Below are positions 1-64,000 of a stretch of DNA of 64,000 nucleotides, piece after piece. Position 1 is the first letter of the stretch. Each line of letters begins with the position of its first letter. Position numbers and translations under genes: made by a program. This stretch comes from Robiginitomaculum sp. (GTDB lineage: Bacteria; Pseudomonadota; Alphaproteobacteria; Caulobacterales; Maricaulaceae): contig JAUZSF010000017.1 of the NCBI GenBank assembly GCA_030949705.1, positions 124,001 to 188,000 on the forward strand. Direction: 5' to 3'. Under the pieces are notes generated by a model. That model made no database searches and was not told the DNA's origin. It worked only from the letters and a program-made list of their open reading frames with translations.

Positions 1-965
1 CGCGCAACACATTGATTGCCAGAGCCGCGCCAGAACCATCGCCAAGGCCCAGCCCCAGGTCCAGAATGGGATGTTTGCCCAGCCGGTCCAAAATGGCGCG
101 ATGCGAATCCCGCGGCGTTACCGACCCGGCCACGCAATGATCCACCGCGGCGCGATTAATGCGGTGCAATACTGCCGCCGCCGCGCACGAGGCAAAACCA
201 TCCAGAATAACCGGCACCCCCCTGATGGCGCGCCGCCAAAATGGCCCCGGCAGCCCCTGCCATATCGCGCCCGCCAAGGCGGCGTAAAACCTCCAGCGGA
301 TCATCCAGATTACCGCTGTGGCAATCCACCGCCGCGCCGATGACTTTGGCTTTGGCGGCCAGCATTTTTTCGTCATCCACCGCCGATCCGGCCACCGCCC
401 AAAAGGCAGGCGTGCCGCCATAAAGCGCCAGCGCCATGGCACCGGCCGCCGTGGTGGCCCCGGCCCCGACCACCCCAAGGCACAAAACGTCCGGCTTTTC
501 TTCCAGCACCTGCATGGCATAGGCCATGGTGGAGGCACAATCCCGCTCGCTTAAGGCTGCCCCCTGGGTGATGTCCGGGGTGGGTTCCTCCAGCGCCAGT
601 TCAAATACTTTCAGCCCGGCCCCCGCAGCCTTGGCGATCTGATTGACCGCGCCCGTGCCTTGCAGCACCGCATCGGTCATTTCGCGCGCCCGTGCCGTAT
701 CATAGCGCGATATTCCCTTCGCCGTGATCTGGTGGGATGAGGCAAAAACCGCCACCATGGGCCGGTCAATGTGGGGGGTATCGCCGCCCTGCCAGCTGGC
801 CATCCATACCGCCAGATCCGCCAAACGGCCCAATTCACCGGCAGGCAACGCGATCTGGTCCTGTCGCAGCATCGCCCGGGTCCGTGCATCCTCGTCGGCG
901 GCCGGACAATTGGCAATCAGCGAGCGCAAATCATCAAAGGGTGCGCTTGGTTGAGCAAGGGCCAT
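1..965 (-). CDS. cobT: Nicotinate-nucleotide--dimethylbenzimidazole phosphoribosyltransferase (CobT), 3' end outside window, frameshifted
   Basis: CobT transfers phosphoribose from nicotinate mononucleotide to dimethylbenzimidazole, making alpha-ribazole phosphate for the lower ligand of cobalamin. The family sequence reads from ATG 965 (MALAQPSAPFDDLRSL) through VFASSHQITAKGIS and LCLGVVGAGATTAAGAM to GGRDMAGAAGAILAARHQG. At the 217-222 C run (six, five needed) it leaves frame and resumes as VPVILDGFASCAAAAVLHR and LDLGLGLGDGSGAAL, running off the window start, so only the last few dozen residues are missing. The upstream ATG at 986 is less likely because family homology begins after 965. 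The gene is separated from holC by a mosaic repeat locus, so it probably has its own promoter. Catalysis in this family uses a Glu near the C-terminus; the aligned residue here appears to be Asp. Confidence 0.88.
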
Positions 966-1083
966 GGTGTTTCCTGTGATTCCCAAAAGATAGTATGCAC
1001 CGCCTTATACGCTCTATACAGACGTAATGCATGATTTTTTTGACGGCGTTTATCTGAAAACCAGATTTGGTTTTCTTCCCTCC

Positions 1084-1110
1084 ATCCTTCGACAAGCTCA
1101 GGATGAGATG
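1084..1110. repeat. Dispersed short repeat (CTTCGACAAGCTCAGGATG type)
   Basis: The core CTTCGACAAGCTCAGGATGA between 1088 and 1107 recurs as reverse complement within 27043-27068, embedded in another repeat. It is a short non-coding intergenic module. No function can be assigned from sequence. Confidence 0.6.
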
Positions 1111-1120
1111 GAAAATAACA

Positions 1121-1540
1121 TGCTGACCTCATACTGAGATGTTCTGAGGAGGGGCGCAGCACCCCGAAGGGCCTCAAAGTATGGGTGGCATGATACCTCA
1201 GGCCACGACATGTGGGACTAGATATTTCTATCCCCGCCCCCAAAAGCATCGCACCGACATGGAAACAATCTCTTTCCTCTCCCGGGGCGGGAGAGGAATA
1301 AGGTGAGGGATCAAGAGCTTAAAGAAAGTACCCAGTCTTTGCTTCACAAGCCCCTCACCCCGGCCCTCTCCCCAGGGCGAGGGAGAAATCCCCCGCATAG
1401 CGCACATGAGGGTCAAAGAAGGGTAAGACTTACCCCTCTGCATGCCCGTCTTTACCCCTTAAATGCCCCTAAAGGGCGCAAAATCGCCCCTGAAACGCCC
1501 TCATTTACCCCTCACTGCCCCTGAAATCGCGGGGATAAAC
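1121..1540 (-). repeat. Composite mosaic repeat, locus 1
   Basis: This fills most of the holC-cobT gap (966-1598), which holds no convincing gene. Read on the minus strand it has, in order: a G-rich stretch with repeated AGGGG and GGGGTAAA words; TTTGACCCTCA; ATGCGGGGGATTTCTCCCTC; a palindromic part with GGAGAGGGCCGGGGTGAGGG (about 1351-1371); GAAGCAAAG; CCCTCACCTTATTCCTCTCCC with a GGGAGAGG partner (1228-1309); GTCGGTGCGATGCTTTTGGG; and last a small inverted module at 1121-1183. The same modules recur in the same order at 12715-13399. Translated ORFs here are low-complexity and match no family. Confidence 0.8.
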
Positions 1541-1598
1541 CCAAAAAACCCCCGCCGTGATGACGAGGGCTATAATGTTTCCATTTGGATAAAAGAGA

Positions 1599-2054
1599 TC
1601 AGCCCTGTTTGGCCCAGCGGCCATCGCCATCCTGTCGCCAGTACGACACCGCGGCGCCCTCGGCACGGGCCCTTTTCCAGCGCTGACGGGTTTGCTCCAG
1701 CGCCTGCTGATCCGCCCCGTCAAACATGGTGACACAGCGTTCCACGCCCGCCAGGTCCGGCATCTCTGCCCCATGGATCAGGATGACAATCTGGGCATTA
1801 TTTTCGTTATCTGCCGTCTGGGTCAGCAAAATCGGCTGGGTGGCGGCCCGTGGTTCGCTACTTAAACCATGAGGCAAAAAACTGTCGGGCCGGTGAGTCC
1901 ATAAATGACGGTCCAGCGCCAGCAAGGCCTCTGCATCACCAGAGCGGATCAACGCCCGCCAGCCCCGCTCCAGAACCTTCTCCAGAAGCGGCGGCAAGGC
2001 GGTTTCCAGCGTCGAGCGCTCCAGATGATAAAACCAATGTTCAGTCGTAGCCAA
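1599..2054 (-). CDS. holC: DNA polymerase III subunit chi (HolC)
   Basis: HolC is the chi subunit of the clamp-loader complex and links it to single-strand-binding protein at the replication fork. The protein of about 151 residues opens with the family start TTEHWFYHLERSTLETALPPLL, followed by LLEKVLERGWRALIRSGDAEAL and the conserved block DRHLWTHRPDSFLPHG, then a Rossmann-like region ending VILIHGAEMPDLAGVERCV. The best start is TTG at 2054, which puts family homology at residue 2; a start at 2081 would lie inside pepA. It follows pepA by one or two bases, a pairing common in alphaproteobacteria, so the two are probably co-transcribed and perhaps translationally coupled. Confidence 0.87.
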   Translation of the reverse strand: MATTEHWFYHLERSTLETALPPLLEKVLERGWRALIRSGDAEALLALDRHLWTHRPDSFLPHGLSSEPRAATQPILLTQTADNENNAQIVILIHGAEMPDLAGVERCVTMFDGADQQALEQTRQRWKRARAEGAAVSYWRQDGDGRWAKQG

Positions 2055-2055
2055 A

Positions 2056-3531
2056 CTAGCTTTCACACTGCTCGGCGACAAAGGCGTCGATCAGGCGCAC
2101 CCCATAGCCCGTGGCCCAGACCGGCTCGCGTGGATCATCGGACTTATCTTTCCAGGCGGTACCGGCAATGTCGATATGGGCCCAAGGGGTTTCTCCAACA
2201 TAACGACGCAAAAATTGCGCCGCCGTGATGGACCCGGCCCCGCGGCCGCCAATGTTCTTCATATCGGCGTATTTGCTGTCGATCAGCTTGTCATAGCCAG
2301 CCCCCAGCGGTAGCCGCCATACCGGTTCGCCAGAGGCTTTGCCTGCCGCATCCAATGCACTGGCCAGGGCATCATCATTGGAGAACAAGCCCGCGTTTTC
2401 ATGACCCAGCGCAATGATAATCGCCCCGGTAAGCGTTGCAAAGTCAATGATTTGTTTGGGTTTATAGCGCAAACCATACCAAAGCGCATCGACCAGAACC
2501 AAGCGTCCTTCGGCGTCGGTGTTTTGCACTTCGATGGTTTGGCCATCGGCCGAAGTGATAATATCGCCGGGGCGCGTGGCCGCCGCATCGGGCATGTTTT
2601 CCACCAGGCCGATAATGCCAATAACATTGGCGCGGGCCTTGCGCCCGGCCAACGCCCGCATGATACCGGTGACCGCGGCGGCGCCCCCCATATCGCCTTT
2701 CATGTCCCACATGCCGGCCCCGGGTTTGAGCGAGATACCACCGGTATCAAAGCACACGCCCTTGCCAACCAGCACCAAAGGAGCCTCTTTACGATCTTCG
2801 GCACCAAACCAGGACATCACCGCCAGTTTGGAGCCATAATTGGATCCCTGACCAACGCTGAGCAATGCATTCATGCCCAGCTTCTTCATGTCTTTTTCGT
2901 CAAGAATTTGTACTTCCAGGCCAAACTCTTCCAGTTCCTGCGCCCGTTTGGCAAAGGCCTCGGGGTGCAGCACATTGGCTGGCTCGGAGACCAGATCACG
3001 GGCCAGGCAAACGCCCTCGGCCGTTTCGCTCAGCGGCGCAAAAGCAGCCTTGGCAGCAGCCGAATCACTGCAAATTACGCGAATGGCGGTAATGGAGGGC
3101 TTTTTATCGTCTTTCAGGGTGGTGCGGTACTTGTCAAAACGATAGGCCGCCAGCAAGGCCCCAAAGGCAGCGCGGGCCGAGGCCGGAGCATCCAGATCAC
3201 GCTGATCAAACACCAGGGTTTTGGCCCCCGAGCACAGAACCGCCTGCATGGCACGGGCACCATAGGCCTCCCAGCCCAAAACGTCGGCGGCATCACGATC
3301 CCCCATGCCGCCAAGCACAACTGCCTGAGCCTTCACGCCAGAAGGTGCATTAATTACAAGAACTTGCCCGGACTTTCCGGTAAAGCGCGAACCTTTCTGA
3401 GACCGGCTTATGGTGCCATCACTGGCTTCGTCCAACGCGTCGGCACCGACGCTATGGCGATTATCCGCAAAGACAGGCACGACCACCGCGCCTTCGTATT
3501 TGTCAGAACTGGTAAACTCGACTTTCATCAT
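2056..3531 (-). CDS. pepA: Leucyl aminopeptidase (M17 family)
   Basis: PepA is a cytosolic, manganese/zinc-dependent aminopeptidase that removes N-terminal residues from peptides. The C-terminal catalytic domain shows the metal-binding Lys/Asp segment VGKGVCFDTGGISLK, then DMKGDMGGAAAVTG, and the M17 signature NTDAEGRLVLVDAL. The N-terminal macro-like domain is present and the length of about 491 residues is normal. Two adjacent ATGs (3531 and 3528) are possible; a G-rich ribosome binding site precedes the first. The upstream extension to 3585 has no homology. It is divergent from lptF and runs into holC. Some homologues moonlight as DNA-binding proteins; nothing here bears on that. Confidence 0.95.
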   Translation of the reverse strand: MMKVEFTSSDKYEGAVVVPVFADNRHSVGADALDEASDGTISRSQKGSRFTGKSGQVLVINAPSGVKAQAVVLGGMGDRDAADVLGWEAYGARAMQAVLCSGAKTLVFDQRDLDAPASARAAFGALLAAYRFDKYRTTLKDDKKPSITAIRVICSDSAAAKAAFAPLSETAEGVCLARDLVSEPANVLHPEAFAKRAQELEEFGLEVQILDEKDMKKLGMNALLSVGQGSNYGSKLAVMSWFGAEDRKEAPLVLVGKGVCFDTGGISLKPGAGMWDMKGDMGGAAAVTGIMRALAGRKARANVIGIIGLVENMPDAAATRPGDIITSADGQTIEVQNTDAEGRLVLVDALWYGLRYKPKQIIDFATLTGAIIIALGHENAGLFSNDDALASALDAAGKASGEPVWRLPLGAGYDKLIDSKYADMKNIGGRGAGSITAAQFLRRYVGETPWAHIDIAGTAWKDKSDDPREPVWATGYGVRLIDAFVAEQCES

Positions 3532-3706
3532 TTTTCTACCCCATGATATTTTGCACAAACCTAGGGCTTTCACCCCTAAACGCAAGCTTCGCTATACAGG
3601 CCTTGTGCTCTTCGCCTCCACGCCATATCAGCAAGAGTGAACAGTTTTTATGGTGGGGACATGCCAGCGGCCTTCATGCCGTTGGTCAGAGAGGTTTTCG
3701 AATAGA

Positions 3707-4819
3707 ATGAAAACGCTGCAAAGCTATTTCATCCGTGAGACCTTCCGCCCCTTTGTGGTGACCACGCTGGTGCTGAGCGCCCTGGCCCTGCTGACCCAGA
3801 GTCTGGCCGCGCTGGACATAATTGTTGATGACCGGGCCAGCCTGCTTGCCTATATCCAGATTACCCTGTTGGCGCTGCCGCAACTGATTTCCATCATTTT
3901 GCCCTTCGCGCTGTTTATCTCGGTTGGCTATGCGGTTCAGCGCCTGCACACCGACAATGAATTTATGGTGGCCTTTGCGGGGGGCATGACACGATGGGCC
4001 GTGATTGCACCGGTCATGCGCATTGCGGTGTTGGCGGTATTGCTGAACTTGGTGGTCAACACCTGGGTGCAACCCACCGCCTACAAGGCCATGCGAGAAA
4101 CCATCTATAAGGTACGTTCCGATATTGCCTCATCCATTGTTCGGCCAGGAGAATTTGTTACCCCGGCCCTGAATTTGACGATTTTTGCGCGCGAGGTGCA
4201 AAACGGGGTTCTGAGCGATGTGATGATCCATGATGGGCGGAACCATAAAAAGCCGCTGACCTATTTTGCCAAATCAGGCGTTTTTATGCAGGTCAATCAG
4301 AACCCGGCCTTGTCATTGACCAATGTGACCCGACAAAGCATTGGCGAAGATGGAGCCCTGGAAATACTGGAATTTACCCGTACCACCTTTGAACTTCGCG
4401 GCGTGATCAAGCCCCAGGGGGCCTTGCTGTACAAGCGTTCTGACCGCTATCTGGGCGAGCTGTTTCACCCGGACCCCACCAATTACTGGGATCGGGAAAA
4501 CGCCAATGCCTTGCTGGCCGAAGGGCATTATCGCCTGTCCGCACCGCTTTACAATCTGGCTTTTGCGCTGATGGCACTGGCGGCGCTGCTGGGCGGTGAT
4601 TACAGCCGTATGGGCTATGGACGACGACTGATTGTGGCCGGCACCCTGGCCTTGCTGGTCCGCCTTACTGGGGTTTCGCTGGAAGCGGCCGCAACAGAAA
4701 TCCCCGCCCTGAACCCCTTGCAATATGCCTTGCCATTGGTGGTCAGCATGGTGTGCTTATGGCTGACGTTGAGCACCGGGCGTTTGCGTAAACCATTGGG
4801 GCGTTTAGCGGTTTCATGA
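3707..4819 (+). CDS. lptF: LPS export ABC transporter permease LptF
   Basis: LptF is one of two inner-membrane permeases of the LptB2FG transporter, which extracts lipopolysaccharide and passes it to the periplasmic bridge. The 370-residue protein starts MKTLQSYFIRETFRPF at ATG 3707, has N-terminal membrane segments, a central periplasmic beta-jellyroll region and C-terminal membrane segments, as in the YjgP/YjgQ family. The in-frame ATG at 3650 would add an unconserved leader. Its TGA overlaps the lptG ATG, so the two are translationally coupled and can be made in equal amounts. Its divergent neighbour is pepA, as in many Gram-negative bacteria. Confidence 0.95.
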   Translation: MKTLQSYFIRETFRPFVVTTLVLSALALLTQSLAALDIIVDDRASLLAYIQITLLALPQLISIILPFALFISVGYAVQRLHTDNEFMVAFAGGMTRWAVIAPVMRIAVLAVLLNLVVNTWVQPTAYKAMRETIYKVRSDIASSIVRPGEFVTPALNLTIFAREVQNGVLSDVMIHDGRNHKKPLTYFAKSGVFMQVNQNPALSLTNVTRQSIGEDGALEILEFTRTTFELRGVIKPQGALLYKRSDRYLGELFHPDPTNYWDRENANALLAEGHYRLSAPLYNLAFALMALAALLGGDYSRMGYGRRLIVAGTLALLVRLTGVSLEAAATEIPALNPLQYALPLVVSMVCLWLTLSTGRLRKPLGRLAVS

Positions 4820-5916
4820 TTCGTTTGCTGTTCAGATATTTGTTCCGTGAAATATTCAAAGGCATTTTGCTGGCTGCCAGCATTGTTGGTTCGCTGGTCT
4901 TTGTGGTTGATTATGTTGAGTTATCCCGGCGCATGGATGACCAACCCAATATCAACTCGTTACAGATACTCAATCTGACCTTGCTGAAAATGCCGGGCAT
5001 GATCGAGCAAACCCTGCCCTTTATTGTATTGTTCGGGGTGATGTGGGTGATGTTTCGCCTAAACCGGCGCAGCGAACTGGTGGCCATGCGGGCGGCCTCG
5101 ATGTCGGCCTGGCAATTTGCCTTGCCGGCGGTTCTGATTGCGCTGTTTTTAGGCGTGTTGGGAACAACCGTGTTGAACCCGTTGGCGGCACGAATGAACG
5201 CCCAGTTCGAGCGCAACCGCATTGCCCTTTTGGATGCAGGAGAGGCGCAAAGCAAAGGCACCAACAAGGCGGTCTGGTTTCGCGAGGCGGTCGACGAAGG
5301 CATTGTGGTAATCCGGGCGGGCAATGTGATTCCCCAAACCGCCACCTTGTTTGACCTCACTTTCTTTTATTACACGATCTCAGAGGATCAGCCCCCGGTG
5401 GTGCAACACCGCATCGATGCCAAAAAGGCCGTTTTACAGCCCGGGTTCTGGCAATTAGAGGATGCCACGGACCGGTCGCGTTATAACGATACCAAACACT
5501 ATCAAACCCTGGCTTTGCCGACCAAAATTGCACCATCAGCGCTATTGAGTGATTCGGTCCGGGCCGCCAATTTTTCTATCTATGCACTGCCGGCCTTGAT
5601 CGCAGACTCCAAAAAAGCCGGCTTTGGCGTGCGTAAATACCAATTGCAAATGCACCAATTATTGTCTCTGCCAATAACCCTGGCGGCCATGGCGCTGATC
5701 GGGGCTGCCTTCTCTTTTAAACTGGTACGGTTGGGAGGGTCCTTGCGTCTGGCCCTGACGGCAGGGGCGGCGGGTTTTGCGCTCTATTTTGCCAGTGACC
5801 TGTTGCAAACCCTGGGGGCGACACAGGTTTTACCCCCCATGGTCGCCATCTGGGCGGCCCCGGTTTTTGTTTTTTTTGCAGGCCTGGCCCGCATAACCAT
5901 TTTGGAAGATGGGTGA
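4816..5916 (+). CDS. lptG: LPS export ABC transporter permease LptG
   Basis: LptG is the partner permease of LptF in the inner-membrane LPS extraction complex. The protein of 366 residues starts MIRLLFRYLFREIFKG, a typical family start, with membrane segments at the N-terminus (about residues 15-35, 60-85 and 100-120), a periplasmic domain, and three C-terminal membrane segments (ITLAAMALIGAAFSF onward). It overlaps lptF by four bases (ATGA). The order lptF-lptG-lptD puts inner-membrane extraction and outer-membrane insertion in one transcription direction. Confidence 0.95.
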   Translation: MIRLLFRYLFREIFKGILLAASIVGSLVFVVDYVELSRRMDDQPNINSLQILNLTLLKMPGMIEQTLPFIVLFGVMWVMFRLNRRSELVAMRAASMSAWQFALPAVLIALFLGVLGTTVLNPLAARMNAQFERNRIALLDAGEAQSKGTNKAVWFREAVDEGIVVIRAGNVIPQTATLFDLTFFYYTISEDQPPVVQHRIDAKKAVLQPGFWQLEDATDRSRYNDTKHYQTLALPTKIAPSALLSDSVRAANFSIYALPALIADSKKAGFGVRKYQLQMHQLLSLPITLAAMALIGAAFSFKLVRLGGSLRLALTAGAAGFALYFASDLLQTLGATQVLPPMVAIWAAPVFVFFAGLARITILEDG

Positions 5917-6067
5917 GAAACAGCGATCAACCATGGACGGCATCATACGCTTCGTTTATGAAATCGCCTGGATTGTCAGGGACACGATGGCCCGGGAAAG
6001 GCAAGACGGCCTGTGCCCTCATCGCACAGTATTTTGGATTGGACACAGAGGACACATCAAACCGGCC

Positions 6068-8380
6068 ATGAAACAGTTTCCACCCTGCGTTTATAGATTA
6101 CTTGCTGTTGTGCTGGGCACATTGGTATTTTCACAAAATGCCTTTGCGCAAGAAAAGACAGATGATGCCGCCAAAGAACAACAACCGGTTCTGTTACAAG
6201 CCAACGAGCTGATCGATGATGCCGAGCATGACCGTTATATCGCGCGCGGCAATGTAGAAGCCCATTTTGAAGGTCGGATTCTCAAGGCCGACACCCTCTA
6301 TTATTACCAGAAAAGCAAACGTATTCATGCCATTGGTTCGGTTGTGGTGGTTGATAAGGATGGCACCGTTGAATTTGCCGATGAAATGGAGCTTAGCGAT
6401 GATCTGAGCTCGGCGGTGGCTTTGGCATTTTTTGCCCGCCTGGCCAACAGTGCCACCATTGGTGCCACCAAGGCCACCCATTCCAAGGATGGGGCCCGCA
6501 ATACACTGACCAATGCCTTTTACACGGCCTGCAAGGCCTGCGCCGGTAAGGATGGCCAGGGATCGCACAAGCCGACCTGGCGGCTGCGCGCCCGCAAAGT
6601 GGTGCAAAACCAGGAAACCAAAATGATCAATTACCGTGATGCGGTTCTTGAGGTTAAAGGGGTTCCGGTTTTTTACTCCCCCAATTTTTCGCATCCGGAC
6701 CCCGAAGCCGGACGCCGTTCAGGATTGTTGTTTCCCCAGGTCCGCCAATCAGGCAAATACGGGTTTTCATATGAACAGCCCTATTATCAAGTCCTTGGCC
6801 CCTATGCCGATATCACCTTGACCCCCCGCGTGTTTACCAAGGTCAATCCGCTGGTCATGGGCGAGTTTCGCCAAAATTTCCATGCCGGGCAGGTTCGGGT
6901 GGATGGCAGTCTGACCTATGAACAGGATTTTGATGGCCGGGGCACCAAATTTGGCAAAACCGAATTCCGGGGCCATGTATTCGCCGAAGGAAATTTCAAA
7001 ATCTCCGACCAATGGCAATGGGGTTTTGGCGCCGCCGCGGTTTCTGATGACCTGTTTTTACGTCGTTATGACATTCAGGGCGAAACCACGACACGGGGGA
7101 TTTACCGCACCAATTCACGTCGCCTGAACAACCAGATTTATGCCCAGGGCCAAAGTGAGCGCTTTTTTGCCCAGGCCGGCACCATTCGCTTTCAGGGTTT
7201 GCGGGCCGGAGATGTGGACGACAAATTCCCCATCGTCGGCCCCTTGTTTGATTTGCGGCGCCATATTGATGATCCGTTCTTTGGTGGCAATATGATGTTA
7301 CGAGCCAACACGGTGGCCCTGACGCGCATTGATGGCACGGACAGCCGCCGCGCCTCGCTGTCGCTGGACTGGTCCCGTCGGCTGGTATCCCGCTCTGGCA
7401 TGATCTTGCGTCCCTTCGCCCAGGGCCGAACCGATTTGTACCAAATCCACAATCCGGACTTCTTTGCGGATCTAGGCTCGAAAAACCGCTCTTTGGCACG
7501 GGCTTTGGGGGTGGTTGGTGCTGATCTGCGCTGGCCGTTTTTCCGCCCGGGCCGCAATGTCAGCTGGACGATTGAACCACTGGTCCAACTGGCGGCCAGC
7601 CCCAATGGCGATGGTGCCGGCAGCTATACCAGCTTTAGCACGGACCCCAATGGCAATGTTGTGGGTACCCTGAAAGCCATCATCCCCAATGAAGACAGCA
7701 TTGCCGTAGAATTTGACGGTACCAGCCTGTTTTCCACCAACCGCTTTTCCGGTTTTGACCGGTGGGAAGGTGGACTGCGCGCCAATATTGGCGGCCAGGT
7801 TACCGGGCGATGGGGCAAAAGCGGCGAAGTTTCCTTGCTGGCGGGGCAAACGCTTCGGTCCCGCCTCAATACGGATTTTACCCAGGCATCCGGCCTGCGG
7901 GGGAAAACATCTGATTATGTCAGCACCTTTTCCATTTCCCCCGGGCCGACGCTCAAACTGCGCGCCCACGCCCGTTTCGACAAGAATGATTTCAGCGTCA
8001 AACGCATAGAAACCAATGTCGCGGTAAGGATGCGCCGGGATCAACTGGGGCCATTGGGCAAAGTCGTCCATGGCCTTAGCGCCTCGGTGGGCTATTTGAA
8101 CTTTGATGATGCCATTGCCTCTGGTCGCCCAACCCAGGAAATTCGTGGACGGGCAACGGTGGGGATCAGCCGCCACTGGTCAATCACCGGCAATGCTACC
8201 CGGGATCTGGATGCCAAGCGCGCCCGTGGCGTAGGCATTGGCCTGATCTACAAGGACGACTGCTCAAGTCTGGAAATCACCTATCGCAACAACAATACGT
8301 CTGATCGCACCCTGACCCCCAATGCGTCGGTTGGCATTCGCTTTACGCTGGTCACCCTGGGCTCATTTGGGTCAAATTAG
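6068..8380 (+). CDS. lptD: LPS-assembly outer membrane protein LptD
   Basis: LptD is the outer-membrane beta-barrel that inserts LPS into the outer leaflet together with LptE. The start chosen, ATG 6068, begins a signal peptide (MKQFPPCVYRLLAVVLGTLV, cleavage after QNAFA); the open frame upstream to 5909 lacks homology and would bury the signal. An OstA/LptA-like domain follows (LLQANELIDDAEHDRYIARG, repeated beta strands), then CxxC-type cysteines (ACKACAGKDG) and a large barrel domain ending in IRFTLVTLGSFGSN. Of about 770 residues, a normal size for alphaproteobacteria. It lies about 150 bp after lptG and is followed by surA, the chaperone that helps fold LptD in E. coli. Confidence 0.93.
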   Translation: MKQFPPCVYRLLAVVLGTLVFSQNAFAQEKTDDAAKEQQPVLLQANELIDDAEHDRYIARGNVEAHFEGRILKADTLYYYQKSKRIHAIGSVVVVDKDGTVEFADEMELSDDLSSAVALAFFARLANSATIGATKATHSKDGARNTLTNAFYTACKACAGKDGQGSHKPTWRLRARKVVQNQETKMINYRDAVLEVKGVPVFYSPNFSHPDPEAGRRSGLLFPQVRQSGKYGFSYEQPYYQVLGPYADITLTPRVFTKVNPLVMGEFRQNFHAGQVRVDGSLTYEQDFDGRGTKFGKTEFRGHVFAEGNFKISDQWQWGFGAAAVSDDLFLRRYDIQGETTTRGIYRTNSRRLNNQIYAQGQSERFFAQAGTIRFQGLRAGDVDDKFPIVGPLFDLRRHIDDPFFGGNMMLRANTVALTRIDGTDSRRASLSLDWSRRLVSRSGMILRPFAQGRTDLYQIHNPDFFADLGSKNRSLARALGVVGADLRWPFFRPGRNVSWTIEPLVQLAASPNGDGAGSYTSFSTDPNGNVVGTLKAIIPNEDSIAVEFDGTSLFSTNRFSGFDRWEGGLRANIGGQVTGRWGKSGEVSLLAGQTLRSRLNTDFTQASGLRGKTSDYVSTFSISPGPTLKLRAHARFDKNDFSVKRIETNVAVRMRRDQLGPLGKVVHGLSASVGYLNFDDAIASGRPTQEIRGRATVGISRHWSITGNATRDLDAKRARGVGIGLIYKDDCSSLEITYRNNNTSDRTLTPNASVGIRFTLVTLGSFGSN

Positions 8381-8543
8381 CGCAAAAGACCGGTTTGCAG
8401 ATCGAGGATTGTCACCTGGCTGATGGCCTGGGTTCCGGTTTAGCGGCCGTCGGCAATGGGGTGCAGTATCAGCGATTGCACTCCCTTCCCTTTCCAGTAT
8501 GTTAGCCTAAATTTTGCCCATTTTTCTGGCTAGTCATATTCCT

Positions 8544-9776
8544 ATGTTCGTGCGAAAACTGCTCACTATTTCCTTTATGCTTCTGGTGCTTGCCGGCACA
8601 GGGCAATCTTCGGCTCTGGCACAAGTTGCCGAAGGCGTTGCGGCGGTTGTCAATGACGAGGTGATTTCTACTTTCGACGTACGACAGCGTATGCGTATGA
8701 TCATCTCTTCATCCCGGGTAAAGCCGGATGAGAAAACCCTTGCCCGCATACAACAACAGGCATTGCGCGGCTTGATTGACGAACGGTTGCAATTACAGGA
8801 ATCCCAGAAATATGATATCAAGGTTGATCAGTCCGAGATTGATCAGGCAATCACCCGCATTGCCCGCCAGAACAATGTCACCCTTGAAGATGTCAAAAAT
8901 GACCTACGTAAATCCGGGATTTCGCCAAGCACGCTGGAAAGCCAGATTCGTTCTGAAATTGCCTGGCAAATTCTGGTCAATGGCCGCTATAGCCAGCGGG
9001 TTCGAGTCAGCAATAACCAAATCGCCGAATCCAAAGCCCGTATGGAAGCGGCCCTGTCAAAGCCACAATATCTGATTTCTGAAGTTTTGCTGGAATCTCC
9101 CTCACCAGAGCAAGATCCGCTGATCTACCAAGGGGCACTTTCGCTGATTCAGCAAATGCGCGATGGCGCTCCATTTCAGGCCGTCGCCCAACAGTTTTCT
9201 GCAGCCCCTTCGGCCGCCCAAGGGGGCGATGTAGGCTGGATACACAAGGCCGATTTACCAGAAGAAATTCAGGCCGTTATTGACGAGATGAAGCCTGGCA
9301 CCCTGTCTTCACCGATCAAGGTTCCCGGTGGCTATTACATTATTGCCCTTCGCGATAAAAAGGACGGTGGTGCCCCTATGGTGGTTGATTTCAGTCAAAT
9401 CGTCGCCCCAGCCGGACAGAAGGACAAGCTGAACAGCTTTATGCGCAAGGTTAAGTCTTGCAAGGATGTAAAGAATATCAAAAAATCCATCCCCGGGGCC
9501 TTTTCCAATGCATTTGAAGAGGTCGCGCTCAGCGAATTGGCCCCCGCAGTTCGTGGCGTTCTGGAAAGTCTGCAGCCTGGCCAGTCCTCAAAACCGGTTG
9601 AAAGCCCACAAGGGTCCACTGTTTTTATGGTATGCGACAAGCACTATGCAGAAGGAGCCGGCATTCCCAGTGATGACCAGATCGCCGATCAATTGATCAG
9701 TACACGCCTGGCCATGCTGTCCCGGCGTTATCTGCGTGATCTGCGACGGGATTCAACGGTTGAAATCCGCAAATAA
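8544..9776 (+). CDS. surA: Periplasmic chaperone/peptidyl-prolyl isomerase SurA
   Basis: SurA escorts unfolded outer-membrane proteins through the periplasm. The start at ATG 8544 gives a signal peptide (MFVRKLLTISFMLLVLAG, cut after ALA) followed by VAEGVAAVVNDEVISTFDVR, the standard mature N-terminus. An N-terminal SurA domain (to about residue 165) is followed by one parvulin domain with FQAVAQQFSAAPSAAQGGDVGWI and GYYIIALRDKKDG. A second parvulin-like region is weak, as is usual in this class. It ends inside the start region of pdxA, giving the conserved chain lptD-surA-pdxA-rsmA, whose first two members are functionally linked. Confidence 0.93.
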   Translation: MFVRKLLTISFMLLVLAGTGQSSALAQVAEGVAAVVNDEVISTFDVRQRMRMIISSSRVKPDEKTLARIQQQALRGLIDERLQLQESQKYDIKVDQSEIDQAITRIARQNNVTLEDVKNDLRKSGISPSTLESQIRSEIAWQILVNGRYSQRVRVSNNQIAESKARMEAALSKPQYLISEVLLESPSPEQDPLIYQGALSLIQQMRDGAPFQAVAQQFSAAPSAAQGGDVGWIHKADLPEEIQAVIDEMKPGTLSSPIKVPGGYYIIALRDKKDGGAPMVVDFSQIVAPAGQKDKLNSFMRKVKSCKDVKNIKKSIPGAFSNAFEEVALSELAPAVRGVLESLQPGQSSKPVESPQGSTVFMVCDKHYAEGAGIPSDDQIADQLISTRLAMLSRRYLRDLRRDSTVEIRK

Positions 9777-10804
9777 AAACAATACCTTGCCCATTGCACT
9801 CAGCATGGGTGACCCGGCGGGTATCGGCCCTGAGATCACGGCCCGGGCCTGGGCCAAACTGCATCAGGAAAGGATCAGCTTTTTCCTGATTGGCGACCTT
9901 GAACTGGCGCAGCAACAGGCCACACGGCTAGGCCTGCCCGCCCCCATCGCCATTTCGGATCCCCTACAAGCGATCCAGATCATGCCGTCGGCCATGCCGG
10001 TATTACCCCTGTCTTTGGCCGCCCCGGTTATGGCCGGATCGCCCGATACCGCCAATGCACCGATGGTAATTGCCTCTATTGAAAAAGCGGCGCACTTGGT
10101 AATGAACGGCCAGGCCAGCGCATTGGTGACCAACCCCATTGCCAAATCTGTGCTTTATGAAGCCGGGTTTGCGCACCCCGGCCATACCGAGTTTCTGGGT
10201 GAGTTGGCCAAAGAGGCCAAAGTATGGCCCCGGCCCCATGGCCCCATCATGATGCTGTGTGGCGGTGGCCTTCGGGTGGCGCTGGTCACGGTCCATATCC
10301 CCCTGCATCAGGTGCCCGGCACCTTGTCCAAAGACAATATCATGCAGGCTGCCCAGGTTTTACACCAGGCCCTGAAACGTGATTTTGGCCTTGAAAATCC
10401 GCGTCTTGCCTTATGCGGCCTGAACCCCCATGCGGGGGAAAACGGTACCATGGGCGAGGAGGAGTTGAAGATTATCAACCCGGCCGCCACGGACCTTCGC
10501 GCCCAGGGAATCAACATTACCGACGCCCAACCGGCCGATGCCCTGTTCCGCGAAGACGCGCGAGCCGGCTATGATGCGGTGCTGGCGCTTTATCATGACC
10601 AAGGGTTGATCCCGGTTAAAACCCTGGACTTTCATGGCGGTATCAATGCCACATTGGGCCTGCCCTTCATCCGGGTTTCCCCCGGATCATGGCACCGGCT
10701 TTGCCATTGCCGGGCAAGGCATTGCCCGCCCGGACAGCCTGATTGCCGCCCTGCGCGAAGCGGCCAGCATGAGTACGCACAGGCAAGCCCATGACCGCGC
10801 TTGA
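9760..10804 (+). CDS. pdxA: 4-hydroxythreonine-4-phosphate dehydrogenase (PdxA), frameshifted near the 3' end
   Basis: PdxA oxidises 4-phosphohydroxy-L-threonine in the DXP-dependent pathway to pyridoxal phosphate. Family sequence starts LPIALSMGDPAGIGPEITARAW; metal-binding His residues sit in FAHPGHTEFLGEL and ALYHDQGLIPVKTL. Frame is lost at the C run 10679-10683 (five, four needed) after LPFIRVSP; the next frame continues DHGTGFAIAGQGIARPDSL to a stop at 10802-10804, overlapping rsmA by 14 bases. Start is unclear: TTG 9760 (used here) or GTG 9736; both overlap surA. The frameshift looks like a sequencing error. Confidence 0.9.
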
Positions 10805-11652
10805 GGCCCTGCCCCCCGTTCAGGAGAGTTTAAAACAGGCCGGGCTGTGGGCCAACAAATCCCTGGGCCAGCATTTCCTGTTTGACCTGAATCTGACCCG
10901 CAAAATCGCCCGCACGGCCGGTGTTGAGCCTGGTGATCTGGTGGTCGAGGTCGGTCCCGGTCCCGGTGGCCTGACCCGCGCCTTGCTGGAAAGCGGAGCG
11001 GATGTCATCGCCATCGACAAGGACACCCGCTTTGCCCCGATTTTAGAGCGCATTGCCAAGGCCAGCGACCCGCGCCTTGAGGTCCATTACGAAGATGCCC
11101 TTCAAACAGATATGACCAAGTTTTCCAAGCCGGATCAGCCCCTTAAGGTGGTTTCAAATCTGCCATACAATGTCGGCACCGCCTTGTTGATCGACTGGCT
11201 TAGCACCAAGCCAGTGTTCTGGTCCTCGCTGACCTTGATGTTTCAAAAAGAGGTCGCCGAACGGGTGGTGGCCGCCCCCGGCACCTCTGCCTATGGACGC
11301 CTGGCGGTGTTATGCGCCGCCGTGGCCGATGCCCATATGATGTTTGGCGTACCCGCCGCCGCCTTTACCCCGCCCCCCCAAAGTGGATTCGGCGGTGGTA
11401 CATCTCACCCCCAAACCGGAGCAAGATCGCTTTGATGACCTGGACGCCCTGGAACAGGTCACCCGGGCCGCCTTTGGCCAACGTCGCAAGATGCTGCGTG
11501 CCAGCCTTAAAGCACTCGCCAAGCCTGCGGGGCTGGAGATTACACGCTGGTTGACCGACGCCGAAGTGGCCCCCACAGACCGACCAGAAACCCTTATCCC
11601 CCAAAATTTCTTTGCCCTGGCGCAGATCTGGCGAAAAGCACAATCACAATAA
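10791..11652 (+). CDS. rsmA: 16S rRNA (A1518/A1519-N6) dimethyltransferase RsmA/KsgA, frameshifted
   Basis: RsmA dimethylates two adjacent adenines in the 3' hairpin of 16S rRNA late in small-subunit assembly. Visible motifs are NKSLGQHFLFDLNLTRKIA, the S-adenosylmethionine site VVEVGPGPGGLTRALL, and the catalytic NLPYNVGT. Frame breaks at the C run 11373-11379 (seven, six needed) in AFTPPPKVDSAVVHL; the shifted frame carries AFGQRRKMLRASLKAL and ends at 11652, giving a normal length of about 286 residues. ATG 10791 overlaps the corrected end of pdxA, the usual arrangement. An RsmA truncated at the break would lose its C-terminal domain, so I treat the break as a sequence error. Confidence 0.93.
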
Positions 11653-11716
11653 TTCTTTTATTTCATACCGTTATAAACAAACTACATCAAATGCCAGCCC
11701 CGGCCTTGCATTCATT

Positions 11717-11738
11717 TAGATAATTAGCTAATTATCTA
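11717..11738. promoter_or_regulatory. 22-bp perfect palindrome, likely operator of the ArsR-type regulator
   Basis: The half-site TAGATAATTAG is followed directly by its exact reverse complement, giving a 22-bp perfect palindrome in AT-rich DNA. It ends three bases before the ATG at 11742, leaving no room for a standard ribosome binding site. ArsR-family dimers usually bind imperfect palindromes over their own promoter, so autoregulation is a natural reading. Confidence 0.75.
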
Positions 11739-11741
11739 TTT

Positions 11742-12044
11742 ATGAACAAGGTATTCAAAGCCCTCTCGGATCCGACGCGGCGGCGTGTCCTGCAACTCTT
11801 GCGGGACCGCCCCATGAGCGCCGGCGAACTGGCGGAACATTTCTCCGTCTCAAAACCCACCATGTCAGCCCATTTCGCTGTCTTGCGTGAGGCAGATCTG
11901 GTGGATGCCAGCAAAAACGGCAAATCCGTTATTTACCGGCTGAAGCTGTCGGTGCTGGAAGATGCCTTGCTGGCCTTTACCGGCGCCATTGGACTGGAAC
12001 TGAAACCAGACGCCGCGCCGAACACAGAAAAGGAAACATCATGA
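11742..12044 (+). CDS. ArsR-family transcriptional repressor, SdpR-like
   Basis: A 100-residue winged-helix protein: MNKVFKALSDPTRRRVLQLL, then the recognition region LAEHFSVSKPTMSAHFAVL and the wing ADLVDASKNGKSVIYRL. There is no Cys-rich metal site of the ArsR/SmtB kind, so it resembles the metal-independent SdpR subgroup. The next gene, overlapping by four bases, encodes an SdpI-like membrane protein; in Bacillus, SdpR represses the sdpRI operon and SdpI confers immunity to the SdpC toxin and relieves repression by binding SdpR. The palindrome just upstream is the probable operator. No sdpC-like toxin gene is seen nearby, so the signal sensed is unknown. Confidence 0.87.
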   Translation: MNKVFKALSDPTRRRVLQLLRDRPMSAGELAEHFSVSKPTMSAHFAVLREADLVDASKNGKSVIYRLKLSVLEDALLAFTGAIGLELKPDAAPNTEKETS

Positions 12045-12631
12045 TCAATTCCAAAACTTTATCCGCCCTGGCACCTTGGATCACCCTCGGTGTGCTTGCG
12101 CTCAGCGTATGGAAATGGCTGCTGGATTCGCAATTTGGCAGCAATAGCTTCAATCTTGGCTTTCTGACTGGCTTTTTACCCATCGTCTGGATCGGCATTA
12201 CCATCAAAAACCTTCAGGGACGCCTCAGCAAAACCGCGCATCTGGCACTGACCCGCAGCATCAGTCTGGCTGGTTTAATATTGGGCATACCACTTATTTT
12301 GGCGATTTTACAAAACTATCACCTCATTAATGGCGGCGTTCCCATTCGTTTGAATGCTTTGTTTTTTGGAGCCTTTATCATCATTATCGGCAATGCCATT
12401 CCCAAAGCTCTGGAGCCATTGGGGGAAAGCCAATGTTCGCCCGTGACCGAGCAAGCCTTAAAACGCTTTGGTGGCTGGATGTTCGTCATCGGTGGCCTTG
12501 GCTATGCATTTGTCTGGCTTATCCTACCCGTCCCCATGGCCAAAGACTGGGCGCTGCCCGTTTTGGCCTTGCCGCTCATGTTGCTGATCGCCCGCACCTT
12601 CATGGTCAGAGTGCGCCATACCCAGAGGTAA
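12041..12631 (+). CDS. SdpI-like integral membrane protein
   Basis: A polytopic membrane protein of 196 residues with about six hydrophobic segments. The part around residues 105-160 has the SdpI pattern: IIIIGNAIPK followed by a short polar loop and LKRFGGWMFVIGGLGYAFVW, which resembles the family's GN-x-x-PK and GG-x-x-F blocks. SdpI proteins act as immunity and signal-transduction proteins in the cytoplasmic membrane. The ATG overlaps the stop of the ArsR-type gene, so regulator and membrane protein are translated together. Assignment of the domain is from memory of the motif, not a search. A hairpin terminator follows. Confidence 0.72.
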   Translation: MINSKTLSALAPWITLGVLALSVWKWLLDSQFGSNSFNLGFLTGFLPIVWIGITIKNLQGRLSKTAHLALTRSISLAGLILGIPLILAILQNYHLINGGVPIRLNALFFGAFIIIIGNAIPKALEPLGESQCSPVTEQALKRFGGWMFVIGGLGYAFVWLILPVPMAKDWALPVLALPLMLLIARTFMVRVRHTQR

Positions 12632-12670
12632 CCCAGATCTAAATTGCACAATTTTATATCGAAAACCCAA

Positions 12671-12703
12671 GGCGGGGACAGGGTTGACCTATCCCCGCTT
12701 TTT
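12671..12703 (+). terminator. Rho-independent terminator after the SdpI-like gene
   Basis: A GCGGGGA stem at 12672-12678 pairs with TCCCCGC at 12692-12698 and is followed by five T residues, about 40 bases after the stop codon. Confidence 0.75.
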
Positions 12704-12853
12704 CGAGGGACACATAGGGTAAAAAGGGATAAATGAGGGCATTTCAGGGTCCGTTTTTTCGCATTCAGGGGTATTTAAGGGGTAAGTGATGGGCGGCCCA
12801 GGGGTAAGGCATGACCCTCTTTGACCCTCAAACGTGTTATGCGGGGGACTTCT

Positions 12854-12968
12854 CCCTCACCTTATTCCTCTCCCACCCGGGAGAGGAAAGAGCTTGTTTC
12901 TATGCCGGTGCGATGCTTTTGGGATGGGGATAGGAAAACCTTGTCCCACAGGGGCATGGTTGGGGTAT
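12854..12968 (+). repeat. Unit 1 of a directly repeated 115-bp module
   Basis: Starts CCCTCACCTTATTCCTCTCC and ends GGGGCATGGTTGGGGTAT. It is repeated almost base for base at 13125-13240, and its first two thirds also at 1228-1309 in reverse. Confidence 0.85.
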
Positions 12969-12989
12969 GATGTTTGCACTTCACCACCT

Positions 12990-13021
12990 CTGCCCTTGCC
13001 AGGCCTGTCCCGGCAATCCAG
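12990..13021 (+). repeat. Partial GTCATTGCC-type palindromic element
   Basis: Contains CCTTGCCAGGCCTGTCCCGG and CAATCCAG, matching the left half of the element at 13262-13339, but lacks the right half. Confidence 0.55.
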
Positions 13022-13124
13022 AGCAGCCTTAACCCAAGCCGGGATTTCTCCCTCTCCTTGGGGGAGAGGGCCGGGGTGAGGGGCTGGTGAAGCAAAGCCC
13101 GTGTTATGTCTTTAAGCCTATGCC

Positions 13125-13240
13125 CCCTCACCTTATTCCTCTCCCAATCGGGAGAGGAAAGAGATTGTCTCCATGTCGGTGCGATGCTTTTGGGGGTGAG
13201 GATAGGAAAACCTTGTCCCACAGGGGCATGGTTGGGGTAT
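13125..13240 (+). repeat. Unit 2 of the directly repeated 115-bp module
   Basis: Same limits and word order as 12854-12968, including GGGAGAGGAAAGAG, GTGCGATGCTTTTGGG and AACCTTGTCCCACAGGGGCA, with scattered mismatches. Confidence 0.85.
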
Positions 13241-13261
13241 CGTATTGGTGTTGTCGCCCCT

Positions 13262-13339
13262 GTCATTGCCGGGCCTGTCCCGGCAATCCAAAGCAGGATT
13301 AATGCAAAACCCGATTACCCGGATAAACCGGACAATGAC
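13262..13339 (+). repeat. Extragenic palindromic (BIME-like) element
   Basis: Begins GTCATTGCCGGGCCTGTCCC, has CGGCAATCCA, then a degenerate second palindrome ACCCGGATAAACCGG, and ends in AATGAC, the inverse of its start. Related copies lie at 26995-27093 and 47593-47671. Confidence 0.75.
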
Positions 13340-13479
13340 AGATCGTGCATTCATACTTCGAGGCTCGGCTTCGCCTCGCACCTCAGTATGAGGTCAGTAT
13401 TTTATTCTCTGCTTCACCTTGAGGGATTTGCCAGGGAAATTGTCTCAAAGGGCAAAGGATGAAAGAGAAAAGGAAAAAA

Positions 13480-14118
13480 CTAAAAGGGCTGGATCAGATT
13501 ACGCACAAAATCATTCAGCCATGGCTGGCGTTTACGCAAACGCCGCTCAGCAGCCAATATGGCGCGCAGATCGTTCATGGATTGGTCCACGTCTTCATTG
13601 ACGATGACATAATGATATTCGCCCCAATGGCTGATTTCATCGCGGGCGCGGTTCATCCGCTCTTCGATGACGCCATTGCTGTCCTGATCGCGTTTGCGCA
13701 GGCGCGCTTCCAGTTCTTCCAAAGACGGCGGCAAGATGAAAACTTTCACCAGATCGCTGGCGGCGGCCTGTTTCAGCTGTTGCGCCCCCTGCCAGTCAAT
13801 ATCAAAAAGGACGTCGCGGCCCTCTTCCAGTGCTTTTTCGACGGCCGCCCGGGGGGTGCCGTAAAACGCACCAAAGACCTCGGCCCATTCCAGAAATTCA
13901 TCGTTTTCTGCCATTTGGCGGAATTTGGCTTCGTCGAGGAAATAATAATGCTTGCCATCCACTTCGCCGGGCCGCGGCGCGCGGGTGGTGGCCGAGATGG
14001 AAAGTTCCATATCTTTATATTCACTGAGCAGTTGGCGGCTGAGCACGGTTTTACCGGCACCAGAGGGGCCGGACAGGATCAACATTAATCCGCGACGGGG
14101 GCGTTCCTTATTCAACAT
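13480..14118 (-). CDS. gmk: Guanylate kinase
   Basis: Guanylate kinase phosphorylates GMP to GDP with ATP. The start at 14118 gives MLNKERPRRGLMLILSGPSG, with the P-loop SGPSGAGKT near residue 16, GMP-binding segments RAPRPGEVDGKHYYF and GTPRAAVEKALEEGRDVLFDID, and the arginine-bearing lid. About 212 residues. The upstream ATG at 14145 lies further inside yicC and is less likely. It overlaps the end of yicC by 11 bases and is the last gene of the fab-mltG-yicC-gmk run; mosaic repeats follow. Confidence 0.95.
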   Translation of the reverse strand: MLNKERPRRGLMLILSGPSGAGKTVLSRQLLSEYKDMELSISATTRAPRPGEVDGKHYYFLDEAKFRQMAENDEFLEWAEVFGAFYGTPRAAVEKALEEGRDVLFDIDWQGAQQLKQAAASDLVKVFILPPSLEELEARLRKRDQDSNGVIEERMNRARDEISHWGEYHYVIVNEDVDQSMNDLRAILAAERRLRKRQPWLNDFVRNLIQPF

Positions 14119-14992
14119 TGGCGGCTTGCTCCCGTACCTGATCAATCTTGGTTTTGAGCGCCAGACCGATCTCGGTCAAGGTCATGTCAGAAGATTTGGA
14201 ACATAAAGTATTGGCTTCACGGTTAAATTCCTGTGCCAGAAACTCCAGTTTTCGCCCCACCGGGCCAACTACGTTCAATAGCGCCCGTCCCGCCCCGATA
14301 TGGGCACTAAGGCGGTCCAGTTCTTCACGAACATCGGCCTTTACTGCCATCAAAGCGGCCTCTTGGGCCAGCCGGTCCGCATCAAATTCCGCCCCCGCCA
14401 GCAAGGCGTTGAGCTGCTCAGACAATCTGGCCTTGATGGCCGCCGACTGGGCGCTGTCACAGGAGCGAGCCTGCGCGACCAACGCTTCGATTTCATCCAG
14501 CGCCGCCCCGATAACCAGCGCGGTTTGCATCCCTTCGGCGGCACGGGCATCGCCAAGGGCGTTCAACAGTGGCTCAATCCCCTCGCTCATGGCGCCCTCA
14601 ATCGCACTCAGCAAAGTCGGATCATCACCAAGGCGCGGCACATCCAGAACGCCGCGCACCCCCAACAGACCATCAACACGAGCGGGGCGGGCCAGCCCGT
14701 CATCCACCAATGGCTGCAAGGCCATTACCAGATGGCGGGCCACATCCTCGTGCACCACCAGATCCTGGCTTTCCTGACCCCGTTGATATTGCAAATTGAT
14801 CTGGATATTACCGCGACTGAACGCAGCCTTGGTGGCATTGCGGACCAGCGTTTCCAGGCCTTCAAAGCCACCTGGGATCCGCAAGCGCACGTCCAACCCG
14901 CGACCATTGACGCTGCGCGCTTCCCAGGCCCAGGTCCACCCTTCGTGCGCCCCTTCGATGCGGGCAAAGCCGGTCATGCTGGATATGGTCAT
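14108..14992 (-). CDS. yicC: YicC family endoribonuclease
   Basis: YicC/RmuC-type proteins are reported as endoribonucleases in E. coli; the gene is typically next to gmk. The protein of about 294 residues starts MTISSMTGFARIEGA, the family hallmark, has the N-terminal YicC domain with VNGRGLDVRLRIPGGFE, and the C-terminal DUF1732-type domain ending KLEFLAQEFNREANTL and LKTKIDQVREQAANVE. ATG 14992 is chosen because it starts at this motif and overlaps the mltG stop as ATGA; the longer frame to 15172 lies inside mltG. Confidence 0.92.
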   Translation of the reverse strand: MTISSMTGFARIEGAHEGWTWAWEARSVNGRGLDVRLRIPGGFEGLETLVRNATKAAFSRGNIQINLQYQRGQESQDLVVHEDVARHLVMALQPLVDDGLARPARVDGLLGVRGVLDVPRLGDDPTLLSAIEGAMSEGIEPLLNALGDARAAEGMQTALVIGAALDEIEALVAQARSCDSAQSAAIKARLSEQLNALLAGAEFDADRLAQEAALMAVKADVREELDRLSAHIGAGRALLNVVGPVGRKLEFLAQEFNREANTLCSKSSDMTLTEIGLALKTKIDQVREQAANVE

Positions 14993-16074
14993 TTTCTGGC
15001 CCGGTCCCTTTTGCGCTGGCGCTCCACTTTGCGCCAATGGGCAACATTGCGTAAATGCGCCCGATAGGTCGATGCAAATACATGACCACCTATGCCATTG
15101 GCAACAAAATACAAATCCTTGGTCTGGGCCGGATGGGCCACCGCCAAAATGGCATCCCGGCCGGGATTGCAAATCGGCGTCGGCGGCAAGCCATCAATCT
15201 GATAGGTGTTCCAGGCGGTCTTGCGGTCAATCTCTGAGCGCCGGAGCCCCCGCCCCAGCGGTATCCCGCCATTAATGCCATACAAAATGGTCGGGTCGCT
15301 TTCCAACCGCATGCGACGGCGCAAACGATTGACAAAAACCGCGGCCACTTGCGGACGCTCGGCCGCAATGCCGGTTTCCTTTTCCACGATGGAGGCCAGA
15401 ATCAGCATGTCTTTCTTGCTGGCCAAGGGCAGGTTCGGATCGCGCCCTTCCCAGGCCTGATCCAATACTTTCTGCATATCGTTCTGCATGCGCGCCAACA
15501 AGACATTGCGGTCTGTCCCCCGGGTGACGGCATAGGTTTCAGGCAATAGCGAACCTTCAGGGGGCACCTCCGTTATTTCGCCACTTAATACCGGGCTGGC
15601 GCGAACAATCTCTATGATTTCGCGAACCGTTCGTCCTTCGGGCACGGTCACCGCATGCTGGACGATCTTGCCACTTTGCAAGAGCGCAAAAATATCATTG
15701 ATGCTGGCACGCGGTGTAATGCGATATTCACCGGCTTTCAGGGTGACATCCCCGCCTGCCAGTTTGGATTTGATACGAAAGAGTTGCGCCTTGGTTATCA
15801 GGCCCTCGGCCTCGAGTTGCCGGGCGATGCTCCCGGCCCCGCTGCCGGGGTTAACGGTAAAGGTTTTTGCCACCAAAGACGGGCCGGGCGCCGCCATGGC
15901 CTTGATGACTTTTTCCTGCCAGATCAGCCAGCCGCCGGCCACCACGGCCATGACAAAAATCAGAAAAAAAAGAGCGACAAGCCCATAGAGCCGCCCCTTG
16001 CCCGGCGTTTTAACTGGCTTTTGGTCAGCGCCGTCCTGTGGTTTGTCCTGGGCAGGTGTCTGGTCTTTGCTCAC
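14989..16074 (-). CDS. mltG: Endolytic peptidoglycan transglycosylase MltG (YceG)
   Basis: MltG cuts nascent glycan strands at the inner membrane and limits their length. The protein of 361 residues has a short charged cytoplasmic N-terminus, one membrane anchor at about residues 29-51 (LYGLVALFFLIFVMAVVAGG), a LysM-like part, and the YceG domain with the catalytic Glu in ASIVEKETGIAAER and VAAVFVNRLRRRMRLESDPT. The start is GTG 16074, overlapping the fabF stop as GTGA. Its tight coupling between fabF and yicC links fatty-acid and wall synthesis genes, as in many alphaproteobacteria. Confidence 0.94.
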   Translation of the reverse strand: MSKDQTPAQDKPQDGADQKPVKTPGKGRLYGLVALFFLIFVMAVVAGGWLIWQEKVIKAMAAPGPSLVAKTFTVNPGSGAGSIARQLEAEGLITKAQLFRIKSKLAGGDVTLKAGEYRITPRASINDIFALLQSGKIVQHAVTVPEGRTVREIIEIVRASPVLSGEITEVPPEGSLLPETYAVTRGTDRNVLLARMQNDMQKVLDQAWEGRDPNLPLASKKDMLILASIVEKETGIAAERPQVAAVFVNRLRRRMRLESDPTILYGINGGIPLGRGLRRSEIDRKTAWNTYQIDGLPPTPICNPGRDAILAVAHPAQTKDLYFVANGIGGHVFASTYRAHLRNVAHWRKVERQRKRDRARK

Positions 16075-17360
16075 GGGTAGGCGGTCAGCACCAGAGACGC
16101 ATTGGTGCCCCCAAAGCCAAAGGAATTGCTCAATGCCGCGCGCACCGGGCGTTTGACCGCCTTGTGTGGTGCCAGATTGATTTTGGTTTCCACCGATGGA
16201 TTATCGAGATTCAGCGTCGGTGGGCAAACCCCGTCGCGAATGGCCAGGGCGCAAAACGCCGCCTCGACCGCCCCGGCGGCCCCCAGCAAATGCCCGATGG
16301 AGGATTTGGTGGATGACATCACCAGATTGGCAGCCTCATCGCCAAACATCCGTTCGACTGCTTTTAGCTCGATCTCATCGCCCAGCGGCGTCGAGGTGCC
16401 ATGGGCATTGACGTAATCAATATCTTTGGGTTCCAGCCCTGCATGCTTCATCGCCATTTTCATGGACCGGTAACCGCCATTGCCATCAGGGGCCGGTGCG
16501 GTGATGTGATAGGCATCCCCCGAAAGGCCATACCCCTTGACCTCGGCAATGATATTGGCGCCGCGGGCCAGCGCATGTTCCAGCTCTTCCAGAACGAATA
16601 TGCCTGCGCCCTCGCCCATGACAAAGCCATCACGGTCCGCATCCCAGGGGCGGGATGCCTTTTCCGGATGGTCATTATTGGCGGTTGATAGCGCGCGGGA
16701 GGCGGCAAAACAGCCAATGCCAAGACGACAGATGGCCGCTTCGGCGCCGCCGGCCACCATCACATCGGCATCGCCGCGGCGTATAAATTCGGCCGCATCG
16801 CCAATGGCGTGCGCCCCCGTCGAACAGGCCGTGACCACGGAATGGTTTGGCCCCTTGAACCCATACCGCATGGAGACCTGGCCCGACGCCAGATTGATCA
16901 GCATGGAGGGCACCACAAACGGGCTGAGACGACGGGCGCCGCGCTCATGTATGGTAAGCGAGGCCTCGTAAACGGTTTGCAAGCCGCCAATACCGGACCC
17001 GATCAGCACGCCGGTGCGCTCGCGCGCCTCTTCGTCTTCGGGGGTCCATCCGGCCATGGCGATGGCCTCGTCCGCCGCCGCAATACCATAAAGGATAAAT
17101 TCGTCCACGCGTTTGCGATCGCGTGCCGACATGACCGTATCGGGGTCAAACGCCCCTGCCTGCCCCTGGGCACCACCGCCGCGCCCATCAACACGCGGAA
17201 CATAACCGGCAATCTTGCAGGTCAGATCCGACGTGTCGAAGTTTTCAATCGGGCCAATGCCTGATTGTCCGGCGATCAACGCCTTCCACGACGGCTCAAC
17301 ACCTGCCCCCAATGGGGTAATCAGGCCCAAGCCAGTAATGACTATGCGTCGCTCACCCAT
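16071..17360 (-). CDS. fabF: 3-oxoacyl-[acyl-carrier-protein] synthase II
   Basis: FabF condenses malonyl-ACP with growing acyl-ACP chains and is important for unsaturated and temperature-adjusted fatty acids. The 429-residue protein starts MGERRIVITGLGLITPLGAG. The thiolase-fold active site is complete: Cys in VVTACSTGAHAIG, His in NAHGTSTPLGDEIE and His in SSTKSSIGHLLGAAG. It follows acpP by about 20 bases, so carrier protein and synthase share a transcript. Confidence 0.97.
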   Translation of the reverse strand: MGERRIVITGLGLITPLGAGVEPSWKALIAGQSGIGPIENFDTSDLTCKIAGYVPRVDGRGGGAQGQAGAFDPDTVMSARDRKRVDEFILYGIAAADEAIAMAGWTPEDEEARERTGVLIGSGIGGLQTVYEASLTIHERGARRLSPFVVPSMLINLASGQVSMRYGFKGPNHSVVTACSTGAHAIGDAAEFIRRGDADVMVAGGAEAAICRLGIGCFAASRALSTANNDHPEKASRPWDADRDGFVMGEGAGIFVLEELEHALARGANIIAEVKGYGLSGDAYHITAPAPDGNGGYRSMKMAMKHAGLEPKDIDYVNAHGTSTPLGDEIELKAVERMFGDEAANLVMSSTKSSIGHLLGAAGAVEAAFCALAIRDGVCPPTLNLDNPSVETKINLAPHKAVKRPVRAALSNSFGFGGTNASLVLTAYP

Positions 17361-17381
17361 CAGGAAAACCTGCTAAAAGGC

Positions 17382-17618
17382 TCAGCCGGTTTTTTCAGAG
17401 ATGAATTTAACCGCATCACCAACTTTTTGGATGTGTTCGGCCGCATCATCAGGAATTTCAATGTCGAATTCTTCTTCAAAGGCCATGACCAGCTCGACAT
17501 TGTCGAGAGAGTCAGCACCAAGGTCGTCAATAAAGCTGGCGCTTTCTGTGACCTTGCTTTCTTCCACGTCCAGGTGCTCGATAACGATCTTTTTTACGCG
17601 ATCCAAAATGTCTGACAT
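17382..17618 (-). CDS. acpP: Acyl carrier protein
   Basis: ACP carries acyl intermediates on phosphopantetheine. The 78-residue acidic protein starts [18 protein letters not shown] and has the attachment Ser in [18 protein letters not shown], about residue 37. An AGAAGAAGGG ribosome binding site lies upstream of the ATG. About 160 bases separate it from fabG, enough for its own promoter, which fits the high ACP demand, though I do not see a convincing -35/-10 pair. Confidence 0.98.
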
Positions 17619-17776
17619 GCTAGTGCCCTTCTTCTGTTTTTTGGCTTCTATATTACGCTACCCGTTAAGGGCGCATGAGTTGATTACCCACATTTGTTGC
17701 GGCTGCGGGGACGCCTATCACACTTTTCTTTGCCGCGCCAAGCACCTGCATGAAAAAACCACGCAGATTCTATGGT

Positions 17777-18517
17777 CTAGAACATCGCCATACCGCCATT
17801 CACATGCAAGGTTTGGCCGGTGACATAGCCTGCTTCATCCGAGGCCAGATACACCGCCGCGGCGGCGATATCGCTGCCCTGGCCCAGTTTTCCAGCCGGA
17901 ATGGTGGCTAAAATGGCCTCGCGTTGCTTGTCATTCAGCGCGTCCGTCATTGGCGAGGTAATAAATCCCGGGGCAATACAATTTGCCGTGATATTGCGTT
18001 TGGCCGTCTCCGCCGCAATGGCCTTGGTAAAGCCGATCATGCCCGCTTTGGAGGCGGCATAATTGGCCTGGCCCGGATTGCCGGTCATCCCGACAATGGA
18101 GGTAATGCCGATAATGCGGCCCCAACGGCCTTTCATCATACCACGCATGGCGGCGCGGGTGAGGCGAAAATAGGCCTCCAGATTAACCTTGAGAACAAAG
18201 TCCCAATCTTCGTCCTTCATCCGCATCAACAGGCCATCACGAGTCACCCCGGCATTGGAAACCAGTATATCCAGCCCGCCCAGTGCCTCGGTTACGCGTC
18301 CCGGCAGGGCATCTACACTGTCGGCATCACTTAAATTGGCCGGCAATACCGCCACACGACCCCCGCCCAGCTCCGCGGCCAGTTCATCCAGTTTTTCCGC
18401 CCGGGTGCCCGACAGTGCCACACTGGCCCCGGCCCCGTGCAAAGCACGGGCAATATCGCCGCCCAGCCCGCCGGTAGCCCCGGTGACCAGCGCCCGTTTA
18501 CCACTTAAGTCAAACAT
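17777..18517 (-). CDS. fabG: 3-oxoacyl-[acyl-carrier-protein] reductase
   Basis: FabG reduces beta-ketoacyl-ACP with NADPH. The 246-residue short-chain dehydrogenase shows the cofactor motif TGATGGLGGDIA, NAGVTRDGLLMRM, the catalytic Ser in GITSIVGMTGNPGQ, and Tyr/Lys in YAASKAGMIGFTKA, ending with the family C-terminus YVTGQTLHVNGGMAMF. It lies 13 bases after fabD on the same strand. Confidence 0.97.
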   Translation of the reverse strand: MFDLSGKRALVTGATGGLGGDIARALHGAGASVALSGTRAEKLDELAAELGGGRVAVLPANLSDADSVDALPGRVTEALGGLDILVSNAGVTRDGLLMRMKDEDWDFVLKVNLEAYFRLTRAAMRGMMKGRWGRIIGITSIVGMTGNPGQANYAASKAGMIGFTKAIAAETAKRNITANCIAPGFITSPMTDALNDKQREAILATIPAGKLGQGSDIAAAAVYLASDEAGYVTGQTLHVNGGMAMF

Positions 18518-18530
18518 AGAGGATCAGCCC

Positions 18531-19487
18531 TTATTCCTGTTCGCCAGCATTAAATGCCTGTGCAAAGTCTTTGATTGATTCGGGAGAATTCAGGGCCACG
18601 CCCTTTGAGTCTTTGGAAATGCGCCGCACCAGCAAGGTCAGCACTTTGCCGGCCCCCGGCTCGACAAACGTATCAACACCATTGCCAACCATCCAGCTGA
18701 TCCCCTGGCGCCAGTGCACCCGGCCAGTAATCTGTTCGACCAGCAAACGGCGAATGGTTTGCGGGTTGATGGTGGGGGCCGCCGCAATATTGGTCACCAC
18801 CGGCACTTTTGGTGTCAGTATGGTTACATCGGCCAGCGCTTCTTCCATTTCCTGGGCCGCCGGTTCCATCATCGAAGAATGAAACGGTGCCGACACCGGC
18901 AGAATGACCGCCTTTTTGACACCATGATCCTTGGCCGCTGCCGCCGCAGCCTTGATCGCCTCGGTCGCGCCGGAAATCACCACCTGGCCCGGCGCATTAT
19001 CATTGGCCAGTTCGCACACCCCATGGGCACTGCCCAGATTGCAAAGCTCGATCGCCTGTTCCTCGCTGGCACCCAAAAGCGCCGCCATGGTGCCCATGCC
19101 CACGGGCACGGCCCGTTGCATGGCCTGTCCACGATGGCGCAGCAGCGTCGCCGCATCGCCCAGCGTTAAGGCCCCGGCCGCAGCCAGCGCGGTATATTCG
19201 CCCAGCGAGTGCCCCGCCACATGAGAGGCGGCCTGAACATCAATACCATATTCATCCTTCAGCACCGCCATAACGGCCATGGAGGTGGCCATCAGCGCCG
19301 GCTGGGTGTTTTCGGTCAGGGTCAGGGCCTCTTGCGGTCCTTCCCAGATGAGTGTTGAAAGCGATTCGCCCAAGGCATCATCCACTTCGTCGAACACAGC
19401 CTTTGCCGAAGCAAACGTCTGTGCCAATTCCTTTCCCATGCCCACGACCTGACTGCCCTGTCCGGGAAAGGTGAAAGCGATTGCCAT
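18531..19487 (-). CDS. fabD: Malonyl-CoA--acyl carrier protein transacylase
   Basis: FabD loads malonyl groups from CoA onto ACP. The 318-residue protein has the substrate motif FPGQGSQVVGMGKEL at the N-terminus, the nucleophilic Ser in GHSLGEYTALAAAGAL, and the active-site His in LPVSAPFHSSMMEPA. It is the first gene of the minus-strand fatty-acid cluster and is divergent from rpsF, with about 265 bases between them holding the rpsF promoter and leader. Confidence 0.97.
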   Translation of the reverse strand: MAIAFTFPGQGSQVVGMGKELAQTFASAKAVFDEVDDALGESLSTLIWEGPQEALTLTENTQPALMATSMAVMAVLKDEYGIDVQAASHVAGHSLGEYTALAAAGALTLGDAATLLRHRGQAMQRAVPVGMGTMAALLGASEEQAIELCNLGSAHGVCELANDNAPGQVVISGATEAIKAAAAAAKDHGVKKAVILPVSAPFHSSMMEPAAQEMEEALADVTILTPKVPVVTNIAAAPTINPQTIRRLLVEQITGRVHWRQGISWMVGNGVDTFVEPGAGKVLTLLVRRISKDSKGVALNSPESIKDFAQAFNAGEQE

Positions 19488-19596
19488 GCAAATACCCCAT
19501 GGTTGTTAAGCCAGCGCTCAGCGTTATAGCAAATCTGCGCCGGTGTGAATATGCCAACATGGCGCAGTGCATATGCGTTTTGTGTTCCCATGGCCC

Positions 19597-19624
19597 TTGC
19601 CAGCGAAGACTTTCTCCCTATAGT
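19597..19624 (+). promoter_or_regulatory. Sigma-70-like promoter of the rpsF operon
   Basis: TTGCCA at 19597-19602 and TATAGT at 19619-19624 are separated by 16 bases, close to consensus. Transcription would start near 19631, leaving a leader of about 125 bases before rpsF. Confidence 0.6.
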
Positions 19625-19698
19625 GCGCCGCTTTATTGGACGCGGTCTTTTTTGCGCAAAAAGCTGGCACAGGGCCGGTTTTGCAAACAAGAGCCACC

Positions 19699-19729
19699 GT
19701 GATGCGGAACATACCCTGTCCGCGATCAC
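19699..19729 (+). promoter_or_regulatory. Leader hairpin before rpsF, candidate S6:S18 autoregulatory site
   Basis: GTGATGCGGA (19699-19708) pairs with TCCGCGATCAC (19719-19729) apart from one bulged G, enclosing a 10-base loop, with CCG trinucleotides on both sides. Many bacteria carry an rpsF leader bound by the S6:S18 complex through a CCG element. The match to that motif is inferred, not proven. Confidence 0.4.
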
Positions 19730-19754
19730 GCCGCCCCAGAACAAAGGGAAGCTT

Positions 19755-20108
19755 ATGCCTTTATACGAACACGTCCTTATTGCGCGTCAGGATATATCCT
19801 CGACCGAAGTGGACAACATTACCGATGGACTGAAATCCTTCATCGAAGACAATGGCGGCAAGGTCGCCAAGGTCGAATATTGGGGCCTGCGCTCCATGGC
19901 CTATCGCATGAACAAGAACCGCAAGGGCCATTATGCCCTCCTGAACATTGAGGCCCCGGCTGAAGTGGTACAGGAAATGGAACGTCAATTGCGCATTAAT
20001 GAAGACATTCTGCGCTCGCTGACCATCCGCGTGGACGAATTCAGCGAAGACCCATCACCCATCCTGGTTAAGCGCGAAGAGCGCAAACGTCGCCACGAAA
20101 GATATTAG
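19755..20108 (+). CDS. rpsF: 30S ribosomal protein S6
   Basis: S6 binds the central domain of 16S rRNA as a heterodimer with S18. The start at ATG 19755 gives [20 protein letters not shown]; the frame open to 19545 upstream has no homology. The conserved [20 protein letters not shown] and [14 protein letters not shown] segments are present and the length of 117 residues is normal. First gene of rpsF-rpsR-rplI. Confidence 0.97.
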
Positions 20109-20118
20109 GAGGCTTATT

Positions 20119-20376
20119 ATGTCGATCAAGACAAACATTACCAACCTGCCTTCGCGTCGGCCGTTTGCCCGCCGCCGCAAGGTCTGTCCGTTTTCTTCGG
20201 ATAAATCCCCGAAGATTGATTATAAAGACCCCAAATTGCTGCAACGCTATATGTCCGAACGCGGCAAGATTGTGCCCTCACGGATCACTGCGGTCTCCAT
20301 CAAAAAGCAACGCCAACTGTCGCGCGCCATCAAACGCGCCCGGTTTTTGGGCCTGTTGCCTTACGCTGTGAAATAG
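20119..20376 (+). CDS. rpsR: 30S ribosomal protein S18
   Basis: S18 partners S6 on the small-subunit platform. The basic protein of 85 residues has [20 protein letters not shown] and the conserved C-terminal segment [20 protein letters not shown] followed by [17 protein letters not shown]. It starts about 10 bases after rpsF, preceded by an AGGAGG-like ribosome binding site (TTAGGAGGCTTATT). Confidence 0.98.
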
Positions 20377-20386
20377 GGGAACGATC

Positions 20387-21028
20387 ATGGAAATTGTTCT
20401 TCTGGAACGTGTTGAAAAGCTGGGCTCGATCGGTGACGTGGTCACCGTCAAAGACGGCTTTGCCCGCAACTTCCTGTTGCCGCAAGGCAAGGCATTGCGC
20501 GCCAACAAAGCCAATATCGAACGTTTTGAGCGCGAACGCGAAGCCATCGAGGCCCGCAACGCCGAAAAACGCGAACAGGCGGAAACCGCCGGCAAGGCCC
20601 TGGATGGCAAGAAATTCATGCTGATCCGTCAGGCCGGCGAAACCGGCCATTTGTATGGGTCCGTATCGGCCAAAGATATTGCCGAAGTGGTTGGCGATGG
20701 CATTTCCCGCTCTCAAGTTGTGCTGCACAGCCCCATCAAGGCCGTTGGCATTCACGATGTGCGCATTAATCTGCACCCCGAAGTGTTTGTCACCATCGGG
20801 ATTAATGTGGCCCGCACCGCCGACGAAGGCGAGCGCCAGGCCAGAGGCGAAAATGTTATCGATTCGGCCCGTGATAAAGATCGTGCCGCCGATAAGGAAA
20901 TGGCCGAAGATCAGGCCGCGGCCATGTTCGACCCCGATGCGGACATCGAACTGGAAGCCACCGACAAAGGCGACGAAGACGCCAGTGCCGATGATGCTGT
21001 CAAAGCCGAAGAAGCCAACGAAGACTGA
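20387..21028 (+). CDS. rplI: 50S ribosomal protein L9, with acidic C-terminal extension
   Basis: L9 spans the base of the L1 stalk and helps maintain frame. The 213-residue protein starts MEIVLLERVEKLGSIGDVV and shows the L9 signature in KDGFARNFLLPQGKALRAN, a long connecting helix, and the C-terminal rRNA-binding domain ending about residue 145. Beyond that lies an Asp/Glu/Ala-rich tail (residues about 150-213), common in alphaproteobacterial L9 but absent in E. coli. A strong terminator follows. Confidence 0.97.
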   Translation: MEIVLLERVEKLGSIGDVVTVKDGFARNFLLPQGKALRANKANIERFEREREAIEARNAEKREQAETAGKALDGKKFMLIRQAGETGHLYGSVSAKDIAEVVGDGISRSQVVLHSPIKAVGIHDVRINLHPEVFVTIGINVARTADEGERQARGENVIDSARDKDRAADKEMAEDQAAAMFDPDADIELEATDKGDEDASADDAVKAEEANED

Positions 21029-21054
21029 TTTTCGTCTTTAGCGAAACATAAGAA

Positions 21055-21083
21055 AGCGGGTCCCTCGGGGCCCGCTTTTTTTT
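21055..21083 (+). terminator. Rho-independent terminator of rpsF-rpsR-rplI
   Basis: AGCGGG at 21055-21060 pairs with CCCGCT at 21071-21076 with further pairs inside, followed by a run of eight T residues (21076-21083). Confidence 0.92.
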
Positions 21084-21179
21084 GTGCCTGCCAACCCAAG
21101 CCCCGCTAACTCTCGTCATCTTACGGTTGGCCGGAGTATCCATTGGGAAGTTGTACTTACCTACCATGCATATGCCCCC

Positions 21180-21470
21180 TCAAGCCGCATCCAGACGTTT
21201 CAGGCCCTTCGTCAGATCGGCATTATTTTTGCGAATTTGCGCAAGGTCATAGGCATTTTGCATGCGCAGCCAGTGATCCGCCGTCAGGCCTAAAACCGCT
21301 TCCAGCCTAACCGCCATTTCAGAAGAAATCGCGCATTCACCGCGCATAATGCGGTAAAGTTGAGACCTGGTTACGCCAAGCGCCTCTGCGCCTTTGGCAA
21401 CGGAAACGCCAAGTTCTTCCAGATCAGCCTTGATTAACTGCCCCGGATGGGCCGGTGAGTGCATAACCAT
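21180..21470 (-). CDS. higA: HigA-family antitoxin
   Basis: HigA neutralises HigB and represses the higBA operon. The 96-residue protein starts near HPGQLIKADLEELGVSVAKG and has a helix-turn-helix in AEALGVTRSQLYRIMRGECA, then the family C-terminus AVRLEAVLGLTADHWLRMQN. An AGGAAGG ribosome binding site sits nine bases before the ATG at 21470. The toxin gene lies upstream on the same strand, the usual higBA order. It is placed tail-to-tail with rplI. Confidence 0.93.
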   Translation of the reverse strand: MVMHSPAHPGQLIKADLEELGVSVAKGAEALGVTRSQLYRIMRGECAISSEMAVRLEAVLGLTADHWLRMQNAYDLAQIRKNNADLTKGLKRLDAA

Positions 21471-21494
21471 AATAACAGTCCTTCCTGTTTAGGA

Positions 21495-21773
21495 TCAGTG
21501 ATAATCAACAAAATCCAAGTCATAAACATTGCCATTTGTGAAACTGAATACAATGCGCCAATTTGCTCTGACCGTGACAGACCATTCCCCTTTTCGATTA
21601 CCCGTTAACTTATGCAATCTAAGAGCGGGGCGATCCAACGCCTCGACATCCCGAGCCTCATCAAGAATAGTCATAATCCTGATGATTTTGGCGATCATAT
21701 CCGCAGGCAGTTTGCTGCGATCACCCTTCTCGTAAAACAGCTTCAAGCCCTTATGTTTAATCGTCTTGATCAT
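21495..21773 (-). CDS. higB: HigB-family (RelE superfamily) toxin
   Basis: HigB is a ribosome-dependent mRNA endonuclease. The 92-residue protein opens MIKTIKHKGLKLFYEKGDRS and ends with the family block LTGNRKGEWSVTVRANWRIV, FSFTNGNVYDLDFVDYH, with the conserved basic and aromatic residues of HigB toxins retained. The frame is intact, so the module may be active. It is the first gene of the operon, with a possible operator and -35 box just upstream. Confidence 0.93.
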   Translation of the reverse strand: MIKTIKHKGLKLFYEKGDRSKLPADMIAKIIRIMTILDEARDVEALDRPALRLHKLTGNRKGEWSVTVRANWRIVFSFTNGNVYDLDFVDYH

Positions 21774-21801
21774 CGCCGGTTATCATTTATGTATGTGCAC
21801 A

Positions 21802-21827
21802 GTCGCACCACATGCGACATTTGTCAA
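21802..21827 (-). promoter_or_regulatory. higBA promoter region with inverted-repeat operator
   Basis: A perfect inverted repeat GTCGCA-N5-TGCGAC lies at 21802-21818. On the minus strand a consensus -35 box TTGACA (21822-21827) lies just before it, so the repeat falls in the promoter spacer, where a HigA dimer would block polymerase. The -10 box is not clear. Confidence 0.6.
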
Positions 21828-21874
21828 GACTAACCAATATATACAAACAAACTTTCTTCCCCGATTTTCACAAA

Positions 21875-21917
21875 TTGCCCACAGTCGATCAACGGTTTTT
21901 TTCACAGCTTACCCACA
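21875..21917. promoter_or_regulatory. Cluster of DnaA-box-like 9-mers upstream of dnaB
   Basis: TTGCCCACA (21875-21883) and TTACCCACA (21909-21917) each differ from the DnaA consensus TTATCCACA at one or two positions, with a TTTTTCACA between them. AT-rich DNA follows to about 21990. This could be DnaA control of dnaB or, less likely, an initiation site. Confidence 0.4.
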
Positions 21918-22036
21918 GCTTGTTCCCAAATAAAATCCGGGCGGGTTTTTACAAAATTAAAAATTAGATGTGAACAACACCAAAAGTGAGAAAAATGCCT
22001 CTCGCCGCGCCAGCGCTGCTGCGCTACAAATGCCCT

Positions 22037-23518
22037 ATGGCTCATGACGACAACATCCCCCCTGAGACCCCCGAGGTTACCGCTGCGCCGCATAATATTG
22101 AGGCGGAACAGGCCCTTCTTGGTGCCCTGCTGATTGATAACGAAATATATTTTCGCGCCGCCGATTATCTGAAGGCCGACCATTTTTACGATCCGGTGCA
22201 TGGGCAGATTTTTGATGCCATCGCCAAAACCATTGGCAAGGGATTGCTGGCCGATGCCATCAGCCTGAAAACCACGCTGGAACACCATGAGGGTCTGGCG
22301 CAAATTGGCGGCATCGAATATCTGGCACGCCTGCTGAGCGAGGCCGCCAGCACGGCCAATGCGCCCGAATATGCGCGGCTGGTCTATGACCTTTCCTTGC
22401 GCCGCGATTTGATGCGCATTGGCGACAGCATCCTCAAAGAAGCCGTGGACCCGGTGGAACCAAAATCCGGCCCCGAACTGATCGAGGATGCCGAACAGCT
22501 TTTGTTCAGCCTGGCCGAAACCGGGGGCATTTCGCGGGGCTTTCGCCCCTTTAACGAGGCCCTGTCTGAAAGCATGGAAATGGCGGCCGCCGCGCACAAG
22601 CGCGAAGGCGGACTTTCCGGTCTGGCCACGGGGTTGACGGATCTGGATCATAAGCTGGGCGGGCTGCACCGTTCTGACCTGATCATCATTGCCGGGCGCC
22701 CTTCCATGGGCAAAACGGCCCTGGCCACCAATATCGCCTTTCATGTGGCCAAAAACTACAAATACGAGGTCAAAGACGGGGTTCGTCATACCACCGACGG
22801 GGGGGTAGTGGCGTTTTTCTCCCTCGAAATGTCATCCGAACAATTGGCCACGCGCCTGATTGCCGAACATACCGGCATATCCTCGTCCACCATTCGCCGG
22901 GGTGAACTGGATGAAAATGATTTTGACAAATTGCTGGACGGGGCGGCGGCATTAAACGCCATTCCCTTGCACATTGACGATACCGGTGGCCTGCCAGTGG
23001 GGGCGCTGGCGGCGCGGGCGCGACGGTTAAAACGCACCTCCAAGGGGCTGGACCTGATTGTGGTGGATTATCTGCAATTGGTGACCGCCGAATCGCGCCG
23101 CTCGGACGGGCGGGTGCAAGAGGTGAGCGAGATCACCCAGCGGCTTAAATCACTGGCCAAAGAGTTGAACGTGCCGGTGATTGCGCTGTCGCAGCTTTCC
23201 AGGCAGGTAGAACAGCGCGAAGATAAAAAACCGCAACTTTCGGACCTGCGCGAATCCGGCTCGATTGAACAGGATGCCGACGTGGTGATGTTTGTGTATC
23301 GCGAGGCCTATTACCTGGGCCGCACCCAACCGCCCTATGGCACGCCGGAACATGCCGAATGGCAAGTCCAGATGAACGAGATACGACAACGCGCCGAAGT
23401 GATTATTGGCAAGCAACGCCACGGCCCCATTGGCAATGTCGACCTGTCGTTTATCGAAGAGCTGACCAAATTTGGCAATCTGGCCCCTGATGGCCGTTAT
23501 GATGACAGTGCGCATTAA
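22037..23518 (+). CDS. dnaB: Replicative DNA helicase DnaB
   Basis: DnaB is the hexameric 5'-3' helicase of the replication fork. The start at ATG 22037 gives MAHDDNIPPETPEVTAAPHN, then the N-terminal DnaB domain (IEAEQALLGALLIDNEIY), and the RecA-like motor with Walker A GRPSMGKTALATN, Walker B LIVVDYLQLV, and SQLSRQVEQREDKKPQLSDL with ESGSIEQDAD. No intein is present. About 493 residues. It normally follows rplI; here higBA is inserted between them. Confidence 0.97.
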   Translation: MAHDDNIPPETPEVTAAPHNIEAEQALLGALLIDNEIYFRAADYLKADHFYDPVHGQIFDAIAKTIGKGLLADAISLKTTLEHHEGLAQIGGIEYLARLLSEAASTANAPEYARLVYDLSLRRDLMRIGDSILKEAVDPVEPKSGPELIEDAEQLLFSLAETGGISRGFRPFNEALSESMEMAAAAHKREGGLSGLATGLTDLDHKLGGLHRSDLIIIAGRPSMGKTALATNIAFHVAKNYKYEVKDGVRHTTDGGVVAFFSLEMSSEQLATRLIAEHTGISSSTIRRGELDENDFDKLLDGAAALNAIPLHIDDTGGLPVGALAARARRLKRTSKGLDLIVVDYLQLVTAESRRSDGRVQEVSEITQRLKSLAKELNVPVIALSQLSRQVEQREDKKPQLSDLRESGSIEQDADVVMFVYREAYYLGRTQPPYGTPEHAEWQVQMNEIRQRAEVIIGKQRHGPIGNVDLSFIEELTKFGNLAPDGRYDDSAH

Positions 23519-23527
23519 GGCCCTATC

Positions 23528-23899
23528 ATGCACCTGACCCATGATCCCGACAGTCCGCCAGAAGATGAAATCACTTTTGCCGACTTTCTGAAGATCGATA
23601 TCCGCATTGGCACCATCATCCGCGCCGAAAAATTCCCAGAGGCCCGCAAGCCCGCTTTCAAGCTGTTGATTGATTTTGGCCCGGGCGTAGGGGTTAAAAA
23701 GTCCTCGGCCCAGATTACAGAACATTATACCTGCAAGGATCTGGTGGGGCGACAGGTTTCAGCGGTCGTCAATTTTGCACCACGCCAGATCGGCAAATTC
23801 ATGTCCGAAGTACTGACGTTGGGCTATGCGGATGATCAGGGGCGTATTGTTCTGGCCACTGTGGACCAAACCATGCCCAACGGGGCACGTCTGGCCTGA
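23528..23899 (+). CDS. csaA: tRNA-binding domain protein (CsaA-like)
   Basis: A small protein of 123 residues made of a single OB-fold tRNA-binding domain, as in CsaA and the C-terminus of methionyl-tRNA synthetase: ITFADFLKIDIRIGTIIRAE, LLIDFGPGVGVKKSSAQITE, and VVNFAPRQIGKFMSEVLTLG. CsaA has been described as a chaperone with export-related activity in Bacillus; its role elsewhere is unclear. It begins 10 bases after dnaB and is likely co-transcribed. Confidence 0.88.
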   Translation: MHLTHDPDSPPEDEITFADFLKIDIRIGTIIRAEKFPEARKPAFKLLIDFGPGVGVKKSSAQITEHYTCKDLVGRQVSAVVNFAPRQIGKFMSEVLTLGYADDQGRIVLATVDQTMPNGARLA

Positions 23900-23988
23900 A
23901 ACAGACCGCTGACTGGGCAAACTCACCGCCTTGTTTTAACGTAAAATCATGCCTACGATCCAGAATATTGATCGTATTGGAATATAAA

Positions 23989-24318
23989 ATGAAAAAAAAT
24001 ATAATGATAAAGTTAAGTGCCTTTGCCGGTGTGTTGATTGCCATGAGCAGCCCGGCATTGGCTCAATATACACATCTTGAAGGTGGCGGCCCCAAATCTG
24101 CTTGCGAATGCTATGACAAGGCCTATCAGTTTGGCACCTATAATATGACCCCGGCCAATCATACCGGCGCCGAAACCACACAGTTCAAATGTGGTCTTAA
24201 AGGCTGGAAACAGGCCTTTGACGAGGGAAATCATGAAGGCAGAAAAACCTATCGTTTTGCCAAAGGCGATTATTCACAAAGCACTGGCGAAGGCCTGTGC
24301 CCTTACAATAATTACTAA
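23989..24318 (+). CDS. Small secreted protein of unknown function
   Basis: I do not recognise this protein. From ATG 23989 (MKKNIMIKLSAFAGVLIAMS) it has a signal peptide, probably cleaved after SPALA. The mature part is about 85 residues, rich in Gly, Tyr and Lys, with four Cys (two in SACECYDKAY, one in FKCGLKGW, one in GLCPYNN) that could form two disulphides in the periplasm. A frame upstream to 23968 would put residues before the signal. It stands alone between csaA and alr in a lower-GC patch; no terminator is obvious. Confidence 0.65.
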   Translation: MKKNIMIKLSAFAGVLIAMSSPALAQYTHLEGGGPKSACECYDKAYQFGTYNMTPANHTGAETTQFKCGLKGWKQAFDEGNHEGRKTYRFAKGDYSQSTGEGLCPYNNY

Positions 24319-24347
24319 TGCCATAACAGCCTTGCCAATATCCCCTC

Positions 24348-25427
24348 ATGAGTATTGACGCGCCCCTTCCCTCTTCACCGCGCCTGATGGTTGATCTGGA
24401 TGCGGTACGATCCAATTATTTATTGATGGCGGCACGCGCCAACAACGCCGCCACCGGGGCGGCGGTCAAGGCCGATGCCTATGGCCTGGGCCTGGAAAAG
24501 ATAGCCCCGGTATTGGCCAAGGCGGGCTGTAACAGCTTTTTTTGCGCCCATGTCAGCGAGGGCATGATCGCCCGTCAGGTTTTGGGCTATGACGTAGAAA
24601 TCTTTATCCTGAATGGCGTGCAATTTGGCGAAGTGCCGCTTTTAAGGCAAAAGCATCTCATTCCCGTGCTCAGCACGTCCGAACATATCGCCCTGTGGCG
24701 CGAAGACGGCGAAAACGCTCCGGCGGCCCTGCATGTCGATACCGGTATGAACCGGCTGGGTCTGCCCTGGCATGAGGGTGTGCCGGACATGGTCAAGGGG
24801 TTGAACCTGACCCTGGTGATGAGCCATCTGGCCTGTGGCTCTGATCCTGCGCACCCCATGAACCAACAACAATTGGAGCGCTTTGCCGTTATCAAGGCGG
24901 CCTTTGCGGGGATGCGGGCCAGCCTGGCCAATTCGGCCGGTATTTTGCTGGGCGAAGCCTGGCATCATGACCTGACCCGGCCGGGCATTGCGCTTTATGG
25001 CGGGGCGCCGCTGGATGAGGGGGGGCCAAACCTGGCCCCCGTCGCCCATATCGAAGCCCCGGTTTTACAGGTAATCTCGTTGCGCCAAGGCCAAAGCGTT
25101 GGTTATGGCGCAGACTTTACCGCCCCAAAAGATATGATGGTGGCCACCGTGGCCATTGGCTATGCCGATGGACTGCGCCGCGATGCCAGCCCCGGCGGGT
25201 TTGGCCGTATCCATGACCAGAAAGTGCCGCTGATCGGCCGGGTCTCCATGGATTTAAGCACTTTTGATGTCAGTGACCTGACCAAGCCACCCAAACCCGG
25301 CGATCTGCTCTGCCTGCTGGGGAAAGATCTGCAAGCGCTTGCAATCGCCTCGGATACCTTGTCCTATGAGATCTTGACCGGGCTTGGCCCCCGTTTTGTC
25401 CGTGAATATAAAGGATGCGGTTCATGA
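24348..25427 (+). CDS. alr: Alanine racemase
   Basis: Alr converts L- to D-alanine for peptidoglycan. The PLP-lysine is in AAVKADAYGLGLEKIAPV, about residue 41; the second catalytic residue, Tyr, is in GQSVGYGADFTAP; substrate-binding MSHLACGSDPAHPMN, RPGIALYGGAPL and GRVSMDLSTFDVSDL are all seen. The 359-residue length is normal. It overlaps mlaE slightly, so they are likely in one operon. Confidence 0.96.
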   Translation: MSIDAPLPSSPRLMVDLDAVRSNYLLMAARANNAATGAAVKADAYGLGLEKIAPVLAKAGCNSFFCAHVSEGMIARQVLGYDVEIFILNGVQFGEVPLLRQKHLIPVLSTSEHIALWREDGENAPAALHVDTGMNRLGLPWHEGVPDMVKGLNLTLVMSHLACGSDPAHPMNQQQLERFAVIKAAFAGMRASLANSAGILLGEAWHHDLTRPGIALYGGAPLDEGGPNLAPVAHIEAPVLQVISLRQGQSVGYGADFTAPKDMMVATVAIGYADGLRRDASPGGFGRIHDQKVPLIGRVSMDLSTFDVSDLTKPPKPGDLLCLLGKDLQALAIASDTLSYEILTGLGPRFVREYKGCGS

Positions 25428-26191
25428 ACCCGCTTGCCATCATTGGTCGCACCCTCATCGCCCTTACCCGCGAAGCCGGTGCGATGAGTTTATTTGCCTG
25501 GCGCGGTGTTTCCGCCGCCCTTTCCCCACCCTGGTATTGGAGCCAGTTGGGGGCGCAATTTTTGCGCATTGGCTATTTCTCTTTGCCCGTTGTGGGCTTA
25601 ACCGCAGTGTTTACCGGCGCGGCGCTGGCGCTGAACATCTATACCGGCGGGGCACGCTTTAATGCCGAACAATTTGTCCCCAACATTGTGGTGCTGGGCA
25701 TCACTCGCGAACTGGGCCCGGTGCTGGCATCCCTGATGCTGGCCGGGCGGGTCAGTGCCGCCATGGCCGCCGAGATCGGGGCCATGCGCGTAACCGAACA
25801 GATCGACGCCCTGGAAACCCTTTCCACCGACCCGTTCCGCTTTCTGGTGGGGCCGCGCATTCTGGCCGCGGTCATCACCGTACCCATGCTGGTGCTGGTC
25901 GCCGATATTATCGGGGTGCTGGGCGGCTGGGCCGTATCCACACAGATTCTGGATTTCAACGGTGCCACCTATATCCGCAATACGGTTGATTTTGTCACCA
26001 GGTGGGATGTGGTCTCGGGCCTGATCAAGGCCGCCACCTTTGGCTTTATCATCGCGCTGATGGGCTGTTATCACGGCTACCGCTCCAAACGCGGGGCCCA
26101 GGGCGTAGGCCGGGCCACCACCAATGCAGTGGTCAGCGCCGCCATTTTGATCTTTGCCGCCAATTACGTTCTTACCACCTTGTTTGTCTGA
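25424..26191 (+). CDS. mlaE: MlaE-family lipid transport permease
   Basis: MlaE is the permease of the Mla phospholipid transport system that keeps the outer membrane asymmetric. The protein of about 255 residues has the family pattern of an N-terminal amphipathic helix and five membrane segments, with conserved VLGITRELGPVLASLMLAGR, AAEIGAMRVTEQIDALETLS and GRATTNAVVSAAILIF. Start may be ATG 25415 or 25424. It is followed directly by the ATPase gene. No mlaD-like gene follows, which is unusual for a full Mla cluster. Confidence 0.93.
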   Translation: MNPLAIIGRTLIALTREAGAMSLFAWRGVSAALSPPWYWSQLGAQFLRIGYFSLPVVGLTAVFTGAALALNIYTGGARFNAEQFVPNIVVLGITRELGPVLASLMLAGRVSAAMAAEIGAMRVTEQIDALETLSTDPFRFLVGPRILAAVITVPMLVLVADIIGVLGGWAVSTQILDFNGATYIRNTVDFVTRWDVVSGLIKAATFGFIIALMGCYHGYRSKRGAQGVGRATTNAVVSAAILIFAANYVLTTLFV

Positions 26192-26192
26192 T

Positions 26193-26972
26193 ATGTCCAA
26201 AACCGATTCTGATATAAAAATATCCATTCGCGACGTCCATAAATCCTTTGGCAGCAACCATGTGCTGCAAGGGGTGGATCTGGATGTCTGTCCCGGGCGC
26301 TCCATGGTGGTGATCGGCGGGTCTGGCACCGGCAAGTCCGTTTTGCTGAAATGCATATTGGGCCTGATTACGCCGGACAGTGGTTCCATCATTATTGATG
26401 GCAAACCGGTTACCCATTTGTCCGAACGCAAACGCGCCAAGGTGATGGCCAAATTTGGCATGTTGTTTCAGGGCGGCGCGCTGTTTGATTCGCTCTCGGT
26501 GTGGGAAAATGTGGCCTTTCGCCTGCTCTATGCCGATGGCGTTGGGCGTAAAGCCGCCAAACAACGCGCCGAAGCCGCGCTTAATCAGGTTAATCTGGGG
26601 GCCGAAGTGATGAACCTTAGCCCGGCGGAGCTGTCCGGTGGCATGCAAAAGCGCGTCGGCCTGGCCCGCGCCATTGTCGCCAAGCCTGAAATCCTGTTTT
26701 TTGACGAACCGACCACCGGGCTGGACCCCATTACCGCCGATGTGATCGATAATTTGATCCGCCGCCAGGTCACCGCCCTGGGGGCCACCGCCGTATCCAT
26801 TACCCATGATATGGGCTCGGTGCGCAAAATCGCTGATGATGTGGCGATGATCCATGAGGGCAAAATCATCTGGCGCGGCCCGGTCAAGGATGTGGATAAT
26901 TCCGGCAATGATTACGTTCAACAATTCGTAACCGGCAGCGAAGACGGCCCCATCAAGGTGCTGGCGCGTTAG
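26193..26972 (+). CDS. mlaF: MlaF-family ABC transporter ATP-binding protein
   Basis: MlaF powers the MlaE permease. The 259-residue protein starts MSKTDSDIKISIRDVHKSFG and shows Walker A GGSGTGKSVLLK, Q-loop FGMLFQGGALFDSLSVWENV, signature LSGGMQKRVGLAR, Walker B ILFFDEPTTGLDPITAD, and the switch His in ITHDMGSV. The start at 26193 lies one base after the mlaE stop; earlier in-frame codons fall inside mlaE. It is followed by a palindromic repeat rather than mlaD. Confidence 0.95.
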   Translation: MSKTDSDIKISIRDVHKSFGSNHVLQGVDLDVCPGRSMVVIGGSGTGKSVLLKCILGLITPDSGSIIIDGKPVTHLSERKRAKVMAKFGMLFQGGALFDSLSVWENVAFRLLYADGVGRKAAKQRAEAALNQVNLGAEVMNLSPAELSGGMQKRVGLARAIVAKPEILFFDEPTTGLDPITADVIDNLIRRQVTALGATAVSITHDMGSVRKIADDVAMIHEGKIIWRGPVKDVDNSGNDYVQQFVTGSEDGPIKVLAR

Positions 26973-26994
26973 CACAAGGACTATACCCGATTTT

Positions 26995-27093
26995 GTCATC
27001 ACCCGGTTTATCCGGGTGATCCAGTGAGGAAATAATCCCCCTCATCCCTGAGCTTGTCGAAGGATGGATTGCGGGAACACGCCCGGCAATGAC
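26995..27093 (-). repeat. Extragenic palindromic (BIME-like) element with nested short repeat
   Basis: Bounded by GTCATCACCCGGTTTATCCG and CGCCCGGCAATGAC, the inverse ends of the family also found at 13262-13339 and 47593-47671. A CTTGTCGAAGGATGG-type short repeat (27043-27068) lies in the middle. It starts about 20 bases after mlaF; its first hairpin could act on the 3' end of the transcript. The rest of the gap to radA (27249) shows nothing clear. Confidence 0.75.
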
Positions 27094-27249
27094 AGAAGGG
27101 AAATTTCAGAAATAAGTATTTTCCATTATCATCACTGCGGCCAGAGCCTGTACCAGCGTTGAGATGCATCGGTGTGGCGTATATTGCCCCTTGCCATCTC
27201 CCACAAATCATAATAGAACATATCATGAACTTTATGGGTATGATTCATC

Positions 27250-28649
27250 ATGGTTAAACTTGCAAATCTGTTTGTCTGCCAGTCCTGTGGGGCCAGCTTT
27301 GGCAAATGGGCCGGGCGCTGTGAAAGCTGTGGCGGGTGGAATTCCCTGGTGGAAGAAACCGTGGATACGGGGCCATCCTCGACCAGGCCCAAGGCGCCTT
27401 CCAAATCCTCGCGCGGGGTGGCGTTTCACGATCTGCAAAGCGCCGAGCCGCCTTTGCCACGCATGCAAACGGCCATTGCGGAGTTTGACCGGGTATGCGG
27501 CGGCGGGGTGGTGCCGGGCTCGGCCCTGTTGATTGGTGGCGATCCGGGCATTGGCAAATCCACCCTGTTGTTACAGGCCGCCGCGGCGCTGGCCAAATCG
27601 GGTGCCAAAGTGGCCTATGTTTCTGGCGAAGAAGCCATAGACCAGATCCGCTCCCGGGCACGGCGTCTGGGGCTAGCCGATACCGATGTGATGCTGGCCA
27701 CCGAAACCGCCCTGGGGCCGATCCTGGATGCGTTAAAGCGTGAAAAGCCGGATTTTGTGGTGATTGATTCCATCCAGACTTTGTGGAGCGACGCGCTGGC
27801 CGCCGCCCCCCGGCACGGTCAGCCAGGTGCGCGCCTGCGCGCAGGAGCTGACCCGCTTTGCCAAAAAACGCGGCTGTGCCATCGTGCTGGTCGGTCATGT
27901 CACCAAGGATGGACAGATTGCCGGGCCACGGGTGATCGAACATATGGTCGATAGCGTGCTTTATTTTGAGGGCGAGCGCGGGCATCAGTTTCGCATTTTG
28001 CGCGCGGTCAAAAACCGTTTTGGGCCAACGGACGAAATCGGTGTGTTTGAAATGTCGGATGCGGGCCTGCGCCAGGTGCCCAACCCGTCAGCCTTGTTTC
28101 TGGATGGCCGCGAAGACAATGCCAGCGGCACCGCGGTTTTTTGCCGGCCTGGAAGGCACCCGCCCGGTACTGACCGAAATTCAGGCCCTGGTGGCCCCCG
28201 CCGCCTTTGGCACGCCGCGCCGCGCCGTGGTGGGCTGGGACAATAGCCGCCTGGCCATGGTGCTGGCGGTGTTGGAAACCCGGTGCGGGTTTTCCTTTGG
28301 GGGCAAGGATGTGTATTTGAATGTGGCCGGCGGTCTTAAAATCTCGGAACCGGCAGCAGACATGGCGGTGGCGGCGGCGCTGGTGTCTTCGGCGCTGGAC
28401 GTGCCTTTGCCGCCGAAGGCAGTGGTTTTTGGCGAAATTGCCTTGTCTGGCGACATTCGCCCGGTTTCGCGCATGGGGGCCCGCCTCAAGGAAGCCAACA
28501 AGCTGGGGTTTACCCGCGCAATCGGCCCCACCAGCGGTAATCAGCACGAAGCTGAGCGTAATTTTGGTTGCACCATTGCGAAAATGCGAAAATTGAGCGA
28601 TCTTATAGATCTGATCGAACCTGGTGAATCGATCGCAGCCCGGGAGTAA
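27250..28649 (+). CDS. radA: DNA repair protein RadA, two frameshifts
   Basis: RadA is a RecA-like helicase that promotes branch migration in recombinational repair. The four-Cys zinc finger [18 protein letters not shown] is at residues 11-28, Walker [15 protein letters not shown] near residue 95, the RadA KNRFG motif in [16 protein letters not shown], and a Lon-like C-terminal domain with [15 protein letters not shown]. Frame breaks at the C run 27806-27811 (six, five needed, in [13 protein letters not shown]) and the T run 28137-28142 (six, five needed, in [14 protein letters not shown]). Corrected length is about 465 residues, normal for the family. Confidence 0.94.
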
Positions 28650-28653
28650 GGGT

Positions 28654-29322
28654 TTGGATGGCAGCTCAGTAACCGCGTTTGATGCCTTTGCGCTTGGCCT
28701 ATTGTTTTTGTCCGGCATATTGGCTCTGACCCGTGGCTTTGTTCGCGAAGCCCTGTCCATCACGGCGTTTGTCGTGGCGGCCATGGCCACCATTTTCACC
28801 TATCCGGTTTTCAAGATTCCCATGCGCGGCCTGATCACGCCGGGATGGGCCGCCGATGCGGTGACCATTACCGGCATTTTCATTCTGGTGTATATGGCCG
28901 TGACCCTGGTCACGCATCATTTCACCGAACGCCTGCGCGGGGGATCGGACGTAGGAACACTGGACCGCAGCGCCGGATTTTTGTTTGGCCTGGTGCGTGG
29001 CATGGCCTTACTTGGACTGGCGCTGATCCTGTTTAACCAGTTGACCCCGCGGGACCGCATGCCCGGCTGGCTGGTTAATGCGCGCCTGTACCCGGCCATC
29101 AATGCCACGGCACGGGCGCTACAGGCGCTGGCCCCCTCGTCGGCTCCGGTAAATGACCGCCCGGTAACCGCCGCCGCCGAGCCGGTAGGGCCGCGCAATG
29201 TCAAGCCCAAGGACATGAACCAAGGGTACAAGCGCACTGAGCGCCAAAGTCTTGATCAACTCATTTCCACCTCCACGGAAAACAATGCCGATCAACCAAG
29301 TTCGGACAATGGGGACAAATAG
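28654..29322 (+). CDS. cvpA: CvpA family membrane protein
   Basis: CvpA proteins are inner-membrane proteins first linked to colicin V production and usually found before purF; their function is uncertain but relates to envelope stress. The protein of about 222 residues begins AFDAFALGLLFLSGILALTR and GFVREALSITAFVVAAM, has four membrane segments in the first 145 residues, and a polar C-terminal tail. TTG 28654 is preferred since GGGAG lies about eight bases upstream; GTG 28624 would overlap radA. It ends at the purF start. Confidence 0.88.
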   Translation: MDGSSVTAFDAFALGLLFLSGILALTRGFVREALSITAFVVAAMATIFTYPVFKIPMRGLITPGWAADAVTITGIFILVYMAVTLVTHHFTERLRGGSDVGTLDRSAGFLFGLVRGMALLGLALILFNQLTPRDRMPGWLVNARLYPAINATARALQALAPSSAPVNDRPVTAAAEPVGPRNVKPKDMNQGYKRTERQSLDQLISTSTENNADQPSSDNGDK

Positions 29323-29324
29323 TG

Positions 29325-30812
29325 ATGAACCGGGATATGCAGCAAAACTGGCCTTCCTTGCTGATTGACCCCCTGGATGACAAGCCCCGCGAGGAATGCG
29401 GGGTTTTTGGTGTCTATGGTCTGGAGGATGCCGCGCCGCTGACCGTTTTGGGCCTGCATGGCCTGCAACACCGGGGGCAGGAGGCATGCGGCATTGCCGT
29501 TTATGACGGCGCACATTTTCATTCCGAGCGCCATATGGGCCTGGTCAGCGATAATTTTGCCGGCCCGGATGTGGCCAAACGCCTGCCCGGCAAGGCGGCC
29601 ATTGGACATGTGCGCTATTCCACCCAGGGCGAAACGGCCCTGCGCAATGTACAACCCCTTTATGCAGATCTGAAATCTGGCGGCTTTGCTGTGGCTCACA
29701 ATGGCAATCTGACCAATGCCCGCGCCTTGCGCGAAACGCTGGTCACCGATGGGGCGATCTTTCAATCCACCTCGGATACCGAAGTGGTGTTGCAATTGGT
29801 GGCCCGTTCCCGGCGCACCCATCTGGTGCACCGCTTTATTGATGCCCTCAAAAAGATTGAAGGTGCCTATGCGCTGGTGGCGCTGACCAATAAAAAACTG
29901 ATTGGCGCGCGCGACCCCTATGGGATTCGCCCACTGATCCTTGGCCGTCTGAATGGCGCGCCGGTGCTGGCCTCCGAGACCTGTGCGCTGGACATGATCG
30001 GCGCCAAGTTTGAACGCAATATAGAACCCGGTGAAGTGGTGGTGATTACCGAAGGTGGCATAGAAAGCCACCGTCCCTTTGCCAAAGTGCGCCCGCGTCC
30101 CTGTCTGTTTGAGTTTGTGTACTTTGCCCGCCCGGATTCCATTGTGGATGGCAAAAGCGTTTATGAGGTGCGCAAACGCATGGGCCAGCGTCTGGCCATT
30201 GAGCACCCTGCCGATGTGGATGTAATTGTGCCGGTGCCCGATTCGGGCGTGCCGGCGGCGTTGGGCTTTGCCCAGGGCGCCAATATCCCGTTCGAGCTGG
30301 GCATTATTCGTAACCATTATGTTGGCCGCACCTTTATTCAGCCCAGCCAGTCGGTACGCGATATGGGCGTGCGCCTGAAACATGCGGCCAACCGGGCGGT
30401 GCTGAAGGACAAACGGGTTTTGCTGGTCGATGATTCCATTGTGCGCGGCACCACGTCGCTGAAGATCGTGCGCATGGTGCGCGAGGCCGGCGCCAAGGAA
30501 GTGCATTTTCGCTCTGCCAGCCCACCCATTCGCTTTCCGGACTTTTATGGTATCGACATGCCCGATGCCGAACGCCTGTTGGCGGCCCGCCATGCCCATG
30601 AAGAGATGGTCAAAATGCTGGAAGTGGACAGTCTGGGCTTTTTGTCCGTTGACGGCCTTTATTGGGCCATGGGAGAAGAGCGCCGCAATGATGATTTGCC
30701 GGCCTATGCCGACCATTATTTCACCGGCGACTACCCAACCCGTTTATGCGATTATGAACAACACAATTCTGACAAAGCCAAGCAGTTATCGCTGCTTTCT
30801 GATGTAGCCTAG
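29325..30812 (+). CDS. purF: Amidophosphoribosyltransferase
   Basis: PurF makes 5-phosphoribosylamine from PRPP and glutamine, the first committed step of purine synthesis. A short propeptide precedes the N-terminal nucleophile Cys in REECGVFGVYGLEDAAPL; LQHRGQEACGIAVYDG and GHVRYSTQGE mark the glutaminase domain, and the PRPP loop VLLVDDSIVRGTTSL the transferase domain. About 495 residues. It is adjacent to cvpA, as in many proteobacteria. Confidence 0.97.
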   Translation: MNRDMQQNWPSLLIDPLDDKPREECGVFGVYGLEDAAPLTVLGLHGLQHRGQEACGIAVYDGAHFHSERHMGLVSDNFAGPDVAKRLPGKAAIGHVRYSTQGETALRNVQPLYADLKSGGFAVAHNGNLTNARALRETLVTDGAIFQSTSDTEVVLQLVARSRRTHLVHRFIDALKKIEGAYALVALTNKKLIGARDPYGIRPLILGRLNGAPVLASETCALDMIGAKFERNIEPGEVVVITEGGIESHRPFAKVRPRPCLFEFVYFARPDSIVDGKSVYEVRKRMGQRLAIEHPADVDVIVPVPDSGVPAALGFAQGANIPFELGIIRNHYVGRTFIQPSQSVRDMGVRLKHAANRAVLKDKRVLLVDDSIVRGTTSLKIVRMVREAGAKEVHFRSASPPIRFPDFYGIDMPDAERLLAARHAHEEMVKMLEVDSLGFLSVDGLYWAMGEERRNDDLPAYADHYFTGDYPTRLCDYEQHNSDKAKQLSLLSDVA

Positions 30813-30822
30813 GGCGAAAACC

Positions 30823-31560
30823 ATGACATCTGATGAACATAATTTCGAGGGTAAAATTGCTCTCGTCACCGGGGCCACGCGGGGCATTGGCCGCGCCATT
30901 GCCCTGGGCCTGGCCCAACAGGGCGCCCATATTATTGCAGTGGGTCGCACCCAGGGGGCCTTGGAAGAACTGGATGATGACATTGGCAAAACCGCGGGGT
31001 CCTGTTCTTTGGTGCCGGCGGATTTGAAAGATGGCGAAGGCATTGACCGTCTGGGCGGTGTGATTGCCGAACGCTGGGGCCATCTGGACATTCTGATCGG
31101 CAATGCCGGCCAGTTGGGCATGGTCGGCCCGGCGGCCCATATCGACCCCAAGACCTGGGATGATGTCATGGCCGTCAATGTCACCGCCAATTGGCGCCTG
31201 ATCCGGGCGATGGACCCACTTTTGCGAGCCGCGCCGGCGGGCCGGGCGGTGTTTGTCACCTCGGGGGCATCACACAATCTGCGGCCGTTTTTTGCCCTCT
31301 ATAGTGCCTCCAAGGCGGCGCTGGATGCGCTGGTCATTTGCTATGCCAAAGAGGTGGAAAAGCTGTCCCTGCGCGTCAATCTTCTAAACCCCGGCCCCAT
31401 GCGCACCGCCATGCGGCAAAAATTCATGCCCGGCGAAGACCCGATGAGCGTTACCCCGCCCGAAGACCTGGTCCCGCTGTTTCTGGAATTATGCAGCCCC
31501 GGTTGCACCCGCAATGGGGAATGGGTCGATTTTCAGGAATGGCAGAATAGCCGCAGTTAA
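30823..31560 (+). CDS. Short-chain dehydrogenase/reductase family protein
   Basis: A classical SDR of 245 residues: cofactor motif VTGATRGIGRAIALGLAQQ, NAGQLGMVGPAAHI, Ser in FVTSGASHNLRPF, Tyr/Lys in YSASKAALDALVICYA. It resembles YciK-like SDRs commonly found after purF in alphaproteobacteria. The C-terminal segment differs from FabG and no substrate can be assigned. It starts about 10 bases after purF and its stop overlaps the convergent hemN stop by four bases. Confidence 0.88.
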   Translation: MTSDEHNFEGKIALVTGATRGIGRAIALGLAQQGAHIIAVGRTQGALEELDDDIGKTAGSCSLVPADLKDGEGIDRLGGVIAERWGHLDILIGNAGQLGMVGPAAHIDPKTWDDVMAVNVTANWRLIRAMDPLLRAAPAGRAVFVTSGASHNLRPFFALYSASKAALDALVICYAKEVEKLSLRVNLLNPGPMRTAMRQKFMPGEDPMSVTPPEDLVPLFLELCSPGCTRNGEWVDFQEWQNSRS

Positions 31561-32926
31561 ACCGCCCGGGAATGCCGCCCGGCCCTCATTTGCCAATGGG
31601 TATCAAAACAGGCAGCAACATTGCGCACAAACACCCGGCCTTGGGGGGTTACCCTGACCACACGGCCGGTAATTTCCACCAGACCGTCATCAGCCAGCGG
31701 GATCAGTTTTTCCAGCGCGTCATCCAGTGCATGTTCTGGTGCATCAAACGCAACAGCATGGGCGCCCAGGTCCAACTTCATGGCGCTCATCAATGTCATG
31801 ATGGCGGCGCGGCGCATGGCATCTTCACCGCAAAGAGCCACCCCGCGGGCAATGGGCAATCTGCCTTCGTGAATGGCATTGCGCCAGCTATCCAATGATG
31901 GCGCATTTTGCACATAGCCTGGCCCCAGCGCCCCAATGGAGGACGCCCCCAGGCCCAGCATGGTATCGGCAGTATCGGTGGTATAGCCCTGAAAATTACG
32001 GCGCAAGGTGCCTGCCTTTGCCGCCTTGGCCATACTGTCATCGGGGTGCGCATAATGGTCAAAGCCCACGGCGATATAACCCGCATTCTGCAAAACCTGC
32101 CCCACCATATGGGCTTCGGCAAAGCGCTCTTCCATGCCGGGCAGATCATCGGTTTTGATCATTTCCTGGTGTTTTTTTAAACCAGGGCACATGGGCATAG
32201 CCAAACACCGCCAGCCGATCCGGCTGCAAAGAGACCGCCAGCTCGGTACTGTGTTTTACATCCTCTATGCGTTGCCCCGGCAGGCCGTAGATCAGGTCAA
32301 AATTGATGGCCTGCACCCCGGCATCACGAAGCCATTGGACGGTATTTTCAACCAGTTCAAACGGCTGGATGCGGTTGATTTTTTCCTGCACGTGGCGGTT
32401 AAAATCCTGCACCCCCAGCGAAGCCCGCGTCACCCCGGCATCGGCCAGGGCCTGCGCCTTTTGCGCGCTCATGGTGCGCGGATCAATCTCGACCGCCAGT
32501 TCCATCCCCGGACGCGCACCAAAGGCGGCTATGATTTTGGCAGTAATGGCAGCAAAATCCGTATCGCTGAGCATGGTGGGGCTGCCCCCCGCCAAAATGC
32601 ACATGGGCCAGACCGCCATGATGGACCGGTACAGCAGCAGCCAACAGGTCAATCTCGGCCTGCAAATCCTGTGCATAGGTGCCCACCCGATCATAGGTAT
32701 GAGCAACGCTGGTATGACAACCGCAATACCAGCACATTTTTTGACAAAACGGGATATGCACATACAGCGACAAAGGCTCGCCATCATCAATCTGTGACAA
32801 CCAGAGGCGGTAATCAGCCTCGCCCACCCCATCATGAAACTGTACCGCCGTGGGATAGCTGGTATAGCGGGGCACCTCGGCCAGGGCATATTTATGATGT
32901 TCTGGTTTCATAGGGTCTATGTGCAT
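31557..32926 (-). CDS. hemN: Oxygen-independent coproporphyrinogen III oxidase, two frameshifts
   Basis: HemN converts coproporphyrinogen III to protoporphyrinogen IX without oxygen, using radical SAM chemistry. The start region MHIDPMKPEHHKYALAEVPR is followed by YTSYPTAVQF and the cluster site HIPFCQKMCWYCGCHT. Frame breaks at the C run 32585-32590 (six, five needed; HFGGGSPTML resumes) and the T run 32172-32178 (seven, six needed; PWFKKHQEMIKTDD resumes). The corrected protein is about 455 residues. Start 32926 lies just after der; 32911 is also possible. The breaks look like sequence errors. Confidence 0.94.
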
Positions 32927-32960
32927 ATGATCGTCGGCAGTGCCAATGCGACCTTTGGTC

Positions 32961-34322
32961 CTATTCGGGCTTTTTATCCTCATAAGGGTTTTTACCAGCC
33001 TTGACGATCAGGCGGATCGGCACCCCCATCAGATCAAAATCATCGCGCAGACCGTTGATCAGATAGCGCTTGTAGGCCTCTGGCAAATGCTTGGCCCGCG
33101 AACACATCATCACAAAGGTTGGCGGACGGTTTTTCGTTTGACTGATATAACGCGGCTTGATGCGCCGCCCCTGAACGGCGGGAGGGGGGTGGCGCTGAAT
33201 CTGGGCATGCAGCCAATCATTCAGATCACGGGTTTTGATCTTGGCATTCCAGTCTTTATGAACCCGTTCGATCGCCGGCATCAGACGTTTCAGCCCCCGC
33301 CCGGTCAATCCTGAAAGCGTCACCAGCGGGGCGCCGCGCAATTGTGGCAGCAAACGATCCAGGCGTTCTTTCAGATGCGCCAGAAGGGCGGCCTTGTCCT
33401 TGACCAGATCCCATTTGGTCACGGCAAAAACCACCGCACGGCCTTCGCGTTCGGCCAGGTCGGCCAATTGTAAATCCTGTTTGTCCAGTGGCGACATGGC
33501 ATCCATCACCACCACCACCACTTCGGCAAACATGATGGATTTCAAACTGTCGCCCACGGCCATTTTTTCCAGATTGTCATAAATTTTTGCTTTTTTGCGC
33601 ATGCCGGCGGTATCGGCCAGACGCACCGGGCGACCGTCCCAGGACCAATCCACGGCAATGGAATCCCGCGTCACCCCGGCCTCGGGCCCGGTGATCAGGC
33701 GCTCTTCACCGATCAAACTGTTAATCAGGGTGGATTTGCCCGCATTAGGACGGCCAATAACGGCGATGCGCAAGGGGGCATCACTGGTCTCTTCATCTGC
33801 CTCTTCATCGGCCATGGCATCCAGCCCGGCGGCCTCGGCCGCAGCCACAATGGCGGTAAACAGCTCGCCCATGCCTTCATTGTGCTCTGCGGAGACCGCC
33901 ACCGGCTCACCCAGGCCCAACGAGAAGGCATCCAGTAAACCGTCCCGGCCGGCCCGGCCTTCGGTTTTGTTGGCGACCAGCACCACCGGTCGCCCCGATT
34001 TGCGCAAAATATCGGCAAACACTTCGTCCAATGGTGTGATGCCGGTGCGGGCATCCACCAGAAACAGGCATATATCGGCATCGCCCACCGCCCGCAGGGT
34101 CTGGGCGCGCATATCGGCCTCAATGCCGGTTTTGGCGGTTTCCAGTCCGGCGGTGTCCACCAGGGATAAATCCATATCGCCAAAGCGGCCAAAGCCTTCA
34201 CGCCGGTCCCGGGTTACCCCGGGGCGGTCATGAACCAACGCCAGCTTGCGCCCGGCAAGGCGGTTAAACAGGGTTGATTTACCCACATTGGGACGCCCGG
34301 TAATGGCCAGTTTCAAAGACAT
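32961..34322 (-). CDS. der: GTPase Der (EngA)
   Basis: Der is a double-GTPase needed for 50S subunit assembly. The first G domain opens LAITGRPNVGKSTLFNRLAG, the second has IAVIGRPNAGKSTLINSLIG, with matching switch and NKTEG/TKWD motifs, and a KH-like C-terminal domain with PRYISQTKNRPPTFVMMCS-type sequence. About 453 residues. It follows bamB, as in E. coli, and leads into hemN about 35 bases downstream. Confidence 0.97.
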   Translation of the reverse strand: MSLKLAITGRPNVGKSTLFNRLAGRKLALVHDRPGVTRDRREGFGRFGDMDLSLVDTAGLETAKTGIEADMRAQTLRAVGDADICLFLVDARTGITPLDEVFADILRKSGRPVVLVANKTEGRAGRDGLLDAFSLGLGEPVAVSAEHNEGMGELFTAIVAAAEAAGLDAMADEEADEETSDAPLRIAVIGRPNAGKSTLINSLIGEERLITGPEAGVTRDSIAVDWSWDGRPVRLADTAGMRKKAKIYDNLEKMAVGDSLKSIMFAEVVVVVMDAMSPLDKQDLQLADLAEREGRAVVFAVTKWDLVKDKAALLAHLKERLDRLLPQLRGAPLVTLSGLTGRGLKRLMPAIERVHKDWNAKIKTRDLNDWLHAQIQRHPPPAVQGRRIKPRYISQTKNRPPTFVMMCSRAKHLPEAYKRYLINGLRDDFDLMGVPIRLIVKAGKNPYEDKKPE

Positions 34323-34358
34323 AATTCATTCCATAGCGCCGCTTTGCGCCAGACAAAA

Positions 34359-35804
34359 CTAGCGAAGTTTATACAGGATCGCCTTGTCAGAAAGCAGGTA
34401 GATATTTTCATCGGCAACGATGGGCGCGATAAAGAAAGCATCCTTAAAGTGCTTTTCCGCCACTGTCTCGCCGGTTTGCGGGGATAAATGCAGTACATTA
34501 CCCCGTGACGATACCAGAATCAGCTTGCCGCCGGCCAGTACAGGACCGGCCCAGGAGATCCGTCCCTTGCTCTTCTTGACCTTGCGATAACGCGGTAAAT
34601 CACGAACCCAGCGCACCCGCCCGTCCTGACGGGACAGGGCAGCAACCTGCCCTTCATTGGTCACCACAAAGATATTATCACCGGCCAGCCAGGGCATGTT
34701 AATGCCGCCAACCTGGCGCGCCCACAGGCGGGTTCCGGTGCGCATATCCACTGCCGCCAACAAACCGGAATGGCTGATGGCATAAACGGTACGGTCAAAA
34801 ATTACCGGCGCGCCCGCAATATCATTCAGTTCGGCCAGCGCCGTCATACCCGCCTGGCGGGTCAGGGATTCGGTCCACATTTCGCGACCATTTTGTACCC
34901 GCAAAGCCACCAGCTCGCCGGATGCAAACGGGGCCACAACAATTTCGCCATAAACCGCCGGACTGGAGGCCGCCAGAATCCGGGCCGGCTCCGAAATGCC
35001 CTGATAGGTCCATAAAACTTCGCCCGTATCCACATCAAAGGCGTATAATTCGTCATCTTGGGTCACCGCAAACATGCGCCCTTCGGCAATGCTGGGGGTG
35101 CTGTGGATCGGGGTTGGGGTTTCGGTGCGCCAAATCTCTTCACCGGTATTGACATCCAGGGCCGCGGCCAGGCTATGTCCGGAGACCAGATATAACCGCC
35201 CGCCGGAAACGGCCAGACCGCCGCCATACCCTTCGTGGTTATTCCCAAACAGACCCGTGCGGAACACACCGCGCCACCCGGCACCAAACCGGCCGCGGCG
35301 ATCTTCCTTGGGGAGAACTTTTTTCTTGGGCAGTACGGTTTTGCGCCATTTGGTTTTGCCGGTTTCCGTATCGATGGCCCGAATGGTGCCCTTGGCATCC
35401 AGAACATACAGCATATGTCCGGCCACGACGGGCGGTGCCACAATACGGCCCCGGGTATAGCTGGACTTGCCCACGCTGTGCTTCCAGACCTTTTGCATCC
35501 CATCCTTGGCGCTCAGGTGCTGTGGCGCATGGCTGGGAAAGGCGCCCGATTGTGCCCAGTCTGCATTGACATAAGGGGGCGGCAAAATGATCGGAATATT
35601 GGCTGCATCATCATCCACCTGCAAAGCCTGTTCAAAGGTCAGAATGGAAATGCGCTGTTCTTCATCAGGCAGCGCCCCTTGTTTGGCCTTTTTCTTCTCT
35701 TCACTGCCACCGACAAACGGAATGGCACTGGCCACTTTCCCTACAGTTGAACACCCGCCAAGCAAAACCATCAACGCGCAGAACCCAAGAACGATGCGTT
35801 TCAT
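34359..35804 (-). CDS. bamB: Outer membrane assembly lipoprotein BamB (PQQ-like propeller)
   Basis: BamB is a lipoprotein of the BAM complex, which inserts beta-barrels such as LptD into the outer membrane. The protein of 481 residues has a lipoprotein signal with lipobox LLGGC near residue 18, a linker, and an eight-bladed propeller with repeats such as GTIRAIDTETGKTKW, AALDVNTGEEIWRTE and LYAFDVDTGEVLWTYQG. It overlaps yfgM by four bases; yfgM-bamB-der is the conserved order. Confidence 0.93.
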   Translation of the reverse strand: MKRIVLGFCALMVLLGGCSTVGKVASAIPFVGGSEEKKKAKQGALPDEEQRISILTFEQALQVDDDAANIPIILPPPYVNADWAQSGAFPSHAPQHLSAKDGMQKVWKHSVGKSSYTRGRIVAPPVVAGHMLYVLDAKGTIRAIDTETGKTKWRKTVLPKKKVLPKEDRRGRFGAGWRGVFRTGLFGNNHEGYGGGLAVSGGRLYLVSGHSLAAALDVNTGEEIWRTETPTPIHSTPSIAEGRMFAVTQDDELYAFDVDTGEVLWTYQGISEPARILAASSPAVYGEIVVAPFASGELVALRVQNGREMWTESLTRQAGMTALAELNDIAGAPVIFDRTVYAISHSGLLAAVDMRTGTRLWARQVGGINMPWLAGDNIFVVTNEGQVAALSRQDGRVRWVRDLPRYRKVKKSKGRISWAGPVLAGGKLILVSSRGNVLHLSPQTGETVAEKHFKDAFFIAPIVADENIYLLSDKAILYKLR

Positions 35805-36520
35805 TGTGTGGCTTCCTTGCTGCTGGTATCGGTTTCCGCCGGGGTTGGGGCTGCCGGTTCAGATTCGGGTTCAGGCCCCATCAGTGCCAGCGCCTGGCCG
35901 GCCCGGGTACGGGCCCCAGAAGGCGCATCCAGCGCCAGGGAAAGATAGGTATAGTCCTCACGCGCGCGTGCCAAATTACCTTCTTCGAAGGCCTTGGCGG
36001 CCAGTAATTCACGCGCGGTAAAGCGAAACGGACGCCCCGGCCCGGTCAGCAAAGAGAGCTTGGCATCCAGATCAGCCAGAGACAGATCATCAGCCACCAC
36101 CATGACGGCACGCAATGTGGCCAGATCTTTATAAAGCGGATCGGTGAACGCGTCGGCCGCCTGCATATAAAGCTGTGCCGCCTCGGCGGCTTTGCCGGTC
36201 TGTGCCTTGATCGCGGCCAATTCCATCTTGGCTAATGCGGCATAGCCCTTGGGGGCATCCGCGGCGAAGGCTTCAAAAGCCTTTTCAGCAGCAGCCAAAT
36301 TACCTGCCTTCAGCAATTTAGAGGCGGCGGTATAGCGCTCGGCGGCCTGGGCCTTTTGCTGGGCATCATACCATTGCCAGCTTTTATAGCCGCTGACCCC
36401 CAGCACAATGGCCAGCGTAGCTAAAATGATGGCTGGGCGAAAACGGGTAAAAAGCTCCTGCGCCTTATCGCGGCGCAGCTCTTCATCTACTTCATTAAAT
36501 ACATCTGACACGGAGTACAA
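35801..36520 (-). CDS. YfgM-like tetratricopeptide membrane protein
   Basis: The 239-residue protein has a cytoplasmic N-terminus (VFNEVDEELRRDKAQELFTR), one membrane anchor at about residues 32-47 (AIILATLAIVLGVSGYK), and a periplasmic helical TPR region, then a Pro/Glu-rich tail. YfgM associates with the SecYEG translocon and periplasmic chaperones in E. coli. The tight overlap with bamB and the same order as in E. coli support the call. A gap of about 90 bases follows on its upstream side. Confidence 0.85.
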   Translation of the reverse strand: MYSVSDVFNEVDEELRRDKAQELFTRFRPAIILATLAIVLGVSGYKSWQWYDAQQKAQAAERYTAASKLLKAGNLAAAEKAFEAFAADAPKGYAALAKMELAAIKAQTGKAAEAAQLYMQAADAFTDPLYKDLATLRAVMVVADDLSLADLDAKLSLLTGPGRPFRFTARELLAAKAFEEGNLARAREDYTYLSLALDAPSGARTRAGQALALMGPEPESEPAAPTPAETDTSSKEATQ

Positions 36521-36611
36521 ACCTGTGGCTTTGACGAGCGTAAAACGCAGTCCAATTACTGGCGGCTGAACCTATCCTCACAATCGCAGAACAGCAACCA
36601 CGTAAAAGCGG

Positions 36612-36944
36612 TCAAATGCGCCTTGTCGGCAGAATATAGGCCAGGCCAAGTGCCATCAACGCAAATACGATCGCAATCAGACTTTGCCCGCCAATTGTGT
36701 CAAAAATCTGTGCCAGGGCTGCATTTTGAAAATGCAGGCCATCGGCCAATCTTTCCAGCTGGCTGGCCGCAATGGCCGAGCCACTGGCCCCGGCCCCGCC
36801 CAGCACCATAGTGCGGGGGGTTAAGGCCTTGCTGAGACGGCTTTCCACGCGCTGGGTAAAGCGCTCATCAGGCTCTATCTGGGCATCGGCCTTTGCAAAG
36901 GCAGCGCTCAGGCGGGCGTCAAATCCGTCTTGGGGGGTCATCAT
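36612..36944 (-). CDS. Small membrane protein, putative anti-sigma factor
   Basis: A 110-residue protein with an acidic and basic N-terminal half (FDARLSAAFAKADAQIEPDE, RFTQRVESRLSKAL), a Gly/Ala-rich middle, and a C-terminal membrane segment (SLIAIVFALMALGLAYI). I find no clear zinc-binding ZAS motif. Its ATG overlaps the stop of the ECF sigma gene as ATGA, the normal place for an anti-sigma factor, so the role is inferred from position. It could equally be a sigma-linked membrane protein of other function. Confidence 0.6.
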   Translation of the reverse strand: MMTPQDGFDARLSAAFAKADAQIEPDERFTQRVESRLSKALTPRTMVLGGAGASGSAIAASQLERLADGLHFQNAALAQIFDTIGGQSLIAIVFALMALGLAYILPTRRI

Positions 36945-37489
36945 ACCTGCACAGCCTCCTTCTCTTCGAGTAAGGCCCGCATTTTGGCCTTGCCCCGGTT
37001 AATATGGGACTTCACCGTACCAAGCGGCAAGTCCATAACCTCAGCGGCCTCACTATGGCTCATGCCAGACGAGAAACACAAGACGATTGAGGTTCTTTCC
37101 ATTTCGCTCAGGGTGGCCAGCGCCCGGTCCAGATCCATGGCGTCGCCACGGTCCCAATTGGTGGTTTGCTCTTCCACATCCTGATGTTCCTTGTAACGCT
37201 CCATAGCAGCGGTGGCGGCCTTGCGTTTGCGGATCGCCTGTAAAAACTCGGTATAGGCGATACGGCAAAGCCAGCTTTTGAAACTGCCTTTGCCGGTAAA
37301 GCTGGTGATTTTGCGATAGGCCTTGATAAAGGCATCCTGGGCCAGATCATCGGCCAATGCATGATTGCCGGTCATGCGGGTCAGCATGGCTCGCACCATA
37401 ACCTGATGGCGCTCGACCAATTGCCCAAAGGCATGCCGGTCGCCGGTGGCGGCGACCAGGGCCACCAGTTCCAGATCCGATGCAGCCAT
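36941..37489 (-). CDS. ECF-family RNA polymerase sigma factor
   Basis: A 182-residue sigma-70 of the extracytoplasmic type. Region 2 has DLAQDAFIKAYRKITSFTGK and FKSWLCRIAYTEFLQAIRKR; region 4 has LSEMERTSIVLCFSSGMSHS and AEVMDLPLGTVKSHINRGKA. It lies between a DUF6249-like membrane gene upstream and the putative anti-sigma gene overlapping downstream. The stress it answers cannot be read from sequence. I found no clear target promoter in the window. Confidence 0.9.
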   Translation of the reverse strand: MAASDLELVALVAATGDRHAFGQLVERHQVMVRAMLTRMTGNHALADDLAQDAFIKAYRKITSFTGKGSFKSWLCRIAYTEFLQAIRKRKAATAAMERYKEHQDVEEQTTNWDRGDAMDLDRALATLSEMERTSIVLCFSSGMSHSEAAEVMDLPLGTVKSHINRGKAKMRALLEEKEAVQV

Positions 37490-37513
37490 TCCCCTTGCTT
37501 CCGATCAGCCGTC

Positions 37514-37894
37514 TTATTTATCTTTTTTCATAAAGAAATGCATCATCAGCAACGCCACACCGATAAAGCCTGGAATGGCCGCCACCCCGGTCATGATCGC
37601 AATAATCTCCGAGCTTTCACCGGCTTCACTGATCCCAAAGCTAAGAACAATCAGGCCAAAGGCAATGGCAATGAGAATCAGTCCCGAACGTAAATCACTT
37701 TGCGGGCTGCGCTCTTGAACCCCCATGGCTTTGATGGTTTCCGGGGTTAATTCCACACCTTTTTCGATCGCTTTTTGAATGCTTTTCTGGACCTCTTTGT
37801 TTGATTTGGCCCGTGACCATGCCCCCAGCCATACCAAAGCAATGACCATGATAAAGGGCGACAATGGAACCAGGATTTCCATTTTATTCTCCAT
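37514..37894 (-). CDS. DUF6249-like membrane protein
   Basis: A protein of 126 residues with an N-terminal membrane helix (PLSPFIMVIALVWLGAW), a short helical soluble stretch (VQKSIQKAIEKGVELTPETI), then two more membrane helices (LILIAIAFGLIVLSFGI and GFIGVALLMMHFF). The pattern fits the DUF6249 group, often beside ECF sigma genes. It starts 24 bases upstream of the sigma gene, so the three small genes probably form an operon. Function unknown. Confidence 0.7.
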   Translation of the reverse strand: MENKMEILVPLSPFIMVIALVWLGAWSRAKSNKEVQKSIQKAIEKGVELTPETIKAMGVQERSPQSDLRSGLILIAIAFGLIVLSFGISEAGESSEIIAIMTGVAAIPGFIGVALLMMHFFMKKDK

Positions 37895-37963
37895 GATTAT
37901 CCACGGCCTCTGCGCCGTTTAGTAATAAGATGCAGGAAAGCGTGCAAACAGATGCACCCGCGG

Positions 37964-38518
37964 TTAAATTATCTTCACACCGAACAAAAACTGGTGTGCA
38001 TAAAAGACAAAGACCAGCGCCAGCGCGATGCCACCCACCAGGGCCATAATGTCGTGCACGGGTTTTATGGTGTATTCGGGGGCCGGATCACGCAGGCTGG
38101 AAGAAACTATGCCAAATACGCTATAGACGGCAAAACTGCCAAACAGCCAGGTCCCGGCCCGATCCCCATTGGCCAGCAAATGCCCGACCGCCCACATGAG
38201 CACCCCCAACAACATGGGATGGCGCACCATTTTGCGAATGCGCCCCTTCATATGGGCCGATGCCAATAAAACGAAAGCCGGAAAAACCAGAAGATAGGTC
38301 ACCATCACGCCCCAGGGGGGCGGTGTATAGAGCGGCGTTTTATCCGCCTGAGCCATGCCCCAGATCATCAGGCCAAGACCCGCCGCCGAGACCAGCGCAA
38401 ACAGGGCGCGATAGCCCTTGTCGCCAAAACGGTTAACCAGCCCGGCCTTTAACGGACCAAGAGCGGGAACCAGATGGATACCAAAAAAGAGAAGAATGCC
38501 GATATACAGATATGTCAA
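37964..38518 (-). CDS. NnrU-family membrane protein
   Basis: NnrU proteins are five- or six-helix membrane proteins related to isoprenylcysteine methyltransferase-like families and linked in some species to nitrite/nitric oxide reduction. The frame shows GIHLVPALGPLKAGLVNRFG, PPPWGVMVTYLLVFPAFVLL, and RHPMLLGVLMWAVGHLLANG, matching the family. TTG 38518 is the best start (LTYLYIGILLFFGIHLV); the longer frame to 38569 has an unlikely leader. No denitrification genes lie nearby. Confidence 0.82.
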   Translation of the reverse strand: MTYLYIGILLFFGIHLVPALGPLKAGLVNRFGDKGYRALFALVSAAGLGLMIWGMAQADKTPLYTPPPWGVMVTYLLVFPAFVLLASAHMKGRIRKMVRHPMLLGVLMWAVGHLLANGDRAGTWLFGSFAVYSVFGIVSSSLRDPAPEYTIKPVHDIMALVGGIALALVFVFYAHQFLFGVKII

Positions 38519-38598
38519 AACTGCCCCCTGTGTTTTGCACAGGGTGGCAGAGACAGACCTTAATGGCAATCAGTGCCGGTTAGGATCAGGACCCTGGA

Positions 38599-39105
38599 TC
38601 AGAGCCGATAGCGAATGTGATCAGTCCAAAAGCGTTCCAGACGCATCAGCGCGCTGTTCAAACGCCCCAGTTCATCCTCGCCCAGATTGGCCACCGGACC
38701 AAGACTGAGCAGCTGGCGATCAAAAAGCTCGCTGACCATGGTGCAAACCTTGCTGCCTTCCTCGGTCAGGCGCACCCGCACGGCGCGCTTGTCCTTGCTG
38801 GATCGTTCATGGCTGAGATAGCCACCATCAACCAGCTTTTTCAGATTGTACGAGACATTGGAGCCAAGATAATGCCCACGGGTGCGTAATTCCCCCGCGG
38901 TCAGTTCATCTTCGCCAATATTGAACAGCAACAAGGCCTGTACGCTGTTGATATCGTCACGGCGCTCACGGTCCAGTTCGTCCTTGACCACATCCAGCAA
39001 TTGCCGGTGCAGGCGTTCGACCAGCATCAAGGTCCGTAAATACCCCTGTTGCATTCCCTGATCTTTTTTTTCCATAGACGTTTGCGTTTTTTGCGCGAGC
39101 ATCAT
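38599..39105 (-). CDS. LdtR-like MarR family transcriptional regulator
   Basis: A MarR-type regulator of 168 residues, with DDINSVQALLLFNIGEDELT, the recognition region RTRGHYLGSNVSYNLKKLVD, and wing SHERSSKDKRAVRVRL. The blocks VQALLLFNIG and GSNVSYNLKKLV are diagnostic of LdtR, which controls an L,D-transpeptidase and stress tolerance in Rhizobiales. It is divergent from aidB across an AT-rich gap. No L,D-transpeptidase gene is in the window, so the target is elsewhere or not the same. Confidence 0.82.
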   Translation of the reverse strand: MMLAQKTQTSMEKKDQGMQQGYLRTLMLVERLHRQLLDVVKDELDRERRDDINSVQALLLFNIGEDELTAGELRTRGHYLGSNVSYNLKKLVDGGYLSHERSSKDKRAVRVRLTEEGSKVCTMVSELFDRQLLSLGPVANLGEDELGRLNSALMRLERFWTDHIRYRL

Positions 39106-39224
39106 GGTTTCCCCTTATTTTTATTAATTGCCCTCACTTTAAACACAGAAAATATAAAATCCCCTTAAAGCCAGCCTTAAACTTGTCTAGAGTCGTTATC
39201 TCGCCCTCAAAACGGATTTATGCC
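39106..39224. promoter_or_regulatory. AT-rich divergent promoter region, ldtR-like / aidB
   Basis: Runs such as TTATTTTTATTAATTG and AAATATAAAATCC stand out from the GC-rich surroundings. A TTGCCC, then ATATAAAA about 19 bases on, could be an aidB promoter. No clear inverted repeat was found. Confidence 0.4.
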
Positions 39225-40883
39225 ATGCCCAGCTTTCACCCCCGTGCCGAACTGGCCACCCATGAAGTCAGTAACCAGCCACAGGCCCTTGGCGATGTTG
39301 CGCTTATGGATGACCCGGCCTTGCAAGATACCACCGCCCGCGCCTTCGACCGGTTGACCGCGACGGGCACTCCCATAACGCAAGACCATCTTCAAGAGCA
39401 AAATGCGCACTTAACGGCCTTCGGGGCCAAGGCCGGATCGGAAACAATGCGCGATCTGGGACGGCAGGCCGAAGAAAACCCGCCCAAGCTGCACGCCTTT
39501 AATGCACAAGGGCAACGCATTGACGAAATTGAATTTCATCCCGCCTGGCACGACCTGATGGCGCTGGGCCTGAAAAACGGGGTTTCCAGCCGCGCCTGGA
39601 CCCACCCACACGGCGGCCATATCACCCATGGGGCCTTGATGGCCATGATGAGCTGGACCGATGGCGGGGTGTGTTGCCCGATCTCCATGACCTATGCGGT
39701 AACCTCGGTGCTGAAAGAACATGACTGGACCGCCGATGAATGGCTTCCGCGGGTTACCACCGCCGATTATGACCCCCGCGTTCTGCCCGCCGGACAAAAA
39801 TCCGCCGCCATTATGGGCATGGCCATGACCGAAAAACAGGGTGGATCGGACCTGCGCGCCAATTCCACCCGTGCCACCGCCCTTGGTGATGACGAGGTCG
39901 AACTGACCGGACATAAATGGTTCTGTTCGGCGCCCATGTGCGATGCCTTTCTGACCCTGGCCTATGAGGATGCCGGCCTGTCGTGCTTTTTGGTGCCGCG
40001 CTGGAAACCTGATGGCACGCGTAATCCCATGGAAATTCAGCGCCTGAAAAATAAAATGGGGGATCGCTCCAATGCCTCCAGCGAGATTGAATATCGCGGC
40101 GCCTGGGCACGGCGCGTCGGCGAGCCCGGGCGCGGCATCCCCACCATTATCGTCATGGCGCACCACACCCGTTATGACTGCATTACCGGTTCGGCCGGGG
40201 CCATGCGTAAAAGCGTGGTGATGGCGGCCAATCATGTGGCCCAGCGCACCGCCTTTCAACGCAAGCTGATTGACCAGCCGCTGATGCGCCATGTGCTGGC
40301 CGATCTGGCGCTGGAAACCGAAGCCGCGTTGGCGCTGGCCATGCGCGTCGGCACCAGCTTTGATGCCGCGACCAATAATGACCACGAGGCAGCGCTGTCG
40401 CGCGTACTGACCCCCATTGCCAAATACTGGGTGTGCAAGCGCCAACCCGGCGTTATCGCCGAGGCACTGGAATGTTTTGGCGGCATTGGCTTTGTCGAGG
40501 AGGTGGGCATGGCCCGCCTGTTCCGCACCTCGCCGCTGAACGCCATTTGGGAAGGGTCGGGCAATGTCATCGCGCTCGATATTCAACGCGCATTGGGCGA
40601 TGAGCGCATTGCCGCCGCCTTTACGGCAGAGATCACCCGCATTGGTGATGAAATTCAAAGCCTTAAACCGCTGACCGACTGGATTGCACAAACCAAAGAC
40701 GCGGATCCACGGCTTTTTGCCGAACGGGCCGCCATTGTGTTTTCCGCCGATGCCCTGCCCGCCGGGCCGGTGCGCGACGCCTATATCACGCTGCGCCTGA
40801 TGGCCCCGTCACACCTGTGGGGGGCCAATGCCGAACAGATTGATTGTGACCTTCTGGTGGATCGCGCCGTTGGCTGGGTTTAG
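39225..40883 (+). CDS. aidB: AidB-like acyl-CoA dehydrogenase
   Basis: AidB is an FAD-containing acyl-CoA dehydrogenase homologue induced in the adaptive response to alkylating agents in E. coli. The protein of 552 residues starts [20 protein letters not shown], whose N-terminus is AidB-like, and has the dehydrogenase core: [38 protein letters not shown], and a C-terminal [36 protein letters not shown]. It could be an isovaleryl-CoA dehydrogenase-type enzyme, but length and start favour AidB. Its stop overlaps the convergent queA stop. Confidence 0.87.
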
Positions 40884-41962
40884 CCCTTACGCCACAAAAG
40901 CGATGCATCGCCATAGGAATAAAAGCGATAGCCGTTTGCAATCGCGTGGGCATAGGCGGCATGCATTTCATCAAAGCCCGCCAGTGCGCAGACCAGCATA
41001 AACAGGGTGGAACGCGGCAAGTGAAAATTGGTGAGCAATCCATCCACGGCGCGAAAAGTGTACCCCGGCGTAATAAAAATATCCGTGTCACCTGCGCCCG
41101 CGTGCAACACGCCATTTTCGTCCGTTATGCTTTCCAGTGTACGCAGGGCCGTGGTGCCGGCGGCGATAAGGCGCCGCCCTTGGGCACGGGCTGCATTCAG
41201 CGCGGCGACGGTTTCCTCGCTCACCTCATAGCGCTCGCCGTGCATTTTATGGCCCTCCGTATCCTCGGTTTTGACCGGTAAAAACGTGCCCGCCCCCACA
41301 TGCAGGGTTAGTGAGACGCGCTCGACCCCGCGCTTGTCCAGCGCATCGAACATGGCCTCACTAAAATGCAGACTGGCCGTGGGCGCCGCCACCGAGCCTG
41401 GATCCCGGGCGAAAATGGTCTGGTAATCATGCTCATCACGGGCATCCACCGCGCGCTTGCGGGCGATATAGGGCGGCAAGGGCATTTGCCCGACCCGGGC
41501 GATGGCTTCGTCCAGCACCGGCCCGGCAAATTCAAAGGCAAGCGTGATTTCGCCCTCATGCTTATCGGTTACCCGCCCGTTCAATGCCCCGGCCATACAG
41601 GCATCATTTTCATCGCCAAAGGCAATCACATCACCCACGCGCAAACGCTTGGCCGGGCGCACAAAGGCGCGCCAGTGCGATGCATCCAGACGTTTGTGTA
41701 GATTGACCTCTATCCGCGCCGGACCGCCGCCGCCATGTTCCCGGGCGGCGCGCAGACCATAAAGTGCGGCGGGCAATACTTTGGTGTCATTAAGAACCAG
41801 TACATCACCCGGGCGCAGACGATCTGCCAGATCGGCAAACATCCGATCCGCCAAAGGCTGGCCCGGGGTTACCTCCAGCAAGCGCGAGGCATCACGGGGT
41901 TCCGCCGGGCGCAGCGCAATGCATGCCTCGGGCAGGTCAAAATCAAACTGATCAACACGCAT
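40880..41962 (-). CDS. queA: tRNA preQ1(34) S-adenosylmethionine ribosyltransferase-isomerase
   Basis: QueA transfers the ribosyl part of S-adenosylmethionine to preQ1 in tRNA, giving epoxyqueuosine. The start [20 protein letters not shown] at 41962 is family standard; [38 protein letters not shown]-type and [20 protein letters not shown]-type segments follow. About 360 residues. It is the last gene of the gyrA-coaD-ppi-queA run; tgt, often next, is absent because aidB lies convergent. Confidence 0.96.
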
Positions 41963-41985
41963 GGTGCGTGCCGCCCTCAAGCGCC

Positions 41986-42591
41986 CTATTCATGCACCAT
42001 ATTGTCCGGGTCGCTTTCATCACGGGGAGCCAGACCCAGCATTTCCCCGGCGGTTTTCACCCCCAGGCCCAACACCGTACGATTGGCATAGGAAAAATAC
42101 GCCGCCACCTGATTGATCTCCAGTATCTGGCCATCATCATAGCCAGCCTGGCGCATATCATGAATATCTTGCTCAATCAGAGCATATGGGGCCTGGGTCA
42201 AGGTCCGCACATAGCGAAGCGCCACCTGTTCGCGCAGATTAAATACCGGCTCCAGAATATTACTTTCCAGCGCGGCGCGCATGCGCTCGGCCAGATCATC
42301 ATCCTCCAACAGGCGTTTCAGGCCAGCAAAATGATGCTCTACACAATATCGACAGCCGTTCAGCGCACTGACATAAACCCCGACCGTTTCCAGGAAGGAT
42401 TTGGTCAAGGTATTGGCCCCATGGTGCAGGGTGTTTTTGTAAAGTGAAAGATGGCCTTCCAGCGTGTGCGGACGCAAAGAATGGGTAGTCAGGATATTAT
42501 CCACCTGTCCCGATGGGCCGCTGATCCGCTCATATAGGCGGCGTAACCGGCCTGTTGATTCTTCAAAAAATATCCGCTTGATCCAGCTCAT
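41986..42591 (-). CDS. AhpD-like peroxidase-related protein (carboxymuconolactone decarboxylase fold)
   Basis: A protein of 201 residues with the AhpD-type active-site motif in [20 protein letters not shown]: two Cys spaced CxxC followed by a His. It is in the family of 'peroxidase-related' or uncharacterised CMD-domain proteins, which may reduce peroxides or serve as a thiol-disulphide partner. It sits between queA and the cytosolic cyclophilin, separated by short gaps, likely co-transcribed. No partner peroxiredoxin is near. Confidence 0.85.
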
Positions 42592-42602
42592 CGCGCTCTC
42601 CG

Positions 42603-43055
42603 TTATGCCGCGCTGGCACTGATGATAACGCCGGGCTCTGCCGGTGGCTCGCCCTTGGGAAGCGCATCAACCGCCTCCATGCCTTCGATCACCTCGCCCC
42701 AGACGGTATACTGGTTGTCCAAAAAGGTGGCATCGTCCAGACAGATGAAAAACTGTGAATCGGCGCTGTCCGGGTCTTGTGCCCTCGCCATGGAGCAAAT
42801 GCCCCGCTTGTGCGGTTCGGCATTAAATTCTGCCTTCAAATGCTGGCCGGAACCGCCCATGCCGGTGCCATTGGGGCAGCCGCCCTGGGCCATAAAGCCA
42901 TCAATCACCCGGTGAAAGGTCAGGCCATCATAATAGCCAGAATTGGCCAGCTCGATAATCCGGGCAACATGGCCGGGGGCCAGATCCGGGCGAAGGCGGA
43001 TTTTCACCTCGCCGGTGGAAAGTTTAAACGTTAATATTTGGTCTTTATCACTCAT
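42603..43055 (-). CDS. ppiB: Peptidyl-prolyl cis-trans isomerase, cyclophilin type (cytosolic)
   Basis: A cyclophilin of 150 residues without a signal peptide, from ATG 43055 (MSDKDQILTFKLSTGEVKIR). Catalytic region YDGLTFHRVIDGFMAQGGCP, GICSMARAQDPDSADSQFFI and the Trp-containing YTVWGEVIEGMEAVD are all present. It overlaps the preceding cyclophilin gene by four bases, so the secreted and cytosolic forms are made together. Confidence 0.95.
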   Translation of the reverse strand: MSDKDQILTFKLSTGEVKIRLRPDLAPGHVARIIELANSGYYDGLTFHRVIDGFMAQGGCPNGTGMGGSGQHLKAEFNAEPHKRGICSMARAQDPDSADSQFFICLDDATFLDNQYTVWGEVIEGMEAVDALPKGEPPAEPGVIISASAA

Positions 43056-44062
43056 CCTTGTGACCCCTGTTCTGGCGTGGATTTTTGTTCTGTATTTGCC
43101 CATTGGACATAAACTGGCACAGGAATTTTGCAAACCCCGGGCATTTTGCCTTTTTTATCTTTTTGCTGTTCCAGATAGTTGGCAAAGGCAGGGCTGTCAG
43201 TGCGCAACACCCAGACCCGGGCCCGTTCTTGTGGGGCAACTTTGCTACCCAGGGTCAGGCCATCAATCATGTCCGGCGGATAGGCAGGCGCACCCAGTTT
43301 GATCTCTTGTACGGCATTTTGGCCAGCCCGCACCCGGCCCCAGGAGGTATATTTACCATTCAGCCATTCGGGATTGCCAGTGGTGATATAAAACTGTGCA
43401 TTGGCGCTGTCAGGGTCATTCGTGCGCGCCATAGAGGCCGCCCCCTGGCAATGCAGCGCCCAGGCCTGGACCTTGCCATCCACCGTCATCATCGCCAGCG
43501 CATCGGGCTGTGACGCCACAGGAAAGCCTTTGACAAAGCCGGTATTGGCACTGCGATCTTCGCCCACGACCACCATTTTTTGTGCCGGTGAGCGGCGAAA
43601 CCTGAACTCACCCTTCAGTGGCGGGGTGGTGGGCGGAGGCCTTTTGACCAGATTGCCATCACCCGCCTGGGCCATAAAGTTTTTGATTACCCGGTGAAAG
43701 GGCAGACCGACAAAATATCCCGAACTGGCCAGTTCGCGCATGCGTTGTACATGGTTGGGGGCAAATTCGGGGGCCATTTCAATCAACGTAATGCCATGCA
43801 GGGTTTTCAGGTACAGCAGATTTTCCGGGGCCACTTCGCGCCATTGATCGGGGGCCTGCTCTGGGGTTGGCACCCCTTCGGGCAAGGGCGCGCCCAGAGG
43901 ATGATTGGGGTCTGCATCTGCGGTCGTCGCCGGCGCATCTGAGGCGGCGGCATTGCTGCCGCTCTGCTGGGCCTGGTTTTCCTGAGCCTTGGCGGAATCC
44001 ACCTGACTAGGGGCGCCGCACGCCCACAGCACCAAGGCCATAACAACAATGATTTTACGCAT
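43052..44062 (-). CDS. Peptidyl-prolyl cis-trans isomerase, cyclophilin type, exported (probable lipoprotein)
   Basis: From ATG 44062 the protein has a signal sequence MRKIIVVMALVLWACGAPSQ with a possible lipobox ending LWAC, then a Gln/Ala-rich linker and a cyclophilin domain: PFHRVIKNFMAQAGDGNLV, AASMARTNDPDSANAQFYIT and YTSWGRVRAGQNAV. The Trp in the lipobox is unusual, so lipid attachment is uncertain. About 336 residues, longer than PpiA. It overlaps the 3' end of coaD by eight bases. Confidence 0.88.
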   Translation of the reverse strand: MRKIIVVMALVLWACGAPSQVDSAKAQENQAQQSGSNAAASDAPATTADADPNHPLGAPLPEGVPTPEQAPDQWREVAPENLLYLKTLHGITLIEMAPEFAPNHVQRMRELASSGYFVGLPFHRVIKNFMAQAGDGNLVKRPPPTTPPLKGEFRFRRSPAQKMVVVGEDRSANTGFVKGFPVASQPDALAMMTVDGKVQAWALHCQGAASMARTNDPDSANAQFYITTGNPEWLNGKYTSWGRVRAGQNAVQEIKLGAPAYPPDMIDGLTLGSKVAPQERARVWVLRTDSPAFANYLEQQKDKKGKMPGVCKIPVPVYVQWANTEQKSTPEQGSQG

Positions 44063-44549
44063 GGTTACCGATCTTCTCCATAAGTTTGTCGGCGATATAC
44101 GGCGATACAAACGGCGTTATATCACCGCCCAGCCGGGCAATTTCCTTGATCAGGCGCGACGCAATGGCCTGATGCCTGGGATCAGCCATAAAAAACACCG
44201 TTTCTATGTCCGGATTAAGGCGCTGGTTCATGCCGGTCATCTGAAACTCGTATTCAAAGTCAGACACTGCACGTAAGCCCCGGATAATCACCTGCGCGCC
44301 CACGTCCTGGGCGAAGCGGATCAGCAATCCGGTCATCGGGCGCACTTCAATCTCGGCCATGCCAGAGAATTGCGCCGCTTCGGCCCGCATCATTTCCACC
44401 CGTTCTTCCAGGCTGAACAATGGATTTTTGGCGGCATTGCGCGCCACGCCAACGACCAGCTTGTCGACCAGTTTGACCGCGCGGCCCAAAATATCGATAT
44501 GGCCGTTGGTGGCCGGGTCAAAGGTACCGGGATATAAACCGACTTTCAT
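44055..44549 (-). CDS. coaD: Phosphopantetheine adenylyltransferase
   Basis: CoaD adenylylates 4'-phosphopantetheine, the penultimate step to CoA. The 164-residue nucleotidyltransferase has YPGTFDPATNGHIDILGRAV with the HxGH-like motif, RGLRAVSDFEYEFQMTGMNQ and IASRLIKEIARLGGDITPFV. It follows gyrA by about 80 bases and its end overlaps the exported cyclophilin gene. Confidence 0.96.
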   Translation of the reverse strand: MKVGLYPGTFDPATNGHIDILGRAVKLVDKLVVGVARNAAKNPLFSLEERVEMMRAEAAQFSGMAEIEVRPMTGLLIRFAQDVGAQVIIRGLRAVSDFEYEFQMTGMNQRLNPDIETVFFMADPRHQAIASRLIKEIARLGGDITPFVSPYIADKLMEKIGNHA

Positions 44550-44632
44550 AGATGCCTCTCATTGGCGGCCCGCATGCTCAAACACGTTTATGGCAAGCGG
44601 GCGGGCCTCACAAGCACGAAGCTGTGCTCGGC

Positions 44633-47422
44633 TCAAGATGATTCGGCTTCGCCACCGGTCTCGTCTTCGCCATCTTGATCATCACCGCCATCCTCGCCGG
44701 TTTCAACAATGCGTTGCACCGCCACCACCCGCTCGTCATTTTTAAGGCGAATAATGGTCACCCCGGCAGTGGCCCGCCCGGCAATGCGAATGCCGCTGAT
44801 GGGCACCCGGATCAGCTGGCCACCATCGGTGACCAGCATAATACCATCACCATCCTCGACCGGGAAAGAGGCTGCCAGGTGCGCCCCCTTCATTTTGGCA
44901 AGGCGCAGATCGTGGGCAAAAAGACCTTTGCCACCGCGTCCCGAAACCCGATATTCATAGGCCGAGGTGCGTTTGCCATAGCCATTATCAGATATGGTCA
45001 ACACAAATTGTTCGGCCGCCCCCAGGGCCAGGTCTTCATCGCCGCCATCTTCATCCTCATCGGCGATCACCGGCGTATCGGCCTCTTCGTCCTCGCCGGT
45101 GGCGCGGCGCATGGCGCTGGCATGCTTCAGATAGGCGCGGGCCTCGGCCGGGGTAATGTCCATATGGCGCAGGATCGCCATGGAGATGACTTCATCACCT
45201 TCGGCCAGACGAATGCCACGTACCCCGGTGGATGTGCGCCCGACAAACACCCGCACGGCCTCGACCGGGAAGCGGATGCATTTGCCATCCCGGGTGGTCA
45301 GCAAAACATCATCATTGGCTGAACAGGCCTGAACACCAACAATGCCGTCGCCCTCGTCCGGCTTCATGGCAATTTTGCCATTGCGCATGACATTGGCAAA
45401 ATCCGACAATTTGTTGCGCCGGATATTGCCGGATCGGGTGGCGAACATCACGTCCATTTCGGACCAGCTTGCCTCGTCCTCGGGCATGACCATGATCGAG
45501 GTAATGGTTTCGCCCTTATCCAGCGGCAGCAAATTCACCAGCGCCTTGCCCTTGGTACGCGGATCGCCCAGAGGCAAACGCCATACCTTCATGGTGTAAA
45601 CCATGCCGGTGGACGAAAAGCACAGGATCGGCGCGTGGGTCGAGGCAACGAACACCTCCGTTACATAATCCTCGTCCTTGGTGGTCATGCCGGCCCGGCC
45701 GGTGCCGCCGCGACGTTGCTCGCGATAGGTGTCCAGCGCCGTGCGCTTGGCATAGCCGCCAGCGGTGATAGTCACCACCATGTCTTCGCGGGCAATCAGG
45801 GATTCATCATCAATTTCCAGCTCGGCATCAATAATCTGGGTGCGCCGGGGTACTGCAAAGCGTTCCTTGCTGTCGCGTAATTCCTCGCGAATAATATCCA
45901 TCACCCGGTCGCGGGATTTCAGAATTTCCAGCAAATCGGCAATGGTTGCCGTAATCTTCTTGGCCTCATCGCCAATTTCCTCGCCGCCCAGCGCCGTCAG
46001 ACGCTGCAGACGCAAATCAAGGATGGCCTTGGCCTGTTCCAGAGTCAGGCGAATATCGCCATTGCCGTCCAGACGCGAGCGTGGATCGGCAATCAACTCG
46101 ACCAATGGGCCCATATCACGGGCCGGCCAGGCACGCCCCATCAGGGCTTCGCGGGCCGCCGCCGGATCAGACGCGGTGCGGATCAGCGCGATCACTTCAT
46201 CAATATTGGCAACCGCCACCGCCAGCGCCACCAGCACATGGGCGCGATCACGTGACTTGGCCAGATCAAAGCGCGTGGCCCGGGCCACCACCTCTTCGCG
46301 AAAGGCAATAAAGGCCGTGAGCATTTGCCGCAAATTCATCAATTGCGGGCGGCCCTGATCCAGCGCCAGCATATTGACACCAAAATTGGTCTGCAATTGC
46401 GAGAAACGATAAAGCTGGTTCAGCACCACTTCGGCATTGGCGTCACGCTTGATCTCGATCACCACGCGCAGGCCGTCCCGATCGGATTCGTCGCGCAGAT
46501 CGGAAATACCCTCAACCCGCTTTTCGCGCACCAGTTCGGCTATTTTCTCGATCATCGTGGCCTTGTTCACCTGATAGGGGATTTCGGTAACGATAATGGC
46601 CTCGCGGCCCTTGCGCACTTCTTCAATGGCGCATTTGGCCCGCATCACCACCGAGCCACGGCCATTGGCCAAGCCCGAACGCGCCCCTGCGCGGCCAACA
46701 ATCAGCCCGCCAGTGGGAAAATCAGGGGCCGGCACAATGTCCAGCAGGGCCAGTTCATCCAGTTCCGGATCATCAATCAGCGCCAGCGTGGCATCAACAA
46801 TTTCACCAAGGTTATGGGGCGGAATATTGGTCGCCATACCCACGGCAATGCCGCCGGCACCATTGACCAGCATATTGGGAAAACGCGCGGGCAGCACTGC
46901 CGGCTCACTTTCCGAGCCGTCATAGTTTTCAATAAAATCAACGGTATTCTTGCCAATATCGGCCAGCAAGGCCTCGGCCGGACGGCCAAGACGCACTTCG
47001 GTATAGCGCATGGCCGCGGCCCGGTCCCCATCCAGCGAGCCAAAATTGCCCTGCCCGTCCAACAAGGGCAGCGACATGGAAAAATCCTGCGCCATGCGGA
47101 CCAGCGCATCATAAATCGCCTGATCCCCATGGGGGTGATATTTACCCATCACATCGCCCACCACACGGGCGCATTTGCGGTAGGCCTTGTCGTGGGTATA
47201 GCCACTTTCATGCATGGCATAAATGATGCGCCGATGCACCGGCTTCAGGCCATCACGCACATCGGGAATGGCGCGGCTGACAATCACACTCATGGCATAA
47301 TCGAGATAGGATTTGCGCATTTCCTCGACAATGGAAATCGGCGCTACGCCTTCCTCAAAGCCCGGCCCGGCCGGCCCGCCACCTTCGGGATTATCCGGTG
47401 TTTTATCGCCTGTTTCTGTCAC
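44633..47422 (-). CDS. gyrA: DNA gyrase subunit A
   Basis: GyrA breaks and rejoins DNA during supercoiling. The 929-residue protein has the catalytic Tyr in [11 protein letters not shown], breakage-domain segments KKIT and ALGGEEIG, and the C-terminal pinwheel with the GyrA box QRRGGTGR; the C-terminal end is acidic ([18 protein letters not shown]). At the quinolone-determining site it reads [17 protein letters not shown]: Gln at the E. coli Ser83 position with Asp87 kept. It heads the gyrA-coaD-ppi-queA run, after a palindromic repeat. Confidence 0.97.
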
Positions 47423-47592
47423 TGCGTAATCCCCTAAAAATCTTTACAAAAACACCGCCCGTTCAGTGCCTTTCGACTGACCTCGAATCGGGCAGCATTT
47501 AAGGGATTATCCTAGCAGCATGCCCCTCTGTGGACCAGTGCCGGGCATGGGGAAATACGGGGGTATTTTTCTTGCAAAATGACCCAACGCCT

Positions 47593-47671
47593 GTCATTGC
47601 CCGGCGTGTCCGGGCAATCCAGAAAACGGTCAAACCTGCAACTGGATCACCCGAATAAATCGGGTGATGAC
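47593..47671 (+). repeat. Extragenic palindromic (BIME-like) element
   Basis: Two palindromes: GTCATTGCCCGGCGTGTCCG/GGCAATCCAG and CTGGATCACCCG/CGGGTGATGAC, the ends being inverse to each other. It lies in the 300-base gap between ssb and gyrA (47423-47723), which otherwise shows nothing clear. It is the best preserved copy of the family. Confidence 0.82.
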
Positions 47672-47723
47672 ACAAGACGTTAACAGCTATGTTCTTGGCC
47701 GTTTCCTATTCGCATACGCCCCT

Positions 47724-48212
47724 CTAAAAGGGGATGTCGTCATCCATGTCGCGGTCAAAGCTTTCGGGCTGACTACCGCCCTGCCCACCGCCACTACCAG
47801 AAGATGAGCCACCGCCCCCATAGGAGCCGCCACCACCCCCATAGGAGCCACCGCCGCCTTCACCGCGACTGTCCAGCATTTGCAGCTCGCCGCGAAAACG
47901 GTTCAGCACGATCTCGGTGGTGTATTTGTCCTGGCCGTCGCGGTCCTGCCATTTGCGGGTGGTCAATTGCCCCTCGACATACACTTTGGAGCCTTTTTTG
48001 AGATAGTTTTCAGCCACCCGGGCCAGATGCTCATTAAAGATCACCACCCGGTGCCATTCGGTTTTTTCGCGCCGCTCGCCAGACTGTTTGTCTTTCCAGC
48101 TTTCAGACGTGGCAATACGCAGATTGACCACCGGATCGCCATTATTCATGCGCCGCACTTCGGGGTCTGCCCCCAGATTACCCACCAGAATGACCTTGTT
48201 TACACCCGCCAT
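47724..48212 (-). CDS. ssb: Single-stranded DNA-binding protein
   Basis: SSB coats single-stranded DNA and recruits repair and replication proteins, including the HolC subunit encoded in this window. The 162-residue protein has the OB fold ([40 protein letters not shown]), a Gly/Ser-rich linker, and the C-terminal partner-binding tip DMDDDIPF. It is divergent from uvrA, a conserved pairing. Confidence 0.96.
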
Positions 48213-48398
48213 TTTTTTCTCCCCTGTCTGGCCATGCCATCCGGCCAGTCTCTGAATTTTGATTCTGAGCGATTGTTCACGTTCGCAACCTCACGTCTAG
48301 CTTAAAACGCAATCCACATGCAAAACCTGTATACGCCTCTCGAAACTCTTCTCTGTCCATGCTTATCTGCGCGGCATTGCCGGTGGACACACCTTATT

Positions 48399-48413
48399 GT
48401 TCACTTTATGTTC
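48399..48413 (+). promoter_or_regulatory. LexA (SOS) box upstream of uvrA
   Basis: GTTC at 48399-48402 and GTTC at 48410-48413 are separated by exactly seven bases, the GTTC-N7-GTTC box of alphaproteobacterial LexA. It ends 29 bases before the uvrA ATG, where LexA could block transcription. Confidence 0.82.
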
Positions 48414-48442
48414 CATTCGTCAAGTGAGTCGCAAAAGTGCCT

Positions 48443-51300
48443 ATGTCTGATCCTTTAAAGTTTATTCGCGTTATTGGCGCGCGCGAACATAATCTGCGCG
48501 GCGTCAATGTGGACATTCCCCGTGACAAGTTGGTGGTGATCACCGGCCTGTCCGGTTCGGGTAAGTCCTCATTGGCGTTTGATACCATCTATGCCGAAGG
48601 CCAGCGCCGCTATGTGGAAAGCCTGTCGGCCTATGCGCGGCAATTTCTGGAACTGATGTCCAAACCGGATGTGGAGAGCATTGAGGGCCTGTCCCCGGCC
48701 ATTTCCATTGAACAGAAAACCACCTCGCGCAATCCGCGCTCCACCGTGGGCACAGTAACCGAAATTTACGACTATATGCGTCTCCTCTGGGCGCGTATTG
48801 GTGTGCCTTATTCCCCGGCCACGGGACTACCTATCGAGAGCCAGACCATCAGCCAGATGGTGGATATCCTGATGGCGCTTCCCGAAGGCACGCGGCTCTA
48901 TCTGCTGGCCCCGATTGTGCGTGGCCGCAAGGGGGAATTTCGCAAAGAGTTTGCCGACCTGATGAAACAGGGCTTTGCGCGCCTGAAAGTAAATGGCGAA
49001 TTTTACGCCATTGAAGATGCCCCGGAACTGGACAAGAAATACAAGCACAATATCGACGTGGTGGTGGACCGGCTGGTCATCCGCGAAGGACTGGAATCGC
49101 GCCTGGCCGACAGTCTGGAAACCGCCTTGCGGTTGGCCGATGGCCTGGCCGTGGCCGAAATGGCCGATCCACCCAAAGACGGCGAAGACCGCCTTTTGTT
49201 TTCTGAAAAATTCGCCTGCCCGGTGTCCGGTTTTACCATTGCCGAGATCGAACCGCGCCTATTTTCATTCAACAACCCGTTTGGTGCCTGTCCGTCGTGT
49301 GATGGGCTGGGCCAACGGCTGGAATTTGATGCCGCTCTGGTGGTGCCGGACGAGGAAAAAACCCTTGAAAAAGGGGCCATCAAGCCCTGGTCATCGGGCA
49401 CGTCGCGCATGTATCGCCAGACGCTGGAGGCATTGTGCCGCCACTATGGCGCCGACATGAATGTGCCCTGGTATGACCTGGACGAGACGTTTCGCCAAAA
49501 GCTGCTTTATGGCACCGGCAAGGAGGTTTTGCGCTTTGTCTATACCGAGGGCAAACGCAAGTTCGAGACCGAGAAAACCTTTGAAGGGGTCGTGCCCAAT
49601 CTGGAGCGACGCTGGCGCGAAACCGACAGCAGCTGGGTGCGCGACGAGCTGGGTAAATATCAATCCGCCGCCCCCTGCCCGGCCTGTCATGCCAAGCGGC
49701 TAAAGCCCGAGGCGCTGGCGGTAAAGCTGGGCGGGCTGGATATTTCCGAAGCCACGGCCAAATCCATTGCCGAGGCCAATGACTGGTTTCTGGCCCTGGA
49801 AGATACCCTCACCGACAAGCAAAAATCCATTGGCGAGCGGGTCTTGAAAGAAATCCGCGAGCGCCTGTCTTTCCTGAACAAGGTCGGGTTGGATTATCTC
49901 TCCCTTAGCCGCTCCTCCGGCACGCTGTCTGGCGGCGAAAGCCAGCGCATTCGTCTGGCCAGTCAGATCGGGTCGGGGCTGACCGGCGTGCTCTATGTAT
50001 TGGACGAGCCCAGCATCGGCCTGCACCAGCGCGATAATGCGCGCCTGTTGGAGACATTGAAAAATCTCCGCGATCTGGGCAATTCGGTGCTGGTGGTCGA
50101 ACATGATGAAGAAGCCATATTGACTGCCGATCACGTCATCGACATGGGCCCGTTGGCAGGCGTTCATGGCGGCGAAGTGGTGGCACAAGGCACCCCGGCC
50201 AAAATTCTGAAAAGCAAAAAAATCCCTGACCGGTCAGTATTTAAGCGGCAAGAAATCTGTACCCGTTCCCGCCAAACGGCGCGAACCCAATCCGCGCAAG
50301 ATATTGCGTCTGGAAGGGGCGTGCGGCAATAATCTGAAAAACGTTACGGCGGAATTTCCGCTGGGCCTGTTTATCTGCGTTACCGGGGTGTCGGGGGGGC
50401 GGCAAGTCCACCCTGACCGTTGAAACCCTCTATAAGGCCGTGGCCCGCAAGCTCAATGGTGGCTCGAAACTACCGATGAAGCATGACTTTCTGGAAGGCG
50501 TGGAACATCTGGACAAGGTGATCGACATTGACCAATCGCCCATTGGCCGCACGCCGCGATCCAATCCGGCGACCTATACCGGGGCGTTCACCCCCATTCG
50601 CGACTGGTTTGCCGGCCTGCCCGAGGCCAAAACCCGTGGTTACAAGCCCGGGCGGTTTTCCTTCAACGTCAAGGGCGGGCGGTGCGAGGCTTGTCAGGGC
50701 GATGGCGTGATCAAGATTGAAATGCACTTTTTGCCCGATGTGTATGTTGAATGCGATGTGTGCAAGGGCGCGCGCTATAACCGCGAAACCCTGGAGGTTT
50801 TGTTCAAGGGTAAATCCATCGCCGATGTGTTGCACATGACCGTGGACGAGGCCGCGCAGTTTTTCAAGGCAGTGCCCAGCGTGCGCGATAAAATGCTGAC
50901 CCTGCAGCGGGTTGGCCTTGGCTATATCCATGTGGGACAGCAGGCCACCACGCTGTCTGGCGGCGAGGCCCAGCGGGTCAAACTCTCCAAAGAACTGTCC
51001 AAGCGGGCCACCGGCCGCACGCTGTATATATTGGACGAGCCCACCACGGGCCTGCATTTTGAGGACGTGCGCAAACTGTTGGAAGTGTTGCAGGAACTGG
51101 TGGAGAACGGCAATACGGTAGTGGTGATCGAACACAATCTGGATGTCATCAAACAGGCCGACTGGATTTTGGACCTGGGCCCCGAAGGCGGCGATGGCGG
51201 GGGGGAGATCGTGGTCGATGGCACCCCCGAAGACGTGGCCAAATGCCAGGAAAGCTGGACCGGGCGGTATCTTAAGCCTCTGTTGATGCGCCCGGCTTGA
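48443..51300 (+). CDS. uvrA: Excinuclease ABC subunit A, two frameshifts
   Basis: UvrA is the damage-sensing ATPase of nucleotide excision repair. From ATG 48443 it reads [20 protein letters not shown] with Walker [13 protein letters not shown], zinc-finger CPSCDGLG and CPACHAKRL, signature [15 protein letters not shown]; the second half has [28 protein letters not shown] and [14 protein letters not shown]. Frame breaks at the A run 50216-50222 (seven, six needed; [12 protein letters not shown] resumes) and G run 50393-50399 (seven, six needed; restores [12 protein letters not shown]). Corrected length about 951 residues. Start GTG 48437 is also possible. Confidence 0.95.
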
Positions 51301-52219
51301 GACCTCGCAAACGCCACCACAGGAACAGCGAAACGGCCAGGGCCAGCCCGCCCTGAACAAAGCTTTCTGCCCCCAATTGTTTGGGCTGTGTGCTCAGCTC
51401 GTAAGCGGTGTTCAACCCGGCCAGCGGATCCGAGGCCTCGCCCGTGCCCAAAATGACCGCCAGCGTGACGCCAAATACGATGGCGTTAAATGCCCCGTGC
51501 ATGCCCGCCGCACCGATGATGGAGCGCTCGCCCAAAGCATAAAGCCCCAGCATAGTTCCCATCAGAGTCACCGCGAGGATGGACACCACCCCGGCCAGGA
51601 CATTGCCAAAAAACAGAAAATGCACATGCAGGGAGCCAAAAAAGAGGGCACTGGCCACCAGCCCCGCCAGACGGCCATGGCGCAGGGCAATGCTGGACAT
51701 CACCCAGCCCCGGCAGATCACTTCCTCGGCGGCGCTTTGCAGCAACAGGCCAAAGACCAGCACTGCAAACACCAGTATCGTTTGCGGGCGCATCAGGATT
51801 TCCCACGAAAATGGCCCGGCATTGGCTGCCTCTTCGGGTACCAGCCCCAATGTAAAGGCGGCGACCAGCACCAATGCCAGGGCAAACATGCCCCCCCAGA
51901 ACAGGCCGCGTCCATAGCGGCCCAGCGCCCCGCGCCAGATAATGCCGGCACTGGCCAGATCGCGCCGCTCATAGAGCTTCAGCCAGAGCAGCGCCGCCCC
52001 GGCAAATACGCTGAACATCACATAAAGCGTCACCAGAATGATCAGACCCGCGCCCTGCCCGCCCAGGGCATTTCCCGCCAACAGGGCCGGTGCCATAATG
52101 AAAAATAAAAATGGCGCGGTCGCCAGATTAGCAATCAGCCAGAATGCCCAAAGCAGGAAAAACGCAGCCCAAACCGGGGTTGACCGGGCCTCTTTACCCG
52201 GGGCGGCAAAAACATTCAT
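51272..52219 (-). CDS. CPBP-type intramembrane metalloprotease (second copy)
   Basis: A polytopic membrane protein of 315 residues in the CPBP/CAAX-protease (ABI) family. Motifs are complete: [14 protein letters not shown] (EE-x-x-x-R), a His in [14 protein letters not shown], and [10 protein letters not shown] (H-x-x-x-N). Members cleave or process substrates within the membrane; the substrate here is unknown. Its TGA overlaps the 3' end of uvrA by 29 bases on the opposite strand, and its start overlaps the preceding gene by four bases. Last gene of an alternating membrane cassette. Confidence 0.88.
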
Positions 52220-53214
52220 GTTTCTTTCTTGTCCTCAGGGGCGGCCGCCTCATCCGGATCCGGTTCTGTAATGGGGGCCTCAGACACAGATGGTTTTGCT
52301 GCCTCTTCCTGGCTGACCACCAGACAAGCCCCCACCCCGGCGCCCATGGCATAGCGAATATATTCCACCACCAACCCGGTGATGGTGATAATCAGCAGCG
52401 GCACAGCGGCCAACGCCACATAGGCCCCGACATTGGCCATGTCGGGTTCCTGCCAGCCAAACATGGCCACCCCAATGCCCAAAAACGGCAAGGACACCAG
52501 CAGTGAGACAAAAAGAAGGCCGATGGACATGGCCAGCAATACAAAAAATTGCAGCACATAGGCGAAAAACAGCCCCCAGAAATGCCCCTTGCTGACGGCA
52601 AAGGTTTCAAAAACCTGGATTTTACCCCGTTGAAAGGTCAGCGCGGGGGCCGGGGCCAAACGCACCGAAGCCCAGACAATGCCGCCCAGCCAGATCACCC
52701 CATAGGCGATGGACATAATCACAAACAAACCAGCATTGCCGCTTTGTTTCATGACGGCGGCAAGACCGATCAGAATGCCCAGCGGCAACAGGGAAAACAG
52801 AATGCCAAAAAACAGCACAACGCCGACGGCAATCATCGAGACCAGCACCTGCAGCTCTGGCTCGCCAAAGCGCAAACCGAACCATTTGCCGCCATACTCC
52901 CCCTTAATCATCCAGCGCAACAGGGCGGTATAGATGGATATAAAAACGGGCAGAAAAAACAGGCTGGATAACAGGCCGATCGCCTGAAAAGTATTGCCCA
53001 ATGACTGAATTTGTAAATTAAATTCGGTCGTTTCCGGCGTGGTCTCCAGCAAGATTGGCAAAGCCTTGATGAGGAAAGGAGCCATAATGGCGAATACCCC
53101 GGCCAGCAAGATCATTCGCACGACCACATAAACGATTCCCAGGGTACGCAAGGTGCCTTTGCCCTCTCTTTTGTCGAAGACAAAAAAGGCGGCCTTATCT
53201 GCAGAAAAACTCAT
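52216..53214 (-). CDS. Polytopic membrane protein, paralogue C of the cassette
   Basis: A protein of 332 residues with about six membrane segments and an acidic, Pro-rich cytoplasmic tail (residues about 300-332). I do not recognise a named domain. It shares two blocks with the other two polytopic proteins of the cluster: FGEPELQVLV (about residue 122) and SKGHFWGLFF (about 210). The gene overlaps both CPBP genes by four bases, so expression is coupled. The general look is of glycerophosphodiesterase-membrane-like proteins, but that is a guess. Confidence 0.7.
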   Translation of the reverse strand: MSFSADKAAFFVFDKREGKGTLRTLGIVYVVVRMILLAGVFAIMAPFLIKALPILLETTPETTEFNLQIQSLGNTFQAIGLLSSLFFLPVFISIYTALLRWMIKGEYGGKWFGLRFGEPELQVLVSMIAVGVVLFFGILFSLLPLGILIGLAAVMKQSGNAGLFVIMSIAYGVIWLGGIVWASVRLAPAPALTFQRGKIQVFETFAVSKGHFWGLFFAYVLQFFVLLAMSIGLLFVSLLVSLPFLGIGVAMFGWQEPDMANVGAYVALAAVPLLIITITGLVVEYIRYAMGAGVGACLVVSQEEAAKPSVSEAPITEPDPDEAAAPEDKKET

Positions 53215-54158
53215 GCGGATTTCTCCTCTTTCTTCTTCCCGGGGCGCAAAAACCAGAGCACCCCAAGGAACAACACGATGCTGACCACCAGACTGCCTTC
53301 GGGGCCAAAGCTGCTGCCCGTAAGCCAGTCCGCCGCACCGGCCTTGTTATCAAAATCCACAATCAGGGCCGGCACATCCACGGTACTGCCGCTGACATCC
53401 AGCCCAAAGCCCAGCCCCAGCAGCCAGTTCCAGGCCCCATGAAATCCGCAAACCCCCAACAGTGAGCCTTCGCGCACCGCATAGAGCGATAAAAACAAAC
53501 CAACCAACACGATATTGGCCATGGCAATCCAGTTGACATGATCCAGACCTTCATTACCCAGATGCAAAGCGGCAAAAATGGTGGAGTTGACGATAATCGC
53601 AACCACCAGGCCCCAGCGCGCCGCCATGGCCGAAAGCACCCAGCCACGCATCATGATCTCCTCGGTCGAGCCCTGTACAATAAACCCGGCAAAAAGCAGG
53701 GCAATCATTAAAAGAGCCCCGGGCGCGTGTAACGCCGGCGCCAAGGCGGCAATATCATAACCGCCCAGCGCAAAAATGGTGAAAACTGCAATCGCGTTGA
53801 AAACAAGCCCCACCACCAGGCCGCGAACAAAACGGCCAAGGGCCTTTTGCCGGCGCAGGCCCATGCTGGCCAAAGGGCGGTTTTCCACAAACCGTACCCA
53901 CAGTACCATGGCCAGCGCACTGAAACCAAAAATGACGACCAGCATATAAAGAAGATTGGTCGGCATGGATGGTTCCTGCAGATCGATACCGGGCAACGCC
54001 ATGCCCAATATACTGCTGAGCACCTGGACACTCCCCATGACCAGTACGGCAACCACCCAGACCAGCGCCGCATACACCGGGTGCAAGCGCGGATGCGGTC
54101 CATAATCCCCATAGGGCTGAGCCTTTATCCTGCGTGGCGTTTTCTCTGTTACAGCCAT
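53211..54158 (-). CDS. CPBP-type intramembrane metalloprotease (first copy)
   Basis: A second CPBP protein of 315 residues. Its motifs are EEIMMRGWVLSAMAARWG, FAALHLGNEG and CGFHGAWNWLLGL, again the complete catalytic set. Between motifs lie conserved membrane segments; the C-terminus has DWLTGSSFGPEGSLVV, then a last membrane helix and a Lys/Glu tail. It is placed between two polytopic paralogues and overlaps the next gene by four bases, so it belongs to the same operon. Distinct from the other copy in sequence outside the motifs. Confidence 0.88.
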   Translation of the reverse strand: MAVTEKTPRRIKAQPYGDYGPHPRLHPVYAALVWVVAVLVMGSVQVLSSILGMALPGIDLQEPSMPTNLLYMLVVIFGFSALAMVLWVRFVENRPLASMGLRRQKALGRFVRGLVVGLVFNAIAVFTIFALGGYDIAALAPALHAPGALLMIALLFAGFIVQGSTEEIMMRGWVLSAMAARWGLVVAIIVNSTIFAALHLGNEGLDHVNWIAMANIVLVGLFLSLYAVREGSLLGVCGFHGAWNWLLGLGFGLDVSGSTVDVPALIVDFDNKAGAADWLTGSSFGPEGSLVVSIVLFLGVLWFLRPGKKKEEKSA

Positions 54159-54179
54159 GAGTTTCTCCTATGAGCGTGA

Positions 54180-55125
54180 TTATCGGCGTTGCGTCGATGT
54201 TTTTTGCTTGAGGGTTTGCACCGCAAATAAAGAGGCACCGGTATAAACCGCCACCTGAAACACGCTGATAATGGTGCCCGCCAGGACCACCCAGGCCACT
54301 GCAATAATCGTTTTCTGGCTTAACAGGGATTCCTGTATCAGCGCCCGTATATCCGCCGGCTCCATATTTTTCAGAATGTTCGGATCCCCGATCCAGCCGG
54401 TGGCCTGTTGCATATAAAACAGAATATTGGCTGGCGTGGTGATGGCAAACGAAACCAGGCTGAAAAGGATAATCAGGACCGAAAAGCTGAGAAACAATAC
54501 CCAGAAATGTCCCCGTGTCAGTGACCAGCTCTGCCAGAGCACCATTTTCTTTTGCGCATAAACCTGCGCGAACATCAGCGAGAAACGCACCCCCAGCACG
54601 ATCATGATCAGCGGGATCCCCATGATCGCCACCATAATCACCGTCATGGAAAGGGCCTGCACATTCAAAACGACCGCCAAGCGAATCAAGGGGGCAATCA
54701 CGGCCACGGGCACGACAAACACAATGATCAGAAACAGCCAGTTTGCCAGATATTGGCGTACTTCATCGGCACCAAAGCGAAAGGCGAAAAACACCCCCTT
54801 TACCCCTTCACCGGCACGGTACCGATAGAGCGCAGCGCGCATCAGAGCACCCGGAATCATAGCCACAAGCAAAACCGCAATATTGACAGGCAAAATGGTG
54901 TGAACAAAGTCGATCTGTGGTTTTTCGCCATTTATGGCGTCTTGAAAAATGGGCCAGAGAACCTGGCTGCCCCACCACACCACACCACCCCAAAGCACCA
55001 GATTGGCCAGAAAAAAAGGGGATGCCCACCTTGGTCAATAAAAGCAGCCAATCCGATTTTAGCCCGGCAAATCCTGCATTGAGAATGTCCCCAATTTCCA
55101 GATCAGACGGGGCGGTATCGCTCAT
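54180..55125 (-). CDS. Polytopic membrane protein, paralogue B of the cassette, frameshifted
   Basis: Corrected, this is a protein of about 314 residues with about six membrane segments. It starts MSDTAPSDLEIGDILNAGFA at 55125 and breaks at the A run 55011-55017 (seven, six needed on the minus strand as T) in GIPFFLANLVLWGGVVWW. It shares FGADEVRQYL (near residue 125) and TRGHFWVLFL (near 205) with the neighbours. No catalytic motif is seen. ATGA overlap with paralogue A. Function unknown. Confidence 0.7.
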
Positions 55126-56000
55126 GACGAATCCGACGTACTGGCCCGCAACCCGCGATATAGCGTAACATAAAGCCCGCTAATGGCCCCATTGGAGGCC
55201 GGCCAGACCAGCGCGTTCAGTATGAAAAACCATAATAATGGCTTGAGATCAAAACCAGCAGAAGCCGCATCCCCGGCCTCGGTCATGCTGGGTAAATTGT
55301 CCATAACCACTTGCATATACTGGATCATGCCCGGCGCCAGCAGCAGGTAAAACGGCAAACTGGTCAACACAATGGCCAGTGCCATGCGCCATCCCTGTCC
55401 CTTGCTCCAATTGGCGGCTTCGAACACCACCACACGCCCCTCGGCAATCACCGCCGGATAGGCCGGGGAAAACCGCGCCAATGTATATAGTCCCAACGCC
55501 CCGACCCCCAGGCCAGCCAACCCCGCGGCAATCACGCCCGCCGCCCCGGCATGGGCAAAGGCGCTGGTGGGTTCGGCCTCGATAACGGCGGGATCCACCA
55601 CACTGGTCACCACGGCACTAACGGCAAAAAAGGCGGCCATAATCCCCAAAAATACGATAAAGGCGGTGATCGCACCAACCGCAAACATGGTCAGGAACAG
55701 GCGCAGCTCGTCTGCCCCGATTTGCAGATCCAGCCCCCTGCCGGCAGTTTTACCCAGGCCGCGCCGTAAATAGGCGGCAAACAACATCACCACCAGCGGG
55801 ATCAGGGCAATGCTGAGTACCGTGCCCAGCGCGCTTAGGGCCGGCGAACCGGGATAGTAGGCCACAATCCAGGTGCTGATGACATTGGCCGCAATATAAA
55901 AAGCACCCAGTCCATAGATATAGGCCAGATTGCGGCGCAAAAAAACAAATGCCGAAATTACGCATCGCAACACGGGAACTCGATCAGAAGGCTCTGTCAT
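55122..56000 (-). CDS. Polytopic membrane protein, paralogue A of the cassette
   Basis: A protein of about 292 residues from ATG 56000 (MTEPSDRVPVLRCVISAFVF), with about six membrane segments. The shared blocks are IGADELRLFL (residues 94-103) and SKGQGWRMAL (about 200). The alternative start 56048 adds an unconserved leader. First gene of the alternating cassette; it lies about 110 bases after the TonB_C-domain gene on the same strand. I do not recognise the family. Confidence 0.72.
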   Translation of the reverse strand: MTEPSDRVPVLRCVISAFVFLRRNLAYIYGLGAFYIAANVISTWIVAYYPGSPALSALGTVLSIALIPLVVMLFAAYLRRGLGKTAGRGLDLQIGADELRLFLTMFAVGAITAFIVFLGIMAAFFAVSAVVTSVVDPAVIEAEPTSAFAHAGAAGVIAAGLAGLGVGALGLYTLARFSPAYPAVIAEGRVVVFEAANWSKGQGWRMALAIVLTSLPFYLLLAPGMIQYMQVVMDNLPSMTEAGDAASAGFDLKPLLWFFILNALVWPASNGAISGLYVTLYRGLRASTSDSS

Positions 56001-56108
56001 ATGGTCTCTCTTATTATCGTTATTCGATACGGCACAGATTTGCCCCAAATGTCAACCGACAAGCCTGGACCAAGCCCGGCTGATCACGGCCTATTCCCTT
56101 GCGAACAC

Positions 56109-57198
56109 TTATTTTTCCAGCATAAAAATAAAATTCGCCTTGATATAATCCCGACAGGCAGATGGCACGCCGGGCATCGGTGTGGCCCGCCATTCACGTA
56201 CGGCATCGGCGGCATATTTGCCAAACTTGGTCATGGGAACTTCGGCCGCAAGATTGACCTCTTTGGGTACGCCATCCTGTCCCAGTGAATATTGCACAAT
56301 GGCGGCGCCGACATATCCTTTTTTCAGCATTTTGGGCGGGTATTGCGGCTTTTCTTTCTTTATCCAGTTAATCGGCTGACAGGTTTCCGGACGACCGGTC
56401 TCTGGCGGCAAACTGGTATCAAGAATACGCCCCTTTGATGTATGACGCGAATATTGCATGGCCTTGGCCGCCTGCCCCCAGGCCCAGGCGGCCAGAAATA
56501 ACTTGTTGGGATGATCATAACGTTGTGGACCCAGCGCATCAAAAATAGCCTGAAGATCCTCTTCGGCTTCGCGGATGTTTTTAAAGTCCGATTGAATAAG
56601 AACCGCCGAGGCATCAAACAGCTTTACCGACGCCAGGGCTGAAGGCGCGTTCATTTCCAGGGCCTTATAAACGTCCAGCGCGGCTTTGGCTTCGGCGCGC
56701 GTGGTGCGCCAGTCCTGGTTATAGCTGGCATCTTTCATCAATTCGAAATGCGAACGAAATACTGGATAGGAGGGTTTCAGTTGGGCCGCATCATAGGCTT
56801 TCATTGCCCATTTCAACGACCGCCGGGTATTTTTGTTTGGCTTGTCCATAAACGCGCTCAGCCCAAAGATCAGTTGTGTACTTTGTACCGTCAGTCCTGG
56901 ATTGTCTGCAGTTTTGGTCAGAACAAAGGCGCGTTTGGCCGGTGTTTTGACATCGGCATGGGGTAAATAGCGCAGCCGTAATTCGGCCAGATTATAGGCC
57001 AGTATGGCACTGTATTTTTTGTTGTTTGCCTCTTCGGCAGCTTTCCAGGCCTTTTCGCCTTCGCGGTCCGCGGTAACGATATCGCCTTGATCCAGCGCAG
57101 CCAGATAGGCCTTGTACGCCTGTATCATTGGTGAGGCGGCTTGGGCACCCCCCGGCAAACATCACGCACACCAACGCAACCAGACATGAGAATCTCAT
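56109..57198 (-). CDS. Exported protein with helical repeats and a C-terminal TonB_C-like domain, frameshifted
   Basis: Starts MRFSCLVALVCVMFAGGAQA, a signal peptide; frame breaks at the C run 57148-57153 (six, five needed) inside it. The mature protein has Ala-rich helices like TPR units (KAYLAALDQGDIVTADREGE and following) and a C-terminal TonB-like fold: KPQYPPKMLKKGYVGAAIV, YSLGQDGVPKEVNLAAEVP, FGKYAADAVREWRATPMPG. Unlike classical TonB it has no N-terminal anchor with Pro-rich spacer. About 362 residues. No exbB/exbD is near. It is divergent from trmFO. Confidence 0.8.
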
Positions 57199-57288
57199 GC
57201 TCTCCCCCTGTATTTATACACCCAGGCCGAGGTTACAGCGCCTGGCGGGCTTGACGCAAGTCGACGATGGCTGAATACCCGCCCCATG

Positions 57289-58711
57289 ATGAAAAAAACT
57301 GTACAACATTGTGGGTGGCGGCTTGGCCGGCAGCGAAGCAGCCTGGCAATGCGCCGGGGCTGGCGTGCCCGTCATTATCCACGAAATGCGCCCCGAACGG
57401 GGCACCGAAGCGCACCTTACCGACAAGCTGGCCGAGCTGGTGTGCTCCAACTCGTTTCGTTCTGACGATCATGAAAATAATGCAGTGGGCCTGCTACACG
57501 AGGAAATGCGCCGCTGTGGCTCGTTGATCATGCGTTGCGCCGACCAGCACAAAGTGCCCGCCGGCAGCGCCCTGGCCGTGGATCGCGAAGGCTTTTCTGC
57601 CGCCGTCAATGCAGCCATCGAAGCCCACCCGCTGATTACTATTGAACGGGGCGAAATCGCCGGCCTGCCCCCCGCCGATTGGGATAATGTGATCATTGCT
57701 ACCGGGCCGCTGACCTCGCCGGCGCTCAGCGAAGCCATTCTGGCGCTGAGCGGGGAAGATGGCTGGCATTTTTTGATGCCATCGCGCCCATCATCCACCG
57801 GGACAGCATTGATTTTACCAAGGCCTGGTTCCAGTCCCGCTATGACAAGGGCGATGGCGCAGACTATATCAACTGCCCCATGGACAAGGACCAATACGAG
57901 GCCTTTATCGATGCCCTGTTGGGCGGCGATAAAACCGAGTTCAAGGACTGGGAAAAGGACACCCCCTATTTTGATGGCTGCCTGCCGATCGAGGTAATGG
58001 CCGAACGGGGCCGCGAGACCCTGCGCCATGGCCCCATGAAACCGGTGGGGCTGACCAATGAACACAACCCCACGGTCAAGCCCTATGCCATTGTGCAATT
58101 GCGACAGGATAATGCCCTGGCCACGCTTTATAATATGGTGGGGTTTCAGACCAAACTGAAATACGGGGCGCAACAGGCTATTTTCCGTATGATCCCGGGT
58201 CTGGAAAATGCCGAATTTGCCCGCCTGGGCGGCATTCATCGCAATACGTTTTTAAATTCGCCCGTAGTACTGGACCACACCTTGCGCCTAAAGGCCGAAC
58301 CTCGTCTGCGCTTTGCCGGCCAGATTACCGGAGTGGAAGGCTATGTGGAAAGCGCCGCTTGCGGGCTGATGACCGGGCGCTTTGCCGCCGCCCAATATCT
58401 GGACACGCCAATAGAATCACCACCCCAAACCACGGCTCTGGGGGGCTTTGCTGGCCCACATTACCGGTGGCCACCTTGCCGAAAAACGCAGTTTTCAACC
58501 CATGAACATTAATTTTGGCCTGTTCCCTCCTATGGATACCCCGTTCAAGGACGAAAACGGCAAAAAATTGCGCGGCAAGGAGAAAACCCGGGCCAGAAGA
58601 CGCCTTATTACAGCCAGAGCGCTTGACGATATACAAATCTGGACTTTGACTGGCGTATCGTATTCGCACCGGGGGAAAGTCAGCGCGGATGATATTACCG
58701 CCGAGCCATAA
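57289..58711 (+). CDS. trmFO: Methylenetetrahydrofolate--tRNA-(uracil-5-)-methyltransferase TrmFO, three frameshifts
   Basis: TrmFO uses folate and FAD to make ribothymidine at position 54 of tRNA. The flavin site is [14 protein letters not shown]; other blocks are [40 protein letters not shown] and [20 protein letters not shown]. Breaks: A run 57292-57298 (seven, six needed) in [11 protein letters not shown]; about 57763-57772, where one base is missing, in [12 protein letters not shown]; and G run 58440-58445 (six, five needed) in [20 protein letters not shown]. Corrected length is about 473 residues. The tail after RALDDI is longer than usual. Confidence 0.92.
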
Positions 58712-59516
58712 GTTGAACACAGGATTTTCCTGGCGAACCCGCCCGGTTGAAAATCTGCGTCACCTTGATTCGGCTGTGGTCAATGATTTCAACGAAAAGG
58801 GCTATGCCCTGGTGCCCGACGCGGTACCGGCGGATCAACTGGATATTCTGATCTCGGCGATTGACCTTCTGGAAGGGCGCGAAGAAGAAACCGTGCTGAC
58901 CTTTGACAGTGGCGAAGCGGTGGTCTTTGGCATCGACCAGATGACCTTTGCCTGCAACCTTGCTGCCCAGAGCGAAGTATTGCGGGCCTTTTCCAGCGGC
59001 CCCCTGATGCGGGACCTGATGCACGACCTGATCGGTCCCGATGTTCGTATGTATTGGGATCAGGCGGTTTATAAAAAGCCACGCCATGTGGCTGATTTCG
59101 CCTGGCACCAGGACAATGGCTACACCTTTACGGAACCACAGGACTATGTGACCTGCTGGCTGGCGCTAACCGATGCAGATGCCTCTAATGGCTGTCCCTG
59201 GGTGCTGCCGGGCCTGCACCGCAATGGCACCTTTGCCCATGATCAGAGCGAAGAAGGCCTGGTCATTTCCGGTCTGGACCATGACAGCATTGTGGACCGG
59301 GCCATCTGCACCCCGGCCAAAGCCGGCGACATGGTCATTTTCTCTTCCCTGACGCCGCATATGACCGGCCCCAATCTGACCAGTGAAACCAGAAAGGCCT
59401 ATATTCTGCAATATATGTCAGATGGGGCGGTGCGTGTTCATGATGATGGCACCCGTGAAGCGCTGAATAATGCCACCAATAATTTCTACATTCTCAGAGA
59501 CGGTAAGGCCGTTTAA
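58689..59516 (+). CDS. Phytanoyl-CoA dioxygenase (PhyH) family protein
   Basis: A 2-oxoglutarate/Fe(II) dioxygenase-fold protein of 275 residues. The iron triad is readable as HQD in [11 protein letters not shown] and a distal His in [11 protein letters not shown], with the 2-oxoglutarate-binding Arg in [15 protein letters not shown]. PhyH-type enzymes hydroxylate varied substrates; the substrate cannot be inferred. The ATG at 58689 overlaps the trmFO end by 23 bases, though TTG 58713 is another option. A strong terminator follows. Confidence 0.87.
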
Positions 59517-59537
59517 AATCGTCCCATAGTGAATAAA

Positions 59538-59565
59538 AAAACCCCGGCTCCATGGCCGGGGTTTT
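59538..59565. terminator. Bidirectional Rho-independent terminator
   Basis: AAAACCCCGGC (59538-59548) and GCCGGGGTTTT (59555-59565) form a perfect 11-bp stem around a six-base loop. The A and T runs allow it to serve both the PhyH gene and the convergent PuuD-like gene. Confidence 0.95.
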
Positions 59566-59583
59566 ATGCTTAGCAGGCTGAAC

Positions 59584-60195
59584 CTAGCCAAACAGGGTTT
59601 GTGACCCTGCCATGGCCACCAGCATGGGCAGCGAGAGCAGCGTATTGGTACGCGAAAACAACATGGCCTTGCGCGCGGCGGCGGGTTTGGCCTCGGCCGG
59701 CGCATCAATCAGGCCCAGAGCAATTTTCTGGTTCGGCCAGATAATCACCCAGACATTAAAGGCCATGATAATGCCCATCCACATGCCCAGCCCCAAAAAG
59801 ACATGCTGGACATTGGCAAAGCCGTCCATGGCGCCAATGGTCAGTGTTTCCACCAGATAACCGCGATGCCCTGCCAGTGCCAGACCGGTCAGCAAGGTAG
59901 CCGCCGCGCCCCAGCGAAACCAGAACAAAGCGGCCGGCGCAATGACCTTGCCGATGGCCGGTTTCTGGTCATCCGGAATTTTAGCCATGTTGGGGATTTG
60001 CACAAAGTTGAAGTACCAGAGCAAACCAATCCACATGACCCCGGAAATGACATGCAGCCAGCGCAGAAAAGCGATGGTGACCGCCGCGCCACTATATTCG
60101 CTTCCCGAGAGAACGTAATACAGCGCGTACATCAATACGGCGAGAATGAGAGAGACGATGATCGTCGAACGAAGGTTAGATAGTATACCAGCCAT
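59584..60195 (-). CDS. PuuD-like (urate hydroxylase family) membrane protein, membrane domain only
   Basis: An inner-membrane protein of 203 residues with several helices, including FLRWLHVISGVMWIGLLWYF, PAALFWFRWGAAATLLTGLA and FLGLGMWMGIIMAFNVWVII, with the WPNQKIALG block. It matches the membrane part of PuuD but has no C-terminal cytochrome c domain with a CxxCH. Whether it acts on urate is doubtful; no purine breakdown genes are near. Its end faces the shared terminator. Confidence 0.8.
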   Translation of the reverse strand: MAGILSNLRSTIIVSLILAVLMYALYYVLSGSEYSGAAVTIAFLRWLHVISGVMWIGLLWYFNFVQIPNMAKIPDDQKPAIGKVIAPAALFWFRWGAAATLLTGLALAGHRGYLVETLTIGAMDGFANVQHVFLGLGMWMGIIMAFNVWVIIWPNQKIALGLIDAPAEAKPAAARKAMLFSRTNTLLSLPMLVAMAGSQTLFG

Positions 60196-60284
60196 TTTGG
60201 CCCCCTGAAAAACTGTGATGGCCTATTATGGGGCATGACGGGGGGGGCGCGTCAATCCGCCGCAAGCGGTAAATTTGAATTATT

Positions 60285-61217
60285 TTACTCTTCAAATTCG
60301 CCGCGATTGACCCCCAGCATCAACAAAATCGGGGCCGCCACGAAGATCGAGGAATAGGTGCCCACCACCACGCCCCAGATCATGGCAAACGAAAACCCGC
60401 GCAACACTTCGCCGCCCATAAAGAACAAGGCCAGCAAGGCCAACAGGGTCGTAAAAGAGGTAATCGTCGTCCGCGACAGGGTTTCATTGATCGACAGGTT
60501 CAACACGTCCATTAGCGGCATGCGTTTATAACGGCGCAGGTTTTCACGAATGCGGTCATACACCACCACGGTATCATTCATCGAATAACCGACAATGGTC
60601 AGAATGGCCGCAATAATCGACAGATTAAATTCCAGCCGCGAAATCGAAAACATACCAATGGTGAGAATAACATCGTGGGCCAAGGCCACCACGGCCCCGA
60701 CCGAGAATTGCCATTCGAATCGGAACCAGATGTAAATCAGCATACAGATAAGCGCCCCCACCACGGCAAATATGCCGGCATTGACCAATTCGCCAGACAC
60801 TTTTGGACTGATGACCGAAGTTGCCCGATAGGTGATACCCTCGAAATTCTTGTCCAGCGCTTCCCTGACCGTGGCAATGGCAGATTGCTGCGCATTGGCC
60901 CCCTCTATGCCTTCGCCGGCCTGTTTTTCGATCCGGATTCGCACAATCGAATCACTGCCAAAATGCTGAACCTGTACATCCCCAAGACCCAGATTGGTAA
61001 CTACAGAGCGGATTTTTGCCAGATCCGCCGGCCCCTGGGTTGCAATCTGAATTTGCGAACCGCCGCGAAAATCAATGCCAAAGTTCAACCCCAGCATCAG
61101 AAAGGCCACAATGGAAACGATAATGGCCAGACCAGAAACGGTAAACGCGATAAAACGCTGTTGTACAAAGGGAATTTTCGTACCAAGCGGGATATATTGG
61201 GATAGCGCGAGAGACAT
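60285..61217 (-). CDS. secF: Protein translocase subunit SecF
   Basis: SecF works with SecD to use proton motive force in protein export through SecYEG. The 310-residue protein has a first membrane helix, periplasmic P1 domain, and membrane segments with LNFGIDFRGGSQIQI, IVGYSMNDTVVVYDRIRENL and NETLSRTTITSFTTLLALLA. It follows secD by 11 bases. Last gene of yajC-secD-secF. Confidence 0.97.
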   Translation of the reverse strand: MSLALSQYIPLGTKIPFVQQRFIAFTVSGLAIIVSIVAFLMLGLNFGIDFRGGSQIQIATQGPADLAKIRSVVTNLGLGDVQVQHFGSDSIVRIRIEKQAGEGIEGANAQQSAIATVREALDKNFEGITYRATSVISPKVSGELVNAGIFAVVGALICMLIYIWFRFEWQFSVGAVVALAHDVILTIGMFSISRLEFNLSIIAAILTIVGYSMNDTVVVYDRIRENLRRYKRMPLMDVLNLSINETLSRTTITSFTTLLALLALFFMGGEVLRGFSFAMIWGVVVGTYSSIFVAAPILLMLGVNRGEFEE

Positions 61218-61228
61218 GATAGCAGTCC

Positions 61229-62861
61229 TTAAATCGGCAGGGTTTTTGGCTTGGCCTTAAACAGCCAATATGAGGTCAGCAGGCGCGAAAAGACAAAGGC
61301 AGTAAATACCGAGGTAATAATCCCGATCGCCAAGGTTACCCCAAAGCCCTTCACCGGGCCGGAGCCAAATTGCAGCAACAGAACCGCCGCAATCAAGGTG
61401 GTGATATTGGCATCCAGAATGGTTGAACGCGCCTTGGCATAGCCGGTTTCAATGGCATTCATCGGCGTTTTACCGTTTCGATATTCTTCACGCACCCGCC
61501 CGAAAATCAGTACATTGGCATCCACCGCCATACCAATGGTCAGGATAATCCCGGCAATCCCGGGCAGGGTCAGGGTTGCCTGCAATGCCGACAATGCCCC
61601 CATCATCAACAGTACATTGGCAATAAGTGCCAAGTCGGAAATCAAGCCCAGCATACCATAGACAATCACCATAAAGACAACCACCGACAAAAACCCGATA
61701 ATCAGCGCCAGAGCACCGGCGCGAATGGAATCCGCCCCCAGCTCGGCCCCTACCGTCCCCTGGTCCAGCACGGTAAGCTTGGCAGGCAAAGCCCCGGCCC
61801 GTAACAGGATCGACAGATCATTGGCGCTTTCGGTGGTAAAGCCGCCCTCGATAATTCCTGATCCACCCAAAATCGGCGAGTTGATTACCGGGGCGGAAAT
61901 CACCTTATTATCCAGCACAATGGCGAAGCGACGACCAACATTTTCCGCCGTAGCCTTGCCAAAACGCCGGGCCCCCTTGCCGTTAAAACGAAAGGACACG
62001 GCCGGCTGGCCGCTGCGGTTAAAGGTTGGTTTGGAATCCACCAGATCCTCCCCATCGACCAACGGACGGCGACGGATCAATACATAGGGCTCGGCGGGGT
62101 TGGACCCTTCGACCAGCCTGGCCCCCGGCGGAATACGCCCGGCCTGAGCCTCGGCCACGGTAACCGATGTATCCAGCAAATGAAACGTCATCTTGGCGGT
62201 CTGACCGACCAATTCCTTGATTCGTTCCGGATCGCTCTTGCCCGGCACCTCAACAATAATACGGTCATCACCCTTGCGCTGGATGGTCGGCTCGCGCGTG
62301 CCCAGCTCATCAATACGCTGGCGAATCACCTCGATCGAGCGTGCCACCGCATCCTTTGATTCTTTTTCCAGCGCTTCGGGGGTCAGAGTCAGGGTAATAC
62401 GCCCGCTTTTCGGATCGCTGTCGATCACAAAAAGGCGGCTTGGCACTGCCGGTCAACAAGGCCGCCGCATCCACGGTGTTAATTGGTTTTAGTCGCTCCA
62501 ACGCCAGATCCATTTGCTCAGGGCGCGCCAGCCGAAACGTGACTGTGTCGCCGCTGACCCGAAAGCCGGTGGCTGGAATAATGGGTTTTTCACTGCGCAG
62601 GAACTGGCGCGCATCATCAGCGGCCGCTTCCAGCTTGCCTTGTTTTACCGAAGCCACATCCACTTCATAGAGCAGGTGCGTGCCCCCCTGTAGATCCAGC
62701 CCCAGATTAACCGTTTTTCTGGGCATGAAGGACGGCAAAGTTCCCTCAATATCGGGGCCGCCTCGTATGCTTTCCGGCAAGACATTCGGCAAAGCATAGA
62801 AAAAACCAGCAAGTACGATCAGCCAAATAAAGGCTTGTTTTAGCTTGGAAAAATGTAGCAT
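61229..62861 (-). CDS. secD: Protein translocase subunit SecD, frameshifted
   Basis: SecD completes the SecDF accessory complex. It starts MLHFSKLKQAFIWLIVLAGF at 62861, then TVNLGLDLQGGTHLLYEVDV; the second part has ARSIEVIRQRIDELGTREPT, IIVEVPGKSDPERIKELVGQ and the membrane region with AVDANVLIFGRVREEYRNGK. Frame breaks near 62430-62434 (A run on plus, five, four needed on the minus strand as T), joining SAKPPF to VIDSDPKSGR. Corrected length is about 543 residues. Confidence 0.95.
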
Positions 62862-62879
62862 GATTCAGGCGTCCGCGAC

Positions 62880-63239
62880 TTAGGATTTTTTCGTCTTGGC
62901 AGCACTGTCATTCGCTGGTTTGGGAGACGTTTTGGATTGAATGTCCTGTAAGGTAGCCTTGATGGCCGTAACACGGACACCATCGGCCAGATCAATCTGC
63001 ACTTCGGTATCGGTTACCTTGGCCACTTTGCCAACCAGACCACCGCCGGTAACCACCCGGTCACCGCGCTTGACCGCCTCGACCATATCGCGATGTTCGC
63101 GGGCGCGTTTTTGCTGTGGGCGGATCAAAAGAAAGTAGAAGATGGCAAAAAGCGCCACCATCATCCCAATGCTATAAAACGGGCTGGGCCCTTCGGGTGC
63201 GGCCTGTATAAATGCAGCGATCATCGGCTGGACGGTCAT
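62880..63239 (-). CDS. yajC: Preprotein translocase subunit YajC
   Basis: YajC is a small SecDF-associated membrane protein. The 119-residue protein has an N-terminal region MTVQPMIAAFIQAAPEGPSP, one membrane helix (YSIGMMVALFAIFYFLLIRP, about residues 23-42), and the family block RPQQKRAREHRDMVEAVKRG, DRVVTGGGLVGKVAKVTDTE, ending with a Lys-rich tail. First gene of the yajC-secD-secF operon. The 185 bases upstream, before the receptor gene, show nothing clear. Confidence 0.96.
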   Translation of the reverse strand: MTVQPMIAAFIQAAPEGPSPFYSIGMMVALFAIFYFLLIRPQQKRAREHRDMVEAVKRGDRVVTGGGLVGKVAKVTDTEVQIDLADGVRVTAIKATLQDIQSKTSPKPANDSAAKTKKS

Positions 63240-63424
63240 GAGTTCTCCCCTACATGCGCCATGCCCGGTTTTCCCAAGGCACGGCCCCGGACAGATGCAT
63301 CCGGTTCAGGCGAATATAGGTATGGCGGCGTGAAAAGCAATTACCCCAGAGGGCGTAAGCCATAGAAATCACACCCCCTTCATGACCGCATCATAACCGA
63401 CAAATACGGGTCGGCAGCAACCTC

Positions 63425-64000
63425 TCAGGCAGACTGTACATCCGCTAGGAAACTGTCAACGTGTTCGCGAAGCTGTCGTGATTGTTCAGACAGGCTGCCA
63501 ACCGCCATTTTGACCTGTGAGGAGACACTGTCCACTTCCTGGGCAGATTCGCTAAGGCCACCAATATTGTGGTTCACCTCAGCAGTGCCTTGCGAGGCCT
63601 GCACCACGCTGGAGGCAATCTCCTGGGTCGCCTGGCGTTGTTCGCCCAGCGCATGTGAGATGGAATCCGAACTCTCGGCCAGTTCCTGAATAATGGAACG
63701 AATACCCGAAAGCGATTCGGCAGCCCCTGTGGTGGCGTTTTGCATCTGTTCGATCTGTACCGAGATCTGTTCCGTTGCCTTGCCGGTCTGCGAGGCCAGG
63801 CTTTTCACCTCAGAGGCCACAACCGCAAAGCCGGCACCGGCCTCGCCGGCCCGGGCCGCTTCAATGGTGGCGTTCAGGGCCAATAGATTGGTTTGTTCGG
63901 CAATGTCATTGATCAGAGCCGTCACCTCGGAAATCCCGGCTGAAACTTCCTGCAACGAGTTCATTTGCTCGGTGGTTTTTTCGGCCTCTTTAACCGCATT
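63425..64000 (-). CDS. Methyl-accepting chemotaxis protein, C-terminal part, cut by the window end
   Basis: Only the cytoplasmic signalling domain is in the window: the hairpin tip is [20 protein letters not shown] with [20 protein letters not shown] downstream, and coiled-coil helices ending [15 protein letters not shown]. The frame stays open to position 64000 (reading [15 protein letters not shown] at its visible beginning), so the sensor domain lies beyond. The tip matches receptors that couple to CheA and CheW. No other chemotaxis gene is here. Confidence 0.93.

Follow-up and report, generated by a model that had tools for sequence, protein, structure and literature searches.

A locus of Robiginitomaculum sp. 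with two CPBP-family genes among related membrane protein genes

Among the closest described systems to the locus reported here are the CPBP, or Rce1-like, proteases (PF02517). According to the part of PMC11980579 available to us, the family member MrtX cuts C-terminal sorting signals, and the gene of MrtJ is paired in one unit with that of its target. Some members of the family can act without protease residues. Abx1 acts through CovS and, in the available part of PMC3578759, is reported to carry protease residues that it does not need. LnsB, a CPBP-like protein described in part of PMC7387801 as a partner in lipoprotein N-acylation, is without key catalytic residues; the same text counts the APH-1 subunit of gamma-secretase in the CPBP family.

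Layout of the cassette and its gene order in relatives

The window analysed here is a 64,000-nucleotide stretch of the genome of Robiginitomaculum sp., a marine alphaproteobacterium (contig JAUZSF010000017.1, positions 124,001 to 188,000). The initial annotation placed five genes on a single strand of the window in the order A, B, CPBP1, C, CPBP2, an arrangement borne out by the open reading frames, which occupy positions 51272-56000 of the minus strand. A, B and C belong to an uncharacterised family that we call PMP.

A: 55122..56000, minus strand; six-helix PMP-family membrane protein, 292 aa, first of the five (AF2 model, profile searches, genus orthologue clade)
B: 54180..55125, minus strand; PMP family, ATG at 55125, spread over two frames in the assembly (one-frame orthologues at L021-L025, L055, L056 and L057)
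CPBP1: 53211..54158, minus strand; 315 aa, predicted glutamic intramembrane protease of the Rce1-like kind with intact EExxxR, H and HxxxN (PF02517 E 1.5e-16; CP1 type in trees)
C: 52216..53214, minus strand; PMP family, 332 aa, acidic C-terminal tail (profile searches, AF2 model)
CPBP2: 51272..52219, minus strand; 315 aa, predicted glutamic intramembrane protease of the Rce1-like kind with the same motifs intact (PF02517 E 7e-13; CP2 clade)

The genes had been described as joined nearly throughout by four-base overlaps. This is correct for three of the four junctions (A/B at 55122-55125, CPBP1/C at 53211-53214 and C/CPBP2 at 52216-52219), each overlap reading ATGA on the minus strand, and incorrect for B/CPBP1, where a 21-base gap separates the end of B at 54180 from the start of CPBP1 at 54158. 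The cassette CPBPs are probably translated together with the PMPs. At its 3' end CPBP2 overlaps the convergent uvrA by 29 bases. There is no room for a small-peptide gene between any of the five genes, and no substrate gene lies within the cassette. No RNA family matched between positions 44000 and 62500 of the window, and neither promoter-like signals (6 versus 4.1 in shuffles) nor terminator-like signals (14 versus 11.2) were notable.

In the window assembly, B consists of one frame encoding its first ~51 residues from the ATG at 55125 and a second encoding the rest, with the switch at about 54982-55019; this break was overlooked in the initial annotation. B is unbroken in 11 of 13 genus copies, being split in the window and in G013. 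Since uvrA and trmFO are likewise split over frames in the same assembly, the break in B, like those in the other two genes, is probably an assembly indel.

The complete five-gene order was found in 9 of 18 genomes of the genus, the window and G013 included, and its recurrence in other assemblies of the genus indicates that the order is more than chance. A tenth genome (G001) is consistent with the same order over two contigs. Three genomes lack B, three others lack C and have the two CPBP genes adjacent, in G002 CPBP2 alone is seen, at a contig end, and in G007 none of the five genes is seen. The alternation of proteases and membrane proteins emphasised in the initial annotation, seen in half of the genus genomes, is not supported. 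Its proposal that the genes form one unit fared better, as linkage and strand hold in the genus and in part of the family, with junctions often near contact; within the host family, the homologues are not scattered singly and unlinked.

Across the host family, 55 of 137 genomes have a type 1 or type 2 CPBP inside a cassette, and 38 of 56 CPBP cassette loci lie between trmFO and uvrA. In the family's genera other than Robiginitomaculum, a single CPBP accompanies one to five PMP frames at 36 of 38 CPBP loci, and the remaining two (L037 and L038) have two CPBPs each. The next cassette-type gene upstream of the 73 cassette CPBPs is a PMP in 66 cases and another CPBP in five; the last two (L045 and L080) lie at contig ends. 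When spacing was measured from the PMP stop and starts were chosen mechanically, 23 of the 66 PMP-to-CPBP junctions permitted a four-base overlap, 33 offered a different start in the range of -40 to +60 bases, and 10 had none. At least two PMPs were present in 53 of the 55 genomes with a cassette CPBP versus 26 of the 82 others, these being raw hand counts that ignore kinship. Linkage of the two gene types was considered as a trait confined to one family, and this was dropped because a PMP and CPBP1 also lie together between trmFO and uvrA in another family, f3, at five of the 20 loci fetched in f3 and f5 (L216, L217, L218, L226 and L230).

The CPBP proteins and the PMP family

Both CPBPs of the window exceed the PF02517 cut-off of 22.4 bits (60.9 for CPBP1 and 49.1 for CPBP2) and keep the EExxxR, H and HxxxN motifs, as first annotated. 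With a looser pattern used for the count, the set is intact in all 73 cassette CPBPs of the host family, including these two, which suggests from sequence that the active site is used; Abx1 keeps its protease residues though they are dispensable, so motif conservation in the cassette CPBPs is not proof. Against the NCBIfam equivalog models both proteins fall below the cut-offs: CPBP1 scores 29.9 of 130 bits for MrtS, 22 of 75 for MrtJ and 12.9 of 195 for MrtC, and CPBP2 scores 19.3 of 130 for MrtS and 15.1 of 75 for MrtJ. The two window CPBPs resemble other PF02517 proteases in profile score and motifs; they differ in that their neighbours are PMP genes and not the gene of a known substrate.

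In a quick tree made without bootstrap, from which L043, L049, L053 and L070 were left out, the CPBP2 types group in a single clade, separate from the CPBP1 types, which fall into more than one group. On this placement a recent duplication of the cassette CPBPs was rejected, in agreement with the initial view that the two are distinct; as judged from their sequences, they are two old, separate types. The CP2 clade has 46 rows, every one of them labelled as at the locus. Over the whole tree, the at-locus and solitary labels require four changes, two of which are forced by starred branches. An N-terminal motif of CP1 was considered as a cassette marker and dropped, as the starts of cassette and solitary CP1 proteins are similar by eye.

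A, B and C had been called related, and iterated profile searches started from each of them reach the identical 154 frames; on this convergence, they are paralogues of a single uncharacterised family. A, the larger piece of B, and C match no Pfam family at E <= 1 and nothing in PHROGs or PADLOC, and their NCBIfam matches are at chance level. Alignment A1 of the family holds 73 of 147 listed frames plus three window rows. When 76 PMPs were compared with Pfam, single members matched 15 families weakly, the best being Cyt_bd_oxida_II (E = 4.1e-4, one member), with DUF4013 (two members, best E 0.0022), DUF7544 (0.011) and GPDPase_memb (0.048, one of the 76) among the others. The AF2 models of A (pLDDT 83.6) and C (pLDDT 76.1), each with 11 sequences behind it, have six long helices. 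A has an orthologue clade across the genus. PMPs are present in 241 of the 249 genomes sampled in the host order. Their genes stand singly or as several tandem copies, in most cases flanked by trmFO and uvrA. The PMPs constitute an old family with no recognised catalytic domain.

Six-helix families of unknown function, GPDPase_memb (PF10110) among them, may resemble the PMPs. Of 12 PF10110 matches in genomes of the class, six are genes also matched by the PMP profile, all six of them sub-cut-off. The PMP profile aligned to the 12 with a probability of 97, in a set where nine are sub-cut-off and six are PMP matches themselves, and only weakly, at 10, to the three sequences over the cut-off; PF10110 did not match A, the larger piece of B, or C at E <= 1. 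Homology to CysZ was rejected. Although the C model aligned to CysZ (PDB 3tx3) with a TM-score of 0.65-0.66 by target length and a probability of 0.99, its Foldseek E was 0.33-0.34, and ABC exporters with smaller TM-scores ranked ahead of it; the A model was poorer (TM 0.38-0.42), and hhalign of PMP against CysZ / EI24 (PF07264) gave a probability of 0.3, equal to that of an unrelated CPBP control. PF07264 has no match in the window's genome.

PMPs and CPBPs also occur apart. In host-family genomes without a cassette CPBP, 19 of 20 fetched loci have one to five PMPs and no CPBP, and the other (L100) has neither. Outside the host order, PMPs are without a neighbouring CPBP at all 40 loci, five of which place a PMP directly beside uvrA (L177, L180, L181, L185 and L203). 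Conversely, CPBP1-like genes have no nearby PMP at 15 of 20 loci in f3 and f5, "nearby" meaning within the fetched stretch, mostly 8-9 kb per side. CPBP1-like genes (E <= 1e-8) occur in 87 of the 249 order genomes, far fewer than PMPs. Other CPBP family members are found in 132 of 137 host-family genomes, so carrying a CPBP does not in itself identify a cassette. Three frames flagged by motif were set aside: one at L183 (2759-5179), judged spurious as it has no profile match and about 800 residues, and those at L102 and L106, both outside the trmFO-uvrA interval. Because PMPs are so often without an adjacent CPBP, and CPBP loci elsewhere in the family mostly have a single one, the CPBPs were added to a PMP locus of greater age, and the matched partnership that had been suggested is not supported.

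Possible functions of the cassette

Our literature searches brought up no description of this PMP-CPBP cassette and, as initially stated, no named system with its layout. MrtX and MrtJ, as far as the available part of their source describes them, share its protease family; the neighbours here are instead six-helix paralogues, and the CPBP scores are well under the cut-offs. LnsA/LnsB resembles it in pairing a CPBP-like membrane protein with a second protein, and differs in that the LnsB motifs have diverged and LnsA is of NlpC/P60 type (PMC7387801, in part), whereas the cassette CPBPs have intact motifs and PMP neighbours.

The reading we tentatively prefer, while holding it open to real doubt, is a PMP assembly of the inner membrane to which active intramembrane proteases of the glutamic type are coupled. 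The module would be built on the old six-helix PMP family, among which Robiginitomaculum and some relatives carry one or two predicted Rce1-type proteases. In the mechanism we consider likeliest, the PMP paralogues would associate as a hetero-oligomer to hold or present a substrate of the envelope whose gene lies elsewhere in the genome; CPBP1 and CPBP2, each with a separate specificity, would cut this substrate, or PMPs that have misfolded, within the membrane plane. The physical complex, the proteolysis, the substrate and the envelope role are all what we infer from the recurrent gene order, the paralogy of A, B and C, near-contact junctions, intact motifs in two old CPBP types, the variable occurrence of CPBPs where PMPs persist, the frequency of two or more PMPs in genomes with a cassette CPBP, the at-locus CP2 clade and recurrence in f3. 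Standing against this proposal are the frequent occurrence of PMPs and CPBP1-like genes without each other, the far wider spread of PMPs, the commonness of other CPBP family members in these genomes, the lack of a substrate gene in the cassette, and the ability of CPBP family members to act without protease residues, as described in part for Abx1 and LnsB. In a further reading, which we consider very unlikely, A, B and C would be the body of a multi-subunit intramembrane protease and the CPBPs its two non-redundant Rce1-type catalytic subunits, a prokaryotic counterpart of gamma-secretase in its architecture.

The precedents of Abx1, working via CovS without its protease residues (PMC3578759, in part), and of LnsB, serving lipoprotein N-acylation without key residues (PMC7387801, in part), would also fit CPBPs that do not cleave, their Rce1 fold being a membrane scaffold or chaperone that gives lipids or proteins to the PMPs, or a regulator of a partner. 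The full catalytic set throughout the cassette CPBPs is unlike LnsB and makes such a role rather unlikely, but Abx1 also keeps its own. It is similarly doubtful that the genes share transcription and not work, with the trmFO-uvrA interval being a stable site for an expanding PMP array in which CPBPs were caught and kept for an independent role. The separate occurrence of both gene types, the tree changes between at-locus and solitary labels, and the uvrA-adjacent PMPs without CPBPs are consistent with that history; the exclusively at-locus CP2 clade argues against it, as do the PMPs next upstream of 66 of 73 CPBPs, 56 of these 66 allowing a start between -40 and +60 bases from the PMP stop. 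A system for sorting proteins or processing peptides, with a dedicated C-terminally anchored protein or a bacteriocin-like peptide to be matured by each CPBP, would recall the cleavage of C-terminal sorting signals by MrtX (PMC11980579, in part) and the weak matches of CPBP1 to MrtS and MrtJ. Those matches lie far under the cut-offs and no small gene fits in gaps of -4, +21, -4 and -4 bases, so we regard it as improbable.

Taken together, the cassette ties two CPBP types to one membrane protein family. Natural variants without one, the other or both CPBPs provide a comparative series for finding partners and substrates. The locus also draws attention to the PMP family itself, which is present in nearly all sampled genomes of the order and whose 76 scanned members have scattered weak Pfam matches.

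Organization of the cassette

The five genes are arranged on one strand as follows:

55122-56000, minus strand, A, single open frame
54180-55125, minus strand, B, split over two frames at ~54982-55019
53211-54158, minus strand, CPBP1, single open frame
52216-53214, minus strand, C, single open frame
51272-52219, minus strand, CPBP2, single open frame

CPBP1 and CPBP2 are Rce1-like by Pfam, carry every catalytic motif and share ~31% identity. Near-universal 4-base overlaps, as described in the initial annotation, are present at three of the four junctions but not between B and CPBP1, which are separated by a 21-base gap. The 3' end of CPBP2 reaches 29 bases into the end of the convergent uvrA. 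In the window, uvrA (48437-51300) and trmFO (57293-58645) are each frame-split, as B is; because all three are broken in the same stretch, the sequence points to probable indel errors of assembly, several within 10 kb. The assembly holding the window is 2.83 Mb, and the named assemblies most closely related to it are metagenome-derived ones of Robiginitomaculum sp. (loci L055-L057). The gene upstream of A on the same strand (56109-57158) encodes a protein with a TonB C-terminal domain (PF03544). The L055 copy has an N-terminus resembling a signal peptide, as judged by eye, and similar genes are present in 18 of 56 CPBP-bearing loci. This gene may form one transcription unit with the cassette.

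Distribution of the cassette in the genus and family

The complete order A-B-CPBP1-C-CPBP2 was found in 9 of 18 genus genomes (the window, G003, G004, G005, G008, G009, G010, G013 and G017). CPBP2 adjoins uvrA in eight of these nine, and in G004 uvrA is on the far side of trmFO. The order in G001 is consistent but spread over two contigs; cassettes lack B in G006, G011 and G014 and lack C in G012, G015 and G016, CPBP2 of G002 is at a contig end, and none of the five genes was seen in G007.

Among 137 family genomes, the CPBP2 search, which also picks up CPBP1 types, matched 56; the match in G024 is weak and lies away from the cassette locus. PMPs, the family comprising A, B and C, were found in 113 genomes (E <= 1e-5). 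Since PF02517 was matched in 132 of the 137, CPBP absence here means absence from the cassette and not from the genome. The cassette lies between visible trmFO and uvrA genes in 38 of 56 CPBP-bearing cassette loci; within the fetched stretch uvrA is not visible in 12 and trmFO in 8, and for several loci without visible uvrA the gene was found elsewhere in the same genome. Outside the genus, a single CPBP accompanied by 1-5 PMP frames is the arrangement in 36 of 38 CPBP-bearing loci; the remaining two, L037 and L038, carry two CPBPs. An additional 20 loci of the family, one from G024 and 19 from genomes that the CPBP2 search did not match, all lacked a match to the CPBP profile; 19 of the 20 contain 1-5 PMPs and one, L100, contains none. 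At least two PMPs occur in 53 of 55 genomes with a cassette CPBP versus 26 of 82 without, as hand-read raw counts that ignore ancestry.

The PMP family and the history of the locus

A, B and C have no match in Pfam, PHROGs or PADLOC and match NCBIfam at chance level only, while iterated searches started from each converge on an identical 154 frames of the fetched loci. The PMP consensus, from a small alignment of genus members, carries two motifs: GLRFGxDELRxF, in a loop, and TKGxFWxLF. AlphaFold models of C (pLDDT 76.1) and A (pLDDT 83.6) each have six long helices, and fold searches with both returned nothing at E <= 0.001. The sole fold match with a fair TM-score was CysZ, for the C model (E 0.33); the A model matches worse, and sequence comparison gave the resemblance of C no support. 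In a Pfam scan of 76 PMPs, single members matched 15 families weakly, the best being Cyt_bd_oxida_II (E 4.1e-4) and others including DUF4013, DUF7544 and GPDPase_memb. Six of 12 PF10110 matches in class genomes were also found by the PMP profile, all six under the PF10110 cut-off. Given these weak matches and shared genes, PMPs may be distant relatives, and at most putative members, of the GPDPase_memb-like six-helix proteins.

PMPs are present in 241 of 249 genomes of the order. In 11 order loci fetched, they lie between trmFO and uvrA in eight (families f2 and f3) and adjoin uvrA in two more (f4), and one shows neither gene. Class-wide, 44 of the 190 genomes have PMPs, and three of those 44 belong to the order. 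Of 40 loci outside the order, none matched the CPBP profile, and five (L177, L180, L181, L185 and L203) have a PMP immediately next to uvrA. The link of the PMP family to the uvrA site is old and reaches beyond the order.

In the CPBP tree, CPBP2 types form one well-supported clade; CPBP1 types fall into at least two groups outside this clade. All 46 CPBP2-type rows are at the locus. Genera differ in having CPBP1 types alone, CPBP2 types alone or both, and within one genus (g9) some genomes have the former and others the latter. CPBP1-like genes were found in 87 of 249 order genomes (E <= 1e-8). Among 20 such loci fetched from f3 and f5, the gene lies with PMPs between trmFO and uvrA in five, all f3 (L216, L217, L218, L226 and L230), and 15 have no PMP nearby. 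Solitary CPBP1-like genes in L039, L040 and L233 (f2, f3) lie downstream of, and in the same orientation as, a gene for an AraC-type regulator. Two f5 loci (L219, 8185-10150; L220, 8589-10606) have a tandem CPBP pair near an acyl-CoA dehydrogenase-type gene; the stretch fetched around each pair contains no PMP. At-locus and solitary labels require four changes on the tree, at least two forced by starred branches. As the simplest history we infer an old PMP array at uvrA, joined by a CPBP1-type gene either at an early stage of the order's history or on more than one occasion, with CPBP2 arising within the array and repeated losses.

Proposed role of the CPBPs

Catalytic residues are complete in all 73 cassette CPBPs of the family, which argues for these proteins being proteolytic. 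In Abx1, though, the protease residues are dispensable for a known function (PMC3578759), and CPBPs working as a scaffold without cleavage are an alternative only somewhat less likely than proteolysis. A PMP lies upstream of the CPBP in 66 of 73 cases, and this placement argues for coupled production of the two. Alternatively, and with somewhat lower probability than joint work, the CPBPs may have been caught in the PMP array and be transcribed with it while serving a separate role.

Taken singly, the components belong to known or near-known kinds, and the combination of CPBP and PMP appears undescribed in the literature searched: no description of the arrangement was found among the matches listed, as judged from titles and the starts of abstracts. 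Because catalytic residues are kept, CPBPs sit downstream of PMPs and CPBP presence tracks PMP expansion, we favour an inner-membrane PMP assembly bearing attached proteases. From co-location we infer the complex, the cleavage and the substrate as further steps; the attached CPBPs would act as intramembrane proteases on a substrate encoded outside the cassette.
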